A stretch of 64,000 nucleotides of DNA from Streptomyces spinoverrucosus (lineage in GTDB: Bacteria; Actinomycetota; Actinomycetes; Streptomycetales; Streptomycetaceae). The stretch's first letter is position 1; each line of letters starts with the position of its first letter. Positions 1 to 64,000 of the stretch are shown one piece after another. Location of the stretch: the NCBI RefSeq assembly GCF_015712165.1, contig NZ_JADPZX010000001.1:744001-808000 (forward strand), in the 5' to 3' direction. The notes under the pieces are model-generated. The model was not told the DNA's origin, did not search any database, and saw nothing but the letters and a program-made list of their open reading frames with translations. The position numbers and the translations under genes are program-made.

Positions 1-590
1 ACGTCGATGTCGTCGGAGGCCGACATGATCAGGCCGGGAGTGTGCGGGTAGAACCCGGCCAGGCCGGGCGCGGCATGCTGGCCGAACAGCACGTCGGGGC
101 GCGGGAAACGCTCGTGCACCCCGTCCGCGACCATCGCCGCCGCTCCCCCGCCGGACTCCTCCGCGGGCTGCCCGACCACCACGAGCGTGCCCGACCAGGT
201 CTCCCGGCCCGCCGCGAGCGCCTCGGCGGCGCCGGTCAGCCAGGTGACGTGCAGATCGTGTCCGCAGGCGTGCATCACGCCGTCGACGGTGGAGGCGTAC
301 GGCAGGCCCGTCGCCTCCTGGACGGGCAGCGCGTCCATGTCGCCGCGCAGCCAGACGACCGGCCCGTCCCCGTTGGCGAGCACGCCGACGACGCCGGTAC
401 GGCCGACCCCTTCCGTCACCTCGTATCCCGCCGCGCGCAGCCGGCCGGCCAGCCGGTCGGCGGTGCGGTGCTCCTGGAAGGCGAGTTCGGGGTGGCGGTG
501 CAGATCGCGGTAGAGGTCCTCCAGGCCGTCGGGCTTGAGACCGGCGGTGAGTTCGAGGGTGAGGCGTGCTGCGGCGGCCGGTTCGCTCAT
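1..590 (-). CDS. M20-family amidohydrolase/metallopeptidase (N-terminal part, cut by window edge)
   Basis: The reading frame runs off the left edge of the window, so only about the first 196 residues are visible. They contain the N-terminal signature of M20D amidohydrolases (the IAA-amino-acid hydrolase / hippurate hydrolase group): a 'LHRHPELAFQE' segment, then 'LRGDMDALPV', then 'HACGHDLHVTWL', which holds metal ligands in this family. Such enzymes cleave N-acyl or aminoacyl amide bonds using a di-metal centre in the cytoplasm; the exact substrate cannot be read from sequence. The ATG at 588-590 is preceded by GGAGAAGGAAGCAGC, a good ribosome binding site. The gene diverges from the kinase gene at 849. 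Confidence 0.85.
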   Translation of the reverse strand, partial: MSEPAAAARLTLELTAGLKPDGLEDLYRDLHRHPELAFQEHRTADRLAGRLRAAGYEVTEGVGRTGVVGVLANGDGPVVWLRGDMDALPVQEATGLPYASTVDGVMHACGHDLHVTWLTGAAEALAAGRETWSGTLVVVGQPAEESGGGAAAMVADGVHERFPRPDVLFGQHAAPGLAGFYPHTPGLIMSASDDID

Positions 591-848
591 GCTGCTTCCT
601 TCTCCTCCGACGAGGCACGCTCACCGACGGGCGTCGCGTGCGGGGGCGTTGGGGGCCTGCGGTGTCATCCTGCCGCGTGCCGACGCGGTCCGGTCAGTCC
701 TCGAGAGCCATCCGTACGGGTGATCATGAGCACCGCCCCTCGGCCGGTACGCTGTGGCAGCTGCGGCACTCCCCCCACCTCATCCGCACCCGTGGTGAGT
801 TACGGCCTGCGGCGCCTAGACGTCACACACCATGAGGATGAATCACAG

Positions 849-2144
849 GTGCTCATAGCGGGCCGGTACCAGCTGCAGGATCCGATCGGGCGGGGCGCGA
901 TGGGAGAGGTCTGGCGGGCGTACGACGAGACGCTCGGCAGACCGGTCGCCGTCAAGCTGCTGCTGCCCCAGGACTCCGACCCGACGGCCACCTCACGTTT
1001 CCGGCTGGAGGCGCAGACCGCCGGGCGGCTGCATCACCCGTACGTGGTGGGCGTACTCGACTTCGGTGCGCACGACGACCGGCTGTTCCTGGTGATGGAG
1101 CTGGTCGACGGCGACAGCCTCGCCCGGGTGCTCGCCGACGCGGGGCCGCAGCCCGCCGAGCGCGTGGCGCGGATCGCCGCGCAGGCTGCCGCCGGGCTGG
1201 CCGCCGCCCACCAGCAGGGCATCGTGCACCGCGACATCAAGCCGGCCAACCTGTTGCTGGACGCGGACGGCACTCTGAAGATCGGCGACTTCGGCATCGC
1301 CCGCTTCCTCGACGACCCGGCCGCCGCGCTCACCGCCACCGGCCAGATCGTCGGCACCAGCCTCTACCTCGCCCCGGAACGCGCGCTCGGCCGGCCCGCG
1401 GGCCCGGCCAGTGACGTCTACTCGCTGGGATGCGTGCTGTACCAGCTCCTCACGGGGCGCCCGCCGTTCCAGGCCGACACCCCGATCGCCATCCTGCACC
1501 AGCATCTCGACGCCACCCCGGTACCGCCCCGGCAGCTCGGTGCCGAACTCCCGCCCGCCTTCGAGAGCTACCTGCTGGGCCTGCTGGCCAAGCAGCCCGA
1601 GCACCGGCCCGGCGCCGCACAGGTCGCCGAGTGGTTCGCGGCCGGCGCCTGGCAGGGCCGCCCCGAGCCGCTGCCCGCCACCGCACCGACGCCCGCCGCG
1701 CCCACGCCCGTGGCCCCGCGGTCGCAGCCGCGGTCGCCCCGGCTCGGCGAGACCGGCCCGGCGACGACGTACATGCTGCCGTCCTCCCCGAGGACCGCGT
1801 CCCGCCGCCGCAGTCGGCCGGGGACGCGCGAGGTACTCATGCGGCCGCGCGTGCTGGGGACCGCGGCCGCGGTGGCGCTGTTCCTGGCGGCGATGGTCAT
1901 CGGCATGCTGTGGTTCTCACCCGACAACACGGCGGCGGAGGGCTCCAAGGACTCCCCCAGCGCCACTGCCACGCCCACCCCGTCGCTGTCTCCGTCGGGC
2001 GCGTCCGCCACACCGGACGCCGGGACGTCCCCGACTCCCGTCGCGGCGAAGACCAGCGAGAAGGCCAAGGACGAGAAGCGGGAGCGGCGACGTCAGGCGG
2101 ACGACGAAGGCGATGACGGTGAGGGTGACGGCGGGGACGACTGA
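849..2144 (+). CDS. Membrane-anchored Ser/Thr protein kinase (PknB-like)
   Basis: A eukaryotic-type (Hanks) kinase of 431 residues. With the chosen GTG start at 849, the P-loop is G14-R-G-A-M-G19, the ATP-binding lysine is K36 (VAVK), the catalytic aspartate is D129 in HRDIKPANLL and the metal-binding aspartate is D147 in DFGIA, so the kinase core looks intact. A Pro/Ala-rich linker follows, then one transmembrane helix at about residues 335-356, then an outer tail that is first Ser/Thr/Pro-rich and then strongly acidic. There are no PASTA repeats, so the ligand is unknown. The open frame extends far upstream with an ATG at 726, but GTG 849 gives the usual start just before GRYQL and has a GAGG about 10 bases upstream. 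The last 52 bases overlap the convergent peroxidase gene. Confidence 0.9.
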   Translation: MLIAGRYQLQDPIGRGAMGEVWRAYDETLGRPVAVKLLLPQDSDPTATSRFRLEAQTAGRLHHPYVVGVLDFGAHDDRLFLVMELVDGDSLARVLADAGPQPAERVARIAAQAAAGLAAAHQQGIVHRDIKPANLLLDADGTLKIGDFGIARFLDDPAAALTATGQIVGTSLYLAPERALGRPAGPASDVYSLGCVLYQLLTGRPPFQADTPIAILHQHLDATPVPPRQLGAELPPAFESYLLGLLAKQPEHRPGAAQVAEWFAAGAWQGRPEPLPATAPTPAAPTPVAPRSQPRSPRLGETGPATTYMLPSSPRTASRRRSRPGTREVLMRPRVLGTAAAVALFLAAMVIGMLWFSPDNTAAEGSKDSPSATATPTPSLSPSGASATPDAGTSPTPVAAKTSEKAKDEKRERRRQADDEGDDGEGDGGDD

Positions 2145-3085
2145 GACCCGCCCCTCGGGACGGCCCGCAGGAAGTCGGCCGAGGGCACGAAGAACCGGGT
2201 GCCGGTGACGGCCCGCGAGTAGTCCAGCAGCGGATCCGGCCCCGAGGTCGGGGTGCCGAGGAACATCCGCTCCAGCATGGTCTCGGTCACCTGGGGATCG
2301 CGGGCGTATGCGATGAAGTACGTCCCGAACTCGCCGTGCCCGGGCCTGCCGAACGGCATCGCGGCGCGCAGGATGCGCAGTTCGGTCCCGTCCGGAGCCA
2401 TGACGCTGTTGACGTCCTTGTGCGAACCGGGCGCGTCGAGTTCGACGTTGGTCGCCTTGGTACGGCCGATGATCTTCTCCTGGGTCTCGACCGGCAGCCC
2501 CTCCCAGGCGTCCATGTCGTGCAGGTACTTCTGCACGACCACATAGGAGCCACCGCGGAAGCCGGGGTCCTCGTCGCCCACGAGTGCCGCGTCGGCGGCG
2601 TCGGACCCGACCGGGTTCTCGGTGCCGTCGACGAAGCCGAGGAGGTTGCGCGAGTCGTAGTAGGCGAAGGCGTGCACCTCGTCCTGGACGGTGGCCGCGT
2701 CGCGCAGCCCCTTCATGATCTCCGCGGTCAGCGCGATGCACAGGTCGAGGCGGGCCGCCCGGATGTGGAAGAGCAGATCACCCGGCGTGGCCACGGCCTT
2801 GTGCCGGGGCCCGGTCAGCTCGCGGAACGGGTACAGCGCGGCCGGGCGCGGAGCGCCGAACAGCCGGTCCCAGGCGTCGGCCCCTACCCCGGCCACGCAG
2901 GACAGACCGCCGTCGGGATACGGAAAGGCGAGGGCCCGCTCCCGGCCGGCGAGTCCCGCCAGCACCTCCCGGGCCGCGTCCTCCCCACCCGGATCGACGG
3001 TGACCACCAGGAAGACCGCCGCACTCGGCAACGGGCTCAGCACCGGCTGCGGCCGGCCAGGGGCAGACGGTACCGACGACGACAT
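2093..3085 (-). CDS. DyP-type heme peroxidase
   Basis: A dye-decolorising peroxidase of 330 residues, usual for the B/P class; no signal peptide or Tat motif is seen. The family motif GFVDGTEN carries D153, the proximal heme ligand is H222 in GSHKDVN, and the distal arginine region reads RILRAAMPFG. It would oxidise organic substrates with hydrogen peroxide. ATG 3085 is preferred because GGGGGG lies just upstream; a GTG at 3097 is an alternative. Many actinobacterial DyPs sit beside an encapsulin gene, but none is here, and the C-terminus is a Ser/Pro-rich tail without the encapsulin-targeting motif I know. That tail is encoded opposite the acidic tail of the kinase, with a 52-base convergent overlap. 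Confidence 0.92.
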   Translation of the reverse strand: MSSSVPSAPGRPQPVLSPLPSAAVFLVVTVDPGGEDAAREVLAGLAGRERALAFPYPDGGLSCVAGVGADAWDRLFGAPRPAALYPFRELTGPRHKAVATPGDLLFHIRAARLDLCIALTAEIMKGLRDAATVQDEVHAFAYYDSRNLLGFVDGTENPVGSDAADAALVGDEDPGFRGGSYVVVQKYLHDMDAWEGLPVETQEKIIGRTKATNVELDAPGSHKDVNSVMAPDGTELRILRAAMPFGRPGHGEFGTYFIAYARDPQVTETMLERMFLGTPTSGPDPLLDYSRAVTGTRFFVPSADFLRAVPRGGSQSSPPSPSPSSPSSSA

Positions 3086-3284
3086 GGCGCCCCCCACTCA
3101 TCCACGTGCGCCACCACCCCGGTGGCCGATGGGCACTGTGACCCTGCCCAATCGAACACGCCTCGACACCGCGGGAGTCCGTGCGAAAGCGTGCGGGGCC
3201 CGGTGCCCCCGCCCGTCGCGGGTGTGCGGCACCGGAGCCCCGCGGCTCCCCACCGGCATGATGGCCGGACCGAGGGGAGGTCCG

Positions 3285-3316
3285 CATTGCCGTGTTCCGG
3301 CAACGTTGACTACGCT
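3285..3316 (+). promoter_or_regulatory. Palindromic operator/promoter, copy A
   Basis: The 19-mer CATTGCCGTGTTCCGGCAA (3285-3303) contains the inverted repeat TTGCCG-5-CGGCAA. TTGCCG can act as a -35 box with TACGCT (3311-3316) as -10 at an 18-base spacer, so the palindrome would cover the -35. It lies 30 bases upstream of the broken PucR-type regulator. The same 19-mer recurs at 6340. Reading it as the regulator's own operator is inference. Confidence 0.5.
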
Positions 3317-3346
3317 CCGGATGCCGTAAGCCGTGGGTACGCCGAC

Positions 3347-4185
3347 ATGCTGACGGAGGTCTCCGCCACGGGGCGCCGCCCCACCCGCCACGAGCTGGAG
3401 GAGCGCCGCGTCCTCGACGCCACCCGCGCTGCCGGCCCGGCGTACCGGGCTCGGCGGACGGTGTGCCGGCCGCGGTGTCCCAGGCCGTCGACGCCATCGC
3501 CGAAGGCTGTGAGCGGGCCCAGCACTTGGCGGTACGTCAGGAGGAGGCCGCCCGGCGGGAGTTCATCGACGACCTGCTGTACGGGCGCAGCGACCTGGGG
3601 CGACTCGCGGAACGGGCCGAGCGGTTCGGGCTGGTGCTGTCCCGCGCGCACGCGGTCGCGGTCGCCGAGGGCCCGGAGGCGTACGCCGACACCCACCCGG
3701 TGACCCGCCGCGTGGAGACCGCCCTGCCAAGCCGCTTCGGCGACCGGCCTGCTCGCCACCGAGAACGGACAGCTGATCTGCATCGCGCCCGGCGACCAGG
3801 ACGAGGTGCTCGCGTTCTTCGCCAAGCAGGCCCATGCGGCGGCCGGCGCTCGACGAGCCGGTGGTGCGCCCCGCCGAGCTGCTGGTGTATCCGGTGCTCA
3901 CCCGGGACCGGCAGGCCATGGCCGACCTGGTGCTGAGCGCCCTGGGTCCGCTGCGCCGGGCCCGTGGTGGCGCGGAGCCGCCGCTGCGGACGCTGGAGGC
4001 GTACTTCGAGTCGGGCTGCGTCGCGGCCGAGGCGGCTCGCGCTGAGCGTGCGGGCCCTCACCTACCGCCTGGAGCGCATCCACGAGCTGACCGGCGCCAA
4101 TCCGGCCGACCCGATGCACCGCCACACCCCGCAGACGGCCGTGATCGGCGCCCGGCTGCTGGACTGGCCCGCCCAGGAGCTCTGA
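3347..4185 (+). pseudogene. PucR/CdaR-family transcriptional regulator, multiply frameshifted and deleted
   Basis: Remains of a PucR-type activator with a C-terminal helix-turn-helix are spread over all three frames of this strand. Frame 1 gives MLTEVSATGRRPTRHELEER. A second frame resumes near 3445 with VSQAVDAIAEGCERAQ to EFIDDLLYGRSDLG. A third resumes near 3752 with LLATENGQLICIAPGDQ. The frame then jumps near 3838 (LLVYPVLTRDRQAMADLV) and again near 4040 (LSVRALTYRLERIHELTG, the HTH). Compared with intact relatives I remember, roughly 30 and 40 residues are also missing near 3440 and 3838. Four or more lesions make sequencing error unlikely, so this is a genuine pseudogene. The final HTH segment is well conserved, which suggests recent decay. 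Confidence 0.85.
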
Positions 4186-4214
4186 CTCCCGGACGGGCCG
4201 ACCCGCGCCGGCGC

Positions 4215-5714
4215 TCAGCCGGTGATCTCGACCTTCTCGGCAGCGGCGTCCCGCCGGGTGATGCCCTTCAGCAGCTCGGCGAGGTCGATCCCCGTGGTGG
4301 AGCCGAGGAGTTCGATCCCCTGCGTGACGTTGTCGGCGACCGCGCGGGGGATCCGGCCGGCCCCGTCGGTGGAGATCACGGTCATCTTGTCCACCGCCGC
4401 GAGCGGTTCGGACGCCTTGGCGACGACCTGCGGCAGCACCTCGACCAGCATCTGCAGCACGGCCGCGTCGCCGTACTGCCCGAAGGCGTCGGCCTTCTGC
4501 CGCATGGCCTGTGCCTCGGCCGTTCCCTTCGCGCCGATCGCGGCCGCCTCGGCCTCGCCCTCCAGCCGCACCGCCTCCGCGATCGCCGCCCGCCGGGCCC
4601 GCTCGGCCTCACCCTGCTTCAGGCCCTCGATCGCCTCCGCCTCGGCCAGCGCGCTGCGCCGCTGCTTCTCGCCCTCACCGGTCAGCCGGGACCGCTCGGC
4701 CTCCGCCTGCGCCGCCGCGATGCCGGCCAGCCGCTCGGCCTCGGCCTGCTTGACCCGCGCCACCCGCCGGGCTTCGGCCTCCTGCTCGGCGGCGTATCGC
4801 TGGGCGTCGGCGGGCTTGCGCACCTCGGTGTCGAGCTGGCGGTCCTTCAGCGCGGCCTGCCGCTCGGCGACCTTCTCCTGCTGGGTGAGGATGTCCTGCT
4901 GGCGGGCCGCCTCCGCGAGCGGTCCGGCGGCGTTGGCCTGCGCGGCCGCAGCGTCGGTCTCGGCCTTGATCTCGGCCTGCCGCAGCGCGAACGTCCGCTG
5001 GGCGACGGCGATCTCCTCCTCGGCCTTCAACCGGGCCTGCTCGGCGGCCCGGCGGGCCTCGGCCTCGGCGATGTCCGCCTCCTGCTTGGCGCGGGCCGCC
5101 TCCGGGCGACCGAGGTCCTCCAGGTAGGAGCCCTCGGTGGTGATGTCCTGGATCTGGAAGGCGTCCAGCACCAGACCCTGCCCGGACAGGCTGGCCTCGG
5201 CCTCCTCGGCGACCTGCCCGGCGAAGACGGCCCGGTCGCGGATGATGTCCTCCACCGACATCCGCCCGACGATGGCCCGCAGCGCTCCGGACAGCACCTC
5301 CTGGGTGAAGCCGACGATCCCGTCCTGCTGCATCAGGAACCGCTGCGCCGCCGCCCGGATCGAGTCCTCGGTGCCGCCCACCTTCACGATGGCGACGCCT
5401 TCGAGGTGGGCCTTGACCCCGCGCAGGGTGACCGCGCCGCGCACCGCCACCGGGATGTGCCGCGAGGACAGGTCGAGCGTGAACCGCTGCTGCACGAACG
5501 GCACGACGAACACGCCACCGCCGACGACGACCTTCTGCCCGCTGTTGTCGGTGAACACGCGCCCGGTCGCAGGATCGGTGGCCTGCTTGCCGCGCCGCCC
5601 GGTGACGATGAACGCCTCACTCGGACCAGCCACTTTGTACCGGCTGACCACCACCAGGGCCAGCAGGACGAGAAGTACGGCGACTCCCACCACCGCTATG
5701 ACGACAGGACTCAT
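4215..5714 (-). CDS. Flotillin-like SPFH-domain membrane scaffold protein
   Basis: A 499-residue flotillin. An N-terminal hydrophobic anchor (about residues 3-23, VVIAVVGVAVLLVLLALVVV) is followed by an SPFH/PHB domain (about 30-200), then a long Ala/Glu/Lys/Arg-rich coiled coil with EAEA-type repeats (about 210-410), then a conserved C-terminal region. Flotillins assemble into membrane microdomains and affect fluidity and signalling. The start is ATG 5714 with GGGGGC just upstream; the frame stays open further upstream but only into the spacer. It lies 56 bases downstream of an NfeD-like membrane protein, the usual flotillin partner, so the two form a likely operon. In Bacillus, flotillin domains involve polyisoprenoid lipids, which makes the hopanoid genes in this window a plausible but unproven functional link. 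Confidence 0.9.
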   Translation of the reverse strand: MSPVVIAVVGVAVLLVLLALVVVSRYKVAGPSEAFIVTGRRGKQATDPATGRVFTDNSGQKVVVGGGVFVVPFVQQRFTLDLSSRHIPVAVRGAVTLRGVKAHLEGVAIVKVGGTEDSIRAAAQRFLMQQDGIVGFTQEVLSGALRAIVGRMSVEDIIRDRAVFAGQVAEEAEASLSGQGLVLDAFQIQDITTEGSYLEDLGRPEAARAKQEADIAEAEARRAAEQARLKAEEEIAVAQRTFALRQAEIKAETDAAAAQANAAGPLAEAARQQDILTQQEKVAERQAALKDRQLDTEVRKPADAQRYAAEQEAEARRVARVKQAEAERLAGIAAAQAEAERSRLTGEGEKQRRSALAEAEAIEGLKQGEAERARRAAIAEAVRLEGEAEAAAIGAKGTAEAQAMRQKADAFGQYGDAAVLQMLVEVLPQVVAKASEPLAAVDKMTVISTDGAGRIPRAVADNVTQGIELLGSTTGIDLAELLKGITRRDAAAEKVEITG

Positions 5715-5770
5715 GACAATGCCCCCGATCCAAGAGCTGGGAAACACAGAAAACACACGAAAACCAGCGG

Positions 5771-6265
5771 TCAGTCCACCGGGCGCACCACGACGGAGGT
5801 CGCGGACGGAGCCGCCTCGACCCACACCTCGGCACCCCTGGCCACCGGCACCGCACAACGCGCGGCGAACTTCACCGGCTGACCGGCGAGTTGCAGCAGC
5901 ACCTCACCGAAACCACCGGCCGGGATGGCGGTCACGACGCTGCCCGAGGTGCCCACGAGGTCCTCACCACGCGGTGTGACAGCGGTCTGATCGCGCATCA
6001 GGGCACGACTGAGGCGGTACGTCAGCCAGGCCGTGCCCGCGCCACAGACGGCACCGCAGCCGGTGGCGAGCGCCGGGCCGACCCCGGCCGCGCCCATGGC
6101 GAGGGCTCCGCCGAAGCCGGTCATCGCCAGGAACCCGGCGACGACCGGCAGCGACAGCCACCCGTCGAGGACGCCGTCGAGCACACCGTCCAGCACCCCG
6201 TCGAGGACCAGCGCCAGGGCGAGCAGCACGACCCCCGTGATGCCGAGTCCCAGAAACCAGGCCAT
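5771..6265 (-). CDS. NfeD-like / OB-fold membrane protein, flotillin partner
   Basis: A 164-residue protein with an N-terminal hydrophobic region (two or three helices between residues 3 and 85) and a C-terminal soluble domain of about 75 residues (EDLVGTSGSVVTAIPAGG to VEAAPSATSVVV). That domain resembles the OB-fold of NfeD proteins, which are commonly encoded next to flotillins. ATG 6265 has GGGGGAC upstream. The first helix continues into a short repeat, (L)DGV x4, encoded by four 12-bp DNA units, placing several aspartates next to the membrane. It is the first gene of a two-gene unit with the flotillin. Confidence 0.7.
   Translation of the reverse strand: MAWFLGLGITGVVLLALALVLDGVLDGVLDGVLDGWLSLPVVAGFLAMTGFGGALAMGAAGVGPALATGCGAVCGAGTAWLTYRLSRALMRDQTAVTPRGEDLVGTSGSVVTAIPAGGFGEVLLQLAGQPVKFAARCAVPVARGAEVWVEAAPSATSVVVRPVD
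6162..6209. repeat. Four 12-bp tandem units inside the NfeD-like gene
   Basis: Units of the form CCGTCGAGGACG at 6162, 6174, 6186 and 6198 encode a Leu-Asp-Gly-Val repeat. In-frame copy changes would lengthen or shorten the protein by four residues. Confidence 0.75.
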
Positions 6266-6339
6266 GCGTGCCGTCCCCCTCTCGCCCCTCGCCGGTCTCC
6301 CCCGTTGACGGAATCCTCACATGCGGGGTTGCGGGGTTT

Positions 6340-6369
6340 CATTGCCGTGTTCCGGCAATCTTTACGCTC
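6340..6369 (+). promoter_or_regulatory. Palindromic operator/promoter, copy B (no gene downstream)
   Basis: Exact second copy of the 19-mer found at 3285, here at 6340-6358, followed by TACGCT at 6364-6369 (possible -10, 16-base spacer from TTGCCG). Both copies continue into TACGCTC, then a few bases, then GATGCCG, so similarity extends beyond the palindrome. In plus orientation no gene follows: the next coding sequence is the 3' end of a minus-strand permease remnant. It also lies 75 bases upstream of the minus-strand NfeD-like gene and might act on that gene instead. Confidence 0.5.
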
Positions 6370-6409
6370 TTTTGATGCCGACGTCCGGACCCCGTCGGCG
6401 CATCGGGGG

Positions 6410-6751
6410 TCAGCTCAGGCCGAAGTACCGCAGCCACACGTAGGCGAGGGCCACGACCACGGTGACCGCGGTGACCGCGGTGACGACCAGGCCGTACCGG
6501 GTGAACTCCCAGAAGGAGATGGGCCGGCGCTTGCGTTCGGCGATCCCGAGTACGACCACGTTCGCGGAGGCCCCGATCGCGGTGGCGTTGCCACCGAGGT
6601 CGGCGCCGAGGGCGAGGGACCACCACATGACGTGGTCCTTGGCGCCGCCCATGTTCTGCACCAGGTCGGCGGTGATCGGCGCCATGGTGGCGACGTACGG
6701 AATGTTGTCGACGACACCGGAGAGGACGGCGGACGCGCTGAGCACGATCAT
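6410..6751 (-). pseudogene. SLC13/ArsB-type anion permease, C-terminal remnant
   Basis: About 113 residues remain of a permease that is normally about 420 or more. They comprise the segment [18 protein letters not shown], then [20 protein letters not shown], then [13 protein letters not shown] and a final hydrophobic helix ending LRYFGLS. These match the C-terminal part of SLC13/NhaD/ArsB-like ion transporters. The similarity stops abruptly at about 6751; upstream on the minus strand there is unrelated non-coding sequence, so the N-terminal three quarters are gone. It is probably non-functional, and is another sign of rearrangement between 3.2 and 6.8 kb. Confidence 0.75.
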
Positions 6752-6897
6752 CCGGCGGCGATTCGGAACAGCTGGTCACAAATGCGGCGATACCGCCGGG
6801 CGGGGCCGGGGGCGGGGCCCGCGCGCGGCGGGCGCGGCGAGAAGGGGCCGGACGAGCCCCTCCCACCGCAGACCTGCTCAAGGCCCGGTCGCGTCCC

Positions 6898-7770
6898 TCA
6901 ATGCCCCGCGGCCGACAGGCCCAGCACCCTCCTGATCGTGCGCAGCACGCCGTCCTCCGTGTTGGGCGGCGCCACGTGGCGGGCTCGGCGGATGACCTCC
7001 GGGTGGGCGTTCGCCATCGCGAAGGACCACTCCGCCGTGTCGAGCATCTCCAGGTCGTTGAGGTAGTCGCCGAACACCATCGTCTGCGCGGGCGTGATGC
7101 CGAGCTCACGCTGGAGGCGGCGGATGGCGGCGCCCTTGTTGGCGGTGCGGTTCATGATGTCGACCCAGTGCTCACCGGAGACAACGACCTGGTGGGTGAC
7201 GCCGAAGCGGGCGAGGGCGGGGGCGGTGGTCCGTTCCGCCGGGCCGAAGTCGTAGAGGGCGATCTTGAGGATGTCGTCCTCGACCGCGGTGACGTCCTCG
7301 ACCGTGCGGTGCTCGACGTAGTACTTGCGCACCTCGGCCAGGAAGGCCTCGTCGGTGCGCTCGACGTACGCGGACCGCTTGCCGCAGACGACGGCGCCCA
7401 CGTCGACGCCGCCGGCCGCGAGCCGCCGTACCGCCTCGACGACGTCCGTGACGACGGCCGGGTCCAACGGGTCGGAGCTCAGTTCCACGCCGTCGCGGAC
7501 GACGTACGTGCCGTTCTCCGCGATGAACACCATGCCCTCGGCCGCCCGGGCGAACTCCCGCGCCAGCGTGGCGTACTGGCGGCCGCTCGCCGGGCTGAAC
7601 AGCACCCCGCGCTCCCGCAACCGCTCCAGCACCTCCCACAGCCCGGCAGGGACCTGCTTGTCGTCGTCCAGCAGCGTGCCGTCCATGTCGGTGACGACGA
7701 GCCGGATGTCGGCGGAGCTGTGCGCCGGGGAGTCGTGCGTGGTGGGCAGGGGCGCGTGAGAGTAGGGCAT
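6898..7770 (-). CDS. HAD-superfamily Cof-type phosphatase
   Basis: A 290-residue haloacid-dehalogenase-like hydrolase of the Cof/IIB group. Motif I is D28-M-D30-G-T with D28 as nucleophile, motif II lies in FSPASGRQYATL, the lysine is in TANKGAAIRRL, and motif III/IV is VFGDYLNDLEML. A cap domain occupies roughly residues 95-200. Relatives dephosphorylate sugar phosphates, flavin or pyridoxal phosphates; the substrate is not predictable. ATG 7770 is preceded by CCAGGAAACAGGAC. It is divergent from the DUF574 gene, with 222 bases between the starts. Confidence 0.88.
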   Translation of the reverse strand: MPYSHAPLPTTHDSPAHSSADIRLVVTDMDGTLLDDDKQVPAGLWEVLERLRERGVLFSPASGRQYATLAREFARAAEGMVFIAENGTYVVRDGVELSSDPLDPAVVTDVVEAVRRLAAGGVDVGAVVCGKRSAYVERTDEAFLAEVRKYYVEHRTVEDVTAVEDDILKIALYDFGPAERTTAPALARFGVTHQVVVSGEHWVDIMNRTANKGAAIRRLQRELGITPAQTMVFGDYLNDLEMLDTAEWSFAMANAHPEVIRRARHVAPPNTEDGVLRTIRRVLGLSAAGH

Positions 7771-7992
7771 GTCCTGTTTCCTGGGGCGCTCGGCCGTCCC
7801 GGTCGTCGTCGTTCCCGGGGCGCTCGGCCGCGCCGCGTGTCGTTCCGGATGCGGCCGTCAACCCTACCCGGGACACTCCCCCGTACGAGTGGCACCCCGG
7901 TCCCGGAACCCGGTCCCCGATTCCCGCCACGCACTGATCTTGGACCCGGCACAATGGCGGCGACTGCGGTACGGGCGAGGAGAGGAAGAGAC

Positions 7993-8805
7993 GTGAGCGA
8001 GGCTCCCACCCCGGCGGAGGGAACGGCACGCCTGAACACCGGTGTGGCGCACAACGCACGGGTCTGGAACTACTGGATCGGCGGCAAGGACAACTACGAG
8101 GTCGACCACCAGGTCGGCGACCACGTCGCCGCGATGTTCCCGCTGATCCGGGACATCGCCCGGGCGGACCGCGAGTTCCTGGGCCGGGCGGTGTCGTTCC
8201 TGGCCGGTGAGCGTGGGGTACGGCAGTTCCTGGACATCGGCACCGGGCTGCCCACGGCGGACAACACCCACGAGATCGCACAGCGCGTCGCGCCCGACTC
8301 GCGGATCGTGTACGTCGACAACGACCCGATCGTGCTGATCCACGCCCGGACCCTGCTGACCGGCACCCCCGAGGGCGTCACCGCCTACGTCGACGCCGAC
8401 GTGCACAACCCGGACGGCATCCTCGAACGCGCCCGGGACACCCTGGACTTCACGCGTCCCGTCGCGGTGATGATGCTCGGCATCCTCAACTTCGTGCTGG
8501 ACACCGACGAGGCCCGGGACATCGTGCGCCGGGTCATGGCCGCCGTCCCCTCGGGCAGCTTCCTGGTCATGACGCACCCCACGCACGACGCCGAGCTGGG
8601 CGGCGAGGGCCAGATCCCGGCGATGAAGTTCTGGAACGAGAACGCCACCCCGCCGGTCACCGCCCGCAGCGGCGCCGAGATCGCATCATTCCTCGACGGT
8701 CTGGACATGCTCGAACCGGGCCTGGTGTCGTGTTCCGCCTGGCGCGCCGAGCTGCGGGCTCCCGTCGTGGTACCGCAGTACGGCGCGGTGGCCGTGAAAC
8801 CCTGA
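7993..8805 (+). CDS. DUF574 SAM-dependent methyltransferase
   Basis: A 270-residue member of the actinobacterial SAM-methyltransferase family formerly DUF574. It has the family opening NTGVAHNARVWNYWIGGKDN, a SAM-binding loop FLDIGTGLPTADN, and YVDNDPIVLIHARTLL as the acidic ribose-binding strand. Streptomyces genomes carry many paralogues and no substrate is established for most. The start is GTG 7993 with AGAGGAAGAGAC upstream; the open frame continues for hundreds of codons upstream without family similarity. It lies 42 bases upstream of the glutamine synthetase-like gene and may be co-transcribed with it. Confidence 0.88.
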   Translation: MSEAPTPAEGTARLNTGVAHNARVWNYWIGGKDNYEVDHQVGDHVAAMFPLIRDIARADREFLGRAVSFLAGERGVRQFLDIGTGLPTADNTHEIAQRVAPDSRIVYVDNDPIVLIHARTLLTGTPEGVTAYVDADVHNPDGILERARDTLDFTRPVAVMMLGILNFVLDTDEARDIVRRVMAAVPSGSFLVMTHPTHDAELGGEGQIPAMKFWNENATPPVTARSGAEIASFLDGLDMLEPGLVSCSAWRAELRAPVVVPQYGAVAVKP

Positions 8806-8847
8806 CACCGGCGCAGACCCGGCCGCCGAGCCCGTCGAGGAGGACGT

Positions 8848-10251
8848 ATGACGACCCTTGCCGACCCCGTGCCCGGCGGCCGACCCGGTGAGGTCGAACG
8901 GGCTTCCGCACTGAGCGGCGAGCTGTCCGCGCGGGGAGTGCACGGGATCGTCCTGTCGTACGTCGACACGGCGGGCATCGGCCGGGTGAAGACGATCCCG
9001 GCGGCGAGGCTGTCGGCGGCCGCGGCCTGGGGTGTCGGGATGTCGCCGGTGTTCGACACGTTCCTGGCGAACGACGCCATCGTCAGCACCGACGTGCTCG
9101 GCTCGCCGGACGGCGACCTGCGGCTCTACCCCGACCTCGACCAGCTGACCGTGCTCAGCGCGCAGCCGGGCTGGGCATGGGCGCCGGTGGACCGGATCAC
9201 GCAGGACGGCGAGCCGCACCCGGCCTGCACCCGCACCTTTCTGCGCCGGGTCGTCGACCGGGCGGCCCGGCAGCACCGGGTCACCTTCCGGGCGGCCGTC
9301 GAGATCGAGTGGTCGGTCGGGCTGGGCTCGGCGCCCGGCGGCGAGTTCGTACCCGCGGTGTCCGGACCCGCGTACGGCGCCACCCGGCAGGTGGAGCTGA
9401 GCGACTGCACGGCCGAACTGCTGGCGGCGTGCGCGGCGCAGGGGGTGGACGTCGACCAGGTCCATCCGGAATACGCGCCCGGGCAGTTCGAGATCTCGGT
9501 GGGCGCGCTCGACCCGGTGGCGGCGGCCGACCGGAGCGTGCTGCTGCGGCAGACCATCCGCGCGGTGGCCCGGCGGCACGGCCTGAAGGTCTCCTTCGCC
9601 CCGGCCGTGTCCGCCGAGGGCGTCGGCAACGGCGGCCATCTGCACCTGTCCGCCTGGCGCGACGGCGTCAACCTGCACTCCGGCGGCACCCGTAGGCACG
9701 GCATGACGGCCGACGCCGAGTCCTTCGCGGCCGGGATCCTCACCCATCTGCCGGGCCTCATGGCGGTGACCGCGCCGAGCCCGGCCAGCTATCTGCGGCT
9801 CAAGCCCGCGCAGTGGGCCGGTGTGTTCACGGCGTGGGGTCTGGAGACCCGGGAGACCGCCGTACGGGTCATCACCGGCACCGCCGGTCTGCGCGACCAG
9901 TCCGCCAACCTGGAAGTGAAACCCGTCGACCTGGCCGCCAACCCATATCTCGCCCTCGGCTGTGTCATCTCCGCCGGACTGGACGGCCTGGCGACGGCGA
10001 CACCGCTGCCCGAGGAGACCACCGGCGATCCGGCGCGGCTGGGCGCCGAGGAGGCGGCGCCCCGTGGGGTGCGCCGCCTGCCTCGGTCGCTGGAGGAGGC
10101 CGTCGCCGAGTTCCGCGGGGACGAACAGGTGCGGGCCGCGCTGGGAGGGGTGCTGGCCGACGCCGTGCTCGCGGTCCGGCGCGGGGAGATCGACGCCGTG
10201 GCCGGACTGGACGACGCGCGGGTGGCGGCGGCGTACCGGTGGGTGTACTGA
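8848..10251 (+). CDS. Glutamine synthetase-like gamma-glutamyl ligase
   Basis: A 467-residue protein of the GSI fold. The catalytic metal-binding elements AVEIEWS, QVHPEYAPGQFEIS and GVGNGGHLHLSAW are present. The C-terminal arginine region reads AVRVITGTAGLRDQSANLEV. The N-terminal beta-grasp region (HGIVLSYVDTAGIGRVKTIP) matches GS-like proteins that glutamylate amines rather than ammonia; known Streptomyces examples act on polyamines (GlnA3) or ethanolamine (GlnA4). ATG 8848 has GAGGAGG at a good distance. The stop codon is one base from the start of an amidohydrolase, so the pair is translationally coupled. The same two domains are fused in fungal FluG. Substrate: unknown amine. Confidence 0.88.
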   Translation: MTTLADPVPGGRPGEVERASALSGELSARGVHGIVLSYVDTAGIGRVKTIPAARLSAAAAWGVGMSPVFDTFLANDAIVSTDVLGSPDGDLRLYPDLDQLTVLSAQPGWAWAPVDRITQDGEPHPACTRTFLRRVVDRAARQHRVTFRAAVEIEWSVGLGSAPGGEFVPAVSGPAYGATRQVELSDCTAELLAACAAQGVDVDQVHPEYAPGQFEISVGALDPVAAADRSVLLRQTIRAVARRHGLKVSFAPAVSAEGVGNGGHLHLSAWRDGVNLHSGGTRRHGMTADAESFAAGILTHLPGLMAVTAPSPASYLRLKPAQWAGVFTAWGLETRETAVRVITGTAGLRDQSANLEVKPVDLAANPYLALGCVISAGLDGLATATPLPEETTGDPARLGAEEAAPRGVRRLPRSLEEAVAEFRGDEQVRAALGGVLADAVLAVRRGEIDAVAGLDDARVAAAYRWVY

Positions 10252-10252
10252 C

Positions 10253-11398
10253 ATGTCCGCCACCGGCCCGGTCGCGGAGGCGCTCGCCGCACTGCCCCTG
10301 GTGGACCACCACTGCCACGGCGTCGTCACCGCCGACCTCGACCTGCGCGGCTTCGAGTCGCTGCTCACCGAGGGCGATGTGTGGCCCGGCATCTCGCCGT
10401 TCGACAGCCCCGTCGGCATCGCCGTCCGCCGCCACTGCGCGCCCCTGCTGGACCTGCCCCGCCACGCCCCGGCCGAGGAGTACGTGGCCCGCCGGGCCGA
10501 GCTCGGCGCGCACGAGGTGAACCGGCGGTTCCTGTCCGCCGCCGGGACCGAGGTGTTCTGCGTCGACACCGGGTACACCCCGGACGGCCTCACCACCCCG
10601 GAGCAGCTGGCCGCGGCCGCCGGTGGCGGAGCCGTCGCCCATGAGGTCGTACGCCTGGAAAATGTCGCCGAGGCGGTGGCGGCCGCCGGGGTCGAACCAG
10701 GCGATTACGCGCGGGCGTTCGAGGCGGCCGCGTGGGAGGCGGTACGGCAGCCGGGTGTGGTGGCGGTGAAGTCGGTGGCCGCCTATCGCACGGGTTTCGA
10801 CCTGGACCCGGCCCGCCCAACGCGGGCCGAGGTCACCGAGGCGGCTCGGCACTGGCTCGCACGAGGCGGCGGCCGACTGGCCGACCCGGTTCTCGTACGG
10901 CACCTGCTGTGGACGGCGGTCGGCCTCGGGCTCCCCCTCCAGCTGCACACCGGCTTCGGCGACAACGACATCCGGCTGCACCGCTCGGACCCCACTCACC
11001 TGACCGACTGGCTGCACCTGACGTCCGGCACGGTCCCGGTCATGCTGCTGCACTGCTGGCCGTACCAGCGCCAAGCCGCCTTTCTGGCGGCCGTGTTCGA
11101 GCAGGTGTACCTCGACGTCGGCCTCACCCTGCACCACGTCGGTCCGGGCCGGGCCCGGGCGGTGCTGGCCGAAGCGACGGAGATCACGCCGTTCCGCAAA
11201 CTGCTGTACAGCTCCGACGCCTACGGTGTGGCCGAGTACCACCAGCTGGGCGCCCTGGCCTTCCGGCGGGGGCTGGCCGGGCTCCTCCAGGAGCGGGTGG
11301 ACACGGACGAGCTCAGCCTGCCCGACGCGCTGCGGATCGTGGGGTGGGCGGGGCGGGACAACGCCCGCCGGGTCTACCGGTTTTCCGACGACACCTGA
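10253..11398 (+). CDS. Amidohydrolase-2 family protein, partner of the GS-like ligase
   Basis: A 381-residue TIM-barrel amidohydrolase. Metal and catalytic residues appear in the expected order: HHCHG near the N-terminus, KSVAAYR in the middle, LQLHTGFG, LLHCWPYQRQ, and near the end LLYSSDAYG with the catalytic aspartate. The start ATG 10253 is one base after the upstream stop, so it depends on translation of the ligase gene. In FluG and in several bacterial operons this domain works with a GS-like ligase, plausibly hydrolysing a gamma-glutamyl or related amide. That makes a cycle of glutamylation, modification and release likely here, but the substrate is inference only. Confidence 0.87.
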   Translation: MSATGPVAEALAALPLVDHHCHGVVTADLDLRGFESLLTEGDVWPGISPFDSPVGIAVRRHCAPLLDLPRHAPAEEYVARRAELGAHEVNRRFLSAAGTEVFCVDTGYTPDGLTTPEQLAAAAGGGAVAHEVVRLENVAEAVAAAGVEPGDYARAFEAAAWEAVRQPGVVAVKSVAAYRTGFDLDPARPTRAEVTEAARHWLARGGGRLADPVLVRHLLWTAVGLGLPLQLHTGFGDNDIRLHRSDPTHLTDWLHLTSGTVPVMLLHCWPYQRQAAFLAAVFEQVYLDVGLTLHHVGPGRARAVLAEATEITPFRKLLYSSDAYGVAEYHQLGALAFRRGLAGLLQERVDTDELSLPDALRIVGWAGRDNARRVYRFSDDT

Positions 11399-11401
11399 AA
11401 G

Positions 11402-11414
11402 TATGATCAAGCAA
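11402..11414 (+). promoter_or_regulatory. -10 box for a probable leaderless transcript
   Basis: TATGAT at 11402-11407 is followed by only six bases before the ATG at 11414, which has no Shine-Dalgarno sequence. That spacing would put the transcription start at or next to the A of ATG. No convincing -35 is seen. Confidence 0.5.
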
Positions 11415-11950
11415 TGTCTGACATGACCGAGACCACGCCCGGTTGGCTGACGCCCGACGAGCTGGAGATGGCGCGCGCCCGCATGCCGATCCTGTACGTC
11501 GAGGCAGTACCGGTGCGCGTCGACGACAGCGGTGAAGTCACCAGCATCGGCCTGCTGCTGCGCATCGGACCGGACGGGACGGTCAGTCGCACGCTGGTCT
11601 CCGGCCGGGTCCTGCACCACGAGCGGGTCCGAGACGCCCTGCTGCGGCACCTGGAGAAGGACCTCGGCCCCGTGGCACTGCCCCGGATCCCGGCCTCCCT
11701 CCAGCCCTTCACGGTCGCCGAGTACTTCCCGACCCAGGGCATCACGCCGTACCACGACCCGCGCCAGCACGCGGTGTCCCTCGCCTACGTCGTGCCGGTG
11801 ACCGGCGACTGCCGGCCCCGGCAGGACGCGCTGGACCTGGAGTGGTTCGACCCCCACGAGGCGGCCTCGCCGGCACTGCAGAGCGAGATGCCGGGCGGGC
11901 ACGGGGTGCTGCTGAAGCAGGCGCTGGCGCATGTGGGGCTGACGTTCTGA
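11414..11950 (+). CDS. Nudix-like DUF4916 protein
   Basis: A 178-residue protein matching the actinobacterial DUF4916 family, a Nudix-fold group. Typical segments are WLTPDELEMARARMPILYVEAVPVR near the start, GLLLRIGPDGTVSRTLVSGRVL in the middle, and EYFPTQGITPYHDPRQHAVSLAYVVPV. A canonical Nudix box (GX5EX7REUXEEXGU) is not visible, so hydrolase activity is uncertain. It lies 15 bases after the amidohydrolase stop but appears to have its own leaderless promoter. It ends 65 bases before a strong bidirectional hairpin. Confidence 0.8.
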   Translation: MSDMTETTPGWLTPDELEMARARMPILYVEAVPVRVDDSGEVTSIGLLLRIGPDGTVSRTLVSGRVLHHERVRDALLRHLEKDLGPVALPRIPASLQPFTVAEYFPTQGITPYHDPRQHAVSLAYVVPVTGDCRPRQDALDLEWFDPHEAASPALQSEMPGGHGVLLKQALAHVGLTF

Positions 11951-12015
11951 CCGGCCGTCCGCATGACGCCGTGGGCACGCGCGTGTGACAGCACGCCTGC
12001 TCGTGGCCGGCGGAC

Positions 12016-12045
12016 GGAGGGTGCCGGTCGGGACCGGCACCCTCC
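12016..12045. terminator. Bidirectional hairpin between convergent genes
   Basis: Perfect 14-bp stem: GGAGGGTGCCGGTC at 12016-12029 pairs with GACCGGCACCCTCC at 12032-12045, with a two-base centre. There is no U-tract, which is common for Streptomyces terminators. It sits between the convergent DUF4916 and sigma-factor genes and can serve both. Confidence 0.8.
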
Positions 12046-12051
12046 CGAGGG

Positions 12052-12666
12052 TCAGGCGACCAGTACGGCCGGCTCGTCCGCCGCCGCGAGCAGGTCGACG
12101 AGCGTGGCGCGGGCCCGGTTCACGCGGGAGCGGACCGTGCCGACCGGGCAGCCGACCAGCACGGCGACCTCCGCGTACGGCAGCCCGAGCAACTGGGTGA
12201 GGACGAAGGCCTCCCGGCGCTCCTCGGGCAGCGCGGCCAGCAGGTCGAGCAGCGCGATGCCGTCGTCGAAGCCGGGCAGGTCGCGCGGCTGGGCCAGTTC
12301 CACGGCCAGCCGCCAGTCCGGTACGTCGCACAGGCGCGGCCGGGCGGCGGCGTACCGATAGCTGTCGATCACCGCGCGCCGCGCGATCGACAGCAGCCAG
12401 GCCCGCGCCGAGGAGCGGCCCTCGAACCGGTGCAGGCTGCCGAGCGCCCGCAGGAACGTGTCCTGCGCCAGATCGTCGACGGCCTGGGGGTCGGCGCACA
12501 GATGGGCGACGTAGCGCAGGACGTCGCGGTGCAGGGCGCGGACGAAGTGGTCGACGGCGTCCGGGTCGCCGGAACCGGCCGCCAGCGCCCAGGCCGTGAT
12601 CGAGTCGTCGGCGCTCTCTTGGTCCTCGGTTCTCTCGCGTGGGCCGGGCAGGGCAGGAGTGATCAC
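12052..12666 (-). CDS. ECF-subfamily RNA polymerase sigma factor (SigC-like)
   Basis: A 204-residue ECF sigma factor. Region 2 includes HRDVLRYVAHLCADPQAVDDLAQDTFLRAL followed by the SARAWLLSIARRAVIDSYR helix. Region 4 is LPEERREAFVLTQLLGLPYAEVAVLVGCPVGTVRSRVNRAR, a clear -35-recognition HTH. Both are joined by a short linker, with no extra C-terminal domain. Overall it resembles the SigC-type group of actinobacteria. The start is GTG 12666 with GAAGGA at a good distance. No anti-sigma gene adjoins it. The neighbouring upstream gene on the same strand (178 bases away) encodes a Met/His-rich membrane protein, which could be a target or sensor. Confidence 0.92.
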   Translation of the reverse strand: MITPALPGPRERTEDQESADDSITAWALAAGSGDPDAVDHFVRALHRDVLRYVAHLCADPQAVDDLAQDTFLRALGSLHRFEGRSSARAWLLSIARRAVIDSYRYAAARPRLCDVPDWRLAVELAQPRDLPGFDDGIALLDLLAALPEERREAFVLTQLLGLPYAEVAVLVGCPVGTVRSRVNRARATLVDLLAAADEPAVLVA

Positions 12667-12844
12667 CTGGTGTCCTTCGCGGTCGTCCGGTACCCCGACC
12701 GAAGGCGCGCGGGCGCACGTGCGGTCCGGGATCCGGTGAGTGGGGAGTCGGCCGTACGGCGTCCTGCGCGGCGTCGGAACGACCGCGCGGGCGTACGACC
12801 GTGGCCCGAGGCGCGCAGGGGCTGCCTCGGGTTACCGGCTGTCG

Positions 12845-13513
12845 TCAGACAGCGGCCCCCACGGGCGGACCCCGAGAGGTGATCGCGTGAACGAGAAGGA
12901 GTCGTCGCGGTGACCGTGCCGACCCGCGGCGCCGCGGGTGGGGGCGCGGGCGGTGCGGCGGGGCGGGAACGGCGAGCGGCAGCCGCAGCGGCGCCGCCAG
13001 CCACCCGGCCACGGCCCGCAGAATGCGGAAGGCGGCGCGCTCGCCGTGTGCCAGCCACAGACCGCACAGCAGCGCGGCCAGCAGGTGGGCGGCGAGCATG
13101 CCGAACGAGGACGAGCCGTCCATGACGAAGCTCAAGCCGCCGGTGTGGCCCACATCAATGGCGTCCATGGAGTGGGTGTGCGTAGAGCCCATGTGCATCG
13201 CCGACATGTCGTGGCCCATGGCACCCGGGTGCGGGTGGAGCACGTCCTGCGCCGTGGCCGCCGACTGGGCGGCGGAGAAGGCGGAGTGCAGTGCCGTCTG
13301 GGCGGTGACGACGACGGTCACGATCAGGGGCAACCCGCGTTCCCGGCCGGCCAGTCCCCAGCCCGCGGCACCGGTCACGGCGGCGCCGGCCGCCAACGCC
13401 CACCAGGGCACGTGGCTGCCGGACATCAGCACGTGACCCAGGGCGGCGAGCAGCACACAGACGGCCGCGAACACCGCGGCCCGAACCGTGCGAGAACACC
13501 ACCCAACAGTCAT
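12845..13513 (-). CDS. Integral membrane protein with Met/His-rich loop
   Basis: A 222-residue protein with about five hydrophobic helices, including AAVFAAVCVLLAALGHVLM, LPLIVTVVVTAQTALHSAFS and MLAAHLLAALLCGLWLAHG. Between helices 3 and 4 lies a loop extremely rich in His and Met (GAMGHDMSAMHMGSTHTHSM), a composition typical of copper- or other soft-metal-binding segments. The C-terminus is Arg/Pro-rich and probably cytoplasmic. No named family was recognised with certainty; similar proteins sit near copper genes in Streptomyces. ATG 13513 is chosen (GAGGATGAGG upstream); ATG 13525 is in frame four codons earlier. The ECF sigma gene follows on the same strand. Confidence 0.75.
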   Translation of the reverse strand: MTVGWCSRTVRAAVFAAVCVLLAALGHVLMSGSHVPWWALAAGAAVTGAAGWGLAGRERGLPLIVTVVVTAQTALHSAFSAAQSAATAQDVLHPHPGAMGHDMSAMHMGSTHTHSMDAIDVGHTGGLSFVMDGSSSFGMLAAHLLAALLCGLWLAHGERAAFRILRAVAGWLAAPLRLPLAVPAPPHRPRPHPRRRGSARSPRRLLLVHAITSRGPPVGAAV

Positions 13514-13706
13514 GACGGCCCTCATCCTCGCATCCGGCGCCCGGTCGTCAACGGTGGGTACGGAAAAGGGTGGTGGCGGTGACTCAATCCGAGACGCGTG
13601 ATACAGACCACACGCATATGCAGGAACCAGCACGGCATTCGGGCCGACCAGTGGTGGTGACGGCCCACTACTCCCTGGCCTGCTCCCGCTCTGGCATCCT
13701 CGACCC

Positions 13707-14465
13707 GTGTCCCAACCCCCGTCTGCCCCCGGCGTCGAGGCGATAACGCCCGATCCGCCCGGTTCCACGCCGCGTCCGCTTCTCACCCAGTCGTGGCTGG
13801 ATCTGGCCTTCCTGCACTGGGCCGCCGACCCCGAGGACGTGGCGCCGCTGCTGCCGTCGGGGTGCGTGCCGGACACGTTGGACGGGGTGACGTACGTAGG
13901 TCTCGTGGCGTTCCGCATGCATCGGGTCGGCTGGTTGCGGCTGCCCGGTGTGCCATATCTGGGGAACTTTCCGGAGACCAACGTCCGGCTGTACTCGGTC
14001 GACAGCCACGGCCGCCGGGGCGTGGTCTTCCGCTCGCTGGACGCCTCCCGGCTGCTGCCGGTGGCGATCGGCCGCTCGGCGTTCCGACTCCCCTACGTCT
14101 GGTCGAAGATGGCCGTGTCCCGCGAGGACACCGCCCTGACCTACACCAGCACCCGGCGACTGCCCGGCCCCCGGGGCGCGTACAGCAGGATCACCCTGCG
14201 GGTCGGCGAGCACATCGCCGAGCCCACCGAGCTGGAGCACTTCCTGACCGCCCGCTGGGGCATGCACACCACCCTCCTCGGCCGCCCCGTCCACCTCCCG
14301 AACACTCACCCGCGCTGGCCCCTGCACCGCGCCGAGCTCCTCAAGTGCGAGGAGAACCTGATCACCGCGGCGGGTCTGCCCGAGCCGGTCGGCGAACCGG
14401 TGAGCGTCCTGTACTCACCGGGAGTGCCGGTGCGCTTCGGCCGCCCTGTGCGCCGACGGGGTTAG
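13707..14465 (+). CDS. DUF2071 (YqjF-like) protein
   Basis: A 252-residue protein matching DUF2071/YqjF, a widespread family related in fold to acetoacetate decarboxylase. Recognisable parts are LLTQSWLDLAFLHWAADPEDVAPLLPSG, YVGLVAFRMHRVGWLRLPGVP, and NFPETNVRLYSVDSHGRRGVVF. No function is established for the family. The start is GTG 13707 shortly after the intergenic region; no strong ribosome binding site is seen, so the start is less certain than the product. It stands alone between a divergent membrane-protein gene and the molbindin gene. Confidence 0.82.
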   Translation: MSQPPSAPGVEAITPDPPGSTPRPLLTQSWLDLAFLHWAADPEDVAPLLPSGCVPDTLDGVTYVGLVAFRMHRVGWLRLPGVPYLGNFPETNVRLYSVDSHGRRGVVFRSLDASRLLPVAIGRSAFRLPYVWSKMAVSREDTALTYTSTRRLPGPRGAYSRITLRVGEHIAEPTELEHFLTARWGMHTTLLGRPVHLPNTHPRWPLHRAELLKCEENLITAAGLPEPVGEPVSVLYSPGVPVRFGRPVRRRG

Positions 14466-14586
14466 CGCCTGTCCGGCTCCGGCGGAGTTCCACGTCACCG
14501 GTGTGGGGCGGATCACACTGCGGGTCGGCCCGGCTACGGTAGGGCGCGCAGCGAACACCATTTCTTCCCCTTTGAGGTGTTTCACC

Positions 14587-15006
14587 ATGGCCCTGAGCAT
14601 CCGCAACCAGCTGCCCGGCACCGTCACCGCCATCACCCCCGGCGAGGTCATGGCGACCGTCGCGGTCCGTCTCGGCGGCGGGCAGGACATCACCGCGGCG
14701 ATCACCGTGGACGCGGTACGGGACCTGGGGCTGACGGAGGGGTCCGCCGTACGCGCCCTCGTCAAGTCCACGGAGGTCGCCCTCGCCACCGGCTCGGTGG
14801 ACGGACTGTCCATCCGCAACAAGTTGCGCGGCACGGTGCTCGGGGTCGGCACGGGCGGCGCGATGGCCTCCGTCAAGGTGGGGGTGGAGGGCGGCGAGCT
14901 GACGTCCGCGATCACCAGGGACGCGGTCGACGATCTCGGTCTGGCCCCCGGCGCCCCCGTCGTCGCCCTGATCAAGGCGACGGAGGTGTCCCTCGCGGCG
15001 GGGTGA
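14587..15006 (+). CDS. Molbindin: tandem TOBE/Mop-domain oxyanion-binding protein
   Basis: A 139-residue protein made only of two TOBE/Mop domains in tandem: residues about 1-68 (LSIRNQLPGTVTAITPGEVMATVAV) and 69-139 (LSIRNKLRGTVLGVGTGGAMASVKV). The two halves are clearly internal duplicates, each ending in a VDAVRDLGL or RDAVDDLGL and VKSTEVALA or IKATEVSLA segment. Mop proteins bind molybdate or tungstate in the cytoplasm as stores or sensors. The start is ATG 14587; the TTGAGGTG a few bases upstream gives a GAGG ribosome binding site. No molybdenum genes adjoin it. The 3' end overlaps the convergent DUF899 gene by 35 bases. Confidence 0.9.
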   Translation: MALSIRNQLPGTVTAITPGEVMATVAVRLGGGQDITAAITVDAVRDLGLTEGSAVRALVKSTEVALATGSVDGLSIRNKLRGTVLGVGTGGAMASVKVGVEGGELTSAITRDAVDDLGLAPGAPVVALIKATEVSLAAG

Positions 15007-15805
15007 CGCCGGCCGTGGCGTCATACTCGTCCGGGAGCCGCAGCGCGGGGCCGCCGACCTGCAGGCCGAGCGGTTCCGCGCGCCCCTTCGGCTCCTCCCA
15101 GGCCTCCTGGCGGCCGAGCGCGGTGAGGTCGAGGTAGTTGTCGCAGTTGTGGAACTCCTCAAGGCCCCGGCCGAACGCGGAGTAGGTGTGGAAGACCTCG
15201 TCACCGACCCGGAGGAAGGCGCTGATGCCGGGCCAGTCGCCGCGACTGCTCGCGTTCCACGGCTGTCCGGCCTCGGCGAGCTCGGCCTGAGTGCGGAAAT
15301 TGAGCAGCACGGGGGCGACCCGCTCGTCGATCGTGGCGTGGAAGTCGTAGTTGAAGTCGCTGCCCGCGGCGGAGTACCAGGGGAACGTCCAGCCCATCCG
15401 GTCGCGGAACGCGGCGATCTTGGGGTACGGCGCCCTGGACACCGCGGCCAGGGAGGTGTTCCGGACGTGCAGCTGGCGCAGCCGGGCGGGGATCTGGTCG
15501 GCGGCGGAGGAGCAGCTGGAGCAGCCGTGGTCGCGGGGGCGCTCGACGCCGTCGGCATCGATGTCGTAGATCCACATGAAGTGGTGCACAACCAGTTGCG
15601 GCCGCCCCTCGAACAGGTCGAGCAGGCCGACCGTCCCGTCCGGGCCCTCGAAGGTGTACGGCTTGTCGACGCGGACCATCGGCAGCCGCCGCCGCTGGGC
15701 ATTGATCCGGTCACGCGCGCGGGTGAGCGCCTTCTCCTCGGCCAGCAGTTCCTTGCGTGCGGCCAGCCACTCCTCGCGGGACACCACCTCGGGCAGATCT
15801 GCCAT
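14972..15805 (-). CDS. DUF899 thioredoxin-fold protein
   Basis: A 277-residue protein of the DUF899 family, which has a thioredoxin-like fold. Typical segments are VVSREEWLAARKELLAEEKALTR, PYTFEGPDGTVGLLDLFEGR, VVHHFMWIYD and a GCSSCSSAADQIP site. That site supplies a CxxC cysteine pair, and the downstream part reads WTFPWYSAAGSDFNYDF. The function of the family is unproven. ATG 15805 has GAGAGGTGAC upstream. It diverges from furA by 166 bases and converges on the molbindin gene with a 35-base coding overlap. The redox-like fold and position beside furA-katG suggest, but do not show, a role in peroxide stress. Confidence 0.85.
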   Translation of the reverse strand: MADLPEVVSREEWLAARKELLAEEKALTRARDRINAQRRRLPMVRVDKPYTFEGPDGTVGLLDLFEGRPQLVVHHFMWIYDIDADGVERPRDHGCSSCSSAADQIPARLRQLHVRNTSLAAVSRAPYPKIAAFRDRMGWTFPWYSAAGSDFNYDFHATIDERVAPVLLNFRTQAELAEAGQPWNASSRGDWPGISAFLRVGDEVFHTYSAFGRGLEEFHNCDNYLDLTALGRQEAWEEPKGRAEPLGLQVGGPALRLPDEYDATAGVTPPRGTPPSP

Positions 15806-15934
15806 GGCCGTCACCTCTCCCCGGCTCGGACGAACGATGTCGGTCACCATGCTTCTCCCCCACGGCTCCGCCCACCACCGCGCCCGGTTCCCGGGCGTCG
15901 TCTGACACGGCTCATGATTTAACCCCTCGTTTTC

Positions 15935-15971
15935 TTGAATCGTTCGTGTTTTCCGCGATACGTTCGTCCCC

Positions 15972-15972
<1 letters not shown>
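15935..15972 (+). promoter_or_regulatory. furA promoter, apparently leaderless
   Basis: TTGAAT (15935-15940) and TACGTT (15959-15964) are 18 bases apart, and the ATG of furA follows seven bases later without a Shine-Dalgarno sequence. Transcription would therefore start at or near the start codon. The tract from 15911 is AT-rich for this genome and contains the heptamer CGTTCGT twice (15941 and 15961), a candidate for the FurA autoregulatory site known upstream of furA-katG in actinobacteria. Confidence 0.55.
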
Positions 15973-18657
<2,685 letters not shown>

Positions 18658-18688
18658 GAGTGACCTGAGACTGACCTCAGTCAGCCCT

Positions 18689-18734
18689 GAGGCCGTCCGG
18701 GCAGGCACCCGAAAGGGGCCGCCCGGACGGCCTC
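18689..18734 (+). terminator. Terminator after katG
   Basis: Perfect 14-bp inverted repeat: GAGGCCGTCCGGGC at 18689-18702 pairs with GCCCGGACGGCCTC at 18721-18734, with an 18-base loop, starting 31 bases after the katG stop. Confidence 0.8.
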
Positions 18735-18765
18735 GGTCGTTCCCGGGCCCGACCCCGCGCGCACA

Positions 18766-18801
18766 ACAAAGGCCGCCTTCCCATCGCTGAGAAGACGGCC
18801 T
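18766..18801 (-). terminator. Terminator of the tRNA-Pro transcript
   Basis: On the minus strand, AGGCCGTCTTC (18801-18791) pairs with GAAGGCGGCCT (18780-18770) and is followed by TTGTTG. It starts 18 bases beyond the 3' end of the tRNA. One mismatch lies in the stem. Confidence 0.7.
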
Positions 18802-18818
18802 CCGACCTGCGGTGAAGC

Positions 18819-18895
<77 letters not shown>

Positions 18896-19043
18896 GTGCG
18901 GTCTGACCTGGGGTTTCCCCCGGGCGAACGCGCATGGAAACAATACCGCACTCGGGTCGGTGGTCGCGCACCCGTTTACGGCCGCCGCACCCGGCACGAC
19001 CGCCCTTGACCTCAAGTCTGGTTGAGGTTGCACGATCGTCCGC

Positions 19044-19745
19044 ATGACGATCACCGAGGAACGCGAGCGGACGTACGGGTACACCGACCTGCCGCGCCTG
19101 ATGGCGCTCATGACTGGCGACGAGAAGCACGGCCCCGCTGCGACATCCACGCTGGACGTGCTCTGGGTGCTCCACGACCGGGTGCTGCGGATCGGCCCGG
19201 AGCGGCTGGAGGATCCCGAGCGGGACCGGTTCCTGCTGTCCAAGGGGCACGGCCCGATGGCGTACTACGCCGTCCTGGCGGCCAAGGGCTTCGTGCCCGT
19301 CGACTGGCTGCCGGGCTTCGGCTCCTACGACTCGCCGCTCGGCCACCACCCCGACCGGATGCTGGTGCCGGGCGTGGAGATCGGCAGCGGTTCGCTGGGG
19401 CACGGGCTGCCGATCGGTGTCGGTACGGCGCTGGGGCTGCGCGCCCAGGGTCTGCACGAGCCGCGGGTGTGGGTCCTGATCGGGGACGCCGAGCTGGACG
19501 AGGGCAGCAACCACGAGGCCATCGCCTTCGCCGGGCCCGCCGCGCTGGAACGGCTGCACACCGTCGTCGTCGACAACGCCTCCGCGAGCCATGCCCGGCC
19601 CGGCGGCATCGCCGCCCGGTTCGAGGCGGCGGGCTGGTCCACCGTGACGGTCGACGGCCGCGATCACGAGGCGCTGTACGCCGCCTTCACCGCGCCGCAC
19701 CCGGGCCGTCCGCACGCGGTCGTCGCCCAGGTCGAACCCAAGTGA
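19044..19745 (+). CDS. Transketolase, N-terminal (TPP-binding) subunit
   Basis: A 233-residue protein corresponding to the first half of transketolase. It has the conserved KGHGPMAYYAVLAAKGF, GHHPD and GSLGHGLPIGVGTALG stretches, then the thiamine-diphosphate/Mg motif GDAELDEGSNHEA. It needs the partner encoded 30 bases downstream to make an active enzyme, as in other split transketolases. The start ATG 19044 has no strong ribosome binding site. Whether the pair acts in the pentose-phosphate pathway or on a specialised C2-ketol transfer is unclear, since Streptomyces also carries full-length transketolase genes. Confidence 0.9.
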   Translation: MTITEERERTYGYTDLPRLMALMTGDEKHGPAATSTLDVLWVLHDRVLRIGPERLEDPERDRFLLSKGHGPMAYYAVLAAKGFVPVDWLPGFGSYDSPLGHHPDRMLVPGVEIGSGSLGHGLPIGVGTALGLRAQGLHEPRVWVLIGDAELDEGSNHEAIAFAGPAALERLHTVVVDNASASHARPGGIAARFEAAGWSTVTVDGRDHEALYAAFTAPHPGRPHAVVAQVEPK

Positions 19746-19775
19746 CACGCCGGACCGAAGGAGGAAACCCCAGTC

Positions 19776-20696
19776 ATGGACACCATGCGTGACCGTTTCG
19801 CCCCCGTCGCCCAGCGCCTGCTCGACGAGGATCCCCGCGTCGCCGTCGTCCTCGCCGAGATCGGCGCGGCCGGCTTCGACGAGGCCCGGCGCCGCCATCC
19901 CGACCGGGTGATCAACGTCGGCATCCGCGAGCAGCTCCTGATCGGGGCGGCTTCGGGGCTGGCGCTGACCGGGATGCGGCCCATCGTGCACACCTTCGCC
20001 AGTTTCCTGGTGGAGCGGCCCTTCGAGCAGGTCAAGCTGGACCTGGGCCACCAGGGCGCGGGCGCGGTGCTGGTGAGCGCCGCCGCGTCCTTCGACTGGC
20101 CGGCGGGCGGCTACACGCACATGGCTCCCGGCGATGTGGCGTTGCTCGACACCCTCGACGGCTGGACCGTGCACGTACCGGGCCACCCGGACGAGGCCGA
20201 GACGCTGCTGCGGCACGCGGTGGCCGCCGGCGACGACAAGGTGTACGTCCGGCTGTCCGTGCAGTCGAACGCACAGGCCCTCCCCGTCGACGGAGCGCGC
20301 TTCCACACCGTCCGCGAGGGACGCTCCGGCGTGGTCGTCGCCGTCGGGCCCACCCTCGACGCGGTGCTCGACGCCACGGCCGGCCTGGACGTCACCGTGC
20401 TGTACGCGACGACCGTGCGGCCCTTCGACGCGGCCGCCCTGCGTCGGGCCACGGAGACGGCCGGGACGGACGTCGTCCTCGTCGAGCCCTACCTGGCGGG
20501 CACCTCGACGGCCGCCGCGAACGACGCCCTCGCCGACGTACCGCACCGGGTGCTGGGGCTGGGCGTGGGGCGCCGTGAGCTGCGGCGGTACGGCACGGTC
20601 GAGGAGCACGTCGCCGCGCACGGGCTGGACGCGCGGTCGCTGCGGGAGCGGATCGCGGGGTTCACGACGGGGTCGCGGACGCCGGCGCGCGCGTGA
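19776..20696 (+). CDS. Transketolase, C-terminal subunit
   Basis: A 306-residue second half of a split transketolase. It has a pyrimidine-binding domain (AEIGAAGFDEARRRHPDRVINVGIREQ, the E/R region that activates TPP) followed by the C-terminal swivel domain (GRSGVVVAVGPTLDAVLDA, VLYATTVRPFDAAAL). The ribosome binding site AAGGAGGAAACCCC is very strong, so it may be translated independently of the first subunit. It forms an operon with the upstream gene. The last 35 bases overlap the convergent MFS gene. Confidence 0.9.
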   Translation: MDTMRDRFAPVAQRLLDEDPRVAVVLAEIGAAGFDEARRRHPDRVINVGIREQLLIGAASGLALTGMRPIVHTFASFLVERPFEQVKLDLGHQGAGAVLVSAAASFDWPAGGYTHMAPGDVALLDTLDGWTVHVPGHPDEAETLLRHAVAAGDDKVYVRLSVQSNAQALPVDGARFHTVREGRSGVVVAVGPTLDAVLDATAGLDVTVLYATTVRPFDAAALRRATETAGTDVVLVEPYLAGTSTAAANDALADVPHRVLGLGVGRRELRRYGTVEEHVAAHGLDARSLRERIAGFTTGSRTPARA

Positions 20697-21987
20697 GGTG
20701 AGTGTCGACGCGCACCAGGCCACGTATCGCGGGCACGGAGAGCAGGGCGATCACGACGACGAAGCTCATCGCGCCGGAGACGAGCAGGACACGGTCGGCG
20801 CCGAGGGCCGCGGCGGCGGGGCCCGCGAGGGCCTGGCCGACGGGCAGCATCGCGAGGGAGCCGGCCACGTCGTAGGCGTGGATGCGGTTGAGGACGCCGG
20901 GCTCGACCTGGGTCTGCACGCTGGTCGCCCACATGACGCCCCAGAAGGACATCCCGGCCCCGGCGACGGCCGCCCCGGCCGCCATCGCCGGTAGGTCGAG
21001 GCCGAGCCCGACGGTCACCGGGAACCCGGCGAAGCCGAACAGGGCGATCGCCCCGGCCCGCAGCATCCGGCGCGGACGCAGCCGCAGGGCGAGGAGTCCG
21101 CCGACGACGGTGCCGGCGCCGAGGGCGGAGTTGACCAGGCCGTAGGCGCGCGGGCCGTGCTCGCGGACCACCTCCGTCGCCACCAGCGGCACGGTCGGGC
21201 CGAAGACGGCGATCATGTACAGGCACCAGACGGCGATGACACCCCACAGCCAGGTGCGTGCTCTGAACTCCCGCCAGCCTTCCACGAGATCGGCCTTGAA
21301 GGCACCCGCCCCACGCCCGGCGGAACGGCTGCCCGGCGCCGGTGGCGGCAGCCGGAGCAACAGCAGGCACAGGGCGCTGACCGCGTAGGTGGCGGCGTGT
21401 GCCGCGAAGACGCCGCCGGCCGACGCGAGGCCGACCAGCACGCCCGCGACGGCGGGACCGGCCAGCTGGGCCGCGGACTCCGCGATGCGTATGGCGCCGT
21501 TGGCGCCCTGGATGTCGGAGGCCAGCCGGGGCACCATGCTGGCGACGCCCGGCTGGAAGACGGCGCTCGCGACGCCGCCCACGACACCGATCGCGCAGAT
21601 CTCCCAGAGCACGACGCGGTCCGCGAAGAACAGCGCGGCGGTGAGGGCCTGCGTGCCCAGCCGCACCACGTCGGCCCAGATCATCAGCTTGCGGGTGCTG
21701 AACCGATCGGCGATGACGCCGCCGAAGACCACCAGCCCGGCGAACGCCCCGGCCGTCGCCGCCATGGCCAGACCGACCGCACCGGCGCCGTACCCGTGCT
21801 GGAGCAGGCCGGCGGCGAGGGCCACCGGGAGCATGGTGTCGCCGAGCCGGGCGACCGCCCGTCCGACGAAGAACAACCCGAAGTCCCGCGACCAGACCGC
21901 CCGCGTTCCCCGCCCGGCCCCTGTGCCGCCCCCGCTCTCCTTGCCCCTCTCCCGCGCCTCGGCAACGTTGTCCGACGTCCCGCCCAT
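20662..21987 (-). CDS. MFS transporter (drug-exporter type)
   Basis: A major facilitator protein of about 441 residues with 12 predicted helices. After a polar N-terminus come VWSRDFGLFFVGRAVARLGD, the loop-2 motif FGGVIADRFSTRKLMIWAD, and a central loop near GWREFRARTWLW. The pattern fits the MFS_3/EntS-like exporter group, whose substrates are siderophores or antibiotics; none can be assigned. The ATG at 21987 is chosen (GGGAG upstream), but the frame is open to 22089 and the first 30 residues are low-complexity, so the start is uncertain. It converges with the transketolase operon. Confidence 0.85.
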   Translation of the reverse strand: MGGTSDNVAEARERGKESGGGTGAGRGTRAVWSRDFGLFFVGRAVARLGDTMLPVALAAGLLQHGYGAGAVGLAMAATAGAFAGLVVFGGVIADRFSTRKLMIWADVVRLGTQALTAALFFADRVVLWEICAIGVVGGVASAVFQPGVASMVPRLASDIQGANGAIRIAESAAQLAGPAVAGVLVGLASAGGVFAAHAATYAVSALCLLLLRLPPPAPGSRSAGRGAGAFKADLVEGWREFRARTWLWGVIAVWCLYMIAVFGPTVPLVATEVVREHGPRAYGLVNSALGAGTVVGGLLALRLRPRRMLRAGAIALFGFAGFPVTVGLGLDLPAMAAGAAVAGAGMSFWGVMWATSVQTQVEPGVLNRIHAYDVAGSLAMLPVGQALAGPAAAALGADRVLLVSGAMSFVVVIALLSVPAIRGLVRVDTHLTRAPASATPS

Positions 21988-22104
21988 CCCCTCGCGCTCC
22001 CCTCCCCACGGATCCCGCACAAGGCCCACCGGCCCCCTGTCGGCAGCCGGCGCCCCACCCCTCCGGATCATGCCACCCCCCACTGACAACCCCGGAGGGA
22101 ACTT

Positions 22105-22464
22105 TCATCCCCCGGCAGGCAGCCCCAACTCCGGGTGGGCATCCAGCAGTCGGGGCGGCGCGGCCTGTCGCCACGAGTCGGCGAGTATGTCCCGCAGCTC
22201 GTCCTCGTCCTCCATCGCGGCCAGCCGGGCCCGCACCCACGCGAACTGCGCCTCGTGATCGGCCACCCAGAACTTCTCAGGCTCGGCGAGGACCAGTTCG
22301 TCGCGCTCCTCCTTCGGGCAGCGCACCGCGATGGAGGTCTCGTCCTCCGGCAGCGTGGCGAACATCTTCCCCGCCACCCGGAACGTCGGCATGTTCCAGG
22401 CGATCTTCTCCGTCGTGTCCGGCAGGGACAGGGCGATTCTGCGTACGTCTTCGGCATCCGGCAT
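22105..22464 (-). CDS. MmcQ/YjbR-family (DUF419) small protein
   Basis: A 119-residue protein of the MmcQ/YjbR fold: PDAEDVRRIALSLPDTTEKIAWNMPTFRVAGKMFATL, then VADHEAQFAWVRARL. YjbR proteins have a double-wing DNA-binding-like fold but no established role. ATG 22464 gives the usual family N-terminus. A TTG at 22473 lies seven bases after GGGAGGCG and may be the real start, adding three residues. It is the last gene of a minus-strand run with the acetyltransferase and the XRE-cupin regulator. Confidence 0.85.
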   Translation of the reverse strand: MPDAEDVRRIALSLPDTTEKIAWNMPTFRVAGKMFATLPEDETSIAVRCPKEERDELVLAEPEKFWVADHEAQFAWVRARLAAMEDEDELRDILADSWRQAAPPRLLDAHPELGLPAGG

Positions 22465-22494
22465 GAGACGCAAGGTAGCGCCTCCCACTGACAG

Positions 22495-23028
22495 TCACCC
22501 GGTGAGCGTGGCCGCCGCGACCTGCTTGTAGTAGATGCTGGTCGGCCGCAGCACCCCCGCCGGGCTCGCCGCGTAGTCGGGTATCGCGCCGAGCCGGGTC
22601 CAGCCCGCCGTCCGGTAGAGGTGCTCGGCCGGACTGTCGGTCTCGGTGTCCAGGTGCAGGAGCGTGACACCGGCCGCGACGGCCGCTCGCTCGGCGGTGT
22701 CCAGGAGCCGCCGCCCCAGGCCCCGCCCGCGCGCCTCCCGGTGCACCATCAGCTTCACCAGCTCCGCCCGGTGCCGGCTGTTGGGCTTGTCCGGAAAGCC
22801 CAGGCTCACCGTGCCCACCACCCGCGTCCCCTCGTACGCCGCCCAGACGGCCAGCTCGCCGGCGGCCACGCCGGCAGCCCGCCCCTGCCACCACGCCAGG
22901 GCCTCGGCGCGGTCGAGCGGAGCGAGGAAGCCCACCGACGCGCCGCCGTCGACCGTGTCGACCAGCAGATCGGCCAACTCCCCGGCCCAACCCAGCACTT
23001 GGGCCTCGTTCAGCGGTTCCACGATCAC
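22495..23028 (-). CDS. GNAT-family N-acetyltransferase
   Basis: A 177-residue GNAT enzyme with acetyl-CoA-binding motif A: AELVKLMVHREARGRGLGRRLLDTAE (R/Q-x-x-G-x-G/A as RGRGLG), then LLHLDTETDSPAEHLYRTAGWTRLG. The substrate is unknown. The GTG start at 23028 overlaps the stop codon of the upstream regulator as GTGA, so the two are translationally coupled; this favours the idea that the regulator controls or is controlled by whatever the enzyme modifies. Confidence 0.9.
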   Translation of the reverse strand: MIVEPLNEAQVLGWAGELADLLVDTVDGGASVGFLAPLDRAEALAWWQGRAAGVAAGELAVWAAYEGTRVVGTVSLGFPDKPNSRHRAELVKLMVHREARGRGLGRRLLDTAERAAVAAGVTLLHLDTETDSPAEHLYRTAGWTRLGAIPDYAASPAGVLRPTSIYYKQVAAATLTG

Positions 23029-23606
23029 GGCAGCACCACCGCCAGCGCATAGCGCACATCCTCGTCCCCGGCGCACCGAAACCGCGTCGCCCCCCACACC
23101 CGCATCCGCAGACAGTCCCCGACGTCGAGACGGTGCTCGGCGTCCTGCACGGTCACCGCGAGGGCTCCTTCCAGCACCCAGACGTGCTGCTCCAGGCCCG
23201 GCACCGGCGGCCGGTCGTACGCGATGTCCGCGCCCACCGCGAGCCGCCCCTCGACGAGTTCGCCACGCAGCCCGGCGTGCGGCGGCGACACGGACCGTCG
23301 TACGAAACCGGAGGCCCGGTCCTCCCACACCGGCTGGTCGGACGCCCGCACCAGCAGCGCGGGCTCCCCCTCGACCTCGCTCAGCAGCTGGGACATCGTG
23401 CGCCCGAACACAGCGCACAGGCGGTTGAGCATCGAGGCCGTGGGGCTGATCTCCGCCCGCTCCGCGCGGGACAGCGTCGACCGGCTCACCCCGGTGCGCT
23501 CCGCCAACTCGCCCAGGGACCAGCCTCGTTCGGCCCGCAGTTCGGCGAGTCGCGCGCCGAGCCGGGCGTCGACGTCGTGCGGGGTGCCCACTTCTTCCTG
23601 TCTCAT
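23025..23606 (-). CDS. XRE-family regulator with cupin sensor domain
   Basis: A 193-residue regulator. The N-terminal helix-turn-helix (about residues 14-68) reads ARLAELRAERGWSLGELAERTGVSRSTLSRAERAEISPTASMLNRL, and a C-terminal cupin beta-barrel ends ALAVTVQDAEHRLDVGDCLRMRV. This MerR-unrelated HTH-cupin architecture binds small molecules. The start ATG 23606 lies inside a perfect 14-bp palindrome, so binding there could block both transcription and initiation. No Shine-Dalgarno sequence precedes it, which suggests a leaderless message. It is coupled by a GTGA overlap to an acetyltransferase gene. Confidence 0.9.
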   Translation of the reverse strand: MRQEEVGTPHDVDARLGARLAELRAERGWSLGELAERTGVSRSTLSRAERAEISPTASMLNRLCAVFGRTMSQLLSEVEGEPALLVRASDQPVWEDRASGFVRRSVSPPHAGLRGELVEGRLAVGADIAYDRPPVPGLEQHVWVLEGALAVTVQDAEHRLDVGDCLRMRVWGATRFRCAGDEDVRYALAVVLP

Positions 23607-23633
23607 ATTCGGGACGGTATCCCGAATATGAGA
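23601..23633. promoter_or_regulatory. Perfect 14-bp palindromic operator over the XRE-cupin start codon
   Basis: TCTCATATTCGGGA (23601-23614) and TCCCGAATATGAGA (23620-23633) are exact reverse complements around the spacer CGGTA. The regulator's ATG is at 23604-23606. The element is AT-richer than its surroundings and lies in the 46-base gap between lysR and the XRE-cupin gene. Autoregulation is the simplest reading. Confidence 0.75.
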
Positions 23634-23652
23634 CGGCAGTGTTACGGAAGGC

Positions 23653-24558
23653 TCACGCCTGCTCCGCCGCCTCCGCCAGCGCCTCCAGCACCGGCCGGAT
23701 GAGCGGATGCGCCTCCGCGCCCCGGCGTACGGCGGCGAAGACCCGGCGCGTGGGCGCCACCCCGTCCACGGGCCGTACGACGACACCCGTGAGGTCCGTC
23801 CCGCGCAGCGCGGAGCGCGGTACGAGGGCGACTCCCGCGTCCGCCGAGGCCAGCGCCACGACCGCGCGGAAGTCGTCCGAGGAGTGCTCCAGCCGGGGCT
23901 GGAACCCGGCGCTCTCGCAGGCCAGCACCACCACGTCATGGCAGGGATTGCCGGGATACGGGCCGATCCACGGGTCCTTGGCCAGCTCCGCCAGCGGCAC
24001 CTCGCCCACCCCCGCCAGCCGGTGGCTGACCGGCACGACCGCGTCGAACGGCTCGGCGTACAGCGGGACATGGGCCAGCCGCGGATCGTCGGCGGGCGGA
24101 GCCCCGCGGTACTCGACGGCGACCGCGACATCGACCTGCCGGTCCAGGACCATCGGCAGACTGGCGTCCCCCTCGGCGTCCCGGACGCGGATGCGGATGC
24201 CGGGCGCGGTCCGTGCCAGGCGGGCCACGGCCGGTGCGACGACCTGGGCGATGCCGGTCGCGAACGAGGCGACCGTGACCGTGCCCGCGGCGCCCGAGCT
24301 GTACGCGGCGAGCTCCGCCTCCGCCCGCTCCAGTTGGGCCAGGACCGCGTTGGTGTGGCTGAGCAGGATCTCGCCGGCCGGGGTGAGCCGTACGCCCTTG
24401 GCGCCGCGCTCAACGAGCCGGTGCCCCGTCTCCTGCTCCAGGGCCGTGAGCTGCTGGGACACGGCGGAGGGCGTCAGATACAGCGCGGCGGCAGCCGCCG
24501 TCACGGTGCGGTGGTCGGCCACCGCACGGAGGATGTGGAGCCGCCGCGCTTCGATCAC
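23653..24558 (-). CDS. LysR-family transcriptional regulator
   Basis: A 301-residue LysR-type regulator. The winged HTH occupies residues 1-60 (LHILRAVADHRTVTAAAAALYLTPSAVSQQLTALEQETG), followed by an effector-binding domain of periplasmic-binding-protein fold (GTVTVASFATGIAQVVAPAV onward). The start is GTG 24558. It is 17 bases downstream of kbl on the same strand, so it is probably co-transcribed with tdh-kbl and may sense threonine or glycine; that is inference from position. LysR regulators are more often divergent from their targets, which makes this arrangement slightly unusual. Confidence 0.9.
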   Translation of the reverse strand: MIEARRLHILRAVADHRTVTAAAAALYLTPSAVSQQLTALEQETGHRLVERGAKGVRLTPAGEILLSHTNAVLAQLERAEAELAAYSSGAAGTVTVASFATGIAQVVAPAVARLARTAPGIRIRVRDAEGDASLPMVLDRQVDVAVAVEYRGAPPADDPRLAHVPLYAEPFDAVVPVSHRLAGVGEVPLAELAKDPWIGPYPGNPCHDVVVLACESAGFQPRLEHSSDDFRAVVALASADAGVALVPRSALRGTDLTGVVVRPVDGVAPTRRVFAAVRRGAEAHPLIRPVLEALAEAAEQA

Positions 24559-24575
24559 GGACCGATTGTCTCAGG

Positions 24576-25769
24576 TCAGGCGTCCAGCTCCGCCCGCGCG
24601 GCCACGAAGGCGTCCACGGCCCGGTTGACGTCGTCCGTCGAGTGGGCGGCCGACAGCTGGACACGGATGCGTGCCTGTCCCTGCGGCACGACCGGGTACG
24701 AGAAGCCGATCACGTACACGCCCCGCTCCAGCAGCAGCTCCGCCATCCGGCCGGCCCGTGCCGCGTCGCCGATCATCACCGGCGCGATCGCGTGGTCGCC
24801 GGGCAGGATGTCGAAGCCCTCCTCGGCCATCCGGCGGCGGAACAGCGCGGTGTTCTCGGCGAGCCGCTCGCGCAGGTCGCCCGCCGACTCCAGCAGGTCG
24901 AGCACCTTCAGCGACGCGGCGGCGATCACCGGGGCGAGGGTGTTGGAGAAGAGGTACGGCCGGGAACGCTGCCGCAGCAGGGCGACGATCTCGGCGCGGG
25001 CGGCGACGTAACCGCCCGACGCGCCGCCGAGCGCCTTGCCGAGGGTGCCGGTGATGATGTCGACCCGGTCCATCACGCCGTGCAGCTCGGGGGTGCCGCG
25101 CCCGCCGGGGCCGACGAAACCGACGGCGTGGGAGTCGTCGACCATGACCATGGCGTCGTAGCGGTCGGCGAGGTCGCAGATCTCGCGCAGGGGCGCCACG
25201 TAACCGTCCATGGAGAAGACGCCGTCGGTGACGATCAGCCGTCGCCGGGCCGACTGCGCCTCCTTCAACTGCCGCTCGAGGTCGTCCAGATCGCGGTTGG
25301 CGTACCGGAAGCGGCGGGCCTTGGACAGCCGGATGCCGTCGATGATCGAGGCGTGGTTCAGGGCGTCCGAGATCACCGCGTCCTCGGCACCGAGCAGGGT
25401 CTCGAACACCCCGCCGTTGGCGTCGAAGCAGGAGGAGTACAGGATCGTGTCCTCCTGCCCGAGGAACGCGGACAGCCGCGCCTCCAGTTCCTTGTGTACC
25501 TGCTGCGTCCCGCAGATGAAGCGGACGGAGGCCATGCCGTAGCCCCAGCGGTCCAGGGCCTCGTGGGCGGCGGCGATCACCTCGGGGTGGTCGGCGAGGC
25601 CGAGGTAGTTGTTGGCGCAGAAGTTGAGCACCTCGCCGGGGCGGCCGCCCGCCGAGACGTTGACGGTCGCGGACTGCGGGGTGTCGATGACGCGTTCGGG
25701 CTTGTGCAGACCGGCGGCGCGGATCTCGTCGAGGGTGGCGCGCAGGTCGTCGCGCACGGAGTCGAACAT
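24576..25769 (-). CDS. kbl: Glycine C-acetyltransferase (2-amino-3-ketobutyrate CoA ligase)
   Basis: A 397-residue PLP enzyme of the alpha-oxoamine synthase family, the same length as E. coli Kbl. The PLP lysine is K245 in [13 protein letters not shown]; other family segments are [27 protein letters not shown] and [11 protein letters not shown]. It splits 2-amino-3-ketobutyrate with CoA into glycine and acetyl-CoA. It follows tdh by 27 bases; together they convert threonine to glycine. ATG 25769 has AGGAG at seven bases. Confidence 0.96.
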
Positions 25770-25796
25770 GAAGAAGCTCCTATGAATGCAGAGGAC

Positions 25797-26825
25797 TTAC
25801 GCGGTCCAGTCGAGGATGACCTTGCCGCCGCGGCCGCTCGCCGCGTCGGCGAACGCCGTCTCGAAGTCGCGGTAGCCGTACCGGCCGGTGATCACGGGCG
25901 CGAGGTCGAGGCCGCCCTCCAGCAGCACCGACATGGCGTACCAGGTCTCGAACATCTCCCGGCCGTAGATGCCCTTGAGGGTGATCATCGAGGTGACGAT
26001 CCGGGCCCAGTCGACCGGGAACTCCTGCGCGGGCAGGCCCAGCATCGCGATCCGCCCGCCGTGCGTCATGTTCGCGATCATGTCCTGGAGGGCCTCCGCG
26101 CGGCCGGACATCTCCAGGCCGATGTCGAAGCCCTCCCGCAGGCCGAGGGCCTGCTGGCCGTCCGCGATCCGCCCGTCGCGCACGTTCAGGGCGAGGCTGA
26201 CGCCTATCTTGCGGGCGATGTCGAGGCGCTCCTCGCTGACGTCCGTGATGACGACGTTGCGGGCGCCCGCGTGCCTGGCCACGGCCGCCGCCATCAGGCC
26301 GATCGGGCCCGCCCCGGTGATCAGCACGTCCTCGCCGACCAGCGGGAACGACAGCGCGGTGTGCACGGCGTTGCCGAACGGGTCGAAGATGGCCGCCACG
26401 TCGAGGTCCACCGGCACGCGGTGCACCCACACGTTGGTCGCGGGCAGCACGACGTACTCGGCGAAGGCCCCGTCCCGTCCGACCCCGAGTCCGATCGTGG
26501 CCCGGCACAAGTGACGTCGCCCGGCAAGGCAGTTGCGGCACTTGCCGCACACCAGGTGGCCCTCGCCGCTGACCCGGTCGCCGGCCCGGATGTCGGTGAC
26601 GTCGCGGCCGGTGTCGACGACCTCGCCGACGAACTCGTGCCCGAGCACCAGCGGGGTGCGGATCGCCTGCTGCGCCCAGCCGTCCCAGGCGTGGATGTGC
26701 AGATCGGTGCCGCAGATGCCGGTGCGCAGCACCTTGATCAGTACGTCGCCGGGGCCGACGTCGGGCTCCGGGACGTCCATGAGCCGGAGCCCTGGTTCCG
26801 CCTTGTCCTTGACCAGTGCCTTCAC
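25797..26825 (-). CDS. tdh: L-threonine 3-dehydrogenase
   Basis: A 342-residue zinc medium-chain dehydrogenase. The catalytic zinc site is in [17 protein letters not shown] and [12 protein letters not shown], the structural zinc cysteines are in [15 protein letters not shown], and NAD binding is through [16 protein letters not shown]. It oxidises threonine to 2-amino-3-ketobutyrate, the substrate of the next enzyme, Kbl. The start GTG 26825 is placed eight bases after AGGAG; the frame is open further upstream. Genes tdh, kbl and lysR form one unit. The 174 bases upstream show no recognisable glycine riboswitch. Confidence 0.96.
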
Positions 26826-26999
26826 CGCTACGGCTCCTGAGGGTGAGATCCCTGCCGCGGGCATGGCGAAGAAGCCCCCGGACGGGGAGAGAAGTGGAAT
26901 CGCACAGCAATCTGCCGTACGCCGCCGTCCTGGTCCATCGAGGATTTCTTAACCGCTGCCGCAGCTTTCCTTCACACCTCCGGCGCGACGTTCACCTGG

Positions 27000-27575
27000 T
27001 CAGAGCAGAGATCCACCGCTCTGGGGCCCTTCGAGCCGGACGGCGAGATCCGCGGCCGCCGCCTTGATGGTCTCCAAACCGGAACGCCCCCAGGGCCGCG
27101 GGGAGACATCGGCGACGCAGACGGTGCCGAGCACCATGCCCGTGGTGTCGATGAGCGGCGCGCCGAGGTAGGAGTGGATGCCGTACTCGTCGACGACCGG
27201 GTTGCCCGCGAAGCGCGGATAGTCGCGCACGTCCTCCAGCACCAGTGCCTTGTGCCGGACCACCACATGGGGGCAGAACCCGTGGTCGCGGGGCATGTAG
27301 CGGCCCATCACCGGCCGGGTCCCGTCCGCCTTGACGACGAGTCCGACGTCGGGCGCGTGCAGGCCGGCGAAGAACTGGCCGTGCTCGTGAAGGAAGTTGA
27401 CCATGGCGTACGGCGCACCGGTCAGCGACGTCAGATGGCTTGCGAAGGCGTCGAGAGCGGGCTCCGGACGCTCCCCCAGGCCCAGCCGGCGCAGTCGCCG
27501 CGTTCTCTCGGGCGCCTCCTTGTCCTCGGGGGTGAGCAGCAGCCGACCGGCCGGGCGCGGCGGGTCGTACCTCAT
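27000..27575 (-). CDS. GAF-domain protein of the conservon
   Basis: A 191-residue protein containing one GAF domain (about residues 45-175: ALDAFASHLTSLTGAPYAMVNFLHEHGQFF to AAAADLAVRL). The conserved PYAMVNFL and DHGFCPHVV segments resemble GAF domains that bind small ligands or heme-like cofactors. It follows the GTPase gene by 61 bases and is probably the fifth member of the conservon operon. No output domain is attached. ATG 27575 is used; the ribosome binding site is weak (GGGACC). Confidence 0.85.
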   Translation of the reverse strand: MRYDPPRPAGRLLLTPEDKEAPERTRRLRRLGLGERPEPALDAFASHLTSLTGAPYAMVNFLHEHGQFFAGLHAPDVGLVVKADGTRPVMGRYMPRDHGFCPHVVVRHKALVLEDVRDYPRFAGNPVVDEYGIHSYLGAPLIDTTGMVLGTVCVADVSPRPWGRSGLETIKAAAADLAVRLEGPQSGGSLL

Positions 27576-27636
27576 GGCCGGGTCCCGTCGCTGTGGGCGT
27601 ACGTCATATGCGGCTCCGGTGCGGTGGGTGCGGGTG

Positions 27637-28269
27637 TCACATGTGGGCGCCGTGGCTCGGCGCGGGGGTGACGGGTGCGTGGGCGATGAGATGGCGTACG
27701 AGGGTGAGCAGGGTCTGGACGCCGGAGGCGGAGATCCGGGCGTCGCAGCACACGACGGGGATCTCCGGGTCGAGGTCGATGGCGGCGCGCACCTCCTCGG
27801 GGTCGTAGCGGTGGCCGCCGTCGAACTCGTTGACGGCGACGATGAATCCGAGGCCACGCTCCTCGAAGAAGTCGACGGCCGCGAAGCAGTCCTCCAGGCG
27901 CCGGGTGTCGGCGAGGATCACCGCGCCGAGGGCGCCCTCGCACAGTTCGTCCCACATGAACCAGAACCGTTCCTGTCCTGGCGTACCGAAGAGGTACAGG
28001 ACGTGGTCGGGATCGAGGGTGATGCGGCCGAAGTCCATGGCCACCGTCGTCTCGACCTTGTTCTCGACGCCGTCGAGGTTGTCGGTGGCGGTGCTTTCCG
28101 TGGTGAGCAGCTCCTCCGTGCTGAGCGGCGCGATCTCGCTGACGGCACCGACGAAGGTGGTCTTGCCGACCCCGAATCCGCCCGCGACCAGGATCTTCAG
28201 TGCGGTGGGGAACGGGTCGGCGTCGTAGTCGGAGTCGTAGTCGTGGTCAGAGCTGTCGTCGTAGTCCAT
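27637..28269 (-). CDS. cvnD: Conservon GTPase (CvnD-like)
   Basis: A 210-residue small GTPase of the MglA/Rab-like Cvn group. The P-loop is GGFGVGKTT (K36), the switch region holds TTVAMDFGRI, the G3 motif is FGTPGQERFWFMW, and the G4 motif is NEFDGG instead of NKxD, as usual in CvnD proteins. The N-terminus is unusually acidic, with nine Asp in the first 18 residues. Its ATG lies 23 bases inside the cvnC gene, so the two are translationally coupled. Conservon proteins form a membrane complex thought to work like a G-protein-coupled sensor. Confidence 0.93.
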   Translation of the reverse strand: MDYDDSSDHDYDSDYDADPFPTALKILVAGGFGVGKTTFVGAVSEIAPLSTEELLTTESTATDNLDGVENKVETTVAMDFGRITLDPDHVLYLFGTPGQERFWFMWDELCEGALGAVILADTRRLEDCFAAVDFFEERGLGFIVAVNEFDGGHRYDPEEVRAAIDLDPEIPVVCCDARISASGVQTLLTLVRHLIAHAPVTPAPSHGAHM

Positions 28270-28618
28270 CGAGCACTGCCTCCAGAAGGGCCCGGTCCGT
28301 GGGGTTGTGGTGGAACTCCGGGGGCTTGGTGGTGAGCGCCCCGCAGTCGACGAGGTCCGACAGCAGCACCTTGGTGACCGCGGCCGGCAGCTTGAGGTGG
28401 GCGGCGACCTCGGCGACCGAGACGGGCGCCCGGCACAGGTCGAGTGCCTGGGCGTGTTCGGGGCCGAGGTAACCGAGGGGGGTGGCCCCGGTCACCATCA
28501 CCTGCGAGATGAGGTCGAGCGCGACGGTGGGGCGGGTGCGGCCGTTGCTGACCGTGAACGGGCGCACCAGCCGTCCGGCCGCGTCGTCGAGCCAGGGCCC
28601 GTCGCCGGCCGCCGTCAC
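28247..28618 (-). CDS. cvnC: Conservon DUF742 protein (CvnC-like)
   Basis: A DUF742 protein of 123 residues: PWLDDAAGRLVRPFTVSNGRTRP, LDLISQVMVTGATPLGYLGPEHAQALDLC and VAEVAAHLKLPAAVTKVLLSDLVDCGAL, the last a winged-helix-like segment. GTG 28618 is chosen because GAGG lies eight bases upstream; a TTG at 28624 that overlaps the cvnB stop is the alternative. It is the third gene of the conservon and overlaps the GTPase gene by 23 bases. Confidence 0.92.
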   Translation of the reverse strand: MTAAGDGPWLDDAAGRLVRPFTVSNGRTRPTVALDLISQVMVTGATPLGYLGPEHAQALDLCRAPVSVAEVAAHLKLPAAVTKVLLSDLVDCGALTTKPPEFHHNPTDRALLEAVLDGLRRQL

Positions 28619-28620
28619 GC

Positions 28621-29055
28621 TCAAGGCCTCATCGCCGGGGGTTCGGCGGACTGCTGCCGGGGAGCGGTCACCAGGTAGGGGCGGACGCTCTTGACCAGCA
28701 TCGCCATCTCGTAGCCGAGCACCGCGGCGTCGGCCTCGCGGCCGGCCAGCACGGCGAGACAGGTGCCGGAGCCGGCGGTGGTGACGAACAGCAGGGTGGA
28801 GTCGAGTTCGACGACGACCTGCCGGACCTCACCGCCGTCGCCGAACCGGACCCCGGCGCTGCGGCCGAGGGAGTACAGGCCGGAGGCCAGGGCGGCCATG
28901 TGGTCGGCGCTGTCGGGGTCGAGTCCGTGGACCGACTTCACGAGCCCGTCGCAGGAGAGGAGCACCGCACTGGTGGTGTGCGGTACGCGTTGCACGAGGC
29001 CGCTCATCAGCCAGTCGAGATCGGATACATGGCCGGTGGGGGCATCGGTCGCCAT
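28621..29055 (-). CDS. cvnB: Conservon roadblock/LC7 protein (CvnB-like)
   Basis: A 144-residue roadblock/LC7-domain protein: DLDWLMSGLVQRVPHTTSAVLLSCDGLVKSVHGL, then VVELDSTLLFVTTAGSGTCLAVLA. In conservons and in the Myxococcus MglA/MglB pair this domain contacts the GTPase and regulates its nucleotide state. ATG 29055 follows the cvnA stop by 101 bases. The next gene (cvnC) begins within a few bases of its stop. Confidence 0.93.
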   Translation of the reverse strand: MATDAPTGHVSDLDWLMSGLVQRVPHTTSAVLLSCDGLVKSVHGLDPDSADHMAALASGLYSLGRSAGVRFGDGGEVRQVVVELDSTLLFVTTAGSGTCLAVLAGREADAAVLGYEMAMLVKSVRPYLVTAPRQQSAEPPAMRP

Positions 29056-29156
29056 GGTGGATCGACTCCTTGGGATACGAAGGTCCGAGGGCGCGCCCGT
29101 GGGTGCGCCGGCGGTCATTGCGGTGGGGGTGGCGACGGCGACGGCAGCTGCGGTGG

Positions 29157-31058
29157 TCATCCGGCTGGTCCGCTCCCGTCGTGCCGGGCGGGGTGGTCCG
29201 GGGTCATATGGGCGGCCTCCATGTGCGGTGCCGCCATGGGGAATTGCGTCGGCATGGAGTGCGCGTCCGTGTGGCGGGCATCTGGAGCGGAGCCCGGTGG
29301 TGTGTGGGCGCGCTCCATGCGAGGAGGCTCCTGGTGGGTGGACGCAGAGTGGGCGGGTGCCGAGTGGGCGGATGCCGAGTGGGCGGACTGTGCCTGCTGG
29401 GCGGACTGTGCCTGCTGCTGGGCCTCGGCGAGGCCGATACCGCGCTGGAACGCCGCCATCAGGCCGGGGTCGTGGCCGACGAGGTGCTCGCTCTCCTGGC
29501 GGGGTGCGGGGCCGCCGCGCAGTTGGGGTGCGATGTGCTGCTGGGCGCGGCGCCGCGGCAGTTGGGGCTTGCCCATGGTGCCGCGGACGGTGCCGGTGCG
29601 GGGGGTGGGCGGTGCGGCGGCGTGTTCCTCGACGGCCGGCCGGTCTTCGGGCCGGATGCCGGGTACGGCCTCGGCGGGGTTGGGCCGCTCCTCGTGGGTG
29701 CCGCGGACCGGCAGGGGCGAGGGCCCGGTGCCGGGGGGAGCCGGTGCCGTGCCGGCGTCGGGGGCGGGCTGGTGGTGCTGTGGTGGCGGGGCGGGCCGGG
29801 CGGCGTCGGGCTGGTGGTGCTGTGGGGCCTGGCCGAGGCGGGCGGTGTCGGGCTGGTTGCCGAGCAGCGCCTGCGGCACGACGAGGACGGCCTGGACACC
29901 GCCGTAGATGTTGGTCTGCAGGCGGACGGTGATGCCGTGCCGCCGGGCGAGCTGCGAGACGACGAACAGTCCGATGCGGCCGTCCGCGAGCAGGCGGGCG
30001 ACATTGACCTGGTCGGGGTCGGTGAGCAGCGCGTTCATCTTGTGCTGCTCGGCGACGGGCATACCGAGGCCGCGGTCCTCGACCTCTACGGCGAGCCCGG
30101 AGGTGACGAGGTTGGCGCGCAGCAGCACCTGGGTCTGCGGGGCGGAGAACACCGTGGCGTTCTCGACGAGTTCGGCCAGCAGATGGATCACGTCGGCGAC
30201 GGCGTGGCCGCGCAGGGTGCCGTCGATCGGCGGCACCAGGCGCACCCGCGAGTACTGCTCGACCTCGGCGATGGCCGAGCGCAGCACCTCGGTCATGGAG
30301 ACCGGGTTGCTCCACTGGCGGCGGGAGACGGCGCCGCCGAGCACGGCGAGGTTCTCGGCGTGGCGGCGGATGCGGGTGGCGAGGTGGTCGACGTGGAAGA
30401 GGCCCTTGAGCAGGTCGGGGTCCTCGATCTCGTTCTCCAGCTCGTCGAGGATCGCGATCTCGCGGTGCACCAGCGACTGGAGGCGCCGGGCGAGGTTGAC
30501 GAAGACTTCCAGCTTCTGTTCGCTGCCGGCCTGGCTGGAGAGTTGGGCGGCCTGCACGACGGCGGTGACGGCGCTGTCGTGCGCGCGGGCCAGGTCGGCG
30601 GCGAGCAGTTCGAAGTCGTCGGCGTCCGCGGGTGGACCGCCCCTCGGCTTGCGCGGCGGCGGCACCTCGCCCCGGCGCAACGCCTCGACGAGGGAGCGGA
30701 GATCGGCCTCGCGGCGGGCGCTGCTGCGGCGCAGCGCACCGACGCGTTCGTGGACGCCGCGGGCGGCCCGGCCGGCGGCGATCGCGGCGATCCCGATGCC
30801 GACGAGCGTCACGGCGATCGCGCCGGCGAGTACGGCCCACAGGGTGAGGCTGGTGCGGGCGCCGGTGGAGCGGACGGTGAAGAGCACGGCCGCGCAGGCG
30901 CTGAGGGCGACCGCGACCGGCGGCAGTACGGCGAGACGCAGCAGCTGGGGCCGTATGTGGGCCTCGGGCAGCGAGGGAACGGTGTGGGCGACCGGCCGCC
31001 CGTGCCGCCCGCCCTCGCGGCGGTCTGCGCGTGCGGCCGGTGCGCGGAGGTGTGACAT
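29157..31058 (-). CDS. cvnA: Conservon sensor-kinase-like ATPase (CvnA-like)
   Basis: A 633-residue protein. Two transmembrane helices (about residues 38-90) have only a short segment between them; they are followed by a coiled region with LNxxxR-type dimer helices (VNLARRLQSLVHREIAILDELENE). A HATPase_c domain follows, with N-box LAELVENATVFSAPQTQV and G-box VEDRGLGM. The C-terminal 240 residues are disordered: Pro/Gln/His-rich, ending in Ala-His-Ser repeats. No phospho-accepting histidine of a normal kinase is evident, as for other CvnA proteins. ATG 31058 is used. It is the first gene of the conservon. Confidence 0.92.
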   Translation of the reverse strand: MSHLRAPAARADRREGGRHGRPVAHTVPSLPEAHIRPQLLRLAVLPPVAVALSACAAVLFTVRSTGARTSLTLWAVLAGAIAVTLVGIGIAAIAAGRAARGVHERVGALRRSSARREADLRSLVEALRRGEVPPPRKPRGGPPADADDFELLAADLARAHDSAVTAVVQAAQLSSQAGSEQKLEVFVNLARRLQSLVHREIAILDELENEIEDPDLLKGLFHVDHLATRIRRHAENLAVLGGAVSRRQWSNPVSMTEVLRSAIAEVEQYSRVRLVPPIDGTLRGHAVADVIHLLAELVENATVFSAPQTQVLLRANLVTSGLAVEVEDRGLGMPVAEQHKMNALLTDPDQVNVARLLADGRIGLFVVSQLARRHGITVRLQTNIYGGVQAVLVVPQALLGNQPDTARLGQAPQHHQPDAARPAPPPQHHQPAPDAGTAPAPPGTGPSPLPVRGTHEERPNPAEAVPGIRPEDRPAVEEHAAAPPTPRTGTVRGTMGKPQLPRRRAQQHIAPQLRGGPAPRQESEHLVGHDPGLMAAFQRGIGLAEAQQQAQSAQQAQSAHSASAHSAPAHSASTHQEPPRMERAHTPPGSAPDARHTDAHSMPTQFPMAAPHMEAAHMTPDHPARHDGSGPAG

Positions 31059-31362
31059 CGGGCGTCCTCGTACTGGTCCATCGGTCGGGGGCCGGGGCGG
31101 GCCGAAGAAGTCGGCCCTCCGTCGCCCGGCGGACACTCACAGTAGTCGGCAACGCATCATGTGCGGTGGGCAGTTGACAAAGTCCTACGGCAAGCGTCCC
31201 GCTCTGGTATGAGGCGTCGTACGACAGACCGATAACCGCGTCGGGACGCTGACGCACATGCCGTTAGAGATCGATCCGACCTGCTCAGAACCGGTCACAC
31301 GTGGTCTGTGTCGTGGGATGCGGTGTCGGCGAGCGTCGGCAGGAGTGGCGGTGCACCTCCCG
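31059..31362. other. Intergenic region upstream of the conservon
   Basis: About 300 bases separate the start of cvnA from the 3' end of the metallo-hydrolase gene. On the minus strand a TTGTCA and a TACTGT can be picked out but are not at normal spacing. I see no hairpin, repeat or small ORF that stands out. It should hold the conservon promoter. Confidence 0.4.
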
Positions 31363-32556
31363 CTACCGGTCCCCCGCGAGGTCGAGGTCCTCCTGCGCCG
31401 ACGGGTCGGCGTCGGCGCTCCTGGCACGGAGCCAGTGGCGGGCGACCGGTGCGCAGGCCGTGCGCCACCAGGGGTCCACCGGGAGGTTCCCGGTCGGCTC
31501 GAAGGGCTCGCCCGGCCGCGGCAGCGCCACGGCTGCTCCGGCCGCCTCGGCCGCGTCCTTCGTCCACTCGCCGGGCTCCGCCCACGCGTGCGGCGCCAGG
31601 TTGAAGGTCCCCCAGTGGATCGGCAGCAGCGCACCCGACGCGGCGTCCCCGGACTGGAGGTCCAGATGCGCGCGGACGCCCTGGTCCGGGGTCATGTGGA
31701 TGTCCGGCCAGAACTCGCTGTACGCGCCGATCTGGATCATCGTGGCGTCGAACGGGCCGTGGTCGGCGCCGATGTCCCGGAAGCCCTCGAAGTACCCGGT
31801 GTCACCGCTGTGGAATATCCGGTGCCGCTCACCCGCGACGACCCAGGACGCCCAGAGCGTGTGCTGGGTGTTGCGCAGGCCGCGGCCGCAGAAGTGGCGG
31901 GCCGGGGTGGCGGTCAGGGTGAGCCCGCCGACCTTGGCCGACTCGTGCCAGTCCAGCTCGCGCAGCCGATCGGCGGACACGCCCCAGTGTTCGAGGTGGG
32001 CGCCGACGCCGAGCGGCACGGCGAACAGCGTGTCCGTGCCGGCCAGCGCCTTGATCGTGGGCATGTCCAGGTGGTCGTAGTGGTCGTGCGAGATGACGAC
32101 GACGTCCACCGGGCCGAGCGCCGTCAGGGGCAGCGGCACCGGGTGCAGCCGCTTGGGTCCGGCGAAGGCGAACGGGGAGCAGCGCTCGCCCCAGACGGGG
32201 TCGAAGAGCACCCGCTGTCCGTCGATCTCCGCGAGCACGCTGGAGTGGCCCAGCCAGGTCAGCCGCAGGCCGGTGGCGGGCGGCCGGGCGAGGTCCGCGG
32301 CCGTGGTGGTGTGCAGGGGCACCGCGCCGTGCGGGGTGCGGCGGTTGCGCGCGTCCTTGTCGAAGTAGGTCTTCGCGAAGTCGAGCGACGAACCCGACGG
32401 CCGGATCCGCGAGGGGCCTCCGGGGTTCTGGAAGACACCGTCCCGGAAGTGGGGCGATCTGCGGATGCGCGCCATGCGCTCACCGGTCGGCTCCACGCCG
32501 AAGGCCGCGGGCTGCAGCGCACGGAGCCCGGAGCTCAGGGAACGGGAACCGGCCAC
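31363..32556 (-). CDS. MBL-fold metallo-hydrolase (NAPE-PLD/UlaG-like)
   Basis: A 397-residue metallo-beta-lactamase-fold hydrolase. The zinc site starts with ISHDHYDHLD (HxHxDH), followed by ATPARHFCGRG and FHSGDTGYFEGF, and a final LLPIHWGTFNL histidine. The region before the fold (PHFRDGVFQNPGG) is typical of the NAPE-phospholipase-D-like group, some of which act on N-acyl phospholipids; the bacterial substrate is unknown. GTG 32556 lies five bases after GGAGG. It diverges from the amino-acid dehydrogenase gene and shares its operator-rich upstream region. Confidence 0.88.
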   Translation of the reverse strand: MAGSRSLSSGLRALQPAAFGVEPTGERMARIRRSPHFRDGVFQNPGGPSRIRPSGSSLDFAKTYFDKDARNRRTPHGAVPLHTTTAADLARPPATGLRLTWLGHSSVLAEIDGQRVLFDPVWGERCSPFAFAGPKRLHPVPLPLTALGPVDVVVISHDHYDHLDMPTIKALAGTDTLFAVPLGVGAHLEHWGVSADRLRELDWHESAKVGGLTLTATPARHFCGRGLRNTQHTLWASWVVAGERHRIFHSGDTGYFEGFRDIGADHGPFDATMIQIGAYSEFWPDIHMTPDQGVRAHLDLQSGDAASGALLPIHWGTFNLAPHAWAEPGEWTKDAAEAAGAAVALPRPGEPFEPTGNLPVDPWWRTACAPVARHWLRARSADADPSAQEDLDLAGDR

Positions 32557-32670
32557 GGTACCTCCAGGTGAAATCAGTGAGGCCTCCATTATGGTCCGAC
32601 CCACTGACACCCCCCGACCCACATGCCCGATACTGACTCAAGATTCAGTACGCGCGTTCGTACACGACCT

Positions 32671-32711
32671 GGTACCCGGTCATGACCAGGTACCAGGTCA
32701 TGACCAGGTAC
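32671..32711. promoter_or_regulatory. Tandem palindromic operator upstream of the dehydrogenase
   Basis: The 10-bp palindrome GGTCATGACC occurs at 32678 and 32696 (period 18), each followed by AGGTAC, with GGTACC palindromes at 32671 and 32689. The block ends 33 bases before the GTG start at 32744 and lies between two divergent genes. The arrangement is that of a multi-dimer repressor or activator site; the TetR gene downstream is one candidate. Confidence 0.65.
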
Positions 32712-32743
32712 TCGGCGCATGCCTTCGGCCGCAAGGAGCCTCC

Positions 32744-33922
32744 GTGACCGCCCCTGTCCTGTCGCTCACCTGGACCGACGACGTCACCGGCCACCAGGGC
32801 TTCCTGGTCGTCGACAGGCTGGTGCGCGGTGTCGCCAGCGGCGGGCTGCGCATGCGCCCGGGCTGCACCTTGGACGAGGTCGCCGGGCTGGCCCGCGGGA
32901 TGACCGTGAAGGAGGCCCTGCACTACGACCCCGAGGCCCAGTACGTCCCGCTCGGCGGCGCCAAGGGCGGCATCGACTGCGACCCCCGGGATCCGGCGGC
33001 GTACGGGCTCCTGGTGCGCTACCTGCGGGCCATGCGGCCGTACATCGAGACCTTCTGGACCACCGGCGAGGACCTCGGTCTCACCCAGGACCTGGTGGAC
33101 CGGGCCGCCGCCGAGGTGGGGCTCGTCTCGTCGATCCAGGCGGTGTATCCGCTGCTGGACGACGAGGCGGCGGCCCGGCGGCGGCTCGCCGACGCGTTCG
33201 CGGTGACGGTGGACGGCATCGGGCTCGGCGAGCTGGTGGGCGGTTGCGGGGTCGCGGAGTCGGCGCTCGCGGCCCTGGACCGGGTCGGCGTGCCGTACGC
33301 GGGCGCGCGGGTCGCGGTACAGGGCATGGGCACCATGGGCGGTGCGACGGCACGCTTCCTCTCGCGCGCGGGTCTCGCGGTCGTGGCCGTCGCCGACATC
33401 AAGGGCACCATCGCCAACCCGGCGGGCCTCGACGTCGACGCGCTGCTCGCCGCTCGGGACGCGTACGGCACGGTGGACCGCTCCGCGTTGCGGTCCGGCG
33501 ACCGCGAACTGCCAGGCGACGCCTGGCTGTCGGCCGACGCCGAGGTGCTGGTGCCGGCCGCCGTCTCGTACGCCGTCGACACCGCGATCCAGGAGCGGAT
33601 CACCGCCCGCTGGATCGTCGAGGCGGCCAACATGCCCGTCGTACCCGAGGCGGAGGCGCTGCTGACGGCGCGCGGGGTCACGGTGCTGCCCGACGTGGTG
33701 GTCAACTCCGGGACGAACGCCTGGTGGTGGTGGACGCTGTTCGGTGACATCGGCGCGGACGCGGACGAGGCGTTCGCGCACACGCGGCACTCGATGCGCG
33801 CCCTGACCGACCTGGTGCTGGCGCGTGCGGAGGCCGACGGGAGCACGCCGCGTGCGGCCGCGCACGCCGTCGCCGAGGACCGGCTCCCGCTGCTCGCGGA
33901 GCGCTTCGGGTCGTACCGCTGA
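32744..33922 (+). CDS. Glu/Leu/Phe/Val dehydrogenase family protein
   Basis: A 392-residue amino-acid dehydrogenase. The N-terminal dimerisation/catalytic domain has GGLRMRPGCTLDEVAGLARGMTVKEAL and the catalytic-lysine segment PLGGAKGGIDCDP; the Rossmann domain has VAVQGMGTMGGATARFLSRAG. It catalyses NAD(P)-dependent reversible oxidative deamination; the substrate (Glu, Leu, Val or Phe) is not decided by what I can see. It differs clearly from the classical Streptomyces valine dehydrogenase. The start GTG 32744 has AAGGAG six bases upstream. A TetR gene follows 64 bases later. Confidence 0.88.
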   Translation: MTAPVLSLTWTDDVTGHQGFLVVDRLVRGVASGGLRMRPGCTLDEVAGLARGMTVKEALHYDPEAQYVPLGGAKGGIDCDPRDPAAYGLLVRYLRAMRPYIETFWTTGEDLGLTQDLVDRAAAEVGLVSSIQAVYPLLDDEAAARRRLADAFAVTVDGIGLGELVGGCGVAESALAALDRVGVPYAGARVAVQGMGTMGGATARFLSRAGLAVVAVADIKGTIANPAGLDVDALLAARDAYGTVDRSALRSGDRELPGDAWLSADAEVLVPAAVSYAVDTAIQERITARWIVEAANMPVVPEAEALLTARGVTVLPDVVVNSGTNAWWWWTLFGDIGADADEAFAHTRHSMRALTDLVLARAEADGSTPRAAAHAVAEDRLPLLAERFGSYR

Positions 33923-33974
33923 CGCCCCGCTGACGGGGACGTCACCGCCCGGCCGTCGACCGGACGTGGCCCGT

Positions 33975-33987
33975 TAGGGTGACGGGG
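33975..33987 (+). promoter_or_regulatory. -10 box for a probable leaderless tetR transcript
   Basis: TAGGGT at 33975-33980 is followed by six bases and then the GTG start at 33987, with no Shine-Dalgarno sequence. The same TTAGGGTG arrangement precedes galE (59893). CGACC upstream may belong to the -35 region. Confidence 0.45.
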
Positions 33988-34604
33988 TGGCGAGAGTGCG
34001 GTTGAGCGTGGCGGAGCGGCGCGAGGAGTTGTTGCGTGCCGCCGTGGAGCAGATCGAGGCGCGGGGCGTGGCGGCGGTGCGGATCGCAGACGTGGCGTCC
34101 GCGCTCGGTGTGAGCAACGCGCTGGTGCTCTACCACTTCTCCACGAAGGAGAAGCTGGTCGCCGACGCGTTCGCGTATGCGGCCGAGGACGACCTCGCCC
34201 ATCTGGCCAGGCTGCTCGGCAGGCGCACGACGGCCCTGCGCCGACTGCGGTCGGCGGTGCGCTGGTACGCGCCGACGGGCCAGGCCAAGGGCTGGCGGCT
34301 GTGGATCGAGGGCTGGGCGGCGGCGCTGCGCGAGCCCGCGCTGCGGGAGGTCACCCGGGACCTCGACAAGCGGTGGAAGGCGGCCATCGCCGAGGTCATC
34401 GCCGAAGGGGTGGCGGCCGGTGAGTTCCGCTGCCCCGACCCCATGGGCGCGGCCCTGCGTCTGACCGCCCTGCTCGACGGGCTGGCCGTGCAGATGACGT
34501 CCTACGCCGGAGCGGTGTCACGCGCGCGTGCGCAGCAGTGGGTGGACGAGGCGCTGGCCCGGGAACTGGGTCTGGCGGAGGTGCCGACGGCTCAACGGCG
34601 GTGA
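33987..34604 (+). CDS. TetR-family transcriptional regulator
   Basis: A 205-residue TetR regulator. The N-terminal HTH (about residues 10-58) reads RREELLRAAVEQIEARGVAAVRIADVASALGVSNALVLYHFSTKEKLV, and the C-terminal domain has WRLWIEGWAAALREPALREV, close to the BetI/YcdC-like group. It lies 64 bases after the amino-acid dehydrogenase on the same strand and probably has its own leaderless promoter. The GGTCATGACC repeats upstream of the dehydrogenase are a possible binding site, which is inference. Confidence 0.9.
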   Translation: MARVRLSVAERREELLRAAVEQIEARGVAAVRIADVASALGVSNALVLYHFSTKEKLVADAFAYAAEDDLAHLARLLGRRTTALRRLRSAVRWYAPTGQAKGWRLWIEGWAAALREPALREVTRDLDKRWKAAIAEVIAEGVAAGEFRCPDPMGAALRLTALLDGLAVQMTSYAGAVSRARAQQWVDEALARELGLAEVPTAQRR

Positions 34605-34778
34605 GCCGCCGCCCGTTTCGTCGCGTTGTGAGGCCGGCGTTGTGCGGCACGGCGTCGTGCGGCACGGCTTCTGGTGGTCCACGGTCCCGTGGTCCGCGCC
34701 GGTCGCGGGCCGATCCGGCATCAGCATCCGGAACGGCCCGCTCCAGGCGCGGCGCCACGGGGTCGCCGTAGGACGGCC

Positions 34779-35597
34779 TCAGGCCACGGACGCGATCCGC
34801 ATCTTGATGTCGTCCGGCGACAGGGTGCCCTTGGCGGTGACGTGGTCGCCCGACGACTCACCGCGCAGTCGCCGGCCGATCCACGGCACCAGGTACTCAC
34901 GCGCCCAGTGGACGTCGTCCCGCCGCACCTCGAGGGTGCCGCGCGGCGGCAACGGCGGCCAGGGCTGCTCCGGGTCGGCGGGCACGGCGAGGCCGAGGGC
35001 CAGACCTGCGCGCAGGGCCACGCGCGTGTGCCCCTCGGGTGAGAGGTGCAGCCGGTCGTCGTCCCAGGCGCGGCGGTCCTGAACGGACTTGAGCGACCAC
35101 AGGTCGAGGACCGGGCAGCCGTACCGGTCGGCGATGGCCCGCACATGCCCGTTGTAGGTGGCGATCTTGCCGCGCAGGTGCCTCAGCAGGGGGACGCGCC
35201 GGGTGTCGAAGCCGGTCGTCACCAGCACGGTGCCCGCGGCCGCGGTCAGCGCGGCGACCGACCGCTCGAAGCGGTCGGCCACGTCGTCCGGGTCGGTGCC
35301 CGGGCGGATGATGTCGTTGCCGCCGGCGCAGAACGAGACCAGGTCCGGAGCGAGTTCGATGGCCTGCGGAACCTGGTCCGCCACGATCTGGTCGAGCAGC
35401 TTGCCGCGCACGGCGAGGTTGGTGTATTGGAAGTCGCCTTCGGGTCGGCGGTCCGCGAGCAGTACGGCGAACCGGTCGGCCCAGCCGACGAACGCCCCGT
35501 CGGGGCCGGGGTCGCCGACGCCCTCGGTGAAGCTGTCCCCCACCGCCACGTACGACCCGATCACTGATCTGCTGTCATTCTTCGAATCGTCTGCCAC
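34779..35597 (-). CDS. SGNH/GDSL-family hydrolase
   Basis: A 272-residue SGNH hydrolase without a signal peptide. Block I is VAVGDSFTEGVGD (nucleophile S22), block III is FCAGGNDIIRPG, and block V is DDDRLHLSPEGH with the catalytic Asp and His. Such enzymes are esterases or lipases of broad range; acting in the cytoplasm, it may deacylate small esters. The start is GTG 35597. It is convergent with the tetR gene and transcribed away from the M23 peptidase gene's terminator region. Confidence 0.88.
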   Translation of the reverse strand: MADDSKNDSRSVIGSYVAVGDSFTEGVGDPGPDGAFVGWADRFAVLLADRRPEGDFQYTNLAVRGKLLDQIVADQVPQAIELAPDLVSFCAGGNDIIRPGTDPDDVADRFERSVAALTAAAGTVLVTTGFDTRRVPLLRHLRGKIATYNGHVRAIADRYGCPVLDLWSLKSVQDRRAWDDDRLHLSPEGHTRVALRAGLALGLAVPADPEQPWPPLPPRGTLEVRRDDVHWAREYLVPWIGRRLRGESSGDHVTAKGTLSPDDIKMRIASVA

Positions 35598-35723
35598 GTC
35601 GGAACATCATTCCCCTTCGAATGTGACCTACGCGACCGTAGGAAGGGGTTGACGGACGGTGAGAAAGGCCACGGCCAAAGGATTGGTCAACTGCGGAATA
35701 AGGCCTGCCAACGGGCGGGGACG

Positions 35724-35760
35724 CCGAAGGCCGGACCCGGGGATCGGGTCCGGCCTTCGG
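35724..35760 (-). terminator. Strong hairpin after the M23 peptidase gene
   Basis: Perfect 15-bp stem: CCGAAGGCCGGACCC (35724-35738) with GGGTCCGGCCTTCGG (35746-35760), seven-base loop, beginning 19 bases past the peptidase stop codon. There is no T-run. Confidence 0.8.
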
Positions 35761-35779
35761 TGGCGTGGGCGGCGCGTCG

Positions 35780-36754
35780 TCAGCCGACGGAGACGCCCTT
35801 GGAGCGGAGGTAGGCGACCGGGTCGATGTCCGAGCCGTAGTCCGGCGTGGTGCGGATCTCGAAGTGCAGGTGCGGTCCCGTGGAGTTGCCGGTCGAGCCG
35901 GAGAGGCCGATCTGCTGGCCCGCGCTCACGGTCTGGCCGCTGGAGACCGAGAGGGAGGACAGGTGGGCGTACTGCGCGTAGTAGCCGTCGGCGAGCTTGA
36001 TGACGACCTGGTTGCCGTACGCGCCGGCCCAGCCCGCGGAGACGACCGTGCCCGCGCCGACGGCCTTGAGCGGGGTGCCGCTCGGGGCCGCGAAGTCGAC
36101 GCCGGTGTGGTAGCCGCTGGACCACATGCTGCCCGCGACGCGGTAGGCGGTGCCGACGGCGGCGCCGTCCACGGGGGCGGAGAAGCCGCCGGCGGTGCCG
36201 GCGTCGGCGGTCTGGGTGGAGGCCTCGGACGACTGCGCCGCGGGCTCGGAGGCGTTGGCGGACTCGGAGGCGTTCGAGGACTGCGACGTCTGCGTCGACG
36301 CCGACGACTTGGCCGCGGAGGGGGCGGAAGCGGACGACGGCTTGTCGCTGCTCGCCGCGGCCTTCTTGCCGATGGTGAGCTTCAGACCGGGGTGGATGAG
36401 CGACGGGTCCTGGCCGACCGCCTCACGGTTGTCCTCGTAGAGCCGCTGCCAGCCGCCGCTGACGTTCTGCTCGTCGGCGATCTTCGAGAGGTAGTCGCCG
36501 ACCTTCACCGAATACGTCCGCACACCCGCCTTCTTGGCGGCGGACTTCTTTTCGGCGGCCTTCTGCTGGACGGCCGCCTTCTCGGTCGGGGCCGACTGCA
36601 CGGCCTTTTCCGGGGCGGACTGGGGAGTGGCGGCGTGGGCGCCGGCGGCCCCCATGAGCGGGAGGGCGAGTGCGGCGCCACCGGTTCCGGCGACGGCGAT
36701 GGAGCGGGTGAAGCGCTGGGTCTTCGGACGGCGGTGCTTACCCTTCGCGGGCAT
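35780..36754 (-). CDS. Secreted LysM/M23 cell-wall endopeptidase
   Basis: A 324-residue secreted protein. A long signal peptide (residues 1 to about 41, RFTRSIAVAGTGGAALALPL then AHA-A) is followed by an Ala/Lys-rich spacer and a LysM domain (about 79-127: RTYSVKVGDYLSKIADEQNV). A Ser/Ala-rich linker leads to an M23 domain with zinc ligands in YHTGVDFAAP and HLHFE. M23 enzymes cut peptide cross-bridges of peptidoglycan, probably during growth or spore formation. ATG 36754 has GGAGAGGAATTCGCC upstream. The leader contains a c-di-AMP riboswitch, so expression should fall when c-di-AMP is high. Confidence 0.94.
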   Translation of the reverse strand: MPAKGKHRRPKTQRFTRSIAVAGTGGAALALPLMGAAGAHAATPQSAPEKAVQSAPTEKAAVQQKAAEKKSAAKKAGVRTYSVKVGDYLSKIADEQNVSGGWQRLYEDNREAVGQDPSLIHPGLKLTIGKKAAASSDKPSSASAPSAAKSSASTQTSQSSNASESANASEPAAQSSEASTQTADAGTAGGFSAPVDGAAVGTAYRVAGSMWSSGYHTGVDFAAPSGTPLKAVGAGTVVSAGWAGAYGNQVVIKLADGYYAQYAHLSSLSVSSGQTVSAGQQIGLSGSTGNSTGPHLHFEIRTTPDYGSDIDPVAYLRSKGVSVG

Positions 36755-36764
36755 GGCGAATTCC

Positions 36765-36950
36765 TCTCCGGCGCCTGCGAGGTGAGCTGTCGGGTGCGGA
36801 CTGGAGATGTCCGGCCGGCGCCGAAGCGCGGCTTTACCCCAAGCCTGTTCCGGAGACCGGAACAGGCGGTTCTACCTGTGGGTCCCCCGCTCCTGCCGAA
36901 CACGGGTGAGTTTGCGCGGGCACCGGGCGGCGGCAGGATTCGGCGTCCGC
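36765..36950 (-). ncRNA. c-di-AMP riboswitch (ydaO/yuaA class)
   Basis: The minus-strand leader of the M23 gene carries the hallmark blocks of this class in order: GCCGAATCCTGCC, then CAAACTCACCCG, then GCGGGGGACCCACAGG, then a hairpin (CCTGTTCCGGTCTCCGGAACAGG), then TTGGGGTAAAGCCG, and finally CCGACAGCTCACCTCGCAGG. The aptamer ends just before GGAGAGGA, the ribosome binding site. In Streptomyces these riboswitches precede cell-wall hydrolase genes and turn expression off on ligand binding. Boundaries are estimates. Confidence 0.93.
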
Positions 36951-37351
36951 CCGGATCGGTGTGGAACGTAAGCGACCAAGACGCAACGGGACAAGCAAGA
37001 GGTTCCACAGGAACGCCGTTTTCGTGATCCGTTCACCTGAATTCCGGTCACACTCCGTGCATTACGGCGTCACCATTCTCCGTAAACGCCCTTGATAAGC
37101 ATGTGAATTACGTGAACATGACGGGCGACGCTCGGTCACGGATATGACGCTGCTCACGTGACCCCGCTCCAGGTTCCTTTATTCCAGAGCGAGTTGGAAC
37201 GAAGGGCTCAATTCGGACAGAAAGCCCAGATGTGCTCCAACTCCGCGTCACCACCTGTGGACAACTCATTGGCCCAGGCATCGGTGTCGTATCGTCAGGG
37301 GACGTGCCCGTCGACGAGCCGCGCCGACGGGGCCGAGGGGAGGGAGCCCCC
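36951..37351. other. Intergenic region with the divergent promoters of the riboswitch gene and the phosphatase gene
   Basis: About 400 bases between the riboswitch and the phosphatase start. The stretch 37020-37210 is markedly AT-richer than the genome (for example ACCTGAATTCCGGTCAC and CTTGATAAGCATGTG) and should contain both promoters. I saw no RNA gene. An open frame from GTG 37303 joins the phosphatase frame and could extend it by 16 residues. Confidence 0.45.
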
Positions 37352-38149
37352 GTGACGCAGCAGGTGCCGTCGACCGAGCCGGAACTGGCCGGAGTGCGCA
37401 ACTTCCGTGATGTGGGCGGACTGCCGACCGTGGACGGGCGCCGGGTGCGGCAGGGGGTGCTGTTCCGCAGCGGCCACCTCGCGCATGCCACCGCGGAGGA
37501 CGCCGCGTTCCTCGCCTCGCTCGGGCTGCACACGATCTTCGACTTCCGCAATGCCGCGGACCAGAAGCTGGAGGGCCCGGACGTCGACCTGCCGGGCGTG
37601 CGCAACGTCAACCTGCCGCTGACGGATCCGGCGGACGGCGCGGAGTTCTGGAAGATGGTCCGGGACGGCGATCTGGAGCAGCTGCGCGGGATTCTGGCCG
37701 ACGGCAAGGCCGCCAACCGGATGATCACCTCGTACCGCGCGATCATCAAGGAGCGCACCGCCGAGCACTCCCAGGTGCTGCACGCGCTCGCCGAGGACAG
37801 CGTCCCCGCGCTGATGCACTGCGCGGCGGGCAAGGACCGCGCCGGGCTGTCGATCGCCGTCACCCTGCTCGCGCTGGGCGTGGAGCGCGAGGCGATCCTC
37901 GCCGACTACCTGGAGTCCAACGCCAAGCACCGCCGCTACAAGGTGCACCGCAGCAGCAGCTCCGCCTCCGCCTACTCCCCGGAGGTCATGGAGCTGCTCA
38001 GCCCGCTCTTCGACGCGCGTGCCGAGTATCTGACGGCGGCGATCGAGACCATCGAGGAGACCTGGGGCGGTGTCGACACCTATCTGGAGCAGGGGCTGGC
38101 CGTCACCCCCGAGACCCGGGAGCGGCTGCGCGACCGCCTGCTCGCCTGA
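37352..38149 (+). CDS. PtpB-like tyrosine/lipid phosphatase
   Basis: A 265-residue member of the tyrosine-protein phosphatase family related to mycobacterial PtpB and Listeria LipA. The signature loop is H156-C157-A-A-G-K-D-R163-A-G, the CX5R site with an internal lysine and aspartate that allows phosphoserine/threonine or phosphoinositide substrates. The N-terminal GVRNFRDVGGL motif is also typical. No signal peptide is visible. GTG 37352 has GGGAGGGAG upstream; GTG 37303 is an upstream alternative. It ends three bases before the small membrane-peptide gene on the other strand. Confidence 0.9.
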   Translation: MTQQVPSTEPELAGVRNFRDVGGLPTVDGRRVRQGVLFRSGHLAHATAEDAAFLASLGLHTIFDFRNAADQKLEGPDVDLPGVRNVNLPLTDPADGAEFWKMVRDGDLEQLRGILADGKAANRMITSYRAIIKERTAEHSQVLHALAEDSVPALMHCAAGKDRAGLSIAVTLLALGVEREAILADYLESNAKHRRYKVHRSSSSASAYSPEVMELLSPLFDARAEYLTAAIETIEETWGGVDTYLEQGLAVTPETRERLRDRLLA

Positions 38150-38152
38150 CCC

Positions 38153-38272
38153 CTACTTGGCCCCTACCTCGAACAGCAGGTAGAGGAATGCGGCGAAGAG
38201 GTGCCCCGCGACGACATAGATCAACAACCGGAGCCAGATGCCCCGGGGAAGCTTCTGCTCGATGTCACTCAT
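38153..38272 (-). CDS. Small single-helix membrane protein (DUF6126-like)
   Basis: A 39-residue protein: a short charged N-terminus (MSDIEQKLPRG) followed by one hydrophobic helix (IWLRLLIYVVAGHLFAAFLY) and a short tail. I recall a Streptomyces small-protein family (DUF6126) with this form, always next to an XRE-cupin regulator. Its ATG overlaps the regulator's stop as ATGA, and GGAGACACACC precedes it. The tight coupling suggests it is made with the regulator, perhaps to tether it to or sense the membrane. No function is known to me. Confidence 0.82.
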   Translation of the reverse strand: MSDIEQKLPRGIWLRLLIYVVAGHLFAAFLYLLFEVGAK

Positions 38273-38892
38273 GGTGTGTCTCCCGTGACGGGGCCGAGGC
38301 ACAGCGCGGCCGTGGGGCTCTGCAGCAGGGTGTGGACGAAGAGAAGGTCGGCCCCGCCCCGGTCCTGGGCGGCGATGCGATGCGGGGTCAGCGAGTCGAA
38401 GTGGGCGCTGTCGCCGGGGCCGAGCCGGTGCTCGGCGTCCCCCAGGCGCAGGCGCAGCCGCCCCTTGAGGACGTACAGCCACTCCTCACCGGGGTGCAAC
38501 CGCACGATGTCGCCCTGGGAGGCGTACGGCACGTGCACCCGCAGGGCCTGCATGCCCCGCCCGGGCGCGCCGGCCTGCCAGTACGTCCAGCCGCCCGCGC
38601 CGGTCGGCTCCATGTCGGCGGCGCGCACGACGGCGTCCCGGTCGGCGACCGTCTCGCCGAGCAGCTCCGAGACGGTCGTACCGTAGATGCGGGCGAGTGC
38701 CAGCAGCATCGGAAGCGAGGGCTGGCGCTGCCCGGTCTCCAGCCGGGAGAGGTGAGCGGGTGACAGCCCGGCGGCACGGGCGGCGGCCTCCAGGGTGAGG
38801 GAGGCCCGGCGGCGCAGGTCACGGAGTTGCGGGGCGACCGCCGGCAGACCGTCGGCCGGCTCGGCCCCGGGCTCGGAGGCGGAGGAGTTCAT
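38269..38892 (-). CDS. XRE-family regulator with cupin domain, beside the hopanoid operon
   Basis: A 207-residue regulator: HTH at about residues 20-80 (LRDLRRRASLTLEAAARAAGLSPAHLSRLETGQRQPSLPML) and a C-terminal cupin (GDIVRLHPGEEWLYVLKGRLRLRLGDAEHRLGPGDSAHFDS). ATG 38892 lies 19 bases from two tandem palindromes that are a probable autoregulatory operator. It lies 86 bases downstream of hpnO, the last hopanoid gene, on the same strand, and is translationally coupled to a 39-residue membrane peptide. Control of the hopanoid operon by this protein is plausible but not shown. Confidence 0.9.
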   Translation of the reverse strand: MNSSASEPGAEPADGLPAVAPQLRDLRRRASLTLEAAARAAGLSPAHLSRLETGQRQPSLPMLLALARIYGTTVSELLGETVADRDAVVRAADMEPTGAGGWTYWQAGAPGRGMQALRVHVPYASQGDIVRLHPGEEWLYVLKGRLRLRLGDAEHRLGPGDSAHFDSLTPHRIAAQDRGGADLLFVHTLLQSPTAALCLGPVTGDTP

Positions 38893-38911
38893 ATCTCCAT
38901 TCAGCCCGAGC

Positions 38912-38948
38912 TTTGCCTGAGCGGCAAATTTCTTGCCTCAGAGGCAAA
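38912..38948. promoter_or_regulatory. Two tandem palindromes upstream of the XRE-cupin gene
   Basis: TTTGCCTGAGCGGCAAA (38912-38928) and TTGCCTCAGAGGCAAA (38933-38948) are two near-identical inverted repeats with centres about 20-21 bp apart, two helical turns, on the same DNA face. They lie 20-56 bases upstream of the regulator's ATG, within the gap to hpnO. Autoregulation is inferred. Confidence 0.75.
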
Positions 38949-38978
38949 CCGCACCGGCCGATCCGGTCAGCGTCAGCG

Positions 38979-40400
38979 TCAGCGGTTGGCCACCGCCTGC
39001 TTCACCAGCGTCTTCCCGAAGTCCCACACCAGCCCGCCCCCGCTGTGCGCGTCGTCCATCACCGCCGTGAAGGCGTCCACGAACCGGTCCACCTCCCGCT
39101 CCCCGATGATCAGCGGCGGAATCAGCTTGATCACCTCCAGGTGGTCGCCGGAGACCTGGGTGAGGATCCGGTGCCGCTGAAGCAGCGGTACGACGACCAT
39201 CTGCGCGAACAGCCCCTTGCGGGCGGCCTGCAGCATGGCCCAGCGGCTGCGCAGCTTCAGCGACTGGGGCCGCCCGAACTCGATGCCGACCATCAACCCC
39301 CGGCCGCGTACGTCCGCGAGCATCTCGTACTTGTCGATCAGCGCGGCCAGCCGGGATCTGAGCAGCTCGCCCGTGGCGCGGGCGTTCGCGACGAGCCGCT
39401 CGTCCGCCATGACGGACAGCACCGCCAGGCCTGCCGCCATGGCCTGGGCGTTCGACCCGAAGCTGGCCGAGTGGACCAGCACCCGGTCCATGGACGAGTA
39501 GACCTTCTTGAAGATCCAGTCCTTGCCGAGCGTGGCCCCCACCGGCACATAACCGCCCGACAGCGCCTTCGCCACGCAGACCAGGTCCGGCTCGACGCCC
39601 TCCTCGTGCTGGTAGGCGTAGAAGTCGCCGGTGCGGCCGAGGCCCGTCTGCACCTCGTCCGCGATGAGCAGCGCCTTGTGCCGGTGCAGCAGCTCCTGTG
39701 CGGCACGCAGATAGCCGGGCGGGGCCGCGTGCACGCCCTTGCCCTGGATCGGCTCGACGATCAGCGCGGCGACGTCGCCCCGCTTCAGCTCCCGGGCGAG
39801 CGCGGCGAGATCGCCGAGCGGTACGGCCGTGTCGGGCAGCAGCGGGGCGAAGCCGTCGCGGAAGGCCGACTCGCCGTTCACGGACAGCGAGCCGGTGGTC
39901 AGGCCGTGGAAGGCGTGCGCGCAGTACAGGACCCTCGGCCTGCCGGTGACGAACCGGGCGAACTTCAGGGCGGTCTCCACGGCCTCCGTACCGCTGTTGC
40001 CGAAGAACACCCGGTCCAGGTGCGGGCTGTGCGCGAGCAGCCGCTCGGCCAGCAGCCCGGGCAGCGGCTGGCAGTCGAACCGGGTGAGGTCTGCGAGCTG
40101 CGCGTCCAGGACGTCGTGCAGCGCCTTGCGGACGACGGGGTGGTGGCGGCCCAGGCCCATCACCCCGAAGCCGGCGAGCATGTCCAGGTAGTCGTTGCCG
40201 TCCGCGTCCCAGAAGTAGGCGCCCTCGGCCCGCTCGTAGACCTTGTCGAAGCCGATCGTGTGCAGCATGCGCGGCAGCTGGTGGTTGAGGTACCGGGCGT
40301 GCAGCTCGTAGCGCTCGGCTCCGCGCTCGGCGAGCAGCGCGCCGAGGTCGAAGCCGCCGCCGGGCGCCGCGGGTTGGGAGGCGGATTCCGCGGTGGTCAT
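38979..40400 (-). CDS. hpnO: Hopanoid aminotransferase HpnO
   Basis: A 473-residue class-III PLP aminotransferase. PLP binding is through [38 protein letters not shown] and the lysine in [14 protein letters not shown]. In hopanoid clusters this enzyme converts ribosylhopane-derived aldehyde to 35-aminobacteriohopanetriol. The start ATG overlaps the dxs stop as ATGA. Its place at the end of the operon, after hpnG, hpnH, ispG and dxs, is the usual Streptomyces arrangement and supports the specific call over a general acetylornithine-type aminotransferase. Confidence 0.93.
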
Positions 40401-42652
40401 GGGTGGCTCTCCTTGGACGGCGATTCCTCGGCGACGGTCTCCTTGGAGGACTGCTCCGGTACGACGGTCTCCTGGGAGGACCGCTCCGGCACGACGGCCT
40501 CCTCGAAGGACCGCTCCGGCACGACCGCCTCCTCGAAGGACCCCTCCGGCACGACCGCCTCCTCGAAGGACCCCTCCGGCACGACGGCCTCCTCGAAGGA
40601 CCCCTCCGGCACGACGGCCTCCTCGAAGGCCCCCTCCGGCACGACGGCCTCCTCGAAGGACCCCTCCGGCACGACGGCCTCCTCGAAGGACCCCTCCGGC
40701 ACGACGGCCTCCTCGAAGGACCGCTGCGCTACGACGGTCTCCTTGGACGGCCTTTCCGGCACGACGGTCTCCCGGAACTGCTCCTCCCTCACCGCCAGAC
40801 TCGCGCCGATCCGCCCGGCGATCTCGACCGGCGTGAGACCGATGTCGGCCAGTACCTCGGCCCGCTTGGCATGCGCCAGGAACTGCTCCGGGATGCCGAA
40901 CCGCCGTACCGGCACATCCACGTCGGCATCACCGAGCGCCAGCGCCACAGCCGCGCCGACCCCCGACGCCCGGCTGTTGTCCTCGACCACGGCCACCAGC
41001 CGATGCCCGGCGGCGAGGCCGGGAAGCGCGGGATCGACGGGCTTGACCCACCGCGGGTCCACCACCGTGCACCCGATCCCCCGCGCTTCAAGCAGCTCGG
41101 CTGCCTGTAGACACACCGGCGCCATGACCCCGACCGCGACGAGCAGCACCTCCGGTGCGTCGGCCCGTCGCAGTACGTCGATGCCGCCCACCCGGTCGAT
41201 CGCGGGGACGTTCGGCCCCACCGACTCCTTCGGGAACCGCACCAGCGTGGGCGCGTCGTCGACGGCGACCGCCTCGCGCAGCTGCGCCCGCAACTGGTCG
41301 GCGTCACGCGGCGCCGCGATCCGCAGCCCCGGTACGACCTGGAGGATCGACATGTCCCACATGCCGTTGTGCGAGGGCCCGTCGACACCCGTCACGCCGG
41401 CCCGGTCCAGGACGAAGGTCACCCCGCTGCGGTGCAGCGCCACGTCCATCAGGAGCTGGTCGAAGGCGCGGTTGAGGAAGGTGGCGTAGACGGCGACGAC
41501 CGGGTGGAGCCCGCCGGTGGCGAGCCCGGCCGCGGAGACGGCCGCGTGCTGCTCGGCGATGCCGACGTCCCAGACCCGGTCCGGGAACCGCTCGGCGAAC
41601 TTGGCGAGCCCGACCGGGTGCAGCATGGCCGCCGTGATCGCCACGACGTCCTCCCGCTCCTCGCCGATCTTGACGATCTCGTCGCCGAACACCGAGGTCC
41701 AGGACGGACCGTTGGAGGGCGCCAGCGGCTCGCAGGTCAGCGGGTCCATCACACCGACGGTGTGGAAGTGGTCCTCCTCGTGCGCGAGGGCGGGTTCGTA
41801 GCCGCGGCCCTTCTCGGTGAGGCAGTGCACGAGCACCGGCCCGTGGAAGCGTTTCGCGCGCCGCAGCGCCGACTCGACGGCCTTGACGTCGTGCCCGTCG
41901 ATCGGCCCGACGTACTTCAGGCCGAGGTCCTCGAACATCCCCTGCGGCGCGAACGCGTCCTTGAAGCCCTTCTTGGCGCCGTGCAGAGCCTCGTAGAGGG
42001 TGTGCCCGACGACCGGCGTGCTCAGCAGGACGTCCTTGCCCCAGGCCAGCACCTTCTCGTAGGAGTCGGTGGTGCGCAGCGCCGCGAGATGGTTGGCGAG
42101 GCCGCCGATGGTCGGGGCGTAGGAGCGCTCGTTGTCGTTGACGACGATGATCAGCGGCCGGTTCTTGGCCGCCGCGATGTTGTTCAGCGCCTCCCAGGCC
42201 ATGCCGCCGGTCAGCGCGCCGTCGCCGATCACCGCGACGACATGGCCCTTCTCCCCCTGTACCTGGCGGGCCTTGGCGAGTCCGTCGGCCCAACCGAGGG
42301 CGGTGGAGGCGTGGCTGTTCTCGATGACGTCGTGCTCGGACTCCTCGCGCGAGGGATAGCCGGACAGGCCGCCCTTGCCGCGCAGCTTGGAGAAGTCCTG
42401 ACGCCCTGTCAGCAGTTTGTGTACGTAGCTCTGGTGGCCGGTGTCCCACAGGATGCTGTCGACCGGCGACTCGAAGACCCGGTGGAGCGCGATGGACAGT
42501 TCCACCACACCCAGATTGGGCCCGAGGTGGCCGCCGGTCCTGGCGACCGCCTGCACCAGGAACTCCCTGATCTCTTCGGACAGTTCGCCAAGTTGCGCCT
42601 CGGTCAGCGCCTTCAGGTCGCGCGGTCCCCGGATGGTCTCCAGAATCGACAC
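40397..42652 (-). CDS. dxs: 1-deoxy-D-xylulose-5-phosphate synthase with a repeat tail
   Basis: A 751-residue Dxs. Residues 1-622 are a complete enzyme: TPP motif [15 protein letters not shown], catalytic [18 protein letters not shown] and the C-terminal domain ending [15 protein letters not shown]. It condenses pyruvate and glyceraldehyde-3-phosphate, the first MEP-pathway step. Residues 623-751 are an extra tail of about 13 decapeptide repeats (consensus [10 protein letters not shown]) that ordinary Dxs proteins (about 620-650 residues) lack. The tail is acidic and hydrophobic in alternation. GTG 42652 is used, with GAGAGGGGG upstream. It is coupled to hpnO by ATGA and gives the operon its own precursor supply. 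Confidence 0.93.
40400..40786. repeat. 30-bp tandem repeat array encoding the Dxs tail
   Basis: About 13 units of 30 bp. The central units are nearly identical at DNA level (CTCCTCGAAGGACCCCTCCG and so on), while the outer units diverge (KETV/QETV variants), a pattern of internal expansion. All units keep the frame. The copy number could be strain-variable and could be miscounted by short-read assembly. Confidence 0.95.
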
Positions 42653-42684
42653 GCTCGGGCCCCCTCTCGGTTTCGTGCCTGGCG

Positions 42685-43860
42685 TCAGCTCACGGTCACT
42701 GCCGGTTTCCCCGTGACGTCGGGGGAGCCCGTCGCTGCCCCGTCCCGCTCCATCTGCTCGGCGATCTTCATCGCCTCTTCGATCAGCGTCTCCACGATCT
42801 TCGACTCGGGAACGGTCTTGATGACCCTGCCCTTGACGAAGATCTGCCCCTTGCCGTTGCCGGAGGCGACCCCCAGGTCCGCCTCCCGCGCCTCGCCGGG
42901 GCCGTTCACCACACACCCCATGACGGCGACACGCAGCGGCACCTCCATGCCGTCCAGCCCGGCGGTGACCTCGTCGGCCAGCTTGTAGACGTCCACCTGG
43001 GCGCGCCCGCAGGACGGGCACGACACGATCTCCAGTCGCCGCTGCCTGAGGTTCAGCGACTCCAGGATCTGGATGCCGACCTTGACCTCCTCGGCGGGCG
43101 GAGCGCTCAACGACACCCTGATGGTGTCGCCGATCCCCTGCGAGAGCAGTGCTCCGAAAGCGACCGCCGACTTGATCGTGCCCTGGAAGGCGGGACCGGC
43201 CTCGGTCACCCCCAGATGCAGCGGGTAGTCGCACTGCGCGGCCAGCTGCCGGTACGCCTCGATCATCACGACCGGGTCGTTGTGCTTGACGGAGATCTTG
43301 ATGTCCCGGAAGTCGTGCTCCTCGAAGAGCGAGGCCTCCCACAGCGCCGACTCCACGAGCGCCTCGGGCGTGGCCTTGCCGTACTTCTGGAGCAGCCGCC
43401 GGTCCAGGGAGCCGGCGTTCACGCCGATCCGGATCGGCGTGCCGTGGTCCCGGGCCGCCCGGGCGATCTCCTTGACCTTGTCGTCGAACTGCTTGATGTT
43501 GCCGGGATTCACCCGTACGGCCGCACAGCCGGCCTCGATCGCGGCGAACACGTACTTCGGCTGGAAGTGGATGTCCGCGATCACCGGGATCTGCGACTTA
43601 CGGGCGATGGTGGCGAGCGCGTCCGCGTCGTCCTGCGTCGGGCAGGCCACCCGGACGATCTGGCAGCCGGAGGCCGTGAGCTCGGCGATCTGCTGGAGGG
43701 TGGCGCCGATGTCCGACGTTCGGGTCGTCGTCATCGACTGCACCGACACCGGCGCCCCGCCCCCGACCGCCACCGGCCCGACCTGGATCTGCCGCGACAG
43801 GCGCCGCTCGGCGATCGGTCGCGCCGGTACCTCGGGGACGCCCAGGGGGATGGCGGTCAT
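42685..43860 (-). CDS. ispG: 4-hydroxy-3-methylbut-2-enyl diphosphate synthase IspG (GcpE)
   Basis: A 391-residue IspG: TIM barrel ([32 protein letters not shown] analogue, RVNPGNIK) plus a C-terminal 4Fe-4S domain with ligand cysteines in [10 protein letters not shown] and [11 protein letters not shown]. It makes HMBDP in the MEP pathway. Streptomyces genomes normally have a second ispG elsewhere, so this is likely the pathway-specific copy of the hopanoid operon. ATG 43860 starts four bases after the hpnH stop; it ends 32 bases before dxs begins. Confidence 0.95.
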
Positions 43861-43864
43861 GACG

Positions 43865-44887
43865 TCACTCCCGGTTTCCGGAGACCGTCTCGCGCATGGC
43901 GCGCAGCGACTCCTTCAGCGAGCCCATGGTGGCGAGGACGGCGGTGGGCTCGTAGCCGCAGTGCGCCATGCAGTTGGCGCAGCGCGGGTCCTTGCCGCGG
44001 CCGTACTTGTCCCAGTCGGTGTCCTCGATCAGTTCGCGGTACGTCGACACGTACCCGTCGCTCATCAGATAGCAGGGGCGCTGCCAGCCGAAGAGCGAGT
44101 AGTTGGGGATCGCCCACGCGGTGCACGGGAAGTCGACCTTGCCCTCCAGGAAGTCCAGGAAGAGCGGGGAGTGGTTGAGCCGCCAGCGGCGCCGGTTGCC
44201 GCCCGCGAAGGCCTTCTTGAACAGTTCGCGGGTCTGCTCCACACCCAGGAAGTGCTCCTGGTCGGGCGCCTTCTCGTAGGCGTAGGCGGGCGAGATCATC
44301 ATCTCGTCGACCTTGAGGTCGTCGTTGAGGTAGTTCAGCACCTCGATGACGGTCTGCGGGGTGTCGGTGTTGAAGAAGGTGGAGTTGGTGGTGACCCGGA
44401 AGCCGCGGCGCTTGGCCTCCTTGATGGCCTCCACCGCCTCGTCGAACACGCCCTCCTTCGCGACCGACTCGTCGTGCCGCTCACGCAGGCCGTCGATGTG
44501 CACGGCGAAGGCGAAGTAGGGCGAGGGCTTGAACTTGTCCATCTTCTTGCGCAGCAGCATGGCGTTGGTGCACAGGAAGACGTACTTCCGTTTGGCCACC
44601 AACTGCCGCACGATCTCGTCGATCTGAGGGTGCATCAGGGGCTCGCCGCCCGCGATCGACACCATCGGCGCACCGGACTCCAGTACCGCTCCCACGGCCT
44701 GCGCGACCGGCATGCGCTGCTTCAGCACCCCGGCGGGGTGCTGGATCTTGCCGCAGCCCTCGCACTTGAGGTTGCAGGCGAACAGGGGCTCCAGCTCGAC
44801 GATGAGCGGGAACTTGTCGCGCCTGCGGAGCTTCTGTTCAGCCAAATATGTAGCGACCTTGATGGACTGGCGCAGCGGCATGGCCAT
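43865..44887 (-). CDS. hpnH: Radical-SAM hopanoid enzyme HpnH
   Basis: A 340-residue radical SAM protein. The cluster motif is C38-x3-C42-x2-C45 (ACNLKCEGC) with a [12 protein letters not shown]-binding loop, and a C-terminal cysteine-rich region ([12 protein letters not shown]). HpnH adds an adenosyl group to hopene to give adenosylhopane, the first side-chain step. ATG 44887 follows AGGAGGTGA, a near-perfect Shine-Dalgarno, five bases away; GTG 44896 and ATG 44881 are also in frame. It begins five bases after the hpnG stop. Confidence 0.95.
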
Positions 44888-44892
44888 CGGGC

Positions 44893-45534
44893 TCACCTCC
44901 TGGGGAGCAGCACATTACGGTGCCATTCAAAGAATGCGGGAAGAATGGAACGAAGGACGCGGAAAGCCGATATTCCACCGCGCACCGTGCCGATACGGAC
45001 GAGTTCATGTTCTGGAGCGTCCACGACCACCCGGACGGCCGCAACCGGACGTGCTCCCGCACGCCCGGCGCCGAGAAGCGTTGCGGCCGACTCCATGTCG
45101 ACCGCGATTGCGCCGGTGGCCAGCAGGCCGGACCGCTCCTGACCGCGTACGACGTGGTCGGATCCGGTGAGCGGGCCGGTGTGGACGGTACGGCCGGGCA
45201 CCGTACGCCCGAGTTCCTTGACGAGCAGGTCGGTGCCCACGCAGGGCGTGGAGCCACGCGGGTCCCGGGTCTCCTCGGCGACGACCAGGTCACCGGGGTG
45301 CATGCCGGGTGCCAGCCCCGCGCAGAAGCCGGTGGCCAGCACGGCGGCCCCGGCGAGTGCGGGGTCGGCCAGCGCCCGCACGACGGACCGCTCGGCCGCC
45401 CCGGGACCCATGCCCGTACGCAGCACGGTCACCGGCCCAGCCGCACCACCACGCTCCCCCAGCCGCAGCGCCAGCCGCTCGATACCGAGCGCACAGGCGA
45501 TCAGCAGCGGCGGCGGAGCGGAGGAGGGGCTCAT
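44893..45534 (-). CDS. hpnG: Hopanoid nucleoside phosphorylase HpnG
   Basis: A 213-residue member of the purine-nucleoside-phosphorylase superfamily: VLRTGMGPGAAERSV, LATGFCAGLAPGMHPGDLVVAEE and AIAVDMESAATLLGA. HpnG removes adenine from adenosylhopane to give (phospho)ribosylhopane, following HpnH. Its ATG overlaps the shc stop as ATGA. The protein starts directly with a polar N-terminus, with no membrane segment. Confidence 0.92.
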   Translation of the reverse strand: MSPSSAPPPLLIACALGIERLALRLGERGGAAGPVTVLRTGMGPGAAERSVVRALADPALAGAAVLATGFCAGLAPGMHPGDLVVAEETRDPRGSTPCVGTDLLVKELGRTVPGRTVHTGPLTGSDHVVRGQERSGLLATGAIAVDMESAATLLGAGRAGARPVAAVRVVVDAPEHELVRIGTVRGGISAFRVLRSILPAFFEWHRNVLLPRR

Positions 45535-47576
45535 CCGGTCCCCTCGACCTCGGCGAGCGGCCGACCGCCGGTCCGCGCGGCGAGCCCGCCGGCGCCGCCT
45601 TTCGCGAAGGGCTCGCCGTGCACATACCGCCCCAGCGCCGTGAGCGGAAACACCTGCCGGTACAGGTGGTAGTTGATCGAGAAGTCCCACGGGAAGCCCG
45701 TCCCCGTGAAGTACGGCTCGTCCCACGAGCCGTCCTCCCGCTGGGTCGCGGCCAGCCACTCGATGCCGCGTTCGACGGCCTTGGAGTCCCGCTCGCCGGC
45801 CGCCAGCAGCGCCATCAGCGCCCAGGCGGTCTGCGAGGCGGTGGAGGCGCCCCTGCCGCTCCACTCCTTGACGTACTGGTACGAGCGCAGGTCCTCGCCC
45901 CAGCCGCCGTCGTCGTTCTGGACGCTCTCCAGCCAGGCCACCGCCCGCCGGATCGCCGGGTGCGAGCCGGGGAGACCGGCGGCGGTCAGCGCGGGCACCA
46001 CGGACCCGGTGCCGTAGACGTAGTTGACGCCCCAGCGTCCGAACCACGAGCCGTCCGGCTCCTGTTCGCCGAGCAGCCACTCGATGCCGCGCCGGGTGCG
46101 CGGGTCGTGGGTGAGGCCCTCCACCGCGAGCATCTCGACGACGTGCGCGGTGACGTCCGCGGACGGCGGGTCGATGACCTCGCCGAAGTCGCAGAACGGC
46201 AGCCGGTTGGGGAACGGGCTGGTGTTGTCGACGTCGAAGGCGCCCCAGGCGCCGTCCTTCGACTGCATGCCGAGGTTCCAGCGCACCCCGCGCGCGATGG
46301 CCTTCTCCACCCGCTCCGGGTCGTGATGCCGCACGCGGCGCAGCGCGAGGACGACCTCGGCGGTGTCGTCGATGTCGGGGTAGTTGTCGTTGTGGAACTC
46401 GAACGCCCATCCGCCGGGCGGTAGTTGAGGCCGCCGCACGGACCAGTCGCCGGGGCGCACGATCTGCTCCCCCAGCATCCAGTCCGCCGCCTTCACCAGC
46501 TGCGGATGGTCCGCGGGCAGCCCGGCGTCGACGAGCGCGATGGTCGCCAGGCAGGTGTCCCACACCGGCGACTGGCAGGCCTCGATCATCCGGGCGCCGT
46601 CCTCGCGCCAGACGGCGTACCGGTCGAGGGACTCCAACCCGGCGCGCATGACGGGGTGTTGGAGGTCGTAGCCGAGCAGGTGGAGGGCGATGAGGGAGTA
46701 CACGGCCGGCGGCTGGATACCGCCCCAGCAGCCGTCGTTCTCCTGCCGCTCGATGATCCAGCGCGCGGCCGACCGCATCGCCGCCCTGCGCAGCTTCCTC
46801 GGCACGACCTTGCGCAGGGCGTGCAGGCCCTTGTCGAGCCGTTGGAAGGCGCCGTCCCAACTGGCCGCGGGCGCCAGGCGCTTCGCCGGACTGGGGTTGT
46901 TCGGATCGGTGTGCAGCTCGTCCAACGGGAAGGGCGCCGGCCGCACGGGGCGCTTCGCGGAGACGATGGTCAACGGGACGACCGTCTGCCGGGCCCAGCA
47001 GCCGAAGTCGTAGATGTTGAGCGGCACCCACTTCGGGAAGTAGATGAGTTCCGGCGGCAGTTCGGGCAGGTCGTCCCACTTCCACCAGCCGAACAGGGCG
47101 AGCCAGATGCGGGTGAAGACCCGGGACGCGGCGATGCCGCCCTGGGCGCGGATCCACTCCGCCGCCTTCGCCATGTGCGGCGCGTCCGGCGCGTCCCCGG
47201 CCAGGCGCAGGGCGACGTACGCCTCGATGGTGGTGGAGAGTTCGCCCGGTCCGCCGTGGAAGGTGGCCCAGGTGCCGTCCTCGCGCTGCTCGCCGCGGAT
47301 GAAGAGGGCGGCGGCGCGCGTCGTGGACTCGTCGCGGATGCCGAGGAACTGACGGAGCAGCAGGTCCTCGGCGTCCATGGTGACGTTGGTCTCCAGGTCG
47401 CCCTTCCACCAGCCCTGGGCGTCCTGTCGGGCCAGCAGGAAGTCGGTGGCGCGCTGGACCGCGTGTACGGCGGCTTCGTGGACCCCGGCCGCCACCGGGG
47501 TGGTGCTGTCGGTATCGCTGGCCGCGGCGGCGCGGGGCGGCACGGCCCCGGAGCTTCCGTCGGTCGTCGCTGTCAT
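45531..47576 (-). CDS. shc: Squalene-hopene cyclase
   Basis: A 681-residue terpene cyclase of usual length with many QW-type repeats (for example GGWGEDLRSYQ, GSWDEPYFTGTGFP, QDAQGWWKGDLE). The protonating motif DxDD is D401-I-D403-D404 in PDIDDTAEVV. It cyclises squalene to hopene/hopanol at the inner membrane face. ATG 47576 has GAAGGGGAAGCC upstream. It is coupled to hpnG. It is the central gene of the operon and identifies the whole unit as hopanoid biosynthesis. Confidence 0.97.
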   Translation of the reverse strand: MTATTDGSSGAVPPRAAAASDTDSTTPVAAGVHEAAVHAVQRATDFLLARQDAQGWWKGDLETNVTMDAEDLLLRQFLGIRDESTTRAAALFIRGEQREDGTWATFHGGPGELSTTIEAYVALRLAGDAPDAPHMAKAAEWIRAQGGIAASRVFTRIWLALFGWWKWDDLPELPPELIYFPKWVPLNIYDFGCWARQTVVPLTIVSAKRPVRPAPFPLDELHTDPNNPSPAKRLAPAASWDGAFQRLDKGLHALRKVVPRKLRRAAMRSAARWIIERQENDGCWGGIQPPAVYSLIALHLLGYDLQHPVMRAGLESLDRYAVWREDGARMIEACQSPVWDTCLATIALVDAGLPADHPQLVKAADWMLGEQIVRPGDWSVRRPQLPPGGWAFEFHNDNYPDIDDTAEVVLALRRVRHHDPERVEKAIARGVRWNLGMQSKDGAWGAFDVDNTSPFPNRLPFCDFGEVIDPPSADVTAHVVEMLAVEGLTHDPRTRRGIEWLLGEQEPDGSWFGRWGVNYVYGTGSVVPALTAAGLPGSHPAIRRAVAWLESVQNDDGGWGEDLRSYQYVKEWSGRGASTASQTAWALMALLAAGERDSKAVERGIEWLAATQREDGSWDEPYFTGTGFPWDFSINYHLYRQVFPLTALGRYVHGEPFAKGGAGGLAARTGGRPLAEVEGTG

Positions 47577-47695
47577 GGCTTCCCCTTCGTGCAGTGCGGC
47601 AGGTGGTGCGTCTGCTGTGGGTCCGCCGTCGGCCGGTGCGCATCCGATCGCGACACCGGCCGGCGACTACGCGAGGGCTATTCGACCGATAGTGA

Positions 47696-48829
47696 TCATC
47701 TCTTTCGTACGACGACGAAGTCGGCGAGCGCCGTGAACTGCGCCCGCACCCGGTCGGGCATGTCGACGGCGTCGAGGGCTTCGATGGCGATGGTGTGCTG
47801 ACGGCGTGCTTCCCCGGCCGTCCACTCGCGGCCGCCGGCCTCCTCGATCAGCGCGGCACGGGCGGCGAACTCCTCCTCGGAGAAGTTCGCGAAGTCGCTG
47901 CTCTTGGCGTCGGCGGCGAGCAGCTCGCCGAGCCGTTCGGAGGCGCTGCCCCCGGCCGCGAGCGCGGCCACGACCGGCAGGGACTTCTTGCGCTGGCGCA
48001 GATCGCTCCAGGTCTGCTTGCCGGTGGCCTCCGGGTCGCCCCAGATGCCGAGGAGGTCGTCGACGGCCTGGAAGGCGAGGCCCAGGTGGTAGCCGTACTT
48101 CTCCAGGGTGTCGGCGGTGCGGTCGTCCGCGCCGCCGAGCACGGCGCCGATGGAGCTGGCGCAGGCCAGCAGGGCGCCGGTCTTGTTGCCCTCCATCTCC
48201 AGGCACTCCTCGACGCTGACGCGGTCGCGGTGCTCGTAGGAGATGTCCTGGGCCTGGCCGTCGATCAGCGCGCGGGTCGCGGTGGTCAGACGGCGGGTGG
48301 CGCGGCCGGCCTCGACGGTGCCGAGTTCCAGCAGGATCTCGTTGGCCAGCGCGAACAGGGCGTCGCCGACCAGGATGGCCTGGGCGGGGCCGTGCACCTT
48401 CCAGACGGTGTCGCGGTGCCGGCGCTGTTCGTCGCCGTCCATCAGGTCGTCGTGCAGCAGCGAGAAGTTGTGGACCAGTTCGACGGCGACCGCTCCGGGG
48501 ATGCCGACCTCGGGCGCGCCTGAGGTGACCTCGGCGGACAGCACGGCGAGGGCGGGGCGCACGGCCTTGCCGCCGTCGCCGTCGGCGGGATTGCCGGCGG
48601 CGTCGATCCAGCCGAAGTGGTAGGCGGCGACCGTGTCCATGGGAGGTGCCAGGCGGTCGACGGCCGCCCGCAGTACCGGTGTGGCCAGGGTCCGGCCGCG
48701 CTCCAGGAGCGCGGTCACGTCCACCGCGGTCTCTCGAGCGGCCTTCGAGGCCGGGGGCACAGTGGGCACAGTCTCTCCTCTTGTTGCGGTACCGGAGGTG
48801 CGGGGGCCTGCCGCGCGCTGCTGGATCAT
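47696..48829 (-). CDS. Polyprenyl diphosphate synthase
   Basis: A 377-residue class-I trans-prenyltransferase with first aspartate-rich motif LLHDDLMDGDEQRR, GDALFALANEIL, and second motif FQAVDDLLGIWGDPEATGK. It would make farnesyl (or geranylgeranyl) diphosphate to feed the squalene-forming enzymes. The residue pattern before the first motif alone does not settle the chain length. ATG 48829 overlaps the hpnE stop as TGATG. A gap of 119 bases separates it from shc. Confidence 0.93.
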   Translation of the reverse strand: MIQQRAAGPRTSGTATRGETVPTVPPASKAARETAVDVTALLERGRTLATPVLRAAVDRLAPPMDTVAAYHFGWIDAAGNPADGDGGKAVRPALAVLSAEVTSGAPEVGIPGAVAVELVHNFSLLHDDLMDGDEQRRHRDTVWKVHGPAQAILVGDALFALANEILLELGTVEAGRATRRLTTATRALIDGQAQDISYEHRDRVSVEECLEMEGNKTGALLACASSIGAVLGGADDRTADTLEKYGYHLGLAFQAVDDLLGIWGDPEATGKQTWSDLRQRKKSLPVVAALAAGGSASERLGELLAADAKSSDFANFSEEEFAARAALIEEAGGREWTAGEARRQHTIAIEALDAVDMPDRVRAQFTALADFVVVRKR

Positions 48830-50229
48830 CAGGCAGCCTCCTCGACGTCGAAGAGGTGACGGGGGCGGGGCCGACCCAGGGCACGCAACGCGGCGTCCGC
48901 CGCGCCGATGCCACTGCGGACCGCACTTTCCATGGTCGCGGGCCACCCGGTGGCGGTCCACGCTCCGGCCAGGTACAGGCCGGATGCCTTGGTACGGGCG
49001 CCGGGCCGCAGCCGTCCGACGCCGGGGGTGGGAGCGAACGTCGCGGTGCGCTCCCTGGTCACGAAGAAGTCCTTCACCTCGGCACCGCGGGTCCGCGGCA
49101 GCAGGCGCTGAAGTTCGGTCAGGTACCGCTCGCGCAGGGCGGCGACGGGCGCGTCGATCTCGTCCTGTGCGGCCGACTGCGACAGCGCGAGGTACTGGCC
49201 GGACGTCAGCCCCGAGGCCTCGGTGCGGTCGAAGATCCACTGCACGGGCGTGCCGAGCGCGGTGAGGAAGGGGGTGTCGACGACCTTGCGGTCGTAGACG
49301 ACATGGACGTTGAGGATGGGCGCGGTGCCGATCCGCAGCAGTTGCTCCGGGTCGTCGAGGGCGCCGTCGGGCAGCAGGTCGTACGTCTCGCGCTGGGGTA
49401 CGGCGAGCACGACCGCGTCCGTCTCGATGACCTCACCGGGAACCTGAACGCTCCAACGCCCGTTGTCGTTCTGGAAGATGGAGGTGACGCGTGAACGGAT
49501 CCTGGTTCGGACGCCCCCGGAGTCGAGCGCCCTGCGGGCCAGCCGGTCGTGCAGTTCGCCCAGCGGGACGCGCGCCCAGCCGATGTCGGCCGCGCCCGGG
49601 TCGGACAGCAGACCGGTCTTGAACACCATCGCGGCGAGCCCCAGGGAGGCGTCGGAGGCGACCGCGTTGAGGGTGGCGACCCCGACCAGGTCCCACAGGG
49701 CCTCGACGGCACGCGCCGACTGACCGTGCGCGGTCAGCCAGCTGCCGAAGTCCTGTGCGTCCAGGGCCGGATCGGCGAGGTCGAGCCCCTTGAGCGCGAG
49801 CGCGGCCCGGCCGACCTTGGCGCGCTCGGCGAGTGAGAGGTGCGGATACGTCGCGAGGCTGCGCCCCAGATGCAGGGGCACCGGCAGCGCGTCGCGCCGC
49901 AGCCTGCCGAGCCGCCGGCCCTCGGGCTTGGTGACGTCGACGACGGGCACGTCGAGACGGTCCTGCAGCGGAGCCAGCGCCGCGCCGCCGATCCGGTCGA
50001 GGAACCAGCGGTAGGCGGTGCAGCAGCGCAGGTAGACGTGCTGGCCGTTGTCGACGGTGAGCTCGCCGCGCTGGAAGGAGAAGGCCAGGCCGCCCAGTCT
50101 CGGCCTGCCTTCGAGCAGGGTGACGCGCACCCCGGCGTCGGCGAGCGCGAGCGCGGCGGTGATTCCCGCGAGCCCTCCGCCGACCACCACCGTGTCCCGT
50201 GCGGGCCCGGACCGCATGCCGTCGGTCAT
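48829..50229 (-). CDS. hpnE: Hydroxysqualene dehydroxylase HpnE
   Basis: A 466-residue FAD amine-oxidase-like protein. The dinucleotide-binding site is TVVVGGGLAGITAALALADAG followed by LEGRPRLGGLAFSF, and the C-terminal FAD contact is LYLAGAWTATGWPATMESAV. HpnE reduces hydroxysqualene to squalene, the third step of the HpnCDE route. ATG 50229 has GGGAGGG at about seven bases and overlaps the stop of the small 46-codon gene upstream. Confidence 0.94.
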   Translation of the reverse strand: MTDGMRSGPARDTVVVGGGLAGITAALALADAGVRVTLLEGRPRLGGLAFSFQRGELTVDNGQHVYLRCCTAYRWFLDRIGGAALAPLQDRLDVPVVDVTKPEGRRLGRLRRDALPVPLHLGRSLATYPHLSLAERAKVGRAALALKGLDLADPALDAQDFGSWLTAHGQSARAVEALWDLVGVATLNAVASDASLGLAAMVFKTGLLSDPGAADIGWARVPLGELHDRLARRALDSGGVRTRIRSRVTSIFQNDNGRWSVQVPGEVIETDAVVLAVPQRETYDLLPDGALDDPEQLLRIGTAPILNVHVVYDRKVVDTPFLTALGTPVQWIFDRTEASGLTSGQYLALSQSAAQDEIDAPVAALRERYLTELQRLLPRTRGAEVKDFFVTRERTATFAPTPGVGRLRPGARTKASGLYLAGAWTATGWPATMESAVRSGIGAADAALRALGRPRPRHLFDVEEAA

Positions 50230-50366
50230 CGTGCACCCTCCCCTGCGCACCCGCCGTGCCGTGTCGACGTGCCCCGGCAGGCCGTTGCAGTCAGGGACGC
50301 CACCCGGCCACGGAGGGTTGCCCGCCGCTTACGGCCGTCTGCGTTCCCTTGGTCCAAGTCGTGCAT
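50226..50366 (-). CDS. 46-residue small protein coupled between hpnD and hpnE (DUF6380-like)
   Basis: A short ORF fills the gap between hpnD and hpnE exactly. Its ATG overlaps the hpnD stop (TGATG) and its stop overlaps the hpnE ATG (ATGA); AGGAGG lies eight bases upstream. The product is basic and contains GRKRRATLRGRVASLTATAC and a C-terminal AGEGAR. I recall a Streptomyces family (DUF6380) with this KRRATLR-ASLTATACR-EGAR pattern, which would confirm that it is real. No function is known to me. It could be a scaffold of the squalene-forming enzymes or just a coupling peptide. Confidence 0.85.
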   Translation of the reverse strand: MHDLDQGNADGRKRRATLRGRVASLTATACRGTSTRHGGCAGEGAR

Positions 50367-51316
50367 CAAGCACGCCTCCTGACGGTCCGCCGGGTCACGT
50401 GCCGGGCGTCCAGACCGGACAGGCCGCGCACGGCGACGTAGGCCTTCTCGCGTCCGGGCAGCGAGACCCGGCCGCGCAGCACCGCCTCGGGGTCGCGTTC
50501 GATGCGGTCGAGGAGGCGGCGGTAGATGCCTGCCATGGCGGCTACGCAGGCGCCGCTGCGCCGGTCGAGCATGGGCAGCAGCTGGTAGCCCTCGGCGAAA
50601 AGGGCGCGGGCCCGACGCACTTCGAAGTGCACGAGGCCCGCGAAGTCGGAGCCCTCCGGTGGGGTCGGCCCGCTGAACCCGGCCGAGCAGCCGAACTTGG
50701 CCAGGTCGTCGGCGGGCAGGTAGACGCGCCCGCCCTCGGCGTCCTCACGGATGTCGCGCAGGATGTTGGTGAGCTGGAGTGCGAGCCCCAGCGTGTCGGC
50801 GTACTCGGGCGCGCGCTCGGCGCCGCGCGCCCCCGGTTCCGTTCCGAACACTCCGAGCGAGAGCCGGCCGATGGCGCCGGCCACACAGCGGCAGTAGACC
50901 TTCAGGTCGTCCCAGGTCTCGTAGGCCTCGCCGCGGACGTCCATGAGGACGCCGTCGATGAGTTCGTTCAGGCCGTCGAGCGGGATCGGGAAGTGCCGGG
51001 CCGCGTGCGCGAGGGCGACGCCGACCGGGTCGGTGTCGTCCTCGCCGATCGCGTCCTCGCGGATCCGGTCGAGCAGCGACCGGGTGTCCTGGAGACGGGC
51101 GAACTTCACGTCGTCGGTGAGCGCGCCGTCGCCGATGTCGTCGACCCGCCGGGAGAACGCGTACAGCGCGGACATAGCGCGGCGCTTGGGCGTCGGCAAC
51201 AGTCTGATGCCGTAGGCGAAGTTACGGGCCTGCTGTCCGGTGACGGCCTCGCAGTAGCTGTAGGCGGCGAGTACCGGTGCGGACACGTGTGGCGCGGAGT
51301 CCACGGTCCGGATCAC
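50366..51316 (-). CDS. hpnD: Presqualene diphosphate synthase HpnD
   Basis: A 316-residue squalene/phytoene-synthase-fold enzyme with aspartate motifs AFSRRVDDIGDG and TNILRDIREDAEGGRVYLP. In the HpnCDE pathway it joins two farnesyl diphosphates to presqualene diphosphate. The GTG start overlaps the hpnC stop as GTGA, and its stop overlaps the small-protein start. A phytoene synthase could look similar, but the three-gene hpnC-hpnD-hpnE context fixes the role. Confidence 0.94.
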   Translation of the reverse strand: MIRTVDSAPHVSAPVLAAYSYCEAVTGQQARNFAYGIRLLPTPKRRAMSALYAFSRRVDDIGDGALTDDVKFARLQDTRSLLDRIREDAIGEDDTDPVGVALAHAARHFPIPLDGLNELIDGVLMDVRGEAYETWDDLKVYCRCVAGAIGRLSLGVFGTEPGARGAERAPEYADTLGLALQLTNILRDIREDAEGGRVYLPADDLAKFGCSAGFSGPTPPEGSDFAGLVHFEVRRARALFAEGYQLLPMLDRRSGACVAAMAGIYRRLLDRIERDPEAVLRGRVSLPGREKAYVAVRGLSGLDARHVTRRTVRRRA

Positions 51317-52215
51317 CCCTCTCCTCGCAGAGTCACGCCCACCTCACGCAGCAACCGGAGCTTGCCGGATTTGGGCGGGCCGGGAAGTACGTCGTATTCG
51401 GCGGCGGCGATCGCCTGGACGGCCGCCCTTCCCCCCGCCACGAACCCCGCGAGCAACAGCCTCAACCTGCCGTGCACGCTACCCACGAGGGGGGCGCCTT
51501 CATTCAGCAGATCGCGGGCGCGTTGTGCTTCGTACGCGACCAGTGCGCGCACCGATGCGCCCGCGGTCGCCGTGGCGAGATCCGCCTCCTGGACGTGAAA
51601 GCGCTTCATGTCCTCGGCGGGCAGATAGACGCGGTCGCGGCCGAGATCCTCGGCCACGTCCTGGAGATGCTCGACGATCTGCAGGGCCGTGCAGATCGCG
51701 TCCGAGTGGCGGATCCGCTCGGGGGTGGCGGTGCCGGTGACGGCGAGGACGAGCCGGCCCACGGGGTTCGCGGACAGTACGCAGTAGGCGAGCAGGTCGT
51801 CGTAGGTCTCGTAGCGCTTGACGAGCTGGTCCTGGCGGTTGGCGGCGATCAGGCCGAGGAAGGGCTCGGGGGTCAGCGAGCGGCGGCGGACGGTCGGCTG
51901 GAGACGGCGCAGCAGGGGGTGGCGCGGGGTCGAGTCGAAGACGCGGCGCAGGTCGGCCTCGAAGGCGTCCAGCACGGTCAGCCGGTCCTCGGCCCGCTCG
52001 GGCGACACGCCGAGGAGGCGGGCGTCGGCGCCGCCGGGCGCGAGGTCGCCGTCGCCGATGTCGTCGACGAGGCGGGCGAAGCCGTAGACGGCCATGAGGT
52101 CGGCGCGCCAGTCTCTGGGCAGGAAGAACGGGGCCACGGGGAAGTTCTCGGCCGTGGCCTTGTCGAGCGTGGCGCGCTCCGGGTCGTCCGTGCGCGTCGT
52201 GGTGGTTCCCGTCAC
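51313..52215 (-). CDS. hpnC: Hydroxysqualene synthase HpnC
   Basis: About 300 residues, squalene/phytoene-synthase fold, with motifs FARLVDDIGDGDLAPGG and IVEHLQDVAEDLGRDRVYLP. It converts presqualene diphosphate to hydroxysqualene. It is the first hopanoid enzyme of the operon. GTG 52215 is chosen because it overlaps the stop of a possible 21-codon leader as GTGA and matches the usual TENFPVAPFFLP-type N-terminal length. An ATG at 52245 would add 10 residues and has a weak GCGAGG site. Confidence 0.9.
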   Translation of the reverse strand: MTGTTTTRTDDPERATLDKATAENFPVAPFFLPRDWRADLMAVYGFARLVDDIGDGDLAPGGADARLLGVSPERAEDRLTVLDAFEADLRRVFDSTPRHPLLRRLQPTVRRRSLTPEPFLGLIAANRQDQLVKRYETYDDLLAYCVLSANPVGRLVLAVTGTATPERIRHSDAICTALQIVEHLQDVAEDLGRDRVYLPAEDMKRFHVQEADLATATAGASVRALVAYEAQRARDLLNEGAPLVGSVHGRLRLLLAGFVAGGRAAVQAIAAAEYDVLPGPPKSGKLRLLREVGVTLRGEG

Positions 52216-52277
52216 CGTTTGCTGCCCAGGGCGGGGACGGCACATGCCTCGCGGAGCTGGGGAGTTTCCGTAGCCAT
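52212..52277 (-). CDS. Possible 21-codon leader peptide of the hopanoid operon
   Basis: ATG 52277 is preceded by GGGAGATGTGACGGCA and opens a 21-codon frame (MATETPQLREACAVPALGSK then R) whose TGA overlaps the GTG start of hpnC. The arrangement is that of translational coupling, as used elsewhere in this operon. The frame is short and may be coincidental; conservation in other genomes would decide. Confidence 0.4.
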   Translation of the reverse strand: MATETPQLREACAVPALGSKR

Positions 52278-52553
52278 TGCCGTCACATCTCCCGTTCTAC
52301 ACTGCCGACCCAATACACACTATTTCGGACACGCCGCCCGGCGTTCCGGCGGCTGTCCCGGTGGAGGGTGTCGCGCATTATCGCCCTACTTGCCGTGTTT
52401 CGGCACTGGTACAGCTTACGTTGTACAACGCGGCGCGGACCGAGGGGGTGTCCTGCGCATCACAAGAACACACCGATTGGCTTCAAGATTCCTACGGCTG
52501 ACCAGAGTTGACGCTTCCTTTGCGGGCGGCGCAGGTGCCCTTTGCCGACGACG
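52278..52553. other. Intergenic region with the presumed hopanoid operon promoter
   Basis: No gene is seen. The part nearest the operon is AT-rich for this genome (CAATACACACTATTTCGGAC around 52312-52331) and probably holds the promoter of the long minus-strand hopanoid transcript. I could not identify a convincing -10/-35 pair. Confidence 0.4.
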
Positions 52554-52588
52554 CAGGGCCCCACCGGAGCAGTTCCGGCAGGGCCCTG
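52554..52588 (-). terminator. Terminator of the glycopolymer/ABC operon
   Basis: CAGGGCCC (52554-52561) pairs with GGGCCCTG (52581-52588), with an inner stem CCGGA/TCCGG. It lies ten bases past the ATP-binding protein's stop on the minus strand. Confidence 0.7.
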
Positions 52589-52597
52589 AACGGCCGG

Positions 52598-53377
52598 CTA
52601 CTTACCCGTGAACTTCTCGTACTCCTTGAGGACCTCGTCGGTCGGTCCGTCCATGCGCAGCTCGCCGCGCTCCAGCCACAGCACGCGGTTGCAGGTGTCG
52701 CGGATCGACTTGTTGTTGTGACTGACCAGGAACACCGTTCCGGCCTGCTTGCGCAGCTCGCGGATGCGTTCCTCGGAGCGCTTCTGGAACTTGCGGTCAC
52801 CGGTGGCCAGCGCCTCGTCGATCATCAGGACGTCGTGGTCCTTGGCGGCGGCGATGGAGAACCGCAGGCGGGCGGCCATGCCGGAGGAGTAGGTGCGCAT
52901 CGGCAGGGTGATGAAGTCGCCCTTCTCGTTGATACCGGAGAAGTCGACGATCTCCTGGTAGCGCTCCTTGATCTGCTCGCGGGTCATGCCCATGGCGAGC
53001 CCGCCCAATATGACGTTGCGCTCACCGGTCAGGTCGTTCATCAGGGCCGCGTTCACACCGAGCAGCGAGGGCTGGCCGTCGGTGTAGACCTTGCCGCTCT
53101 CGGCGGGCAGCAGGCCGGCGATGGCGCGCAGCAGGGTCGACTTGCCGGAGCCGTTGGAGCCGATCAGGCCGATGGCCTCGCCCCGGTAGGCGACGAAGGA
53201 CACTCCGCGCACGGCGTGCACCTTGCGCACCCCGCGCTGCTCGCCGCGCTTGAGGATGCGGCTGAGGGCGGCGGTGGCGCTGCCCTTGCCGGTCTTGGCG
53301 CCGTTGACGCGGTAGACGATGTGCAGCTCGTCCGCGATGACCGTGGGGACGTGTGCTTCGGTCGTATGGTCAGCCAC
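52598..53377 (-). CDS. TagH-type ABC transporter ATP-binding protein
   Basis: A 259-residue ATPase of the polysaccharide/teichoic-acid exporter group. Walker A is IGSNGSGKSTLLRAIAGLLP, the signature is YSSGMAARLRFSIA, and Walker B is VLMIDEALATGDRKFQ. The inserted N-terminal region (about residues 18-55) is typical of TagH/Wzt-like proteins. There is no C-terminal sugar-binding domain. It overlaps the permease gene by eight bases (GTG 53377). With the permease it should export the product of this operon across the membrane. Confidence 0.93.
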   Translation of the reverse strand: MADHTTEAHVPTVIADELHIVYRVNGAKTGKGSATAALSRILKRGEQRGVRKVHAVRGVSFVAYRGEAIGLIGSNGSGKSTLLRAIAGLLPAESGKVYTDGQPSLLGVNAALMNDLTGERNVILGGLAMGMTREQIKERYQEIVDFSGINEKGDFITLPMRTYSSGMAARLRFSIAAAKDHDVLMIDEALATGDRKFQKRSEERIRELRKQAGTVFLVSHNNKSIRDTCNRVLWLERGELRMDGPTDEVLKEYEKFTGK

Positions 53378-54299
53378 GGCCGTACCTCTCCTCCGCCTTC
53401 CAGAAGTACACGAAGCCGCCCAGGGCGAACAGCGCGGCCCAGCCGCCGGCGATCGCCCAGACGTGGTCGGGGAGGTTCTCCGAGCCGTAGCCGTCGATCA
53501 GCGCGAAGCGCATCAGGTCCATGTAGATGGCGGCCGGGTTCCACTGGAGCACGTTGGCGATCCAGGCCGGCTTGTCGGCCAGCATGATCGGGATGGAGTA
53601 CATGACGCCGGACGCGTACATCCACGTGCGCATCACGAACGGCATCAGCTGTGCCAGGTCCGGAGTCTTGGAGCCGGCCCGGGCCATGATCAGGGCGAGG
53701 CCGGTGTTGAAGCAGAACTGCAGGGCCAGCGCCGGGACGATCAGTACCCAGGACAGCTCCGGGTAGCTGCCGAAGGCGCAGGTCACGGCGAACAGCACGA
53801 TCATCGAGAAGAGCAGCTGCTGGAGCTGCTGGAGCGCGAAGGAGACCGGCAGCGAGGCGCGCGGGAAGTGCAGGGCGCGCACCAGGCCGAGGTTGCCGGA
53901 GATCGCGCGGACGCCCGCCATCACCGAGCTCTGCGTGAAGGTGAACACGAACACGCCGGTGACCAGGAACGGGATGTACACCTCACGCGGCATGCCCCGG
54001 TCGGCCTCCAGGATCACGCCGAAGACGAAGAAGTACACGGCCGCGTTCAGCAGCGGTGTGACGACCTGCCAGAGCTGGCCGAGCTTGGCCTGGCTGTACT
54101 GGGCGGTCAGCTTCGCCCGCGAGAAGGCGATGATGAAGTGACGCCGGTCCCAGAGCTGGCGGACGTATTCGACGAGGGAGGGGCGGGCGCCGCTCACGGA
54201 CAGCCCGTACTTCGCGGCGAGCTCTGCCGCGGACAGTCCCTCGTCGGGCGACGGAGGCGCGGTCACCGCGACTGTGCCGTCGTGTGTGGTCTCACTCAC
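53370..54299 (-). CDS. TagG-type ABC transporter permease
   Basis: A 309-residue ABC-2 permease. A cytoplasmic N-terminus with amphipathic segments (LVEYVRQLWDRRHFIIAFSRAKL) precedes six hydrophobic helices, including LLNAAVYFFVFGVIL, VLIVPALALQFCFNTGLALI and VWAIAGGWAALFALGGFVYF. The QYSQAKLGQLWQVVTPLLNA segment is typical of polysaccharide/teichoic-acid exporters. GTG 54299 is used. It lies 89 bases downstream of the glycosyltransferase. Confidence 0.93.
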   Translation of the reverse strand: MSETTHDGTVAVTAPPSPDEGLSAAELAAKYGLSVSGARPSLVEYVRQLWDRRHFIIAFSRAKLTAQYSQAKLGQLWQVVTPLLNAAVYFFVFGVILEADRGMPREVYIPFLVTGVFVFTFTQSSVMAGVRAISGNLGLVRALHFPRASLPVSFALQQLQQLLFSMIVLFAVTCAFGSYPELSWVLIVPALALQFCFNTGLALIMARAGSKTPDLAQLMPFVMRTWMYASGVMYSIPIMLADKPAWIANVLQWNPAAIYMDLMRFALIDGYGSENLPDHVWAIAGGWAALFALGGFVYFWKAEERYGRG

Positions 54300-54388
54300 T
54301 AGTCGAAACTTTCGTCTTCGAGATGCGCGGCCCGGGCGGTAGCCGGGAGCCGAGCGTTACGCCCCGAATGCTCTCAGGGACGAGCTTG

Positions 54389-55273
54389 TCAGATGACAGG
54401 AGGTCGGCCGAGTCGAGTCAGCCGCCACACCGTACGCCACTTCATGGGCCGGCGGGGACCGCAGGGCGACGCCCAGCCTTCCCGGAAGCCGCCGAACCAC
54501 GCCCGCAGCGCCGGCCGCGAGGGGCGGCGCAGCAGGGTGAGGGTGAGCCAGATTCCCAGGTAGAGGGGAACGAGGGCGGCGGGCAGGTTGCGGCGGGCGA
54601 GCCAGACGCGGTTGCGGGCCACCATGCGGTGGTAGACCGCGTGCCGGGAGGGCGCGGTCGTCGGGTGGTACAGCACCATGTCGGACCGGTAGTCGATCAG
54701 CCAGCCCGCGTCGAGGGCCCGCCAGGCCAGGTCGGTCTCCTCGTGCGCGTAGAAGAACGCGTCCGGCAGGCCGCCGACCTCGGCGAACACCCGGGTGCGG
54801 ACCGCGTTGGCGCCGCCGAGGAAGGTGGTCACGCGCGAGGAGCGCATCGGGTCGGAGGCGCGCAGCCGGGGCACGTGGCGGCGCTGGGTGGCGCCGGTGT
54901 CCGGGTCGGCTATGCGGAAGCTGATGATGCCGAGCCTGGAGTCGGCCTCGAAGGCCTGGCGGCACAGCTGGGCGGTGTCGGGGCGGGCGAGCAGGCCGTC
55001 GTCGTCGAGGAACAGCAGTATGTCGACGTCCCGGCCACTAGGGCCGAAGGCCTCGATGCCGACGTTGCGGCCGCCCGGGATGCCGAGGTTCTCGGGCAGC
55101 TCGACGGTACGGACGCCGGCGGGGACCTCGGGCACGGGCGAGCCGTTGCCGACGACGACCACGTCTATCGGGTCGCCGTCCTGCTTGGCGACCGACTCCA
55201 GCAGCGCGCGGAGCTCCTCGGGGCGGTTGCCCATCGTGATGATGACCGCCCCGACCCGCATCCCCGGGCTCAC
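54389..55273 (-). CDS. GT2-family glycosyltransferase
   Basis: A 294-residue inverting GT-A glycosyltransferase: VGAVIITMGNRPEELRALLESV, VVVGNGSPVPEVPAG, NLGIPGGRNVGIEAF, LLFLDDDGLLA (DxD) and FFYAHEETDLAWRAL. This pattern resembles rhamnosyl- or galactofuranosyl-transferase-like enzymes acting on lipid-linked or polymer acceptors. A hydrophobic segment near residues 231-250 may anchor it to the membrane. The start GTG overlaps the upstream stop as GTGA. Confidence 0.9.
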   Translation of the reverse strand: MSPGMRVGAVIITMGNRPEELRALLESVAKQDGDPIDVVVVGNGSPVPEVPAGVRTVELPENLGIPGGRNVGIEAFGPSGRDVDILLFLDDDGLLARPDTAQLCRQAFEADSRLGIISFRIADPDTGATQRRHVPRLRASDPMRSSRVTTFLGGANAVRTRVFAEVGGLPDAFFYAHEETDLAWRALDAGWLIDYRSDMVLYHPTTAPSRHAVYHRMVARNRVWLARRNLPAALVPLYLGIWLTLTLLRRPSRPALRAWFGGFREGWASPCGPRRPMKWRTVWRLTRLGRPPVI

Positions 55274-56049
55274 CGGAGCCTGCTCGACACGAGGATGGAC
55301 ACCAGGTGCAGCAGCGTCTGCAGCAGCGCGATGCCGACGAGCACGGCGACGCCGAGCCGGGTGAAGAACAGGTCACCGCGGCTCGCGTCCAGGATCGCGA
55401 GGACCAGGATCAGCAGCGACGCCTCGATGCCGAGGATCAGCCGGTGGAACTTCAGCGCGGCGGCGGCGCGGCGGGCCAGTGCCATGCCGGAGGAGCGGGG
55501 CTCGGACGCGGACTCCTTGACCGGCGGCAGCCCGCCCTGGTGCCGGGCGACGCCGACGAGGTCGGTCTCCGCCTTGATCAGAATCGCGCCGAGGGCGGCG
55601 AGGGTGCCCAGGAAAGCCCACAGCCAGTCGATCCGCCCGGAGCCCCACAGATCGGCGGCGCGCAGGCCCAGGCCGACGAGGACGGCGGCGTCGGTCAGGT
55701 AGGCGCCGACCCGGTCCAGGTAGACGCCGCCGAGGGAGAACTGCTGCTTCCAGCGGGCGATCTCGCCGTCGACGCAGTCCAGCAGCAGGTACAGCTGGAC
55801 CATCACGACGCCGAGCACGGCACCCGGGATGCCCGGCACCAGCAGGGCGGGGGCGGCGAGCACGCCGAAGAGGGTCATCAGGTACGTGAGCTGGTTGGGC
55901 GTGACCCTGGTGTTCACCAGGTAGCGGTCGACCCGCAGCGACACCTCTCGCATGTAGAGGCGTCCCGCCCAGTGCTCACCGCTGCGCCGGTCCTTCACCC
56001 CGGCGGGGTGGACGACGGGGCGGAGTTCAGCTACCGATGGCCTTGACAT
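55270..56049 (-). CDS. CDP-alcohol phosphatidyltransferase I (variant motif)
   Basis: A 259-residue integral membrane enzyme. The family motif D-x2-DG-x2-AR-x8-G-x3-D-x3-D is met as DCVDGEIARWKQQFSLG...LDRVGA, with the last position Ala instead of Asp; the fourth Asp is normally catalytic. About five hydrophobic helices are seen. It would transfer a phospho-alcohol from a CDP-alcohol to an acceptor lipid or polyol. ATG 56049 lies 23 bases inside the upstream dehydrogenase gene; its stop overlaps the next gene. Whether the variant is active is uncertain. Confidence 0.88.
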   Translation of the reverse strand: MSRPSVAELRPVVHPAGVKDRRSGEHWAGRLYMREVSLRVDRYLVNTRVTPNQLTYLMTLFGVLAAPALLVPGIPGAVLGVVMVQLYLLLDCVDGEIARWKQQFSLGGVYLDRVGAYLTDAAVLVGLGLRAADLWGSGRIDWLWAFLGTLAALGAILIKAETDLVGVARHQGGLPPVKESASEPRSSGMALARRAAAALKFHRLILGIEASLLILVLAILDASRGDLFFTRLGVAVLVGIALLQTLLHLVSILVSSRLR

Positions 56050-57088
56050 AGTCGGCGTAGGTGTCCTTGATCTGGTGGGTTTGCAGGTCGAGGTGTTCGA
56101 GGATCGTGTAGCGGCCGGGCCGGGTCTGAGGGGCGTACTCCACGACCCGGACGAACTCGTCCGGGGTGAAGCCGATCTCCTCCGGCAGCACCGGCAGCCC
56201 GTGCCGACGCAGCACCTCGGCCATGTACACCGACTCCTCGTGCGCGCCGCGCAGATACATCGCGAAGGCCGCGCCCAGCCCGCACTGCTCGCCGTGGGCG
56301 GCCGCGCGCTTGGGGAACAGCAGGTCGAAGGCGTGGTTGATCTCGTGGCAGGCGCCGGAGGACGGGCGGGAGTCGCCCGACACCGACATGGCGATGCCAG
56401 TGAGGACCAGTGCCTCGGCCAGGACCTGCAGGAAACCGTCGTCGCCGACGCCGCCCGGGTGCCGGAGCACCGACTCGCCGGCCTGCCGCGCCATGGCGGC
56501 GGCCAGACCGTCGATCTTCTCCCCGTTGACACGGTTGGAGAGCTCCCAGTCCGCCACGGCGGAGACGTTGGAGATGACGTCGCCGATACCGGAGCGCACG
56601 AAGCGCACCGGAGCCTCACGGATCACGTTGAGATCGATGACGACCGCGATCGGGTTCGGCACGCCGTACGAGCCGCGGCCCGCGTCGTTGTCGAGGGTCG
56701 CCACCGGCGAGCAGAGCCCGTCGTGCGCCAGGTTGGTGGCGACGGCGACCAGTGGCAGGCCGACCCGCGCCGCGGCGAACTTGGCACAGTCGATGATCTT
56801 CCCGCCACCGAGGCCCACGACCGCGTCGTAGTGGCCTGCCTTGATGTCGCTCGCCAGCCGGACGGCGTCGTCGAGGGTTCCCCCGCCCACCTCGTACCAG
56901 CTGGCGCCGGGCAGTTGCGGGGCGACGCGCTCACGCAGCCGGGCGCCGGAGCCGCCGCTGACGGCGACGGCGAGGCGGCCCGAGTGGGATATGCGCTCGT
57001 CGGCGAGCACGCCCGCCAGGTCGTCGAGGGCACCCGGGCGGATGTCCACGACGACCGGCGACGGGATGAGCCGGGTCAGTACTGGCAC
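56027..57088 (-). CDS. Iron-dependent polyol-phosphate dehydrogenase (glycerol-1-phosphate dehydrogenase/AraM-like)
   Basis: A 353-residue iron-containing alcohol dehydrogenase/dehydroquinate-synthase-fold protein. The NAD site is VVGLGGGKIIDCAKFAA, the substrate/metal part reads NLAHDGLCSPVA (an AraM/EgsA hallmark), with metal histidines likely in ACHEINHAFDLL and KRAAAHGEQCGLGAA. The AraM/EgsA group makes sn-glycerol-1-phosphate, the archaeal-type backbone; a related role on another polyol phosphate is possible. GTG 57088 has GGGAGATCGC upstream, and the gene overlaps both neighbours. Confidence 0.85.
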   Translation of the reverse strand: MPVLTRLIPSPVVVDIRPGALDDLAGVLADERISHSGRLAVAVSGGSGARLRERVAPQLPGASWYEVGGGTLDDAVRLASDIKAGHYDAVVGLGGGKIIDCAKFAAARVGLPLVAVATNLAHDGLCSPVATLDNDAGRGSYGVPNPIAVVIDLNVIREAPVRFVRSGIGDVISNVSAVADWELSNRVNGEKIDGLAAAMARQAGESVLRHPGGVGDDGFLQVLAEALVLTGIAMSVSGDSRPSSGACHEINHAFDLLFPKRAAAHGEQCGLGAAFAMYLRGAHEESVYMAEVLRRHGLPVLPEEIGFTPDEFVRVVEYAPQTRPGRYTILEHLDLQTHQIKDTYADYVKAIGS

Positions 57089-57836
57089 GCGATCTCCCGT
57101 CCCCGGGCCAGATCGTCGTGGTTGTCGATCTCGACCCACGGCACGTCGCCGATCGGGGCCACGTCGATCTTGAAGCCGCGGTTGACGAGCTCCTGGTAGC
57201 CGTGCTCGTAGAACTGCTGGGGGTCGCTCTCCCAGACGGTGCGCAGCGCGTCCGCCAGCTCGGGCGCGGCGTCGCCCTCGATGAGGGTGACGCCGATGTA
57301 CTCGCCGGTGGCCTCGGCGGGGTCCATCAGCTTGGTGATCTTCCGCACGCCCCGCTCGGGATCGACGACGACCTTCATCTCCTCGTCGGCCAGCGACTTC
57401 ACGGTGTCGAGAGCGAGGATGATCTTCTTGCCGTCGCCGCGGGCGGCGAGCAGCGTCTTCTCCACGGAGACCGGGTGGACGGTGTCGCCGTTGGCGAGGA
57501 TCACGCCGTCCTTGAGCGCGTCACGGCCGCACCACAGGGAGTAGGCGTTGTTCCACTCCTCGGCCTTGTCGTTGTCGATCAGCGTGAGCTTCAGGCCGTA
57601 CTTCTGCTCCAGCTCGGACTTGCGCGCGTAGACGGCCTCCTTGCGGTAGCCGACGATGATCGCCGCTTCCGTCAGGCCGATCTCGGCGAAGTTGGCGAGG
57701 GTCAGGTCGAGAACTGTGATCCCGTCGGTCCCGTCCTCGTCGCCCGCGGGCCCCACCGGCACCAGTGCCTTGGGCAGGGTGTCGGTGTAGGGCGCAGACG
57801 CCGGCCGGCGCCGGCCGCCAGCACGAGGCCGATCAT
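57076..57836 (-). CDS. CTP/NTP-dependent sugar- or alcohol-phosphate nucleotidyltransferase, apparently frameshifted
   Basis: Nucleotidyltransferase of the GlmU/IPCT-like fold. ATG 57836 overlaps the upstream stop as ATGA and starts MIGLVLAAGAGRRLRP. Then the frame is lost near 57791: the expected RPYTDTLPKALVPVG would need one more base after CGCCC. From there the second frame continues TVLDLTLANFAEIGLTEAAIIVGYRKEAVYAR to the end, with AYSLWCGRDAL and VILANGDTVHP. The span is 761 bases, not a multiple of three. It may be a sequencing error or a real loss of the nucleotide-binding loop frame. The product would be a CDP-alcohol for the two transferases. Confidence 0.85.
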
Positions 57837-59602
57837 GCGGGTTCTCCTTCGTCGTGTACGGCGGGCGCCCCTGCGGACACCCAGAACCGGATGCTCTCCA
57901 GGAGCACCACCAGGGCGACGGCCACGGCGAGGACCGTGAGCGCGACCTTGAACTGCGCGGCGGTCAGCACCACGGCGAGCGTCACGACCACCAGCGTCCG
58001 GCCCTCGTGCCCCCCGATCGCCCGCACCAGCCAGTGCGGGGGCGCGCCCGCGTTGCCGCGGATGCGGTAGACCGTGTCGTAGTGATGGTAGGCGACAGCC
58101 GCAACCAGCCCGAAAGCAGCGGGAAGTGCTCCGTTCACCTCCGATTCAGCTGCCAGGATCAGCACGGTCCCGTACTCGGCGGCCCGGAAGAAGGGCGGAA
58201 CCAGCCAGTCCAGCGCGCCTTTGAGGGGGCGTGAGACGGCGGCCGCGGACAGCGCGACGTAGACGAGCGCGGCGAGCAGGGTCGGCCAGGTCGCGCCCCA
58301 GAGTGCGGCGGACGTCACCACGAGGAGGCCAGCGGCGGCGGCACTGAGCGGAGCCGCCGGGACGCGCACCTTGCGTGAGAGAAGTTCCACCAGGGCCCCG
58401 CTGTCCGCCAGATCGGCCAGCGCCCGCGCCGCGCGGTCGGTCCGCTCGGCCTTGCGGGTCAGCGAACGCAGCACACGGCCGGCCGTGGTGTAGGTCGCGG
58501 CGAAGGCGCAGCCGACGAGCAGCACGTAGAAGGTGATGCGCGGGGTCGTGACGGCGGTGAGGACGGCGATCAGCGCCCAGCGTTCACCGATCGGCAGGAC
58601 GATCATCCGGCGCAGCCACACTGTCCAGCCGACACTGTCCAGTTTGTCCGAAAGTGCGGCAGTAGGGCTGGTGTTGGCGGTGGCGTCGTGGTTCGCCTCG
58701 TTGAAGGAGAAGTCGACGATGTGCCGGCAGGTCTGCAGGACCATCGCGCCCAGGGCGAGCGCCCATACGTCGTCGCCACCCCGGGCCGCGCCGAGGGCGA
58801 GACCGGCGTAGTAGGCGTACTCCTTGGCCCGGTCGAAGGTGGCGTCCAGCCAGGCGCCGAGCGTGGAGTACTGCAGGGAGTAGCGGGCCAGTTGACCGTC
58901 GGTGCAGTCCAGCACGAAGGACGCGATCAGCAGTACGCCGGCCGCGACGAACCCGCCGCGCGTGCCGGTGGCCGCGCAGCCCGCCGCGATCAGGGCGGTG
59001 AGCAGTGAGGCGGTGGTGACCTGATTGGGCGTCAGTCCGCGCCGGGCGCACCAGCGGGCAATGTAGCGGGAGTACGGGCTGATGAAGAAGGTGGTGAAGA
59101 AGCCGTCGCGGGACTTCACGGCCGACTTCAGGCGTACGGCCTCGTCGTCGACGGCGGCGACGGCCTGCCGTGCCTCGTTGCGGGCCTGCGGGTCGGCGGG
59201 GACGGCGGCGACCAGGCTGCCGAGCTCCGGCCGGTGCACGTCGACGTCCAGCGCGCCGGTGATCCGGTCGGCGAGGCTGTCCACCAGCAGCGTGCCCTGG
59301 GTGGAGGTCTCGCGGGCCAGCGCGCGTGTCAGGGCCTGGCGGCCGGCGGGCTGGGCCGTCACCGCGCCGGGGATCGCGGCGAGCGGGAAGCGCGGGTCGG
59401 TGAGGCCGAGGCGCAGGGCGTGCGGATGGCCGACGAAACGGGCGTCGACGACGGCGACGCGCCGGTCACCCGGCACCTGCGCGAGGAGGGACTCGGCGTC
59501 GGCGGGGTCGGCGGCGATGCGCACCTCGAAGCCGAGCGACCGCAGGTCGCCCTCGATCGACGATCCGGGGACCGGCTGACCGGTGAGGATGGCGGTCGAC
59601 AA
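57833..59602 (-). CDS. CDP-alcohol phosphatidyltransferase II with N-terminal soluble domain (DUF5941-like)
   Basis: A 589-residue membrane protein. The first 150 residues form a soluble domain (DLRSLGFEVRIAADPADAESLL, RVAVVDARFVG) resembling a nucleotide-handling fold; then come about ten hydrophobic helices with a full CDP-alcohol motif, DCTDGQLARYSLQYSTLGAW and LDATFD. The C-terminal region matches what I recall as DUF5941. It is likely the main phospho-alcohol transferase of the operon and probably its first gene. The start is TTG 59602, six bases after GGGAGTGAG. Confidence 0.85.
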   Translation of the reverse strand: MSTAILTGQPVPGSSIEGDLRSLGFEVRIAADPADAESLLAQVPGDRRVAVVDARFVGHPHALRLGLTDPRFPLAAIPGAVTAQPAGRQALTRALARETSTQGTLLVDSLADRITGALDVDVHRPELGSLVAAVPADPQARNEARQAVAAVDDEAVRLKSAVKSRDGFFTTFFISPYSRYIARWCARRGLTPNQVTTASLLTALIAAGCAATGTRGGFVAAGVLLIASFVLDCTDGQLARYSLQYSTLGAWLDATFDRAKEYAYYAGLALGAARGGDDVWALALGAMVLQTCRHIVDFSFNEANHDATANTSPTAALSDKLDSVGWTVWLRRMIVLPIGERWALIAVLTAVTTPRITFYVLLVGCAFAATYTTAGRVLRSLTRKAERTDRAARALADLADSGALVELLSRKVRVPAAPLSAAAAGLLVVTSAALWGATWPTLLAALVYVALSAAAVSRPLKGALDWLVPPFFRAAEYGTVLILAAESEVNGALPAAFGLVAAVAYHHYDTVYRIRGNAGAPPHWLVRAIGGHEGRTLVVVTLAVVLTAAQFKVALTVLAVAVALVVLLESIRFWVSAGAPAVHDEGEPA

Positions 59603-59892
59603 CCGAACTCACTCCCTGGGGGCCGACGTTTCCGCGCCGGTCGCGTGCATGGTGGTGCGCCCCATGGGGCAGGCGGTGCTGCATCCGGCGGGCGGCATGT
59701 CGGCAGAGGCTATCGGATAATAGGAAGCTCGTGTTCACCGGCCGTTTACGGTCCGGACGACGCCGCCTGCTGGGGCCTGTGCGGCGATCATCATCGGGGA
59801 TGCCGGGGTCGGCGTACAGAATCGCACCTCCGGAAACGGGCCATCACGACATACGGGACCCGGGTCCGGGCCGACCCGGGTGTCGGCCGGAT
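59603..59892. other. Divergent promoter region between the glycopolymer operon and galE
   Basis: About 300 bases. On the minus strand TATTAT (about 59723-59728) in an AT-rich tract (GGATAATAGGAAGC on the plus strand) is a good -10 candidate for the operon; no clear -35 is seen. No RNA gene or ORF is supported. Confidence 0.4.
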
Positions 59893-59907
59893 TAGGGTGG
59901 GCCACCA
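59893..59907 (+). promoter_or_regulatory. -10 box for a probable leaderless galE transcript
   Basis: TAGGGT at 59893-59898 is followed by eight bases before ATG 59907 and no Shine-Dalgarno sequence is present, as at 33975 (tetR). CCGACC at 59871 could form the -35 at 16 bases. Confidence 0.45.
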
Positions 59908-60878
59908 TGACATGGCTGATCACCGGCGGTGCCGGATACATCGGGGCGCACGTGGCGCGGGTCATGGCCGAGGCCGGGGAGCGCGTCGTCGCGCTGGACG
60001 ACCTCTCCGCCGGGGTGCCGGCGCGGCTCCCGGCGGACGTCCCGCTGGTGCGGGGCTCGGCCGGGGACGGCGCGTTGCTGAAGCGGGTGTTCGCCGAGCA
60101 CGCGGTCACGGGTGTGGTGCATCTCGCGGCGCGCAAGCAGGTCGGTGAGTCCGTCGAGCAGCCGACCCGGTACTACGAGGAGAACGTCGGCGGTCTCGCG
60201 GCGCTGCTGGACGCGGTCGCCGGGGCCGGGATCAGGCGCTTCCTGTTCTCCTCCTCCGCCGCCGTCTACGGCAACCCCGATGTGGAACTCATCACGGAGG
60301 ACACGCCGTGCACCCCGATGAGCCCGTACGGCGAGACCAAACTCGCCGGTGAGTGGCTGGTGCGCGCGGCGGGCCGGGCGCACGGCATCGCCACGGTGTG
60401 CCTGCGCTACTTCAACGTGGCGGGCGCGGCCGCGCCCGAACTGGCCGACACCGGCGTGTTCAACGTGGTCCCCATGGTCTTCGACCGGCTGACCCGCGAC
60501 GAGGCGCCGCGGATCTTCGGCGACGACTACCCGACGCCGGACGGCACGTGCGTGCGCGACTACATCCATGTCGCCGACCTCGCCGAGGCGCACCTCGCGG
60601 CGGCCCGGCAGCTGTCGGCACCGGACGCGTCGGGCGATCTGACCGTGAACATCGGCCGCGGCGAGGGTGTCTCGGTGCGCGAGCTGGTCAGCCTGATCGG
60701 TGAGGTGACCGGCGACAGCCGCCCCGCCGTCGTCGAGGCGCGCCGCCCCGGGGACGCGCCGCGCGCCGTCGCCTCGGCCGCACGGGCCGCCGAGGAGCTC
60801 GGCTGGACCGCCCGGCGCGGGGTGCGCGAGATGGTCGAGTCGGCGTGGCGGGGGTGGCTGCTGCATCACGGCCGGTGA
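59907..60878 (+). CDS. galE: UDP-glucose 4-epimerase (GalE-type)
   Basis: A 323-residue extended SDR: NAD site ITGGAGYIGAHVARVM, SSSAAVYGN catalytic serine, YGETKLAGEW with YxxxK, and RYFNVAGA substrate loop. It interconverts UDP-glucose and UDP-galactose or a related UDP-sugar. It diverges from the glycopolymer operon with its GT2 transferase, so it may supply that operon's sugar; galE-like paralogues with other specificities are common, so the exact substrate is uncertain. Confidence 0.9.
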   Translation: MTWLITGGAGYIGAHVARVMAEAGERVVALDDLSAGVPARLPADVPLVRGSAGDGALLKRVFAEHAVTGVVHLAARKQVGESVEQPTRYYEENVGGLAALLDAVAGAGIRRFLFSSSAAVYGNPDVELITEDTPCTPMSPYGETKLAGEWLVRAAGRAHGIATVCLRYFNVAGAAAPELADTGVFNVVPMVFDRLTRDEAPRIFGDDYPTPDGTCVRDYIHVADLAEAHLAAARQLSAPDASGDLTVNIGRGEGVSVRELVSLIGEVTGDSRPAVVEARRPGDAPRAVASAARAAEELGWTARRGVREMVESAWRGWLLHHGR

Positions 60879-61025
60879 GCCCCCGGAGATCATCGCAGCG
60901 CTCTGACCTGGTGTTCGTTTCCGCAGGTCAGGGCACATGACAACGGTGTTCAGTGCCGCGTTGCCGATACCCCCCACCCGTAGTTCACTGGGGTCCGGAC
61001 CCGATCAACAGGAGGCGGCTTTTCA

Positions 61026-61964
61026 ATGGGGGCTGGGCACGATCACGGGCACGCGCATGGCGCGCCGGTCACCGGTACGGCGGCCGCGGCGTACCGCGGC
61101 AGGTTGCGGATCGCGCTGGGCATCACGCTCACCGTCATGGTGGTCGAGATCGTCGGTGGCGTGCTCGCGGACTCCCTCGCGCTGATCGCGGACGCCGCGC
61201 ACATGGCGACCGACGCGGTGGGCCTCGGCATGGCGCTGCTCGCGATCCACTTCGCCAACCTTCCGGCCAGCGCGAACCGCACCTTCGGGTACGCGCGCGC
61301 CGAGATCCTCGCCGCGCTCGCCAACTGTCTGCTGCTGCTCGGGGTCGGCGGCTATGTGCTGTACGAGGCGATCGAGCGGTTCATCACGCCGGCCGACACC
61401 GAGGGTGGGCTGACCGCGGTGTTCGGCCTGATCGGTCTGGTCGCGAACATGATCTCGCTCACGCTGCTGATGCGCGGCCAGAAGGAGAGCCTGAACGTGC
61501 GGGGCGCCTTCCTGGAGGTGGCCGCCGACGCGCTGGGCTCGGTCGCGGTGCTGGTCTCGGCGGTGGTGATCCTCACCACCGGCTGGCAGGCCGCCGACCC
61601 GATCGCCTCGCTGGTCATCGGCCTGATGATCGTGCCGCGCACGCTGAAGCTGCTGCGCGAGACGCTCGACGTGCTGCTGGAGTCGGCGCCCAAGGGCGTC
61701 GACATGGCGGAGGTGCGGGCGCACATGCTGGCGCTCGACGGGGTGGAGGACGTGCACGACCTGCACGCCTGGACGATCACCTCGGGCATGCCGGTGCTGT
61801 CCGCGCACGTCGTCGTCCGCTCCGACGTCCTGAGCGCCATAGGGCACGAGAAGATGCTCCACGAGCTCCAGAGCTGCCTGGGCTCCCACTTCGACGTCGA
61901 GCACTGCACGTTCCAACTGGAGCCGGGGGGACATGCGGAGCACGAGGTGGGGCTCTGCCACTGA
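61026..61964 (+). CDS. CDF-family metal cation exporter (zinc/cobalt type)
   Basis: A 312-residue cation diffusion facilitator. His-rich N-terminus (H5, H7, H9, H11), six helices, site-A residues in LIADAAHMATDAVG (helix 2) and EVAADALGS (helix 5), and a C-terminal ferredoxin-like domain (VEDVHDLHAWTITSGMPVLSAHV) with His ligands. It exports Zn(II), Co(II) or similar in exchange for protons. ATG 61026 has AGGAGGCGG upstream. The His/Asp-rich N-terminus suggests zinc. Confidence 0.92.
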   Translation: MGAGHDHGHAHGAPVTGTAAAAYRGRLRIALGITLTVMVVEIVGGVLADSLALIADAAHMATDAVGLGMALLAIHFANLPASANRTFGYARAEILAALANCLLLLGVGGYVLYEAIERFITPADTEGGLTAVFGLIGLVANMISLTLLMRGQKESLNVRGAFLEVAADALGSVAVLVSAVVILTTGWQAADPIASLVIGLMIVPRTLKLLRETLDVLLESAPKGVDMAEVRAHMLALDGVEDVHDLHAWTITSGMPVLSAHVVVRSDVLSAIGHEKMLHELQSCLGSHFDVEHCTFQLEPGGHAEHEVGLCH

Positions 61965-62255
61965 CCTGCGGGCCACCGCCCGACAGACCCGCGAGCACGG
62001 CCACTGAGTGCGACGCGCGAGGGTAGGCGGGGGTAGGAGGAGCGGCGGGCGGCAAGGGCGCGTACGTCGCGTGACCGGCGCGCGACGGGGCGGCGCGCCC
62101 CTGGCGTTCCCCACAAGCCCGTACCGGACGGTTCCTGGCTTCGCGCGCCGGGCACGATCACCTACCGGGCCCCTCATTCCGGTGCCGACGCGCCGGGAAG
62201 TGCCGGGAGTGCCGGATTCGTACGGCAGACTGGGGCGCGAGGAACGAGGCGAAGG

Positions 62256-62855
62256 ATGGGTATGCCGATCACACCTGCCACCGCGACGCACAGCTCGTCG
62301 AACGGCACCGCGGAAGCGATCCTGCTGGAACTGGTCGACGAGAACGGCGTGACGATCGGTACCGCGGAGAAGCTCGCCGCCCATCAGCCGCCGGGGCAGC
62401 TGCACCGGGCGTTCTCGGTCTTCCTGTTCGACGACTACGGCCGGCTGCTCCTCCAGCAGCGGGCGCTGGGCAAGTACCACTCCCCCGGTGTGTGGTCCAA
62501 CACGTGCTGCGGTCACCCCTACCCGGGCGAGGCCCCCTTCGCGGCGGCGGCCCGGCGGACGTACGAGGAACTCGGCGTCTCCCCGTCGCTGCTCGCCGAG
62601 GCGGGCACCGTGCGCTACAACCACCCGGACCCGGTCTCGGGCCTGGTGGAGCAGGAGTACAACCACCTCTTCGTCGGACTCGTGCAGGCGCCGCTGCGGC
62701 CGGACCCGGAGGAGGTGCACGCCACGGCGTTCGTCACCCCGGACGAGCTGGCGGAGCGGCACGCCAGGGACACCTTCTCGGCGTGGTTCATGACGGTGCT
62801 GGACGCGGCCCGCCCGGCGATCAGGGAGCTGACCGGTCCGTCCGAGGGCTGGTGA
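62256..62855 (+). CDS. idi: Isopentenyl-diphosphate delta-isomerase, type 1
   Basis: A 199-residue Nudix-type IPP isomerase. The catalytic cysteine lies in WSNTCCGHPYPGEAP, the Nudix-like helix is AAARRTYEELGVSP, and metal/catalytic glutamates are in VEQEYNHLFVG. It equilibrates IPP and DMAPP. It is not adjacent to the hopanoid operon but lies within about 10 kb of it, and would serve it together with other isoprenoid routes. ATG 62256 has GAGG six bases upstream; ATG 62262 is an alternative. It converges on the ATPase gene with four bases between the stops. Confidence 0.94.
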   Translation: MGMPITPATATHSSSNGTAEAILLELVDENGVTIGTAEKLAAHQPPGQLHRAFSVFLFDDYGRLLLQQRALGKYHSPGVWSNTCCGHPYPGEAPFAAAARRTYEELGVSPSLLAEAGTVRYNHPDPVSGLVEQEYNHLFVGLVQAPLRPDPEEVHATAFVTPDELAERHARDTFSAWFMTVLDAARPAIRELTGPSEGW

Positions 62856-62858
62856 GCC

Positions 62859-63404
62859 TCAGGGCAGCAGGGCGGGGTTGAGCGGCAGGGCGGCCCAGAT
62901 CACCTTGCCGCCACTGGCCGTGTGCTCGACGTCGCACACCCCGCCCACCTCCCGGGTGATCTCCCGCACCAGGAGCAGCCCCCGACCGCCGGTCCGACCG
63001 TGGTCGGTCTCCAGCGCGGTCGGGCGGTAGGGATGGTTGTCCTCCACGGACACCCGCACCCACTCGGCGCCGACCGCGACCTCCACGGCGAGCATCGGCG
63101 AGAGCACCGCGGCGTGCCGTACGGCGTTCGTGACCAGCTCGGAGACGATCAGCAGCAGCGCCTGGACCACGTCGTCCGTGACCGGCACCCGCTGGCGCAG
63201 GAGCAGGTCCCGTACGGCGTGCCGGGCCTGCGGCACCGAGGCGTCGACGGCGGGGGCGGTGAACCGCCATACGCCCTCGTACGGCAGTGGAGCGCGCGTG
63301 CGCGGCTCGACGGGTGCGTCTGTGCCGCCTTCTGGGCGTGGGGCGGGCCCGCGCCCGTGGTCGTCCATCGTCCGGTCGCCACCCTTGTGCTCGATTGTCA
63401 CCAC
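62859..63404 (-). CDS. Anti-sigma-type ATP-binding protein (HATPase_c, SpoIIAB/RsbW-like)
   Basis: About 180 residues with a HATPase_c domain: N-box LLIVSELVTNAVRHA, G1-box VEDNHPYRPT, and TGGRGLLLVREITREVG. A polar Pro/Arg-rich N-terminus precedes it. Streptomyces genomes have dozens of such orphan anti-sigma-type ATPases. Partners cannot be read from context: no sigma or antagonist gene adjoins it. GTG 63404 gives the longest product; ATG 63368 (downstream of AAGGGTGG) is a strong alternative that removes 12 residues. Confidence 0.85.
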   Translation of the reverse strand: MVTIEHKGGDRTMDDHGRGPAPRPEGGTDAPVEPRTRAPLPYEGVWRFTAPAVDASVPQARHAVRDLLLRQRVPVTDDVVQALLLIVSELVTNAVRHAAVLSPMLAVEVAVGAEWVRVSVEDNHPYRPTALETDHGRTGGRGLLLVREITREVGGVCDVEHTASGGKVIWAALPLNPALLP

Positions 63405-63543
63405 ACGTCGAGTGTTGGTAACACGCCGGTCCCTGCCGGAGAACTGAACACAAGTCAGCTGTTATCGAGCGCTTCTGACCGTTGGCGTATGACACGGTCA
63501 GGTGTGGGACTGCATCGTGTCCCGCCGGTGCCGACTTTGCGAA

Positions 63544-64000
63544 CTATTCGGCTTGTACGGGTTTCGCGCCATCCCCTTTCGGGGCGTCATCGGCGCCTGT
63601 GGCGTCCTCGACCATGCCCACGATCCGGCGACCGCCGAAGCCGGTGGCGATCAGTCCGAGGCCGTCGAAGAGCAGCGCCAGCGAGAAGAACGTACCAATG
63701 ACGTACTGGCTGCTGCTCGGCCAGGAGGCCAGCACCAGGATGCCCAGCAGCAGGTCGAAGGCGCCCAGCAGCAGCGTCCAGCCGAACTGCGGACCCCGCA
63801 CCACCAGGCCGCCGACCAGCCGGAAGAGCCCGGCGGTGAGGAAGAGCAGGGCGGCGAACATGGCCAGGGCGTCGGCGGCCGCGTCGGGGCTCTTCAGGAC
63901 CACGACGCCCGCCGCGATGTTCAGGGCGGCGACGATCACCGCGAGCCAGAAGAAGTTGCTGCCGCGTCCCTCGATGGCGTGCAGCAGGCCGACCACGCCG
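63544..64000 (-). CDS. HdeD-like (DUF308) membrane protein, N-terminus cut by window edge
   Basis: At least 152 residues of a protein made of hydrophobic helices (FFWLAVIVAALNIAAGVVVL, ALAMFAALLFLTAGLFRLVG, WTLLLGAFDLLLGILVLASW, FFSLALLFDGLGLIATG) matching the HdeD/DUF308 family, whose members are linked to acid or envelope stress in enterobacteria. The frame remains open at the right edge, so the true start lies outside the window. The charged C-terminus (EDATGADDAPKGDG) is probably cytoplasmic. Confidence 0.8.
   Translation of the reverse strand, partial: GVVGLLHAIEGRGSNFFWLAVIVAALNIAAGVVVLKSPDAAADALAMFAALLFLTAGLFRLVGGLVVRGPQFGWTLLLGAFDLLLGILVLASWPSSSQYVIGTFFSLALLFDGLGLIATGFGGRRIVGMVEDATGADDAPKGDGAKPVQAE

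Follow-up and report, generated by a model that had tools for sequence, protein, structure and literature searches.

Functional repeat tails on actinobacterial enzymes are exemplified by Streptomyces topoisomerase I, with its lysine repeats, and by mycobacterial Ku, in both of which a catalytic core is likewise followed by a repetitive C-terminal tail (papers cited in PMC6821194). Judging by the titles of those papers, these tails act on DNA, whereas the tail of the Dxs enzyme described here is acidic. Another kind of precedent concerns the gene boundary: overlaps of 1 or 4 bases between genes are common, according to an excerpt of PMC2478687. Four-base overlaps in which the upstream gene carries the ribosome-binding site of its neighbor have the same ATGA and the same AGGAG in the last codons as the present locus, which differs from ordinary cases in that the unit bearing the binding site resembles the array units upstream of it. 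The nearest comparison is offered by the hopanoid-type Dxs (TIGR00204) of other Streptomyces: the same enzyme, with the same overlapping aminotransferase junction, ends in a variable tail of 6-83 residues built of other units, and among the loci compared the 30-nt period is shared only by the four other members of the same clade. In-frame tandem repeats and overlapping genes are both known kinds of feature, combined at this locus; the array was seen in no other Dxs among those examined. Among the open-licence papers listed, the titles and abstract openings point to no account of this Dxs tail.

The repeat array and its operon

The features under discussion are as follows, with positions in the window, by which we mean the whole 64-kb stretch of DNA that was analyzed:

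38979..40400, minus strand: class-III-type aminotransferase gene; its ATG (40400-40398) overlaps the dxs stop codon
40397..42652, minus strand: hopanoid-operon dxs, encoding 751 aa from the GTG at 42652-42650; the stop codon ends at 40397
40397..40786, minus strand: array of thirteen 30-nt units, encoding a 129-residue tail and the stop codon (TRF, unit table, shuffle test)
40397..40426, minus strand: terminal unit, with AAGGAG, 8 nt and the ATG within ATGA; contains the dxs stop codon
40487..40726, minus strand: the eight central units, which equal or closely approach the consensus decapeptide (unit table, distance matrix)
40727..40756, minus strand: outer unit, equal to the ribosome-binding-site unit at 20 of 30 bases and holding the 13-mer CCGTCCAAGGAGA
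42685..43860, minus strand: ispG of the operon (NF001540, 541.6 bits, cut-off 345)
43865..44896, minus strand: hpnH, adenosyl-hopene transferase (TIGR03470, 537 bits, cut-off 225)

The dxs gene belongs to the hopanoid operon by its position next to ispG and hpnH, with HpnH scoring above its cut-off; we take the gene at 45531-47576 to be that of squalene-hopene cyclase. The displayed NCBIfam matches that could supply an exact name for the aminotransferase all fall below their cut-offs, and we assume that it is HpnO-like. The dxs product is identified as Dxs by a whole-length match above the curated cut-off of TIGR00204 (607.3 bits against 465.95), spanning residues 4-617 of P0001, the called protein of 749 aa that starts two residues later. 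It contains the Pfam domains DXP_synthase_N, Transket_pyr and Transketolase_C, and its conserved part ends at about residue 619-620 (617-618 in P0001 numbering). Solved structures include 58 matching sequences; on the Dxs chains the best stretches reach residue 618 of P0001 at most, which leaves the tail outside all of them. A second Dxs, 74% identical, is encoded elsewhere in the genome.

The first-pass annotation had described a tail of about 129 residues with about 13 in-frame repeats, and this is what we find. Read in register from 40786 to 40397, the array comprises thirteen decapeptide units, which are less uniform than had been suggested: eight lie at or near the consensus, while the five diverged outer units are only related to it. 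Tandem Repeats Finder (TRF) reports the array at 40432-40772 with a period of 30, 11.4 copies, 91% matches and a score of 500, whereas the runner-up among separate arrays in the 64 kb, a 42-nt tandem repeat of 2.7 copies at 29740-29857, scores 139. The self-match score at a lag of 30 is 269, a value reached by none of 1000 codon shuffles; the array is an in-frame intragenic tandem repeat of period 30, beyond chance. Within its own genome (8.85 Mb, 5 contigs), the tail DNA has a single match at E<=0.001. Compared pairwise, the eight central units are 0-3 of 30 bases apart, with a mean of 38/28 = 1.4 of 30 bases, or 4.5%. Each contains phenylalanine, the one aromatic residue per unit, and each contains the motif GAGGAGG-N5-GTG, which occurs eight times in the tail and never in the core. 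Codon differences from the consensus unit number 24 non-synonymous and 5 synonymous; taken as raw counts, they show no purifying selection on the peptide.

The tail has a net charge of -26, excluding its last six residues, and matches no Pfam family. In a full-length AlphaFold model with 41 close relatives aligned, it appears as coil with pLDDT of about 26-37, and the core of the same model is also poor (mean pLDDT 51). Modeled alone, the tail reaches a mean pLDDT of 54.5 and a pTM of 0.10, with no confident fold. Both models are weak evidence on disorder, because the alignment is shallow and the core is poorly modeled too; the tail is probably disordered. With neither a Pfam family nor a confident fold, it does not qualify as a structured repeat protein such as a solenoid or a member of a known repeat family.

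Variable tails in related genes

We compared the gene ends of 98 other hopanoid-type dxs and 12 housekeeping dxs, with 79.5% identity to the core of the window's Dxs as the dividing line between the two types. The hopanoid-type sample consists of 29 loci that were the best matches among 392 genomes of the genus, the window's own included, and of a further 69 drawn from the 80 best loci retained; the other 11 of those 80, together with the genome's own second dxs, form the housekeeping sample. Since the loci are the best matches kept, the sample leans to close relatives. L001, a duplicate of L002, was removed before counting, and the pairs with identical cores (L011/L048, L026/L035 and L023/L054) were retained. 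The other hopanoid-type tails extend 6-83 residues beyond residue 618, with a median of 17, and their sequences are unrelated; the window's tail, at 131 residues, is 1.6 times the longest of them. The variation is a property of dxs more than of its neighbors: at the same loci, and counting neighboring genes where complete, the standard deviation of tail length is 12.4 for dxs (n=98), 4.0 for ispG (n=71), 0.8 for hpnH (n=78) and 0.8 for the aminotransferase (n=95). The ispG end of the window (42685-42772) extends 29 residues beyond the core, 6 more than the usual 23 in 71 other loci, and a long ispG end is also present in L003, L008 and L012 (29 residues) and in L004 (28). Net charge per residue, in the 30 tails of at least 25 residues, is -0.21 in the window and ranges from -0.20 to +0.23 in the others. 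Counted from one common point, 161 Dxs proteins among the matches listed have tails of 11-68 residues (median 24) against 136 in the window; P0001, P0002, P0013 and the off-pattern P0113 were left out of this list. Dxs length shifts by small in-frame steps even within named species: the lengths are 653, 659 and 665 aa in S. niveiscabiei and 659, 662 and 665 aa in S. longwoodensis (species names as in the sources). Variable tails are general among the hopanoid-type dxs compared, and the tail of the window is the most extreme of them.

In searches with the tail itself, no second Dxs of this kind came up among the matches inspected. Against the protein collection, where the 7996 best word-sharing candidates were scored, the tail gave 54 matches at E<=10, none with this array; P0002 and P0013 were inspected over their full length, and P0003-P0055 from residue 600 onward. 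A further search with residues 120-640 scored 8000 candidates, of which the best 120 were used. Among 200 genomes of the family, the window's own included, 18 have a match to the tail at E<=0.001; ten loci were examined, and the nine beyond the window's own gene lack a match to the Dxs core. Three plasmid records match the junction, none covering 80% of it. Within these searches, the array appears to be absent from every other Dxs examined. The earlier statement that no Dxs was known with such a tail stands for the array within these searches, and needs correcting in its wider sense: tails and tail repeats are common in related Dxs. The best tail-search match (E = 0.027) is P0002, a nicotinate-nucleotide--dimethylbenzimidazole phosphoribosyltransferase from Streptomyces bauhiniae with a similar composition. 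It is, however, another protein, with V/P/E-rich repeats at the N-terminus and another unit, and its likeness to the Dxs tail is probably convergence. The long N-terminal part of P0002 is rich in VVPEAVAPE-like repeats. Other repeat arrays came up in unrelated genes: outside the window, the same genome has a KKASAEKAVA-type decapeptide array at the N-terminus of an enzyme (L119:2920-5847, plus strand), presumably a glycogen branching enzyme; an open frame at L155, not a Dxs, has a VAPEGAARER-type decapeptide array; and one frame of L156 encodes RSLAP-type repeats in a long perfect run that looks like a 15-nt minisatellite (reading frames at L156-L158 were chosen roughly by script).

Repetition as such is frequent in these tails. 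In a scan of periods divisible by 3 only, tandem periodicity exceeds codon shuffles at p<0.01 in 24 of the 68 testable hopanoid-type tails and in 2 of the 12 housekeeping ones; 31 of the 99 tails were too short for the test. When every period is allowed and bases are shuffled, 26 of the 68 tails pass: two have a period of 7, and the periods of the other 24, between 9 and 39 nt, are multiples of 3. The longer repetitive tails (L020, L025, L047, L051, L071 and L100) fall in different clades of the maximum-likelihood core tree when it is read by eye, without a formal test, and on this reading tail repeats arise repeatedly. The 30-nt period is confined, among the loci compared, to the window's own clade of five members (support 99/94 on the same tree), where the window groups with L004 (98/46), followed by L003 (100/100) and then L008 and L012. 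The period is significant in each of the five (p 0.001), and the tails of the four other members measure 31, 31, 31 and 45 residues. The Dxs core of the window differs from that of L004, the nearest relative found, by 4.7% (11.5% at third positions). The central units, 4.5% apart, differ to about the same extent, which places the growth of the array at about the age of that split or later and agrees with the recent in-frame expansion first proposed.

The junction with the aminotransferase gene

What the first-pass annotation did not mention is that the tail ends in the apparent ribosome-binding site of the overlapping aminotransferase gene. In the window, a four-base ATGA overlap is preceded by AAGGAG 8 nt upstream within dxs, as expected of an overlapping gene pair. 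The arrangement is widespread: 92 of the 99 hopanoid-type dxs end in ATGA, and the others have the ATG right after the stop codon (five), GTGA (one) or TTGA (one). An AGGAG is present 5-11 nt before the aminotransferase start in 96 of the 99, at 8 nt in 85 (where there are several, the count takes the AGGAG closest to a distance of 8 nt). The overlap is found in none of the 12 housekeeping dxs, one of which has a start-like codon 3 nt past the stop, with GGAG. The AGGAG is read in one frame in 90 genes, mostly as -KE- and sometimes as -EE- or -QE-, and in another frame in six, which belong to two separate clades: QGEN in L067, L075, L076 and L079, and QGAGER and QGAAER in L096 and L097. The motif is kept while its reading frame changes; it is held as DNA, presumably serving the aminotransferase gene as its ribosome-binding site.

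The unit containing this site resembles outer units of the array more than chance would allow. Compared with the 12 upstream units, the 30-nt ribosome-binding-site unit has 12 to 20 bases equal, and its best matches (20, 17 and 16 of 30 bases) are three outer units; 1788 in-frame windows from the operon genes give a mean of 8.2, a standard deviation of 2.3 and a maximum of 16. The 64 kb contain the 13-mer CCGTCCAAGGAGA at just two places, the ribosome-binding site and the unit 40756-40727. We also compared the 18 nt around the binding site with the upstream tail, using codon shuffles. The resulting p-values are 0.001 in the window, 0.002 in L008, 0.02 in L003 and 0.06 in L012, whereas L004 is outside the 20 lowest and L051, from outside the clade, has 0.001. 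Over the genus, 8 of the 60 testable tails have p<0.05, where 3 are expected by chance. The values within the clade and the count over the genus together suggest that the array likely originated from the ribosome-binding-site unit in the window's clade, and we rejected such an origin as a rule for the genus.

Explanations for the array

Assembly errors at tandem arrays are a known problem, so the thirteen-unit copy number could in principle be an artefact of sequencing or assembly. The errors described in PMC6868369, however, mainly lose copies, the array being collapsed. The assembly has 5 contigs, point differences distinguish the units from one another and the period of 30 recurs in the separate assemblies of relatives; because of the latter two points especially, an artefact is unlikely. 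Among the functions first offered for the tail was self-assembly of Dxs, or scaffolding of the MEP and hopanoid enzymes at the membrane. The regular decapeptide with an aromatic residue in every central unit, the negative net charge and the described topoisomerase I and Ku tails speak for an acidic repeat of this kind. Neither length nor charge is conserved in relatives, however, nor is the sequence, and codon changes relative to the consensus unit are predominantly non-synonymous. As no tail feature conserved in relatives and no fold were found, scaffolding is unsupported, and we hold a protein-level function of this kind to be unlikely.

The array could instead act in translation, as an anti-Shine-Dalgarno ladder: ribosomes would be slowed, held or re-loaded ahead of the ATGA junction, and this would determine how much aminotransferase is made relative to Dxs. 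On this reading the tail has about twenty candidate sites, spaced roughly every 15 nt in its central part. At -8 kcal/mol or lower there are 18 sites in its 396 nt, compared with 10 in the 1854 nt of the core; central sites reach -11.3 kcal/mol, against -8.0 for the terminal ribosome-binding site. GAGGAGG-N5-GTG lies in frame in all eight central units, and only 1 of 300 synonymous resamplings attains 18 sites. At thresholds of -5, -6 and -7, on the other hand, the observed count is attained in 41%, 28% and 7% of resamplings, so that the peptide alone accounts for the sites there, and the copies of an array are not independent. Averaged over 58 tails, z is -0.27 (standard error 0.14), which suggests at most very weak genus-wide selection for Shine-Dalgarno-like tails, and the RNA folding of array and junction is unexceptional (z -0.58; 32 of 100 shuffles fold as well). 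The ladder is a real sequence property, and evidence for its putative action in Streptomyces is weak. We give little credence to its operation as a control element, and just as little to the related idea of a translational device made through successive copies of the unit with the next gene's binding site, of which the tail peptide would be only the shadow. If true, changes in the number of copies would slowly tune the aminotransferase/Dxs ratio.

We consider it probable that the array is an overgrown, presumably unstructured spacer that fills the stretch from the end of the Dxs fold to the next gene's ribosome-binding site. A 30-nt segment with the binding site would have been duplicated in the ancestor of the clade. 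The copy beside the start codon would have retained the site, while the upstream copies, released from this duty, could diverge into spacer; in this strain, one copy would then have been amplified to eight near-identical units by replication slippage or unequal exchange. Changes that preserved the frame would have survived, and the acidic 129-residue tail would be tolerated with no specific function of its own, perhaps with slight effects on solubility or coupled translation. Of the three options first listed for the tail, (nearly) neutral growth fits best. The comparison of relatives shows that DNA features fix the end of the gene, and that the region from residue 618 to the binding site varies freely in length and sequence, in many cases through in-frame tandem repeats. 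Given its 131-residue length and the phenylalanine in its eight central units, there may nevertheless be some selection for the window's tail.

What drives the evolution of this enzyme's C-terminal tail seems to be found in the DNA of its neighbor gene: the binding site is kept, the peptide that its DNA encodes is not, and the unit that holds the site can multiply into a long tail. This is a caution against assigning a function to every repeat tail. The hopanoid-type dxs genes also provide a natural series, one enzyme with tails of 6 to 131 residues, that could be used for testing effects on coupled translation, and the same series is suited to testing Shine-Dalgarno-like sites inside genes.
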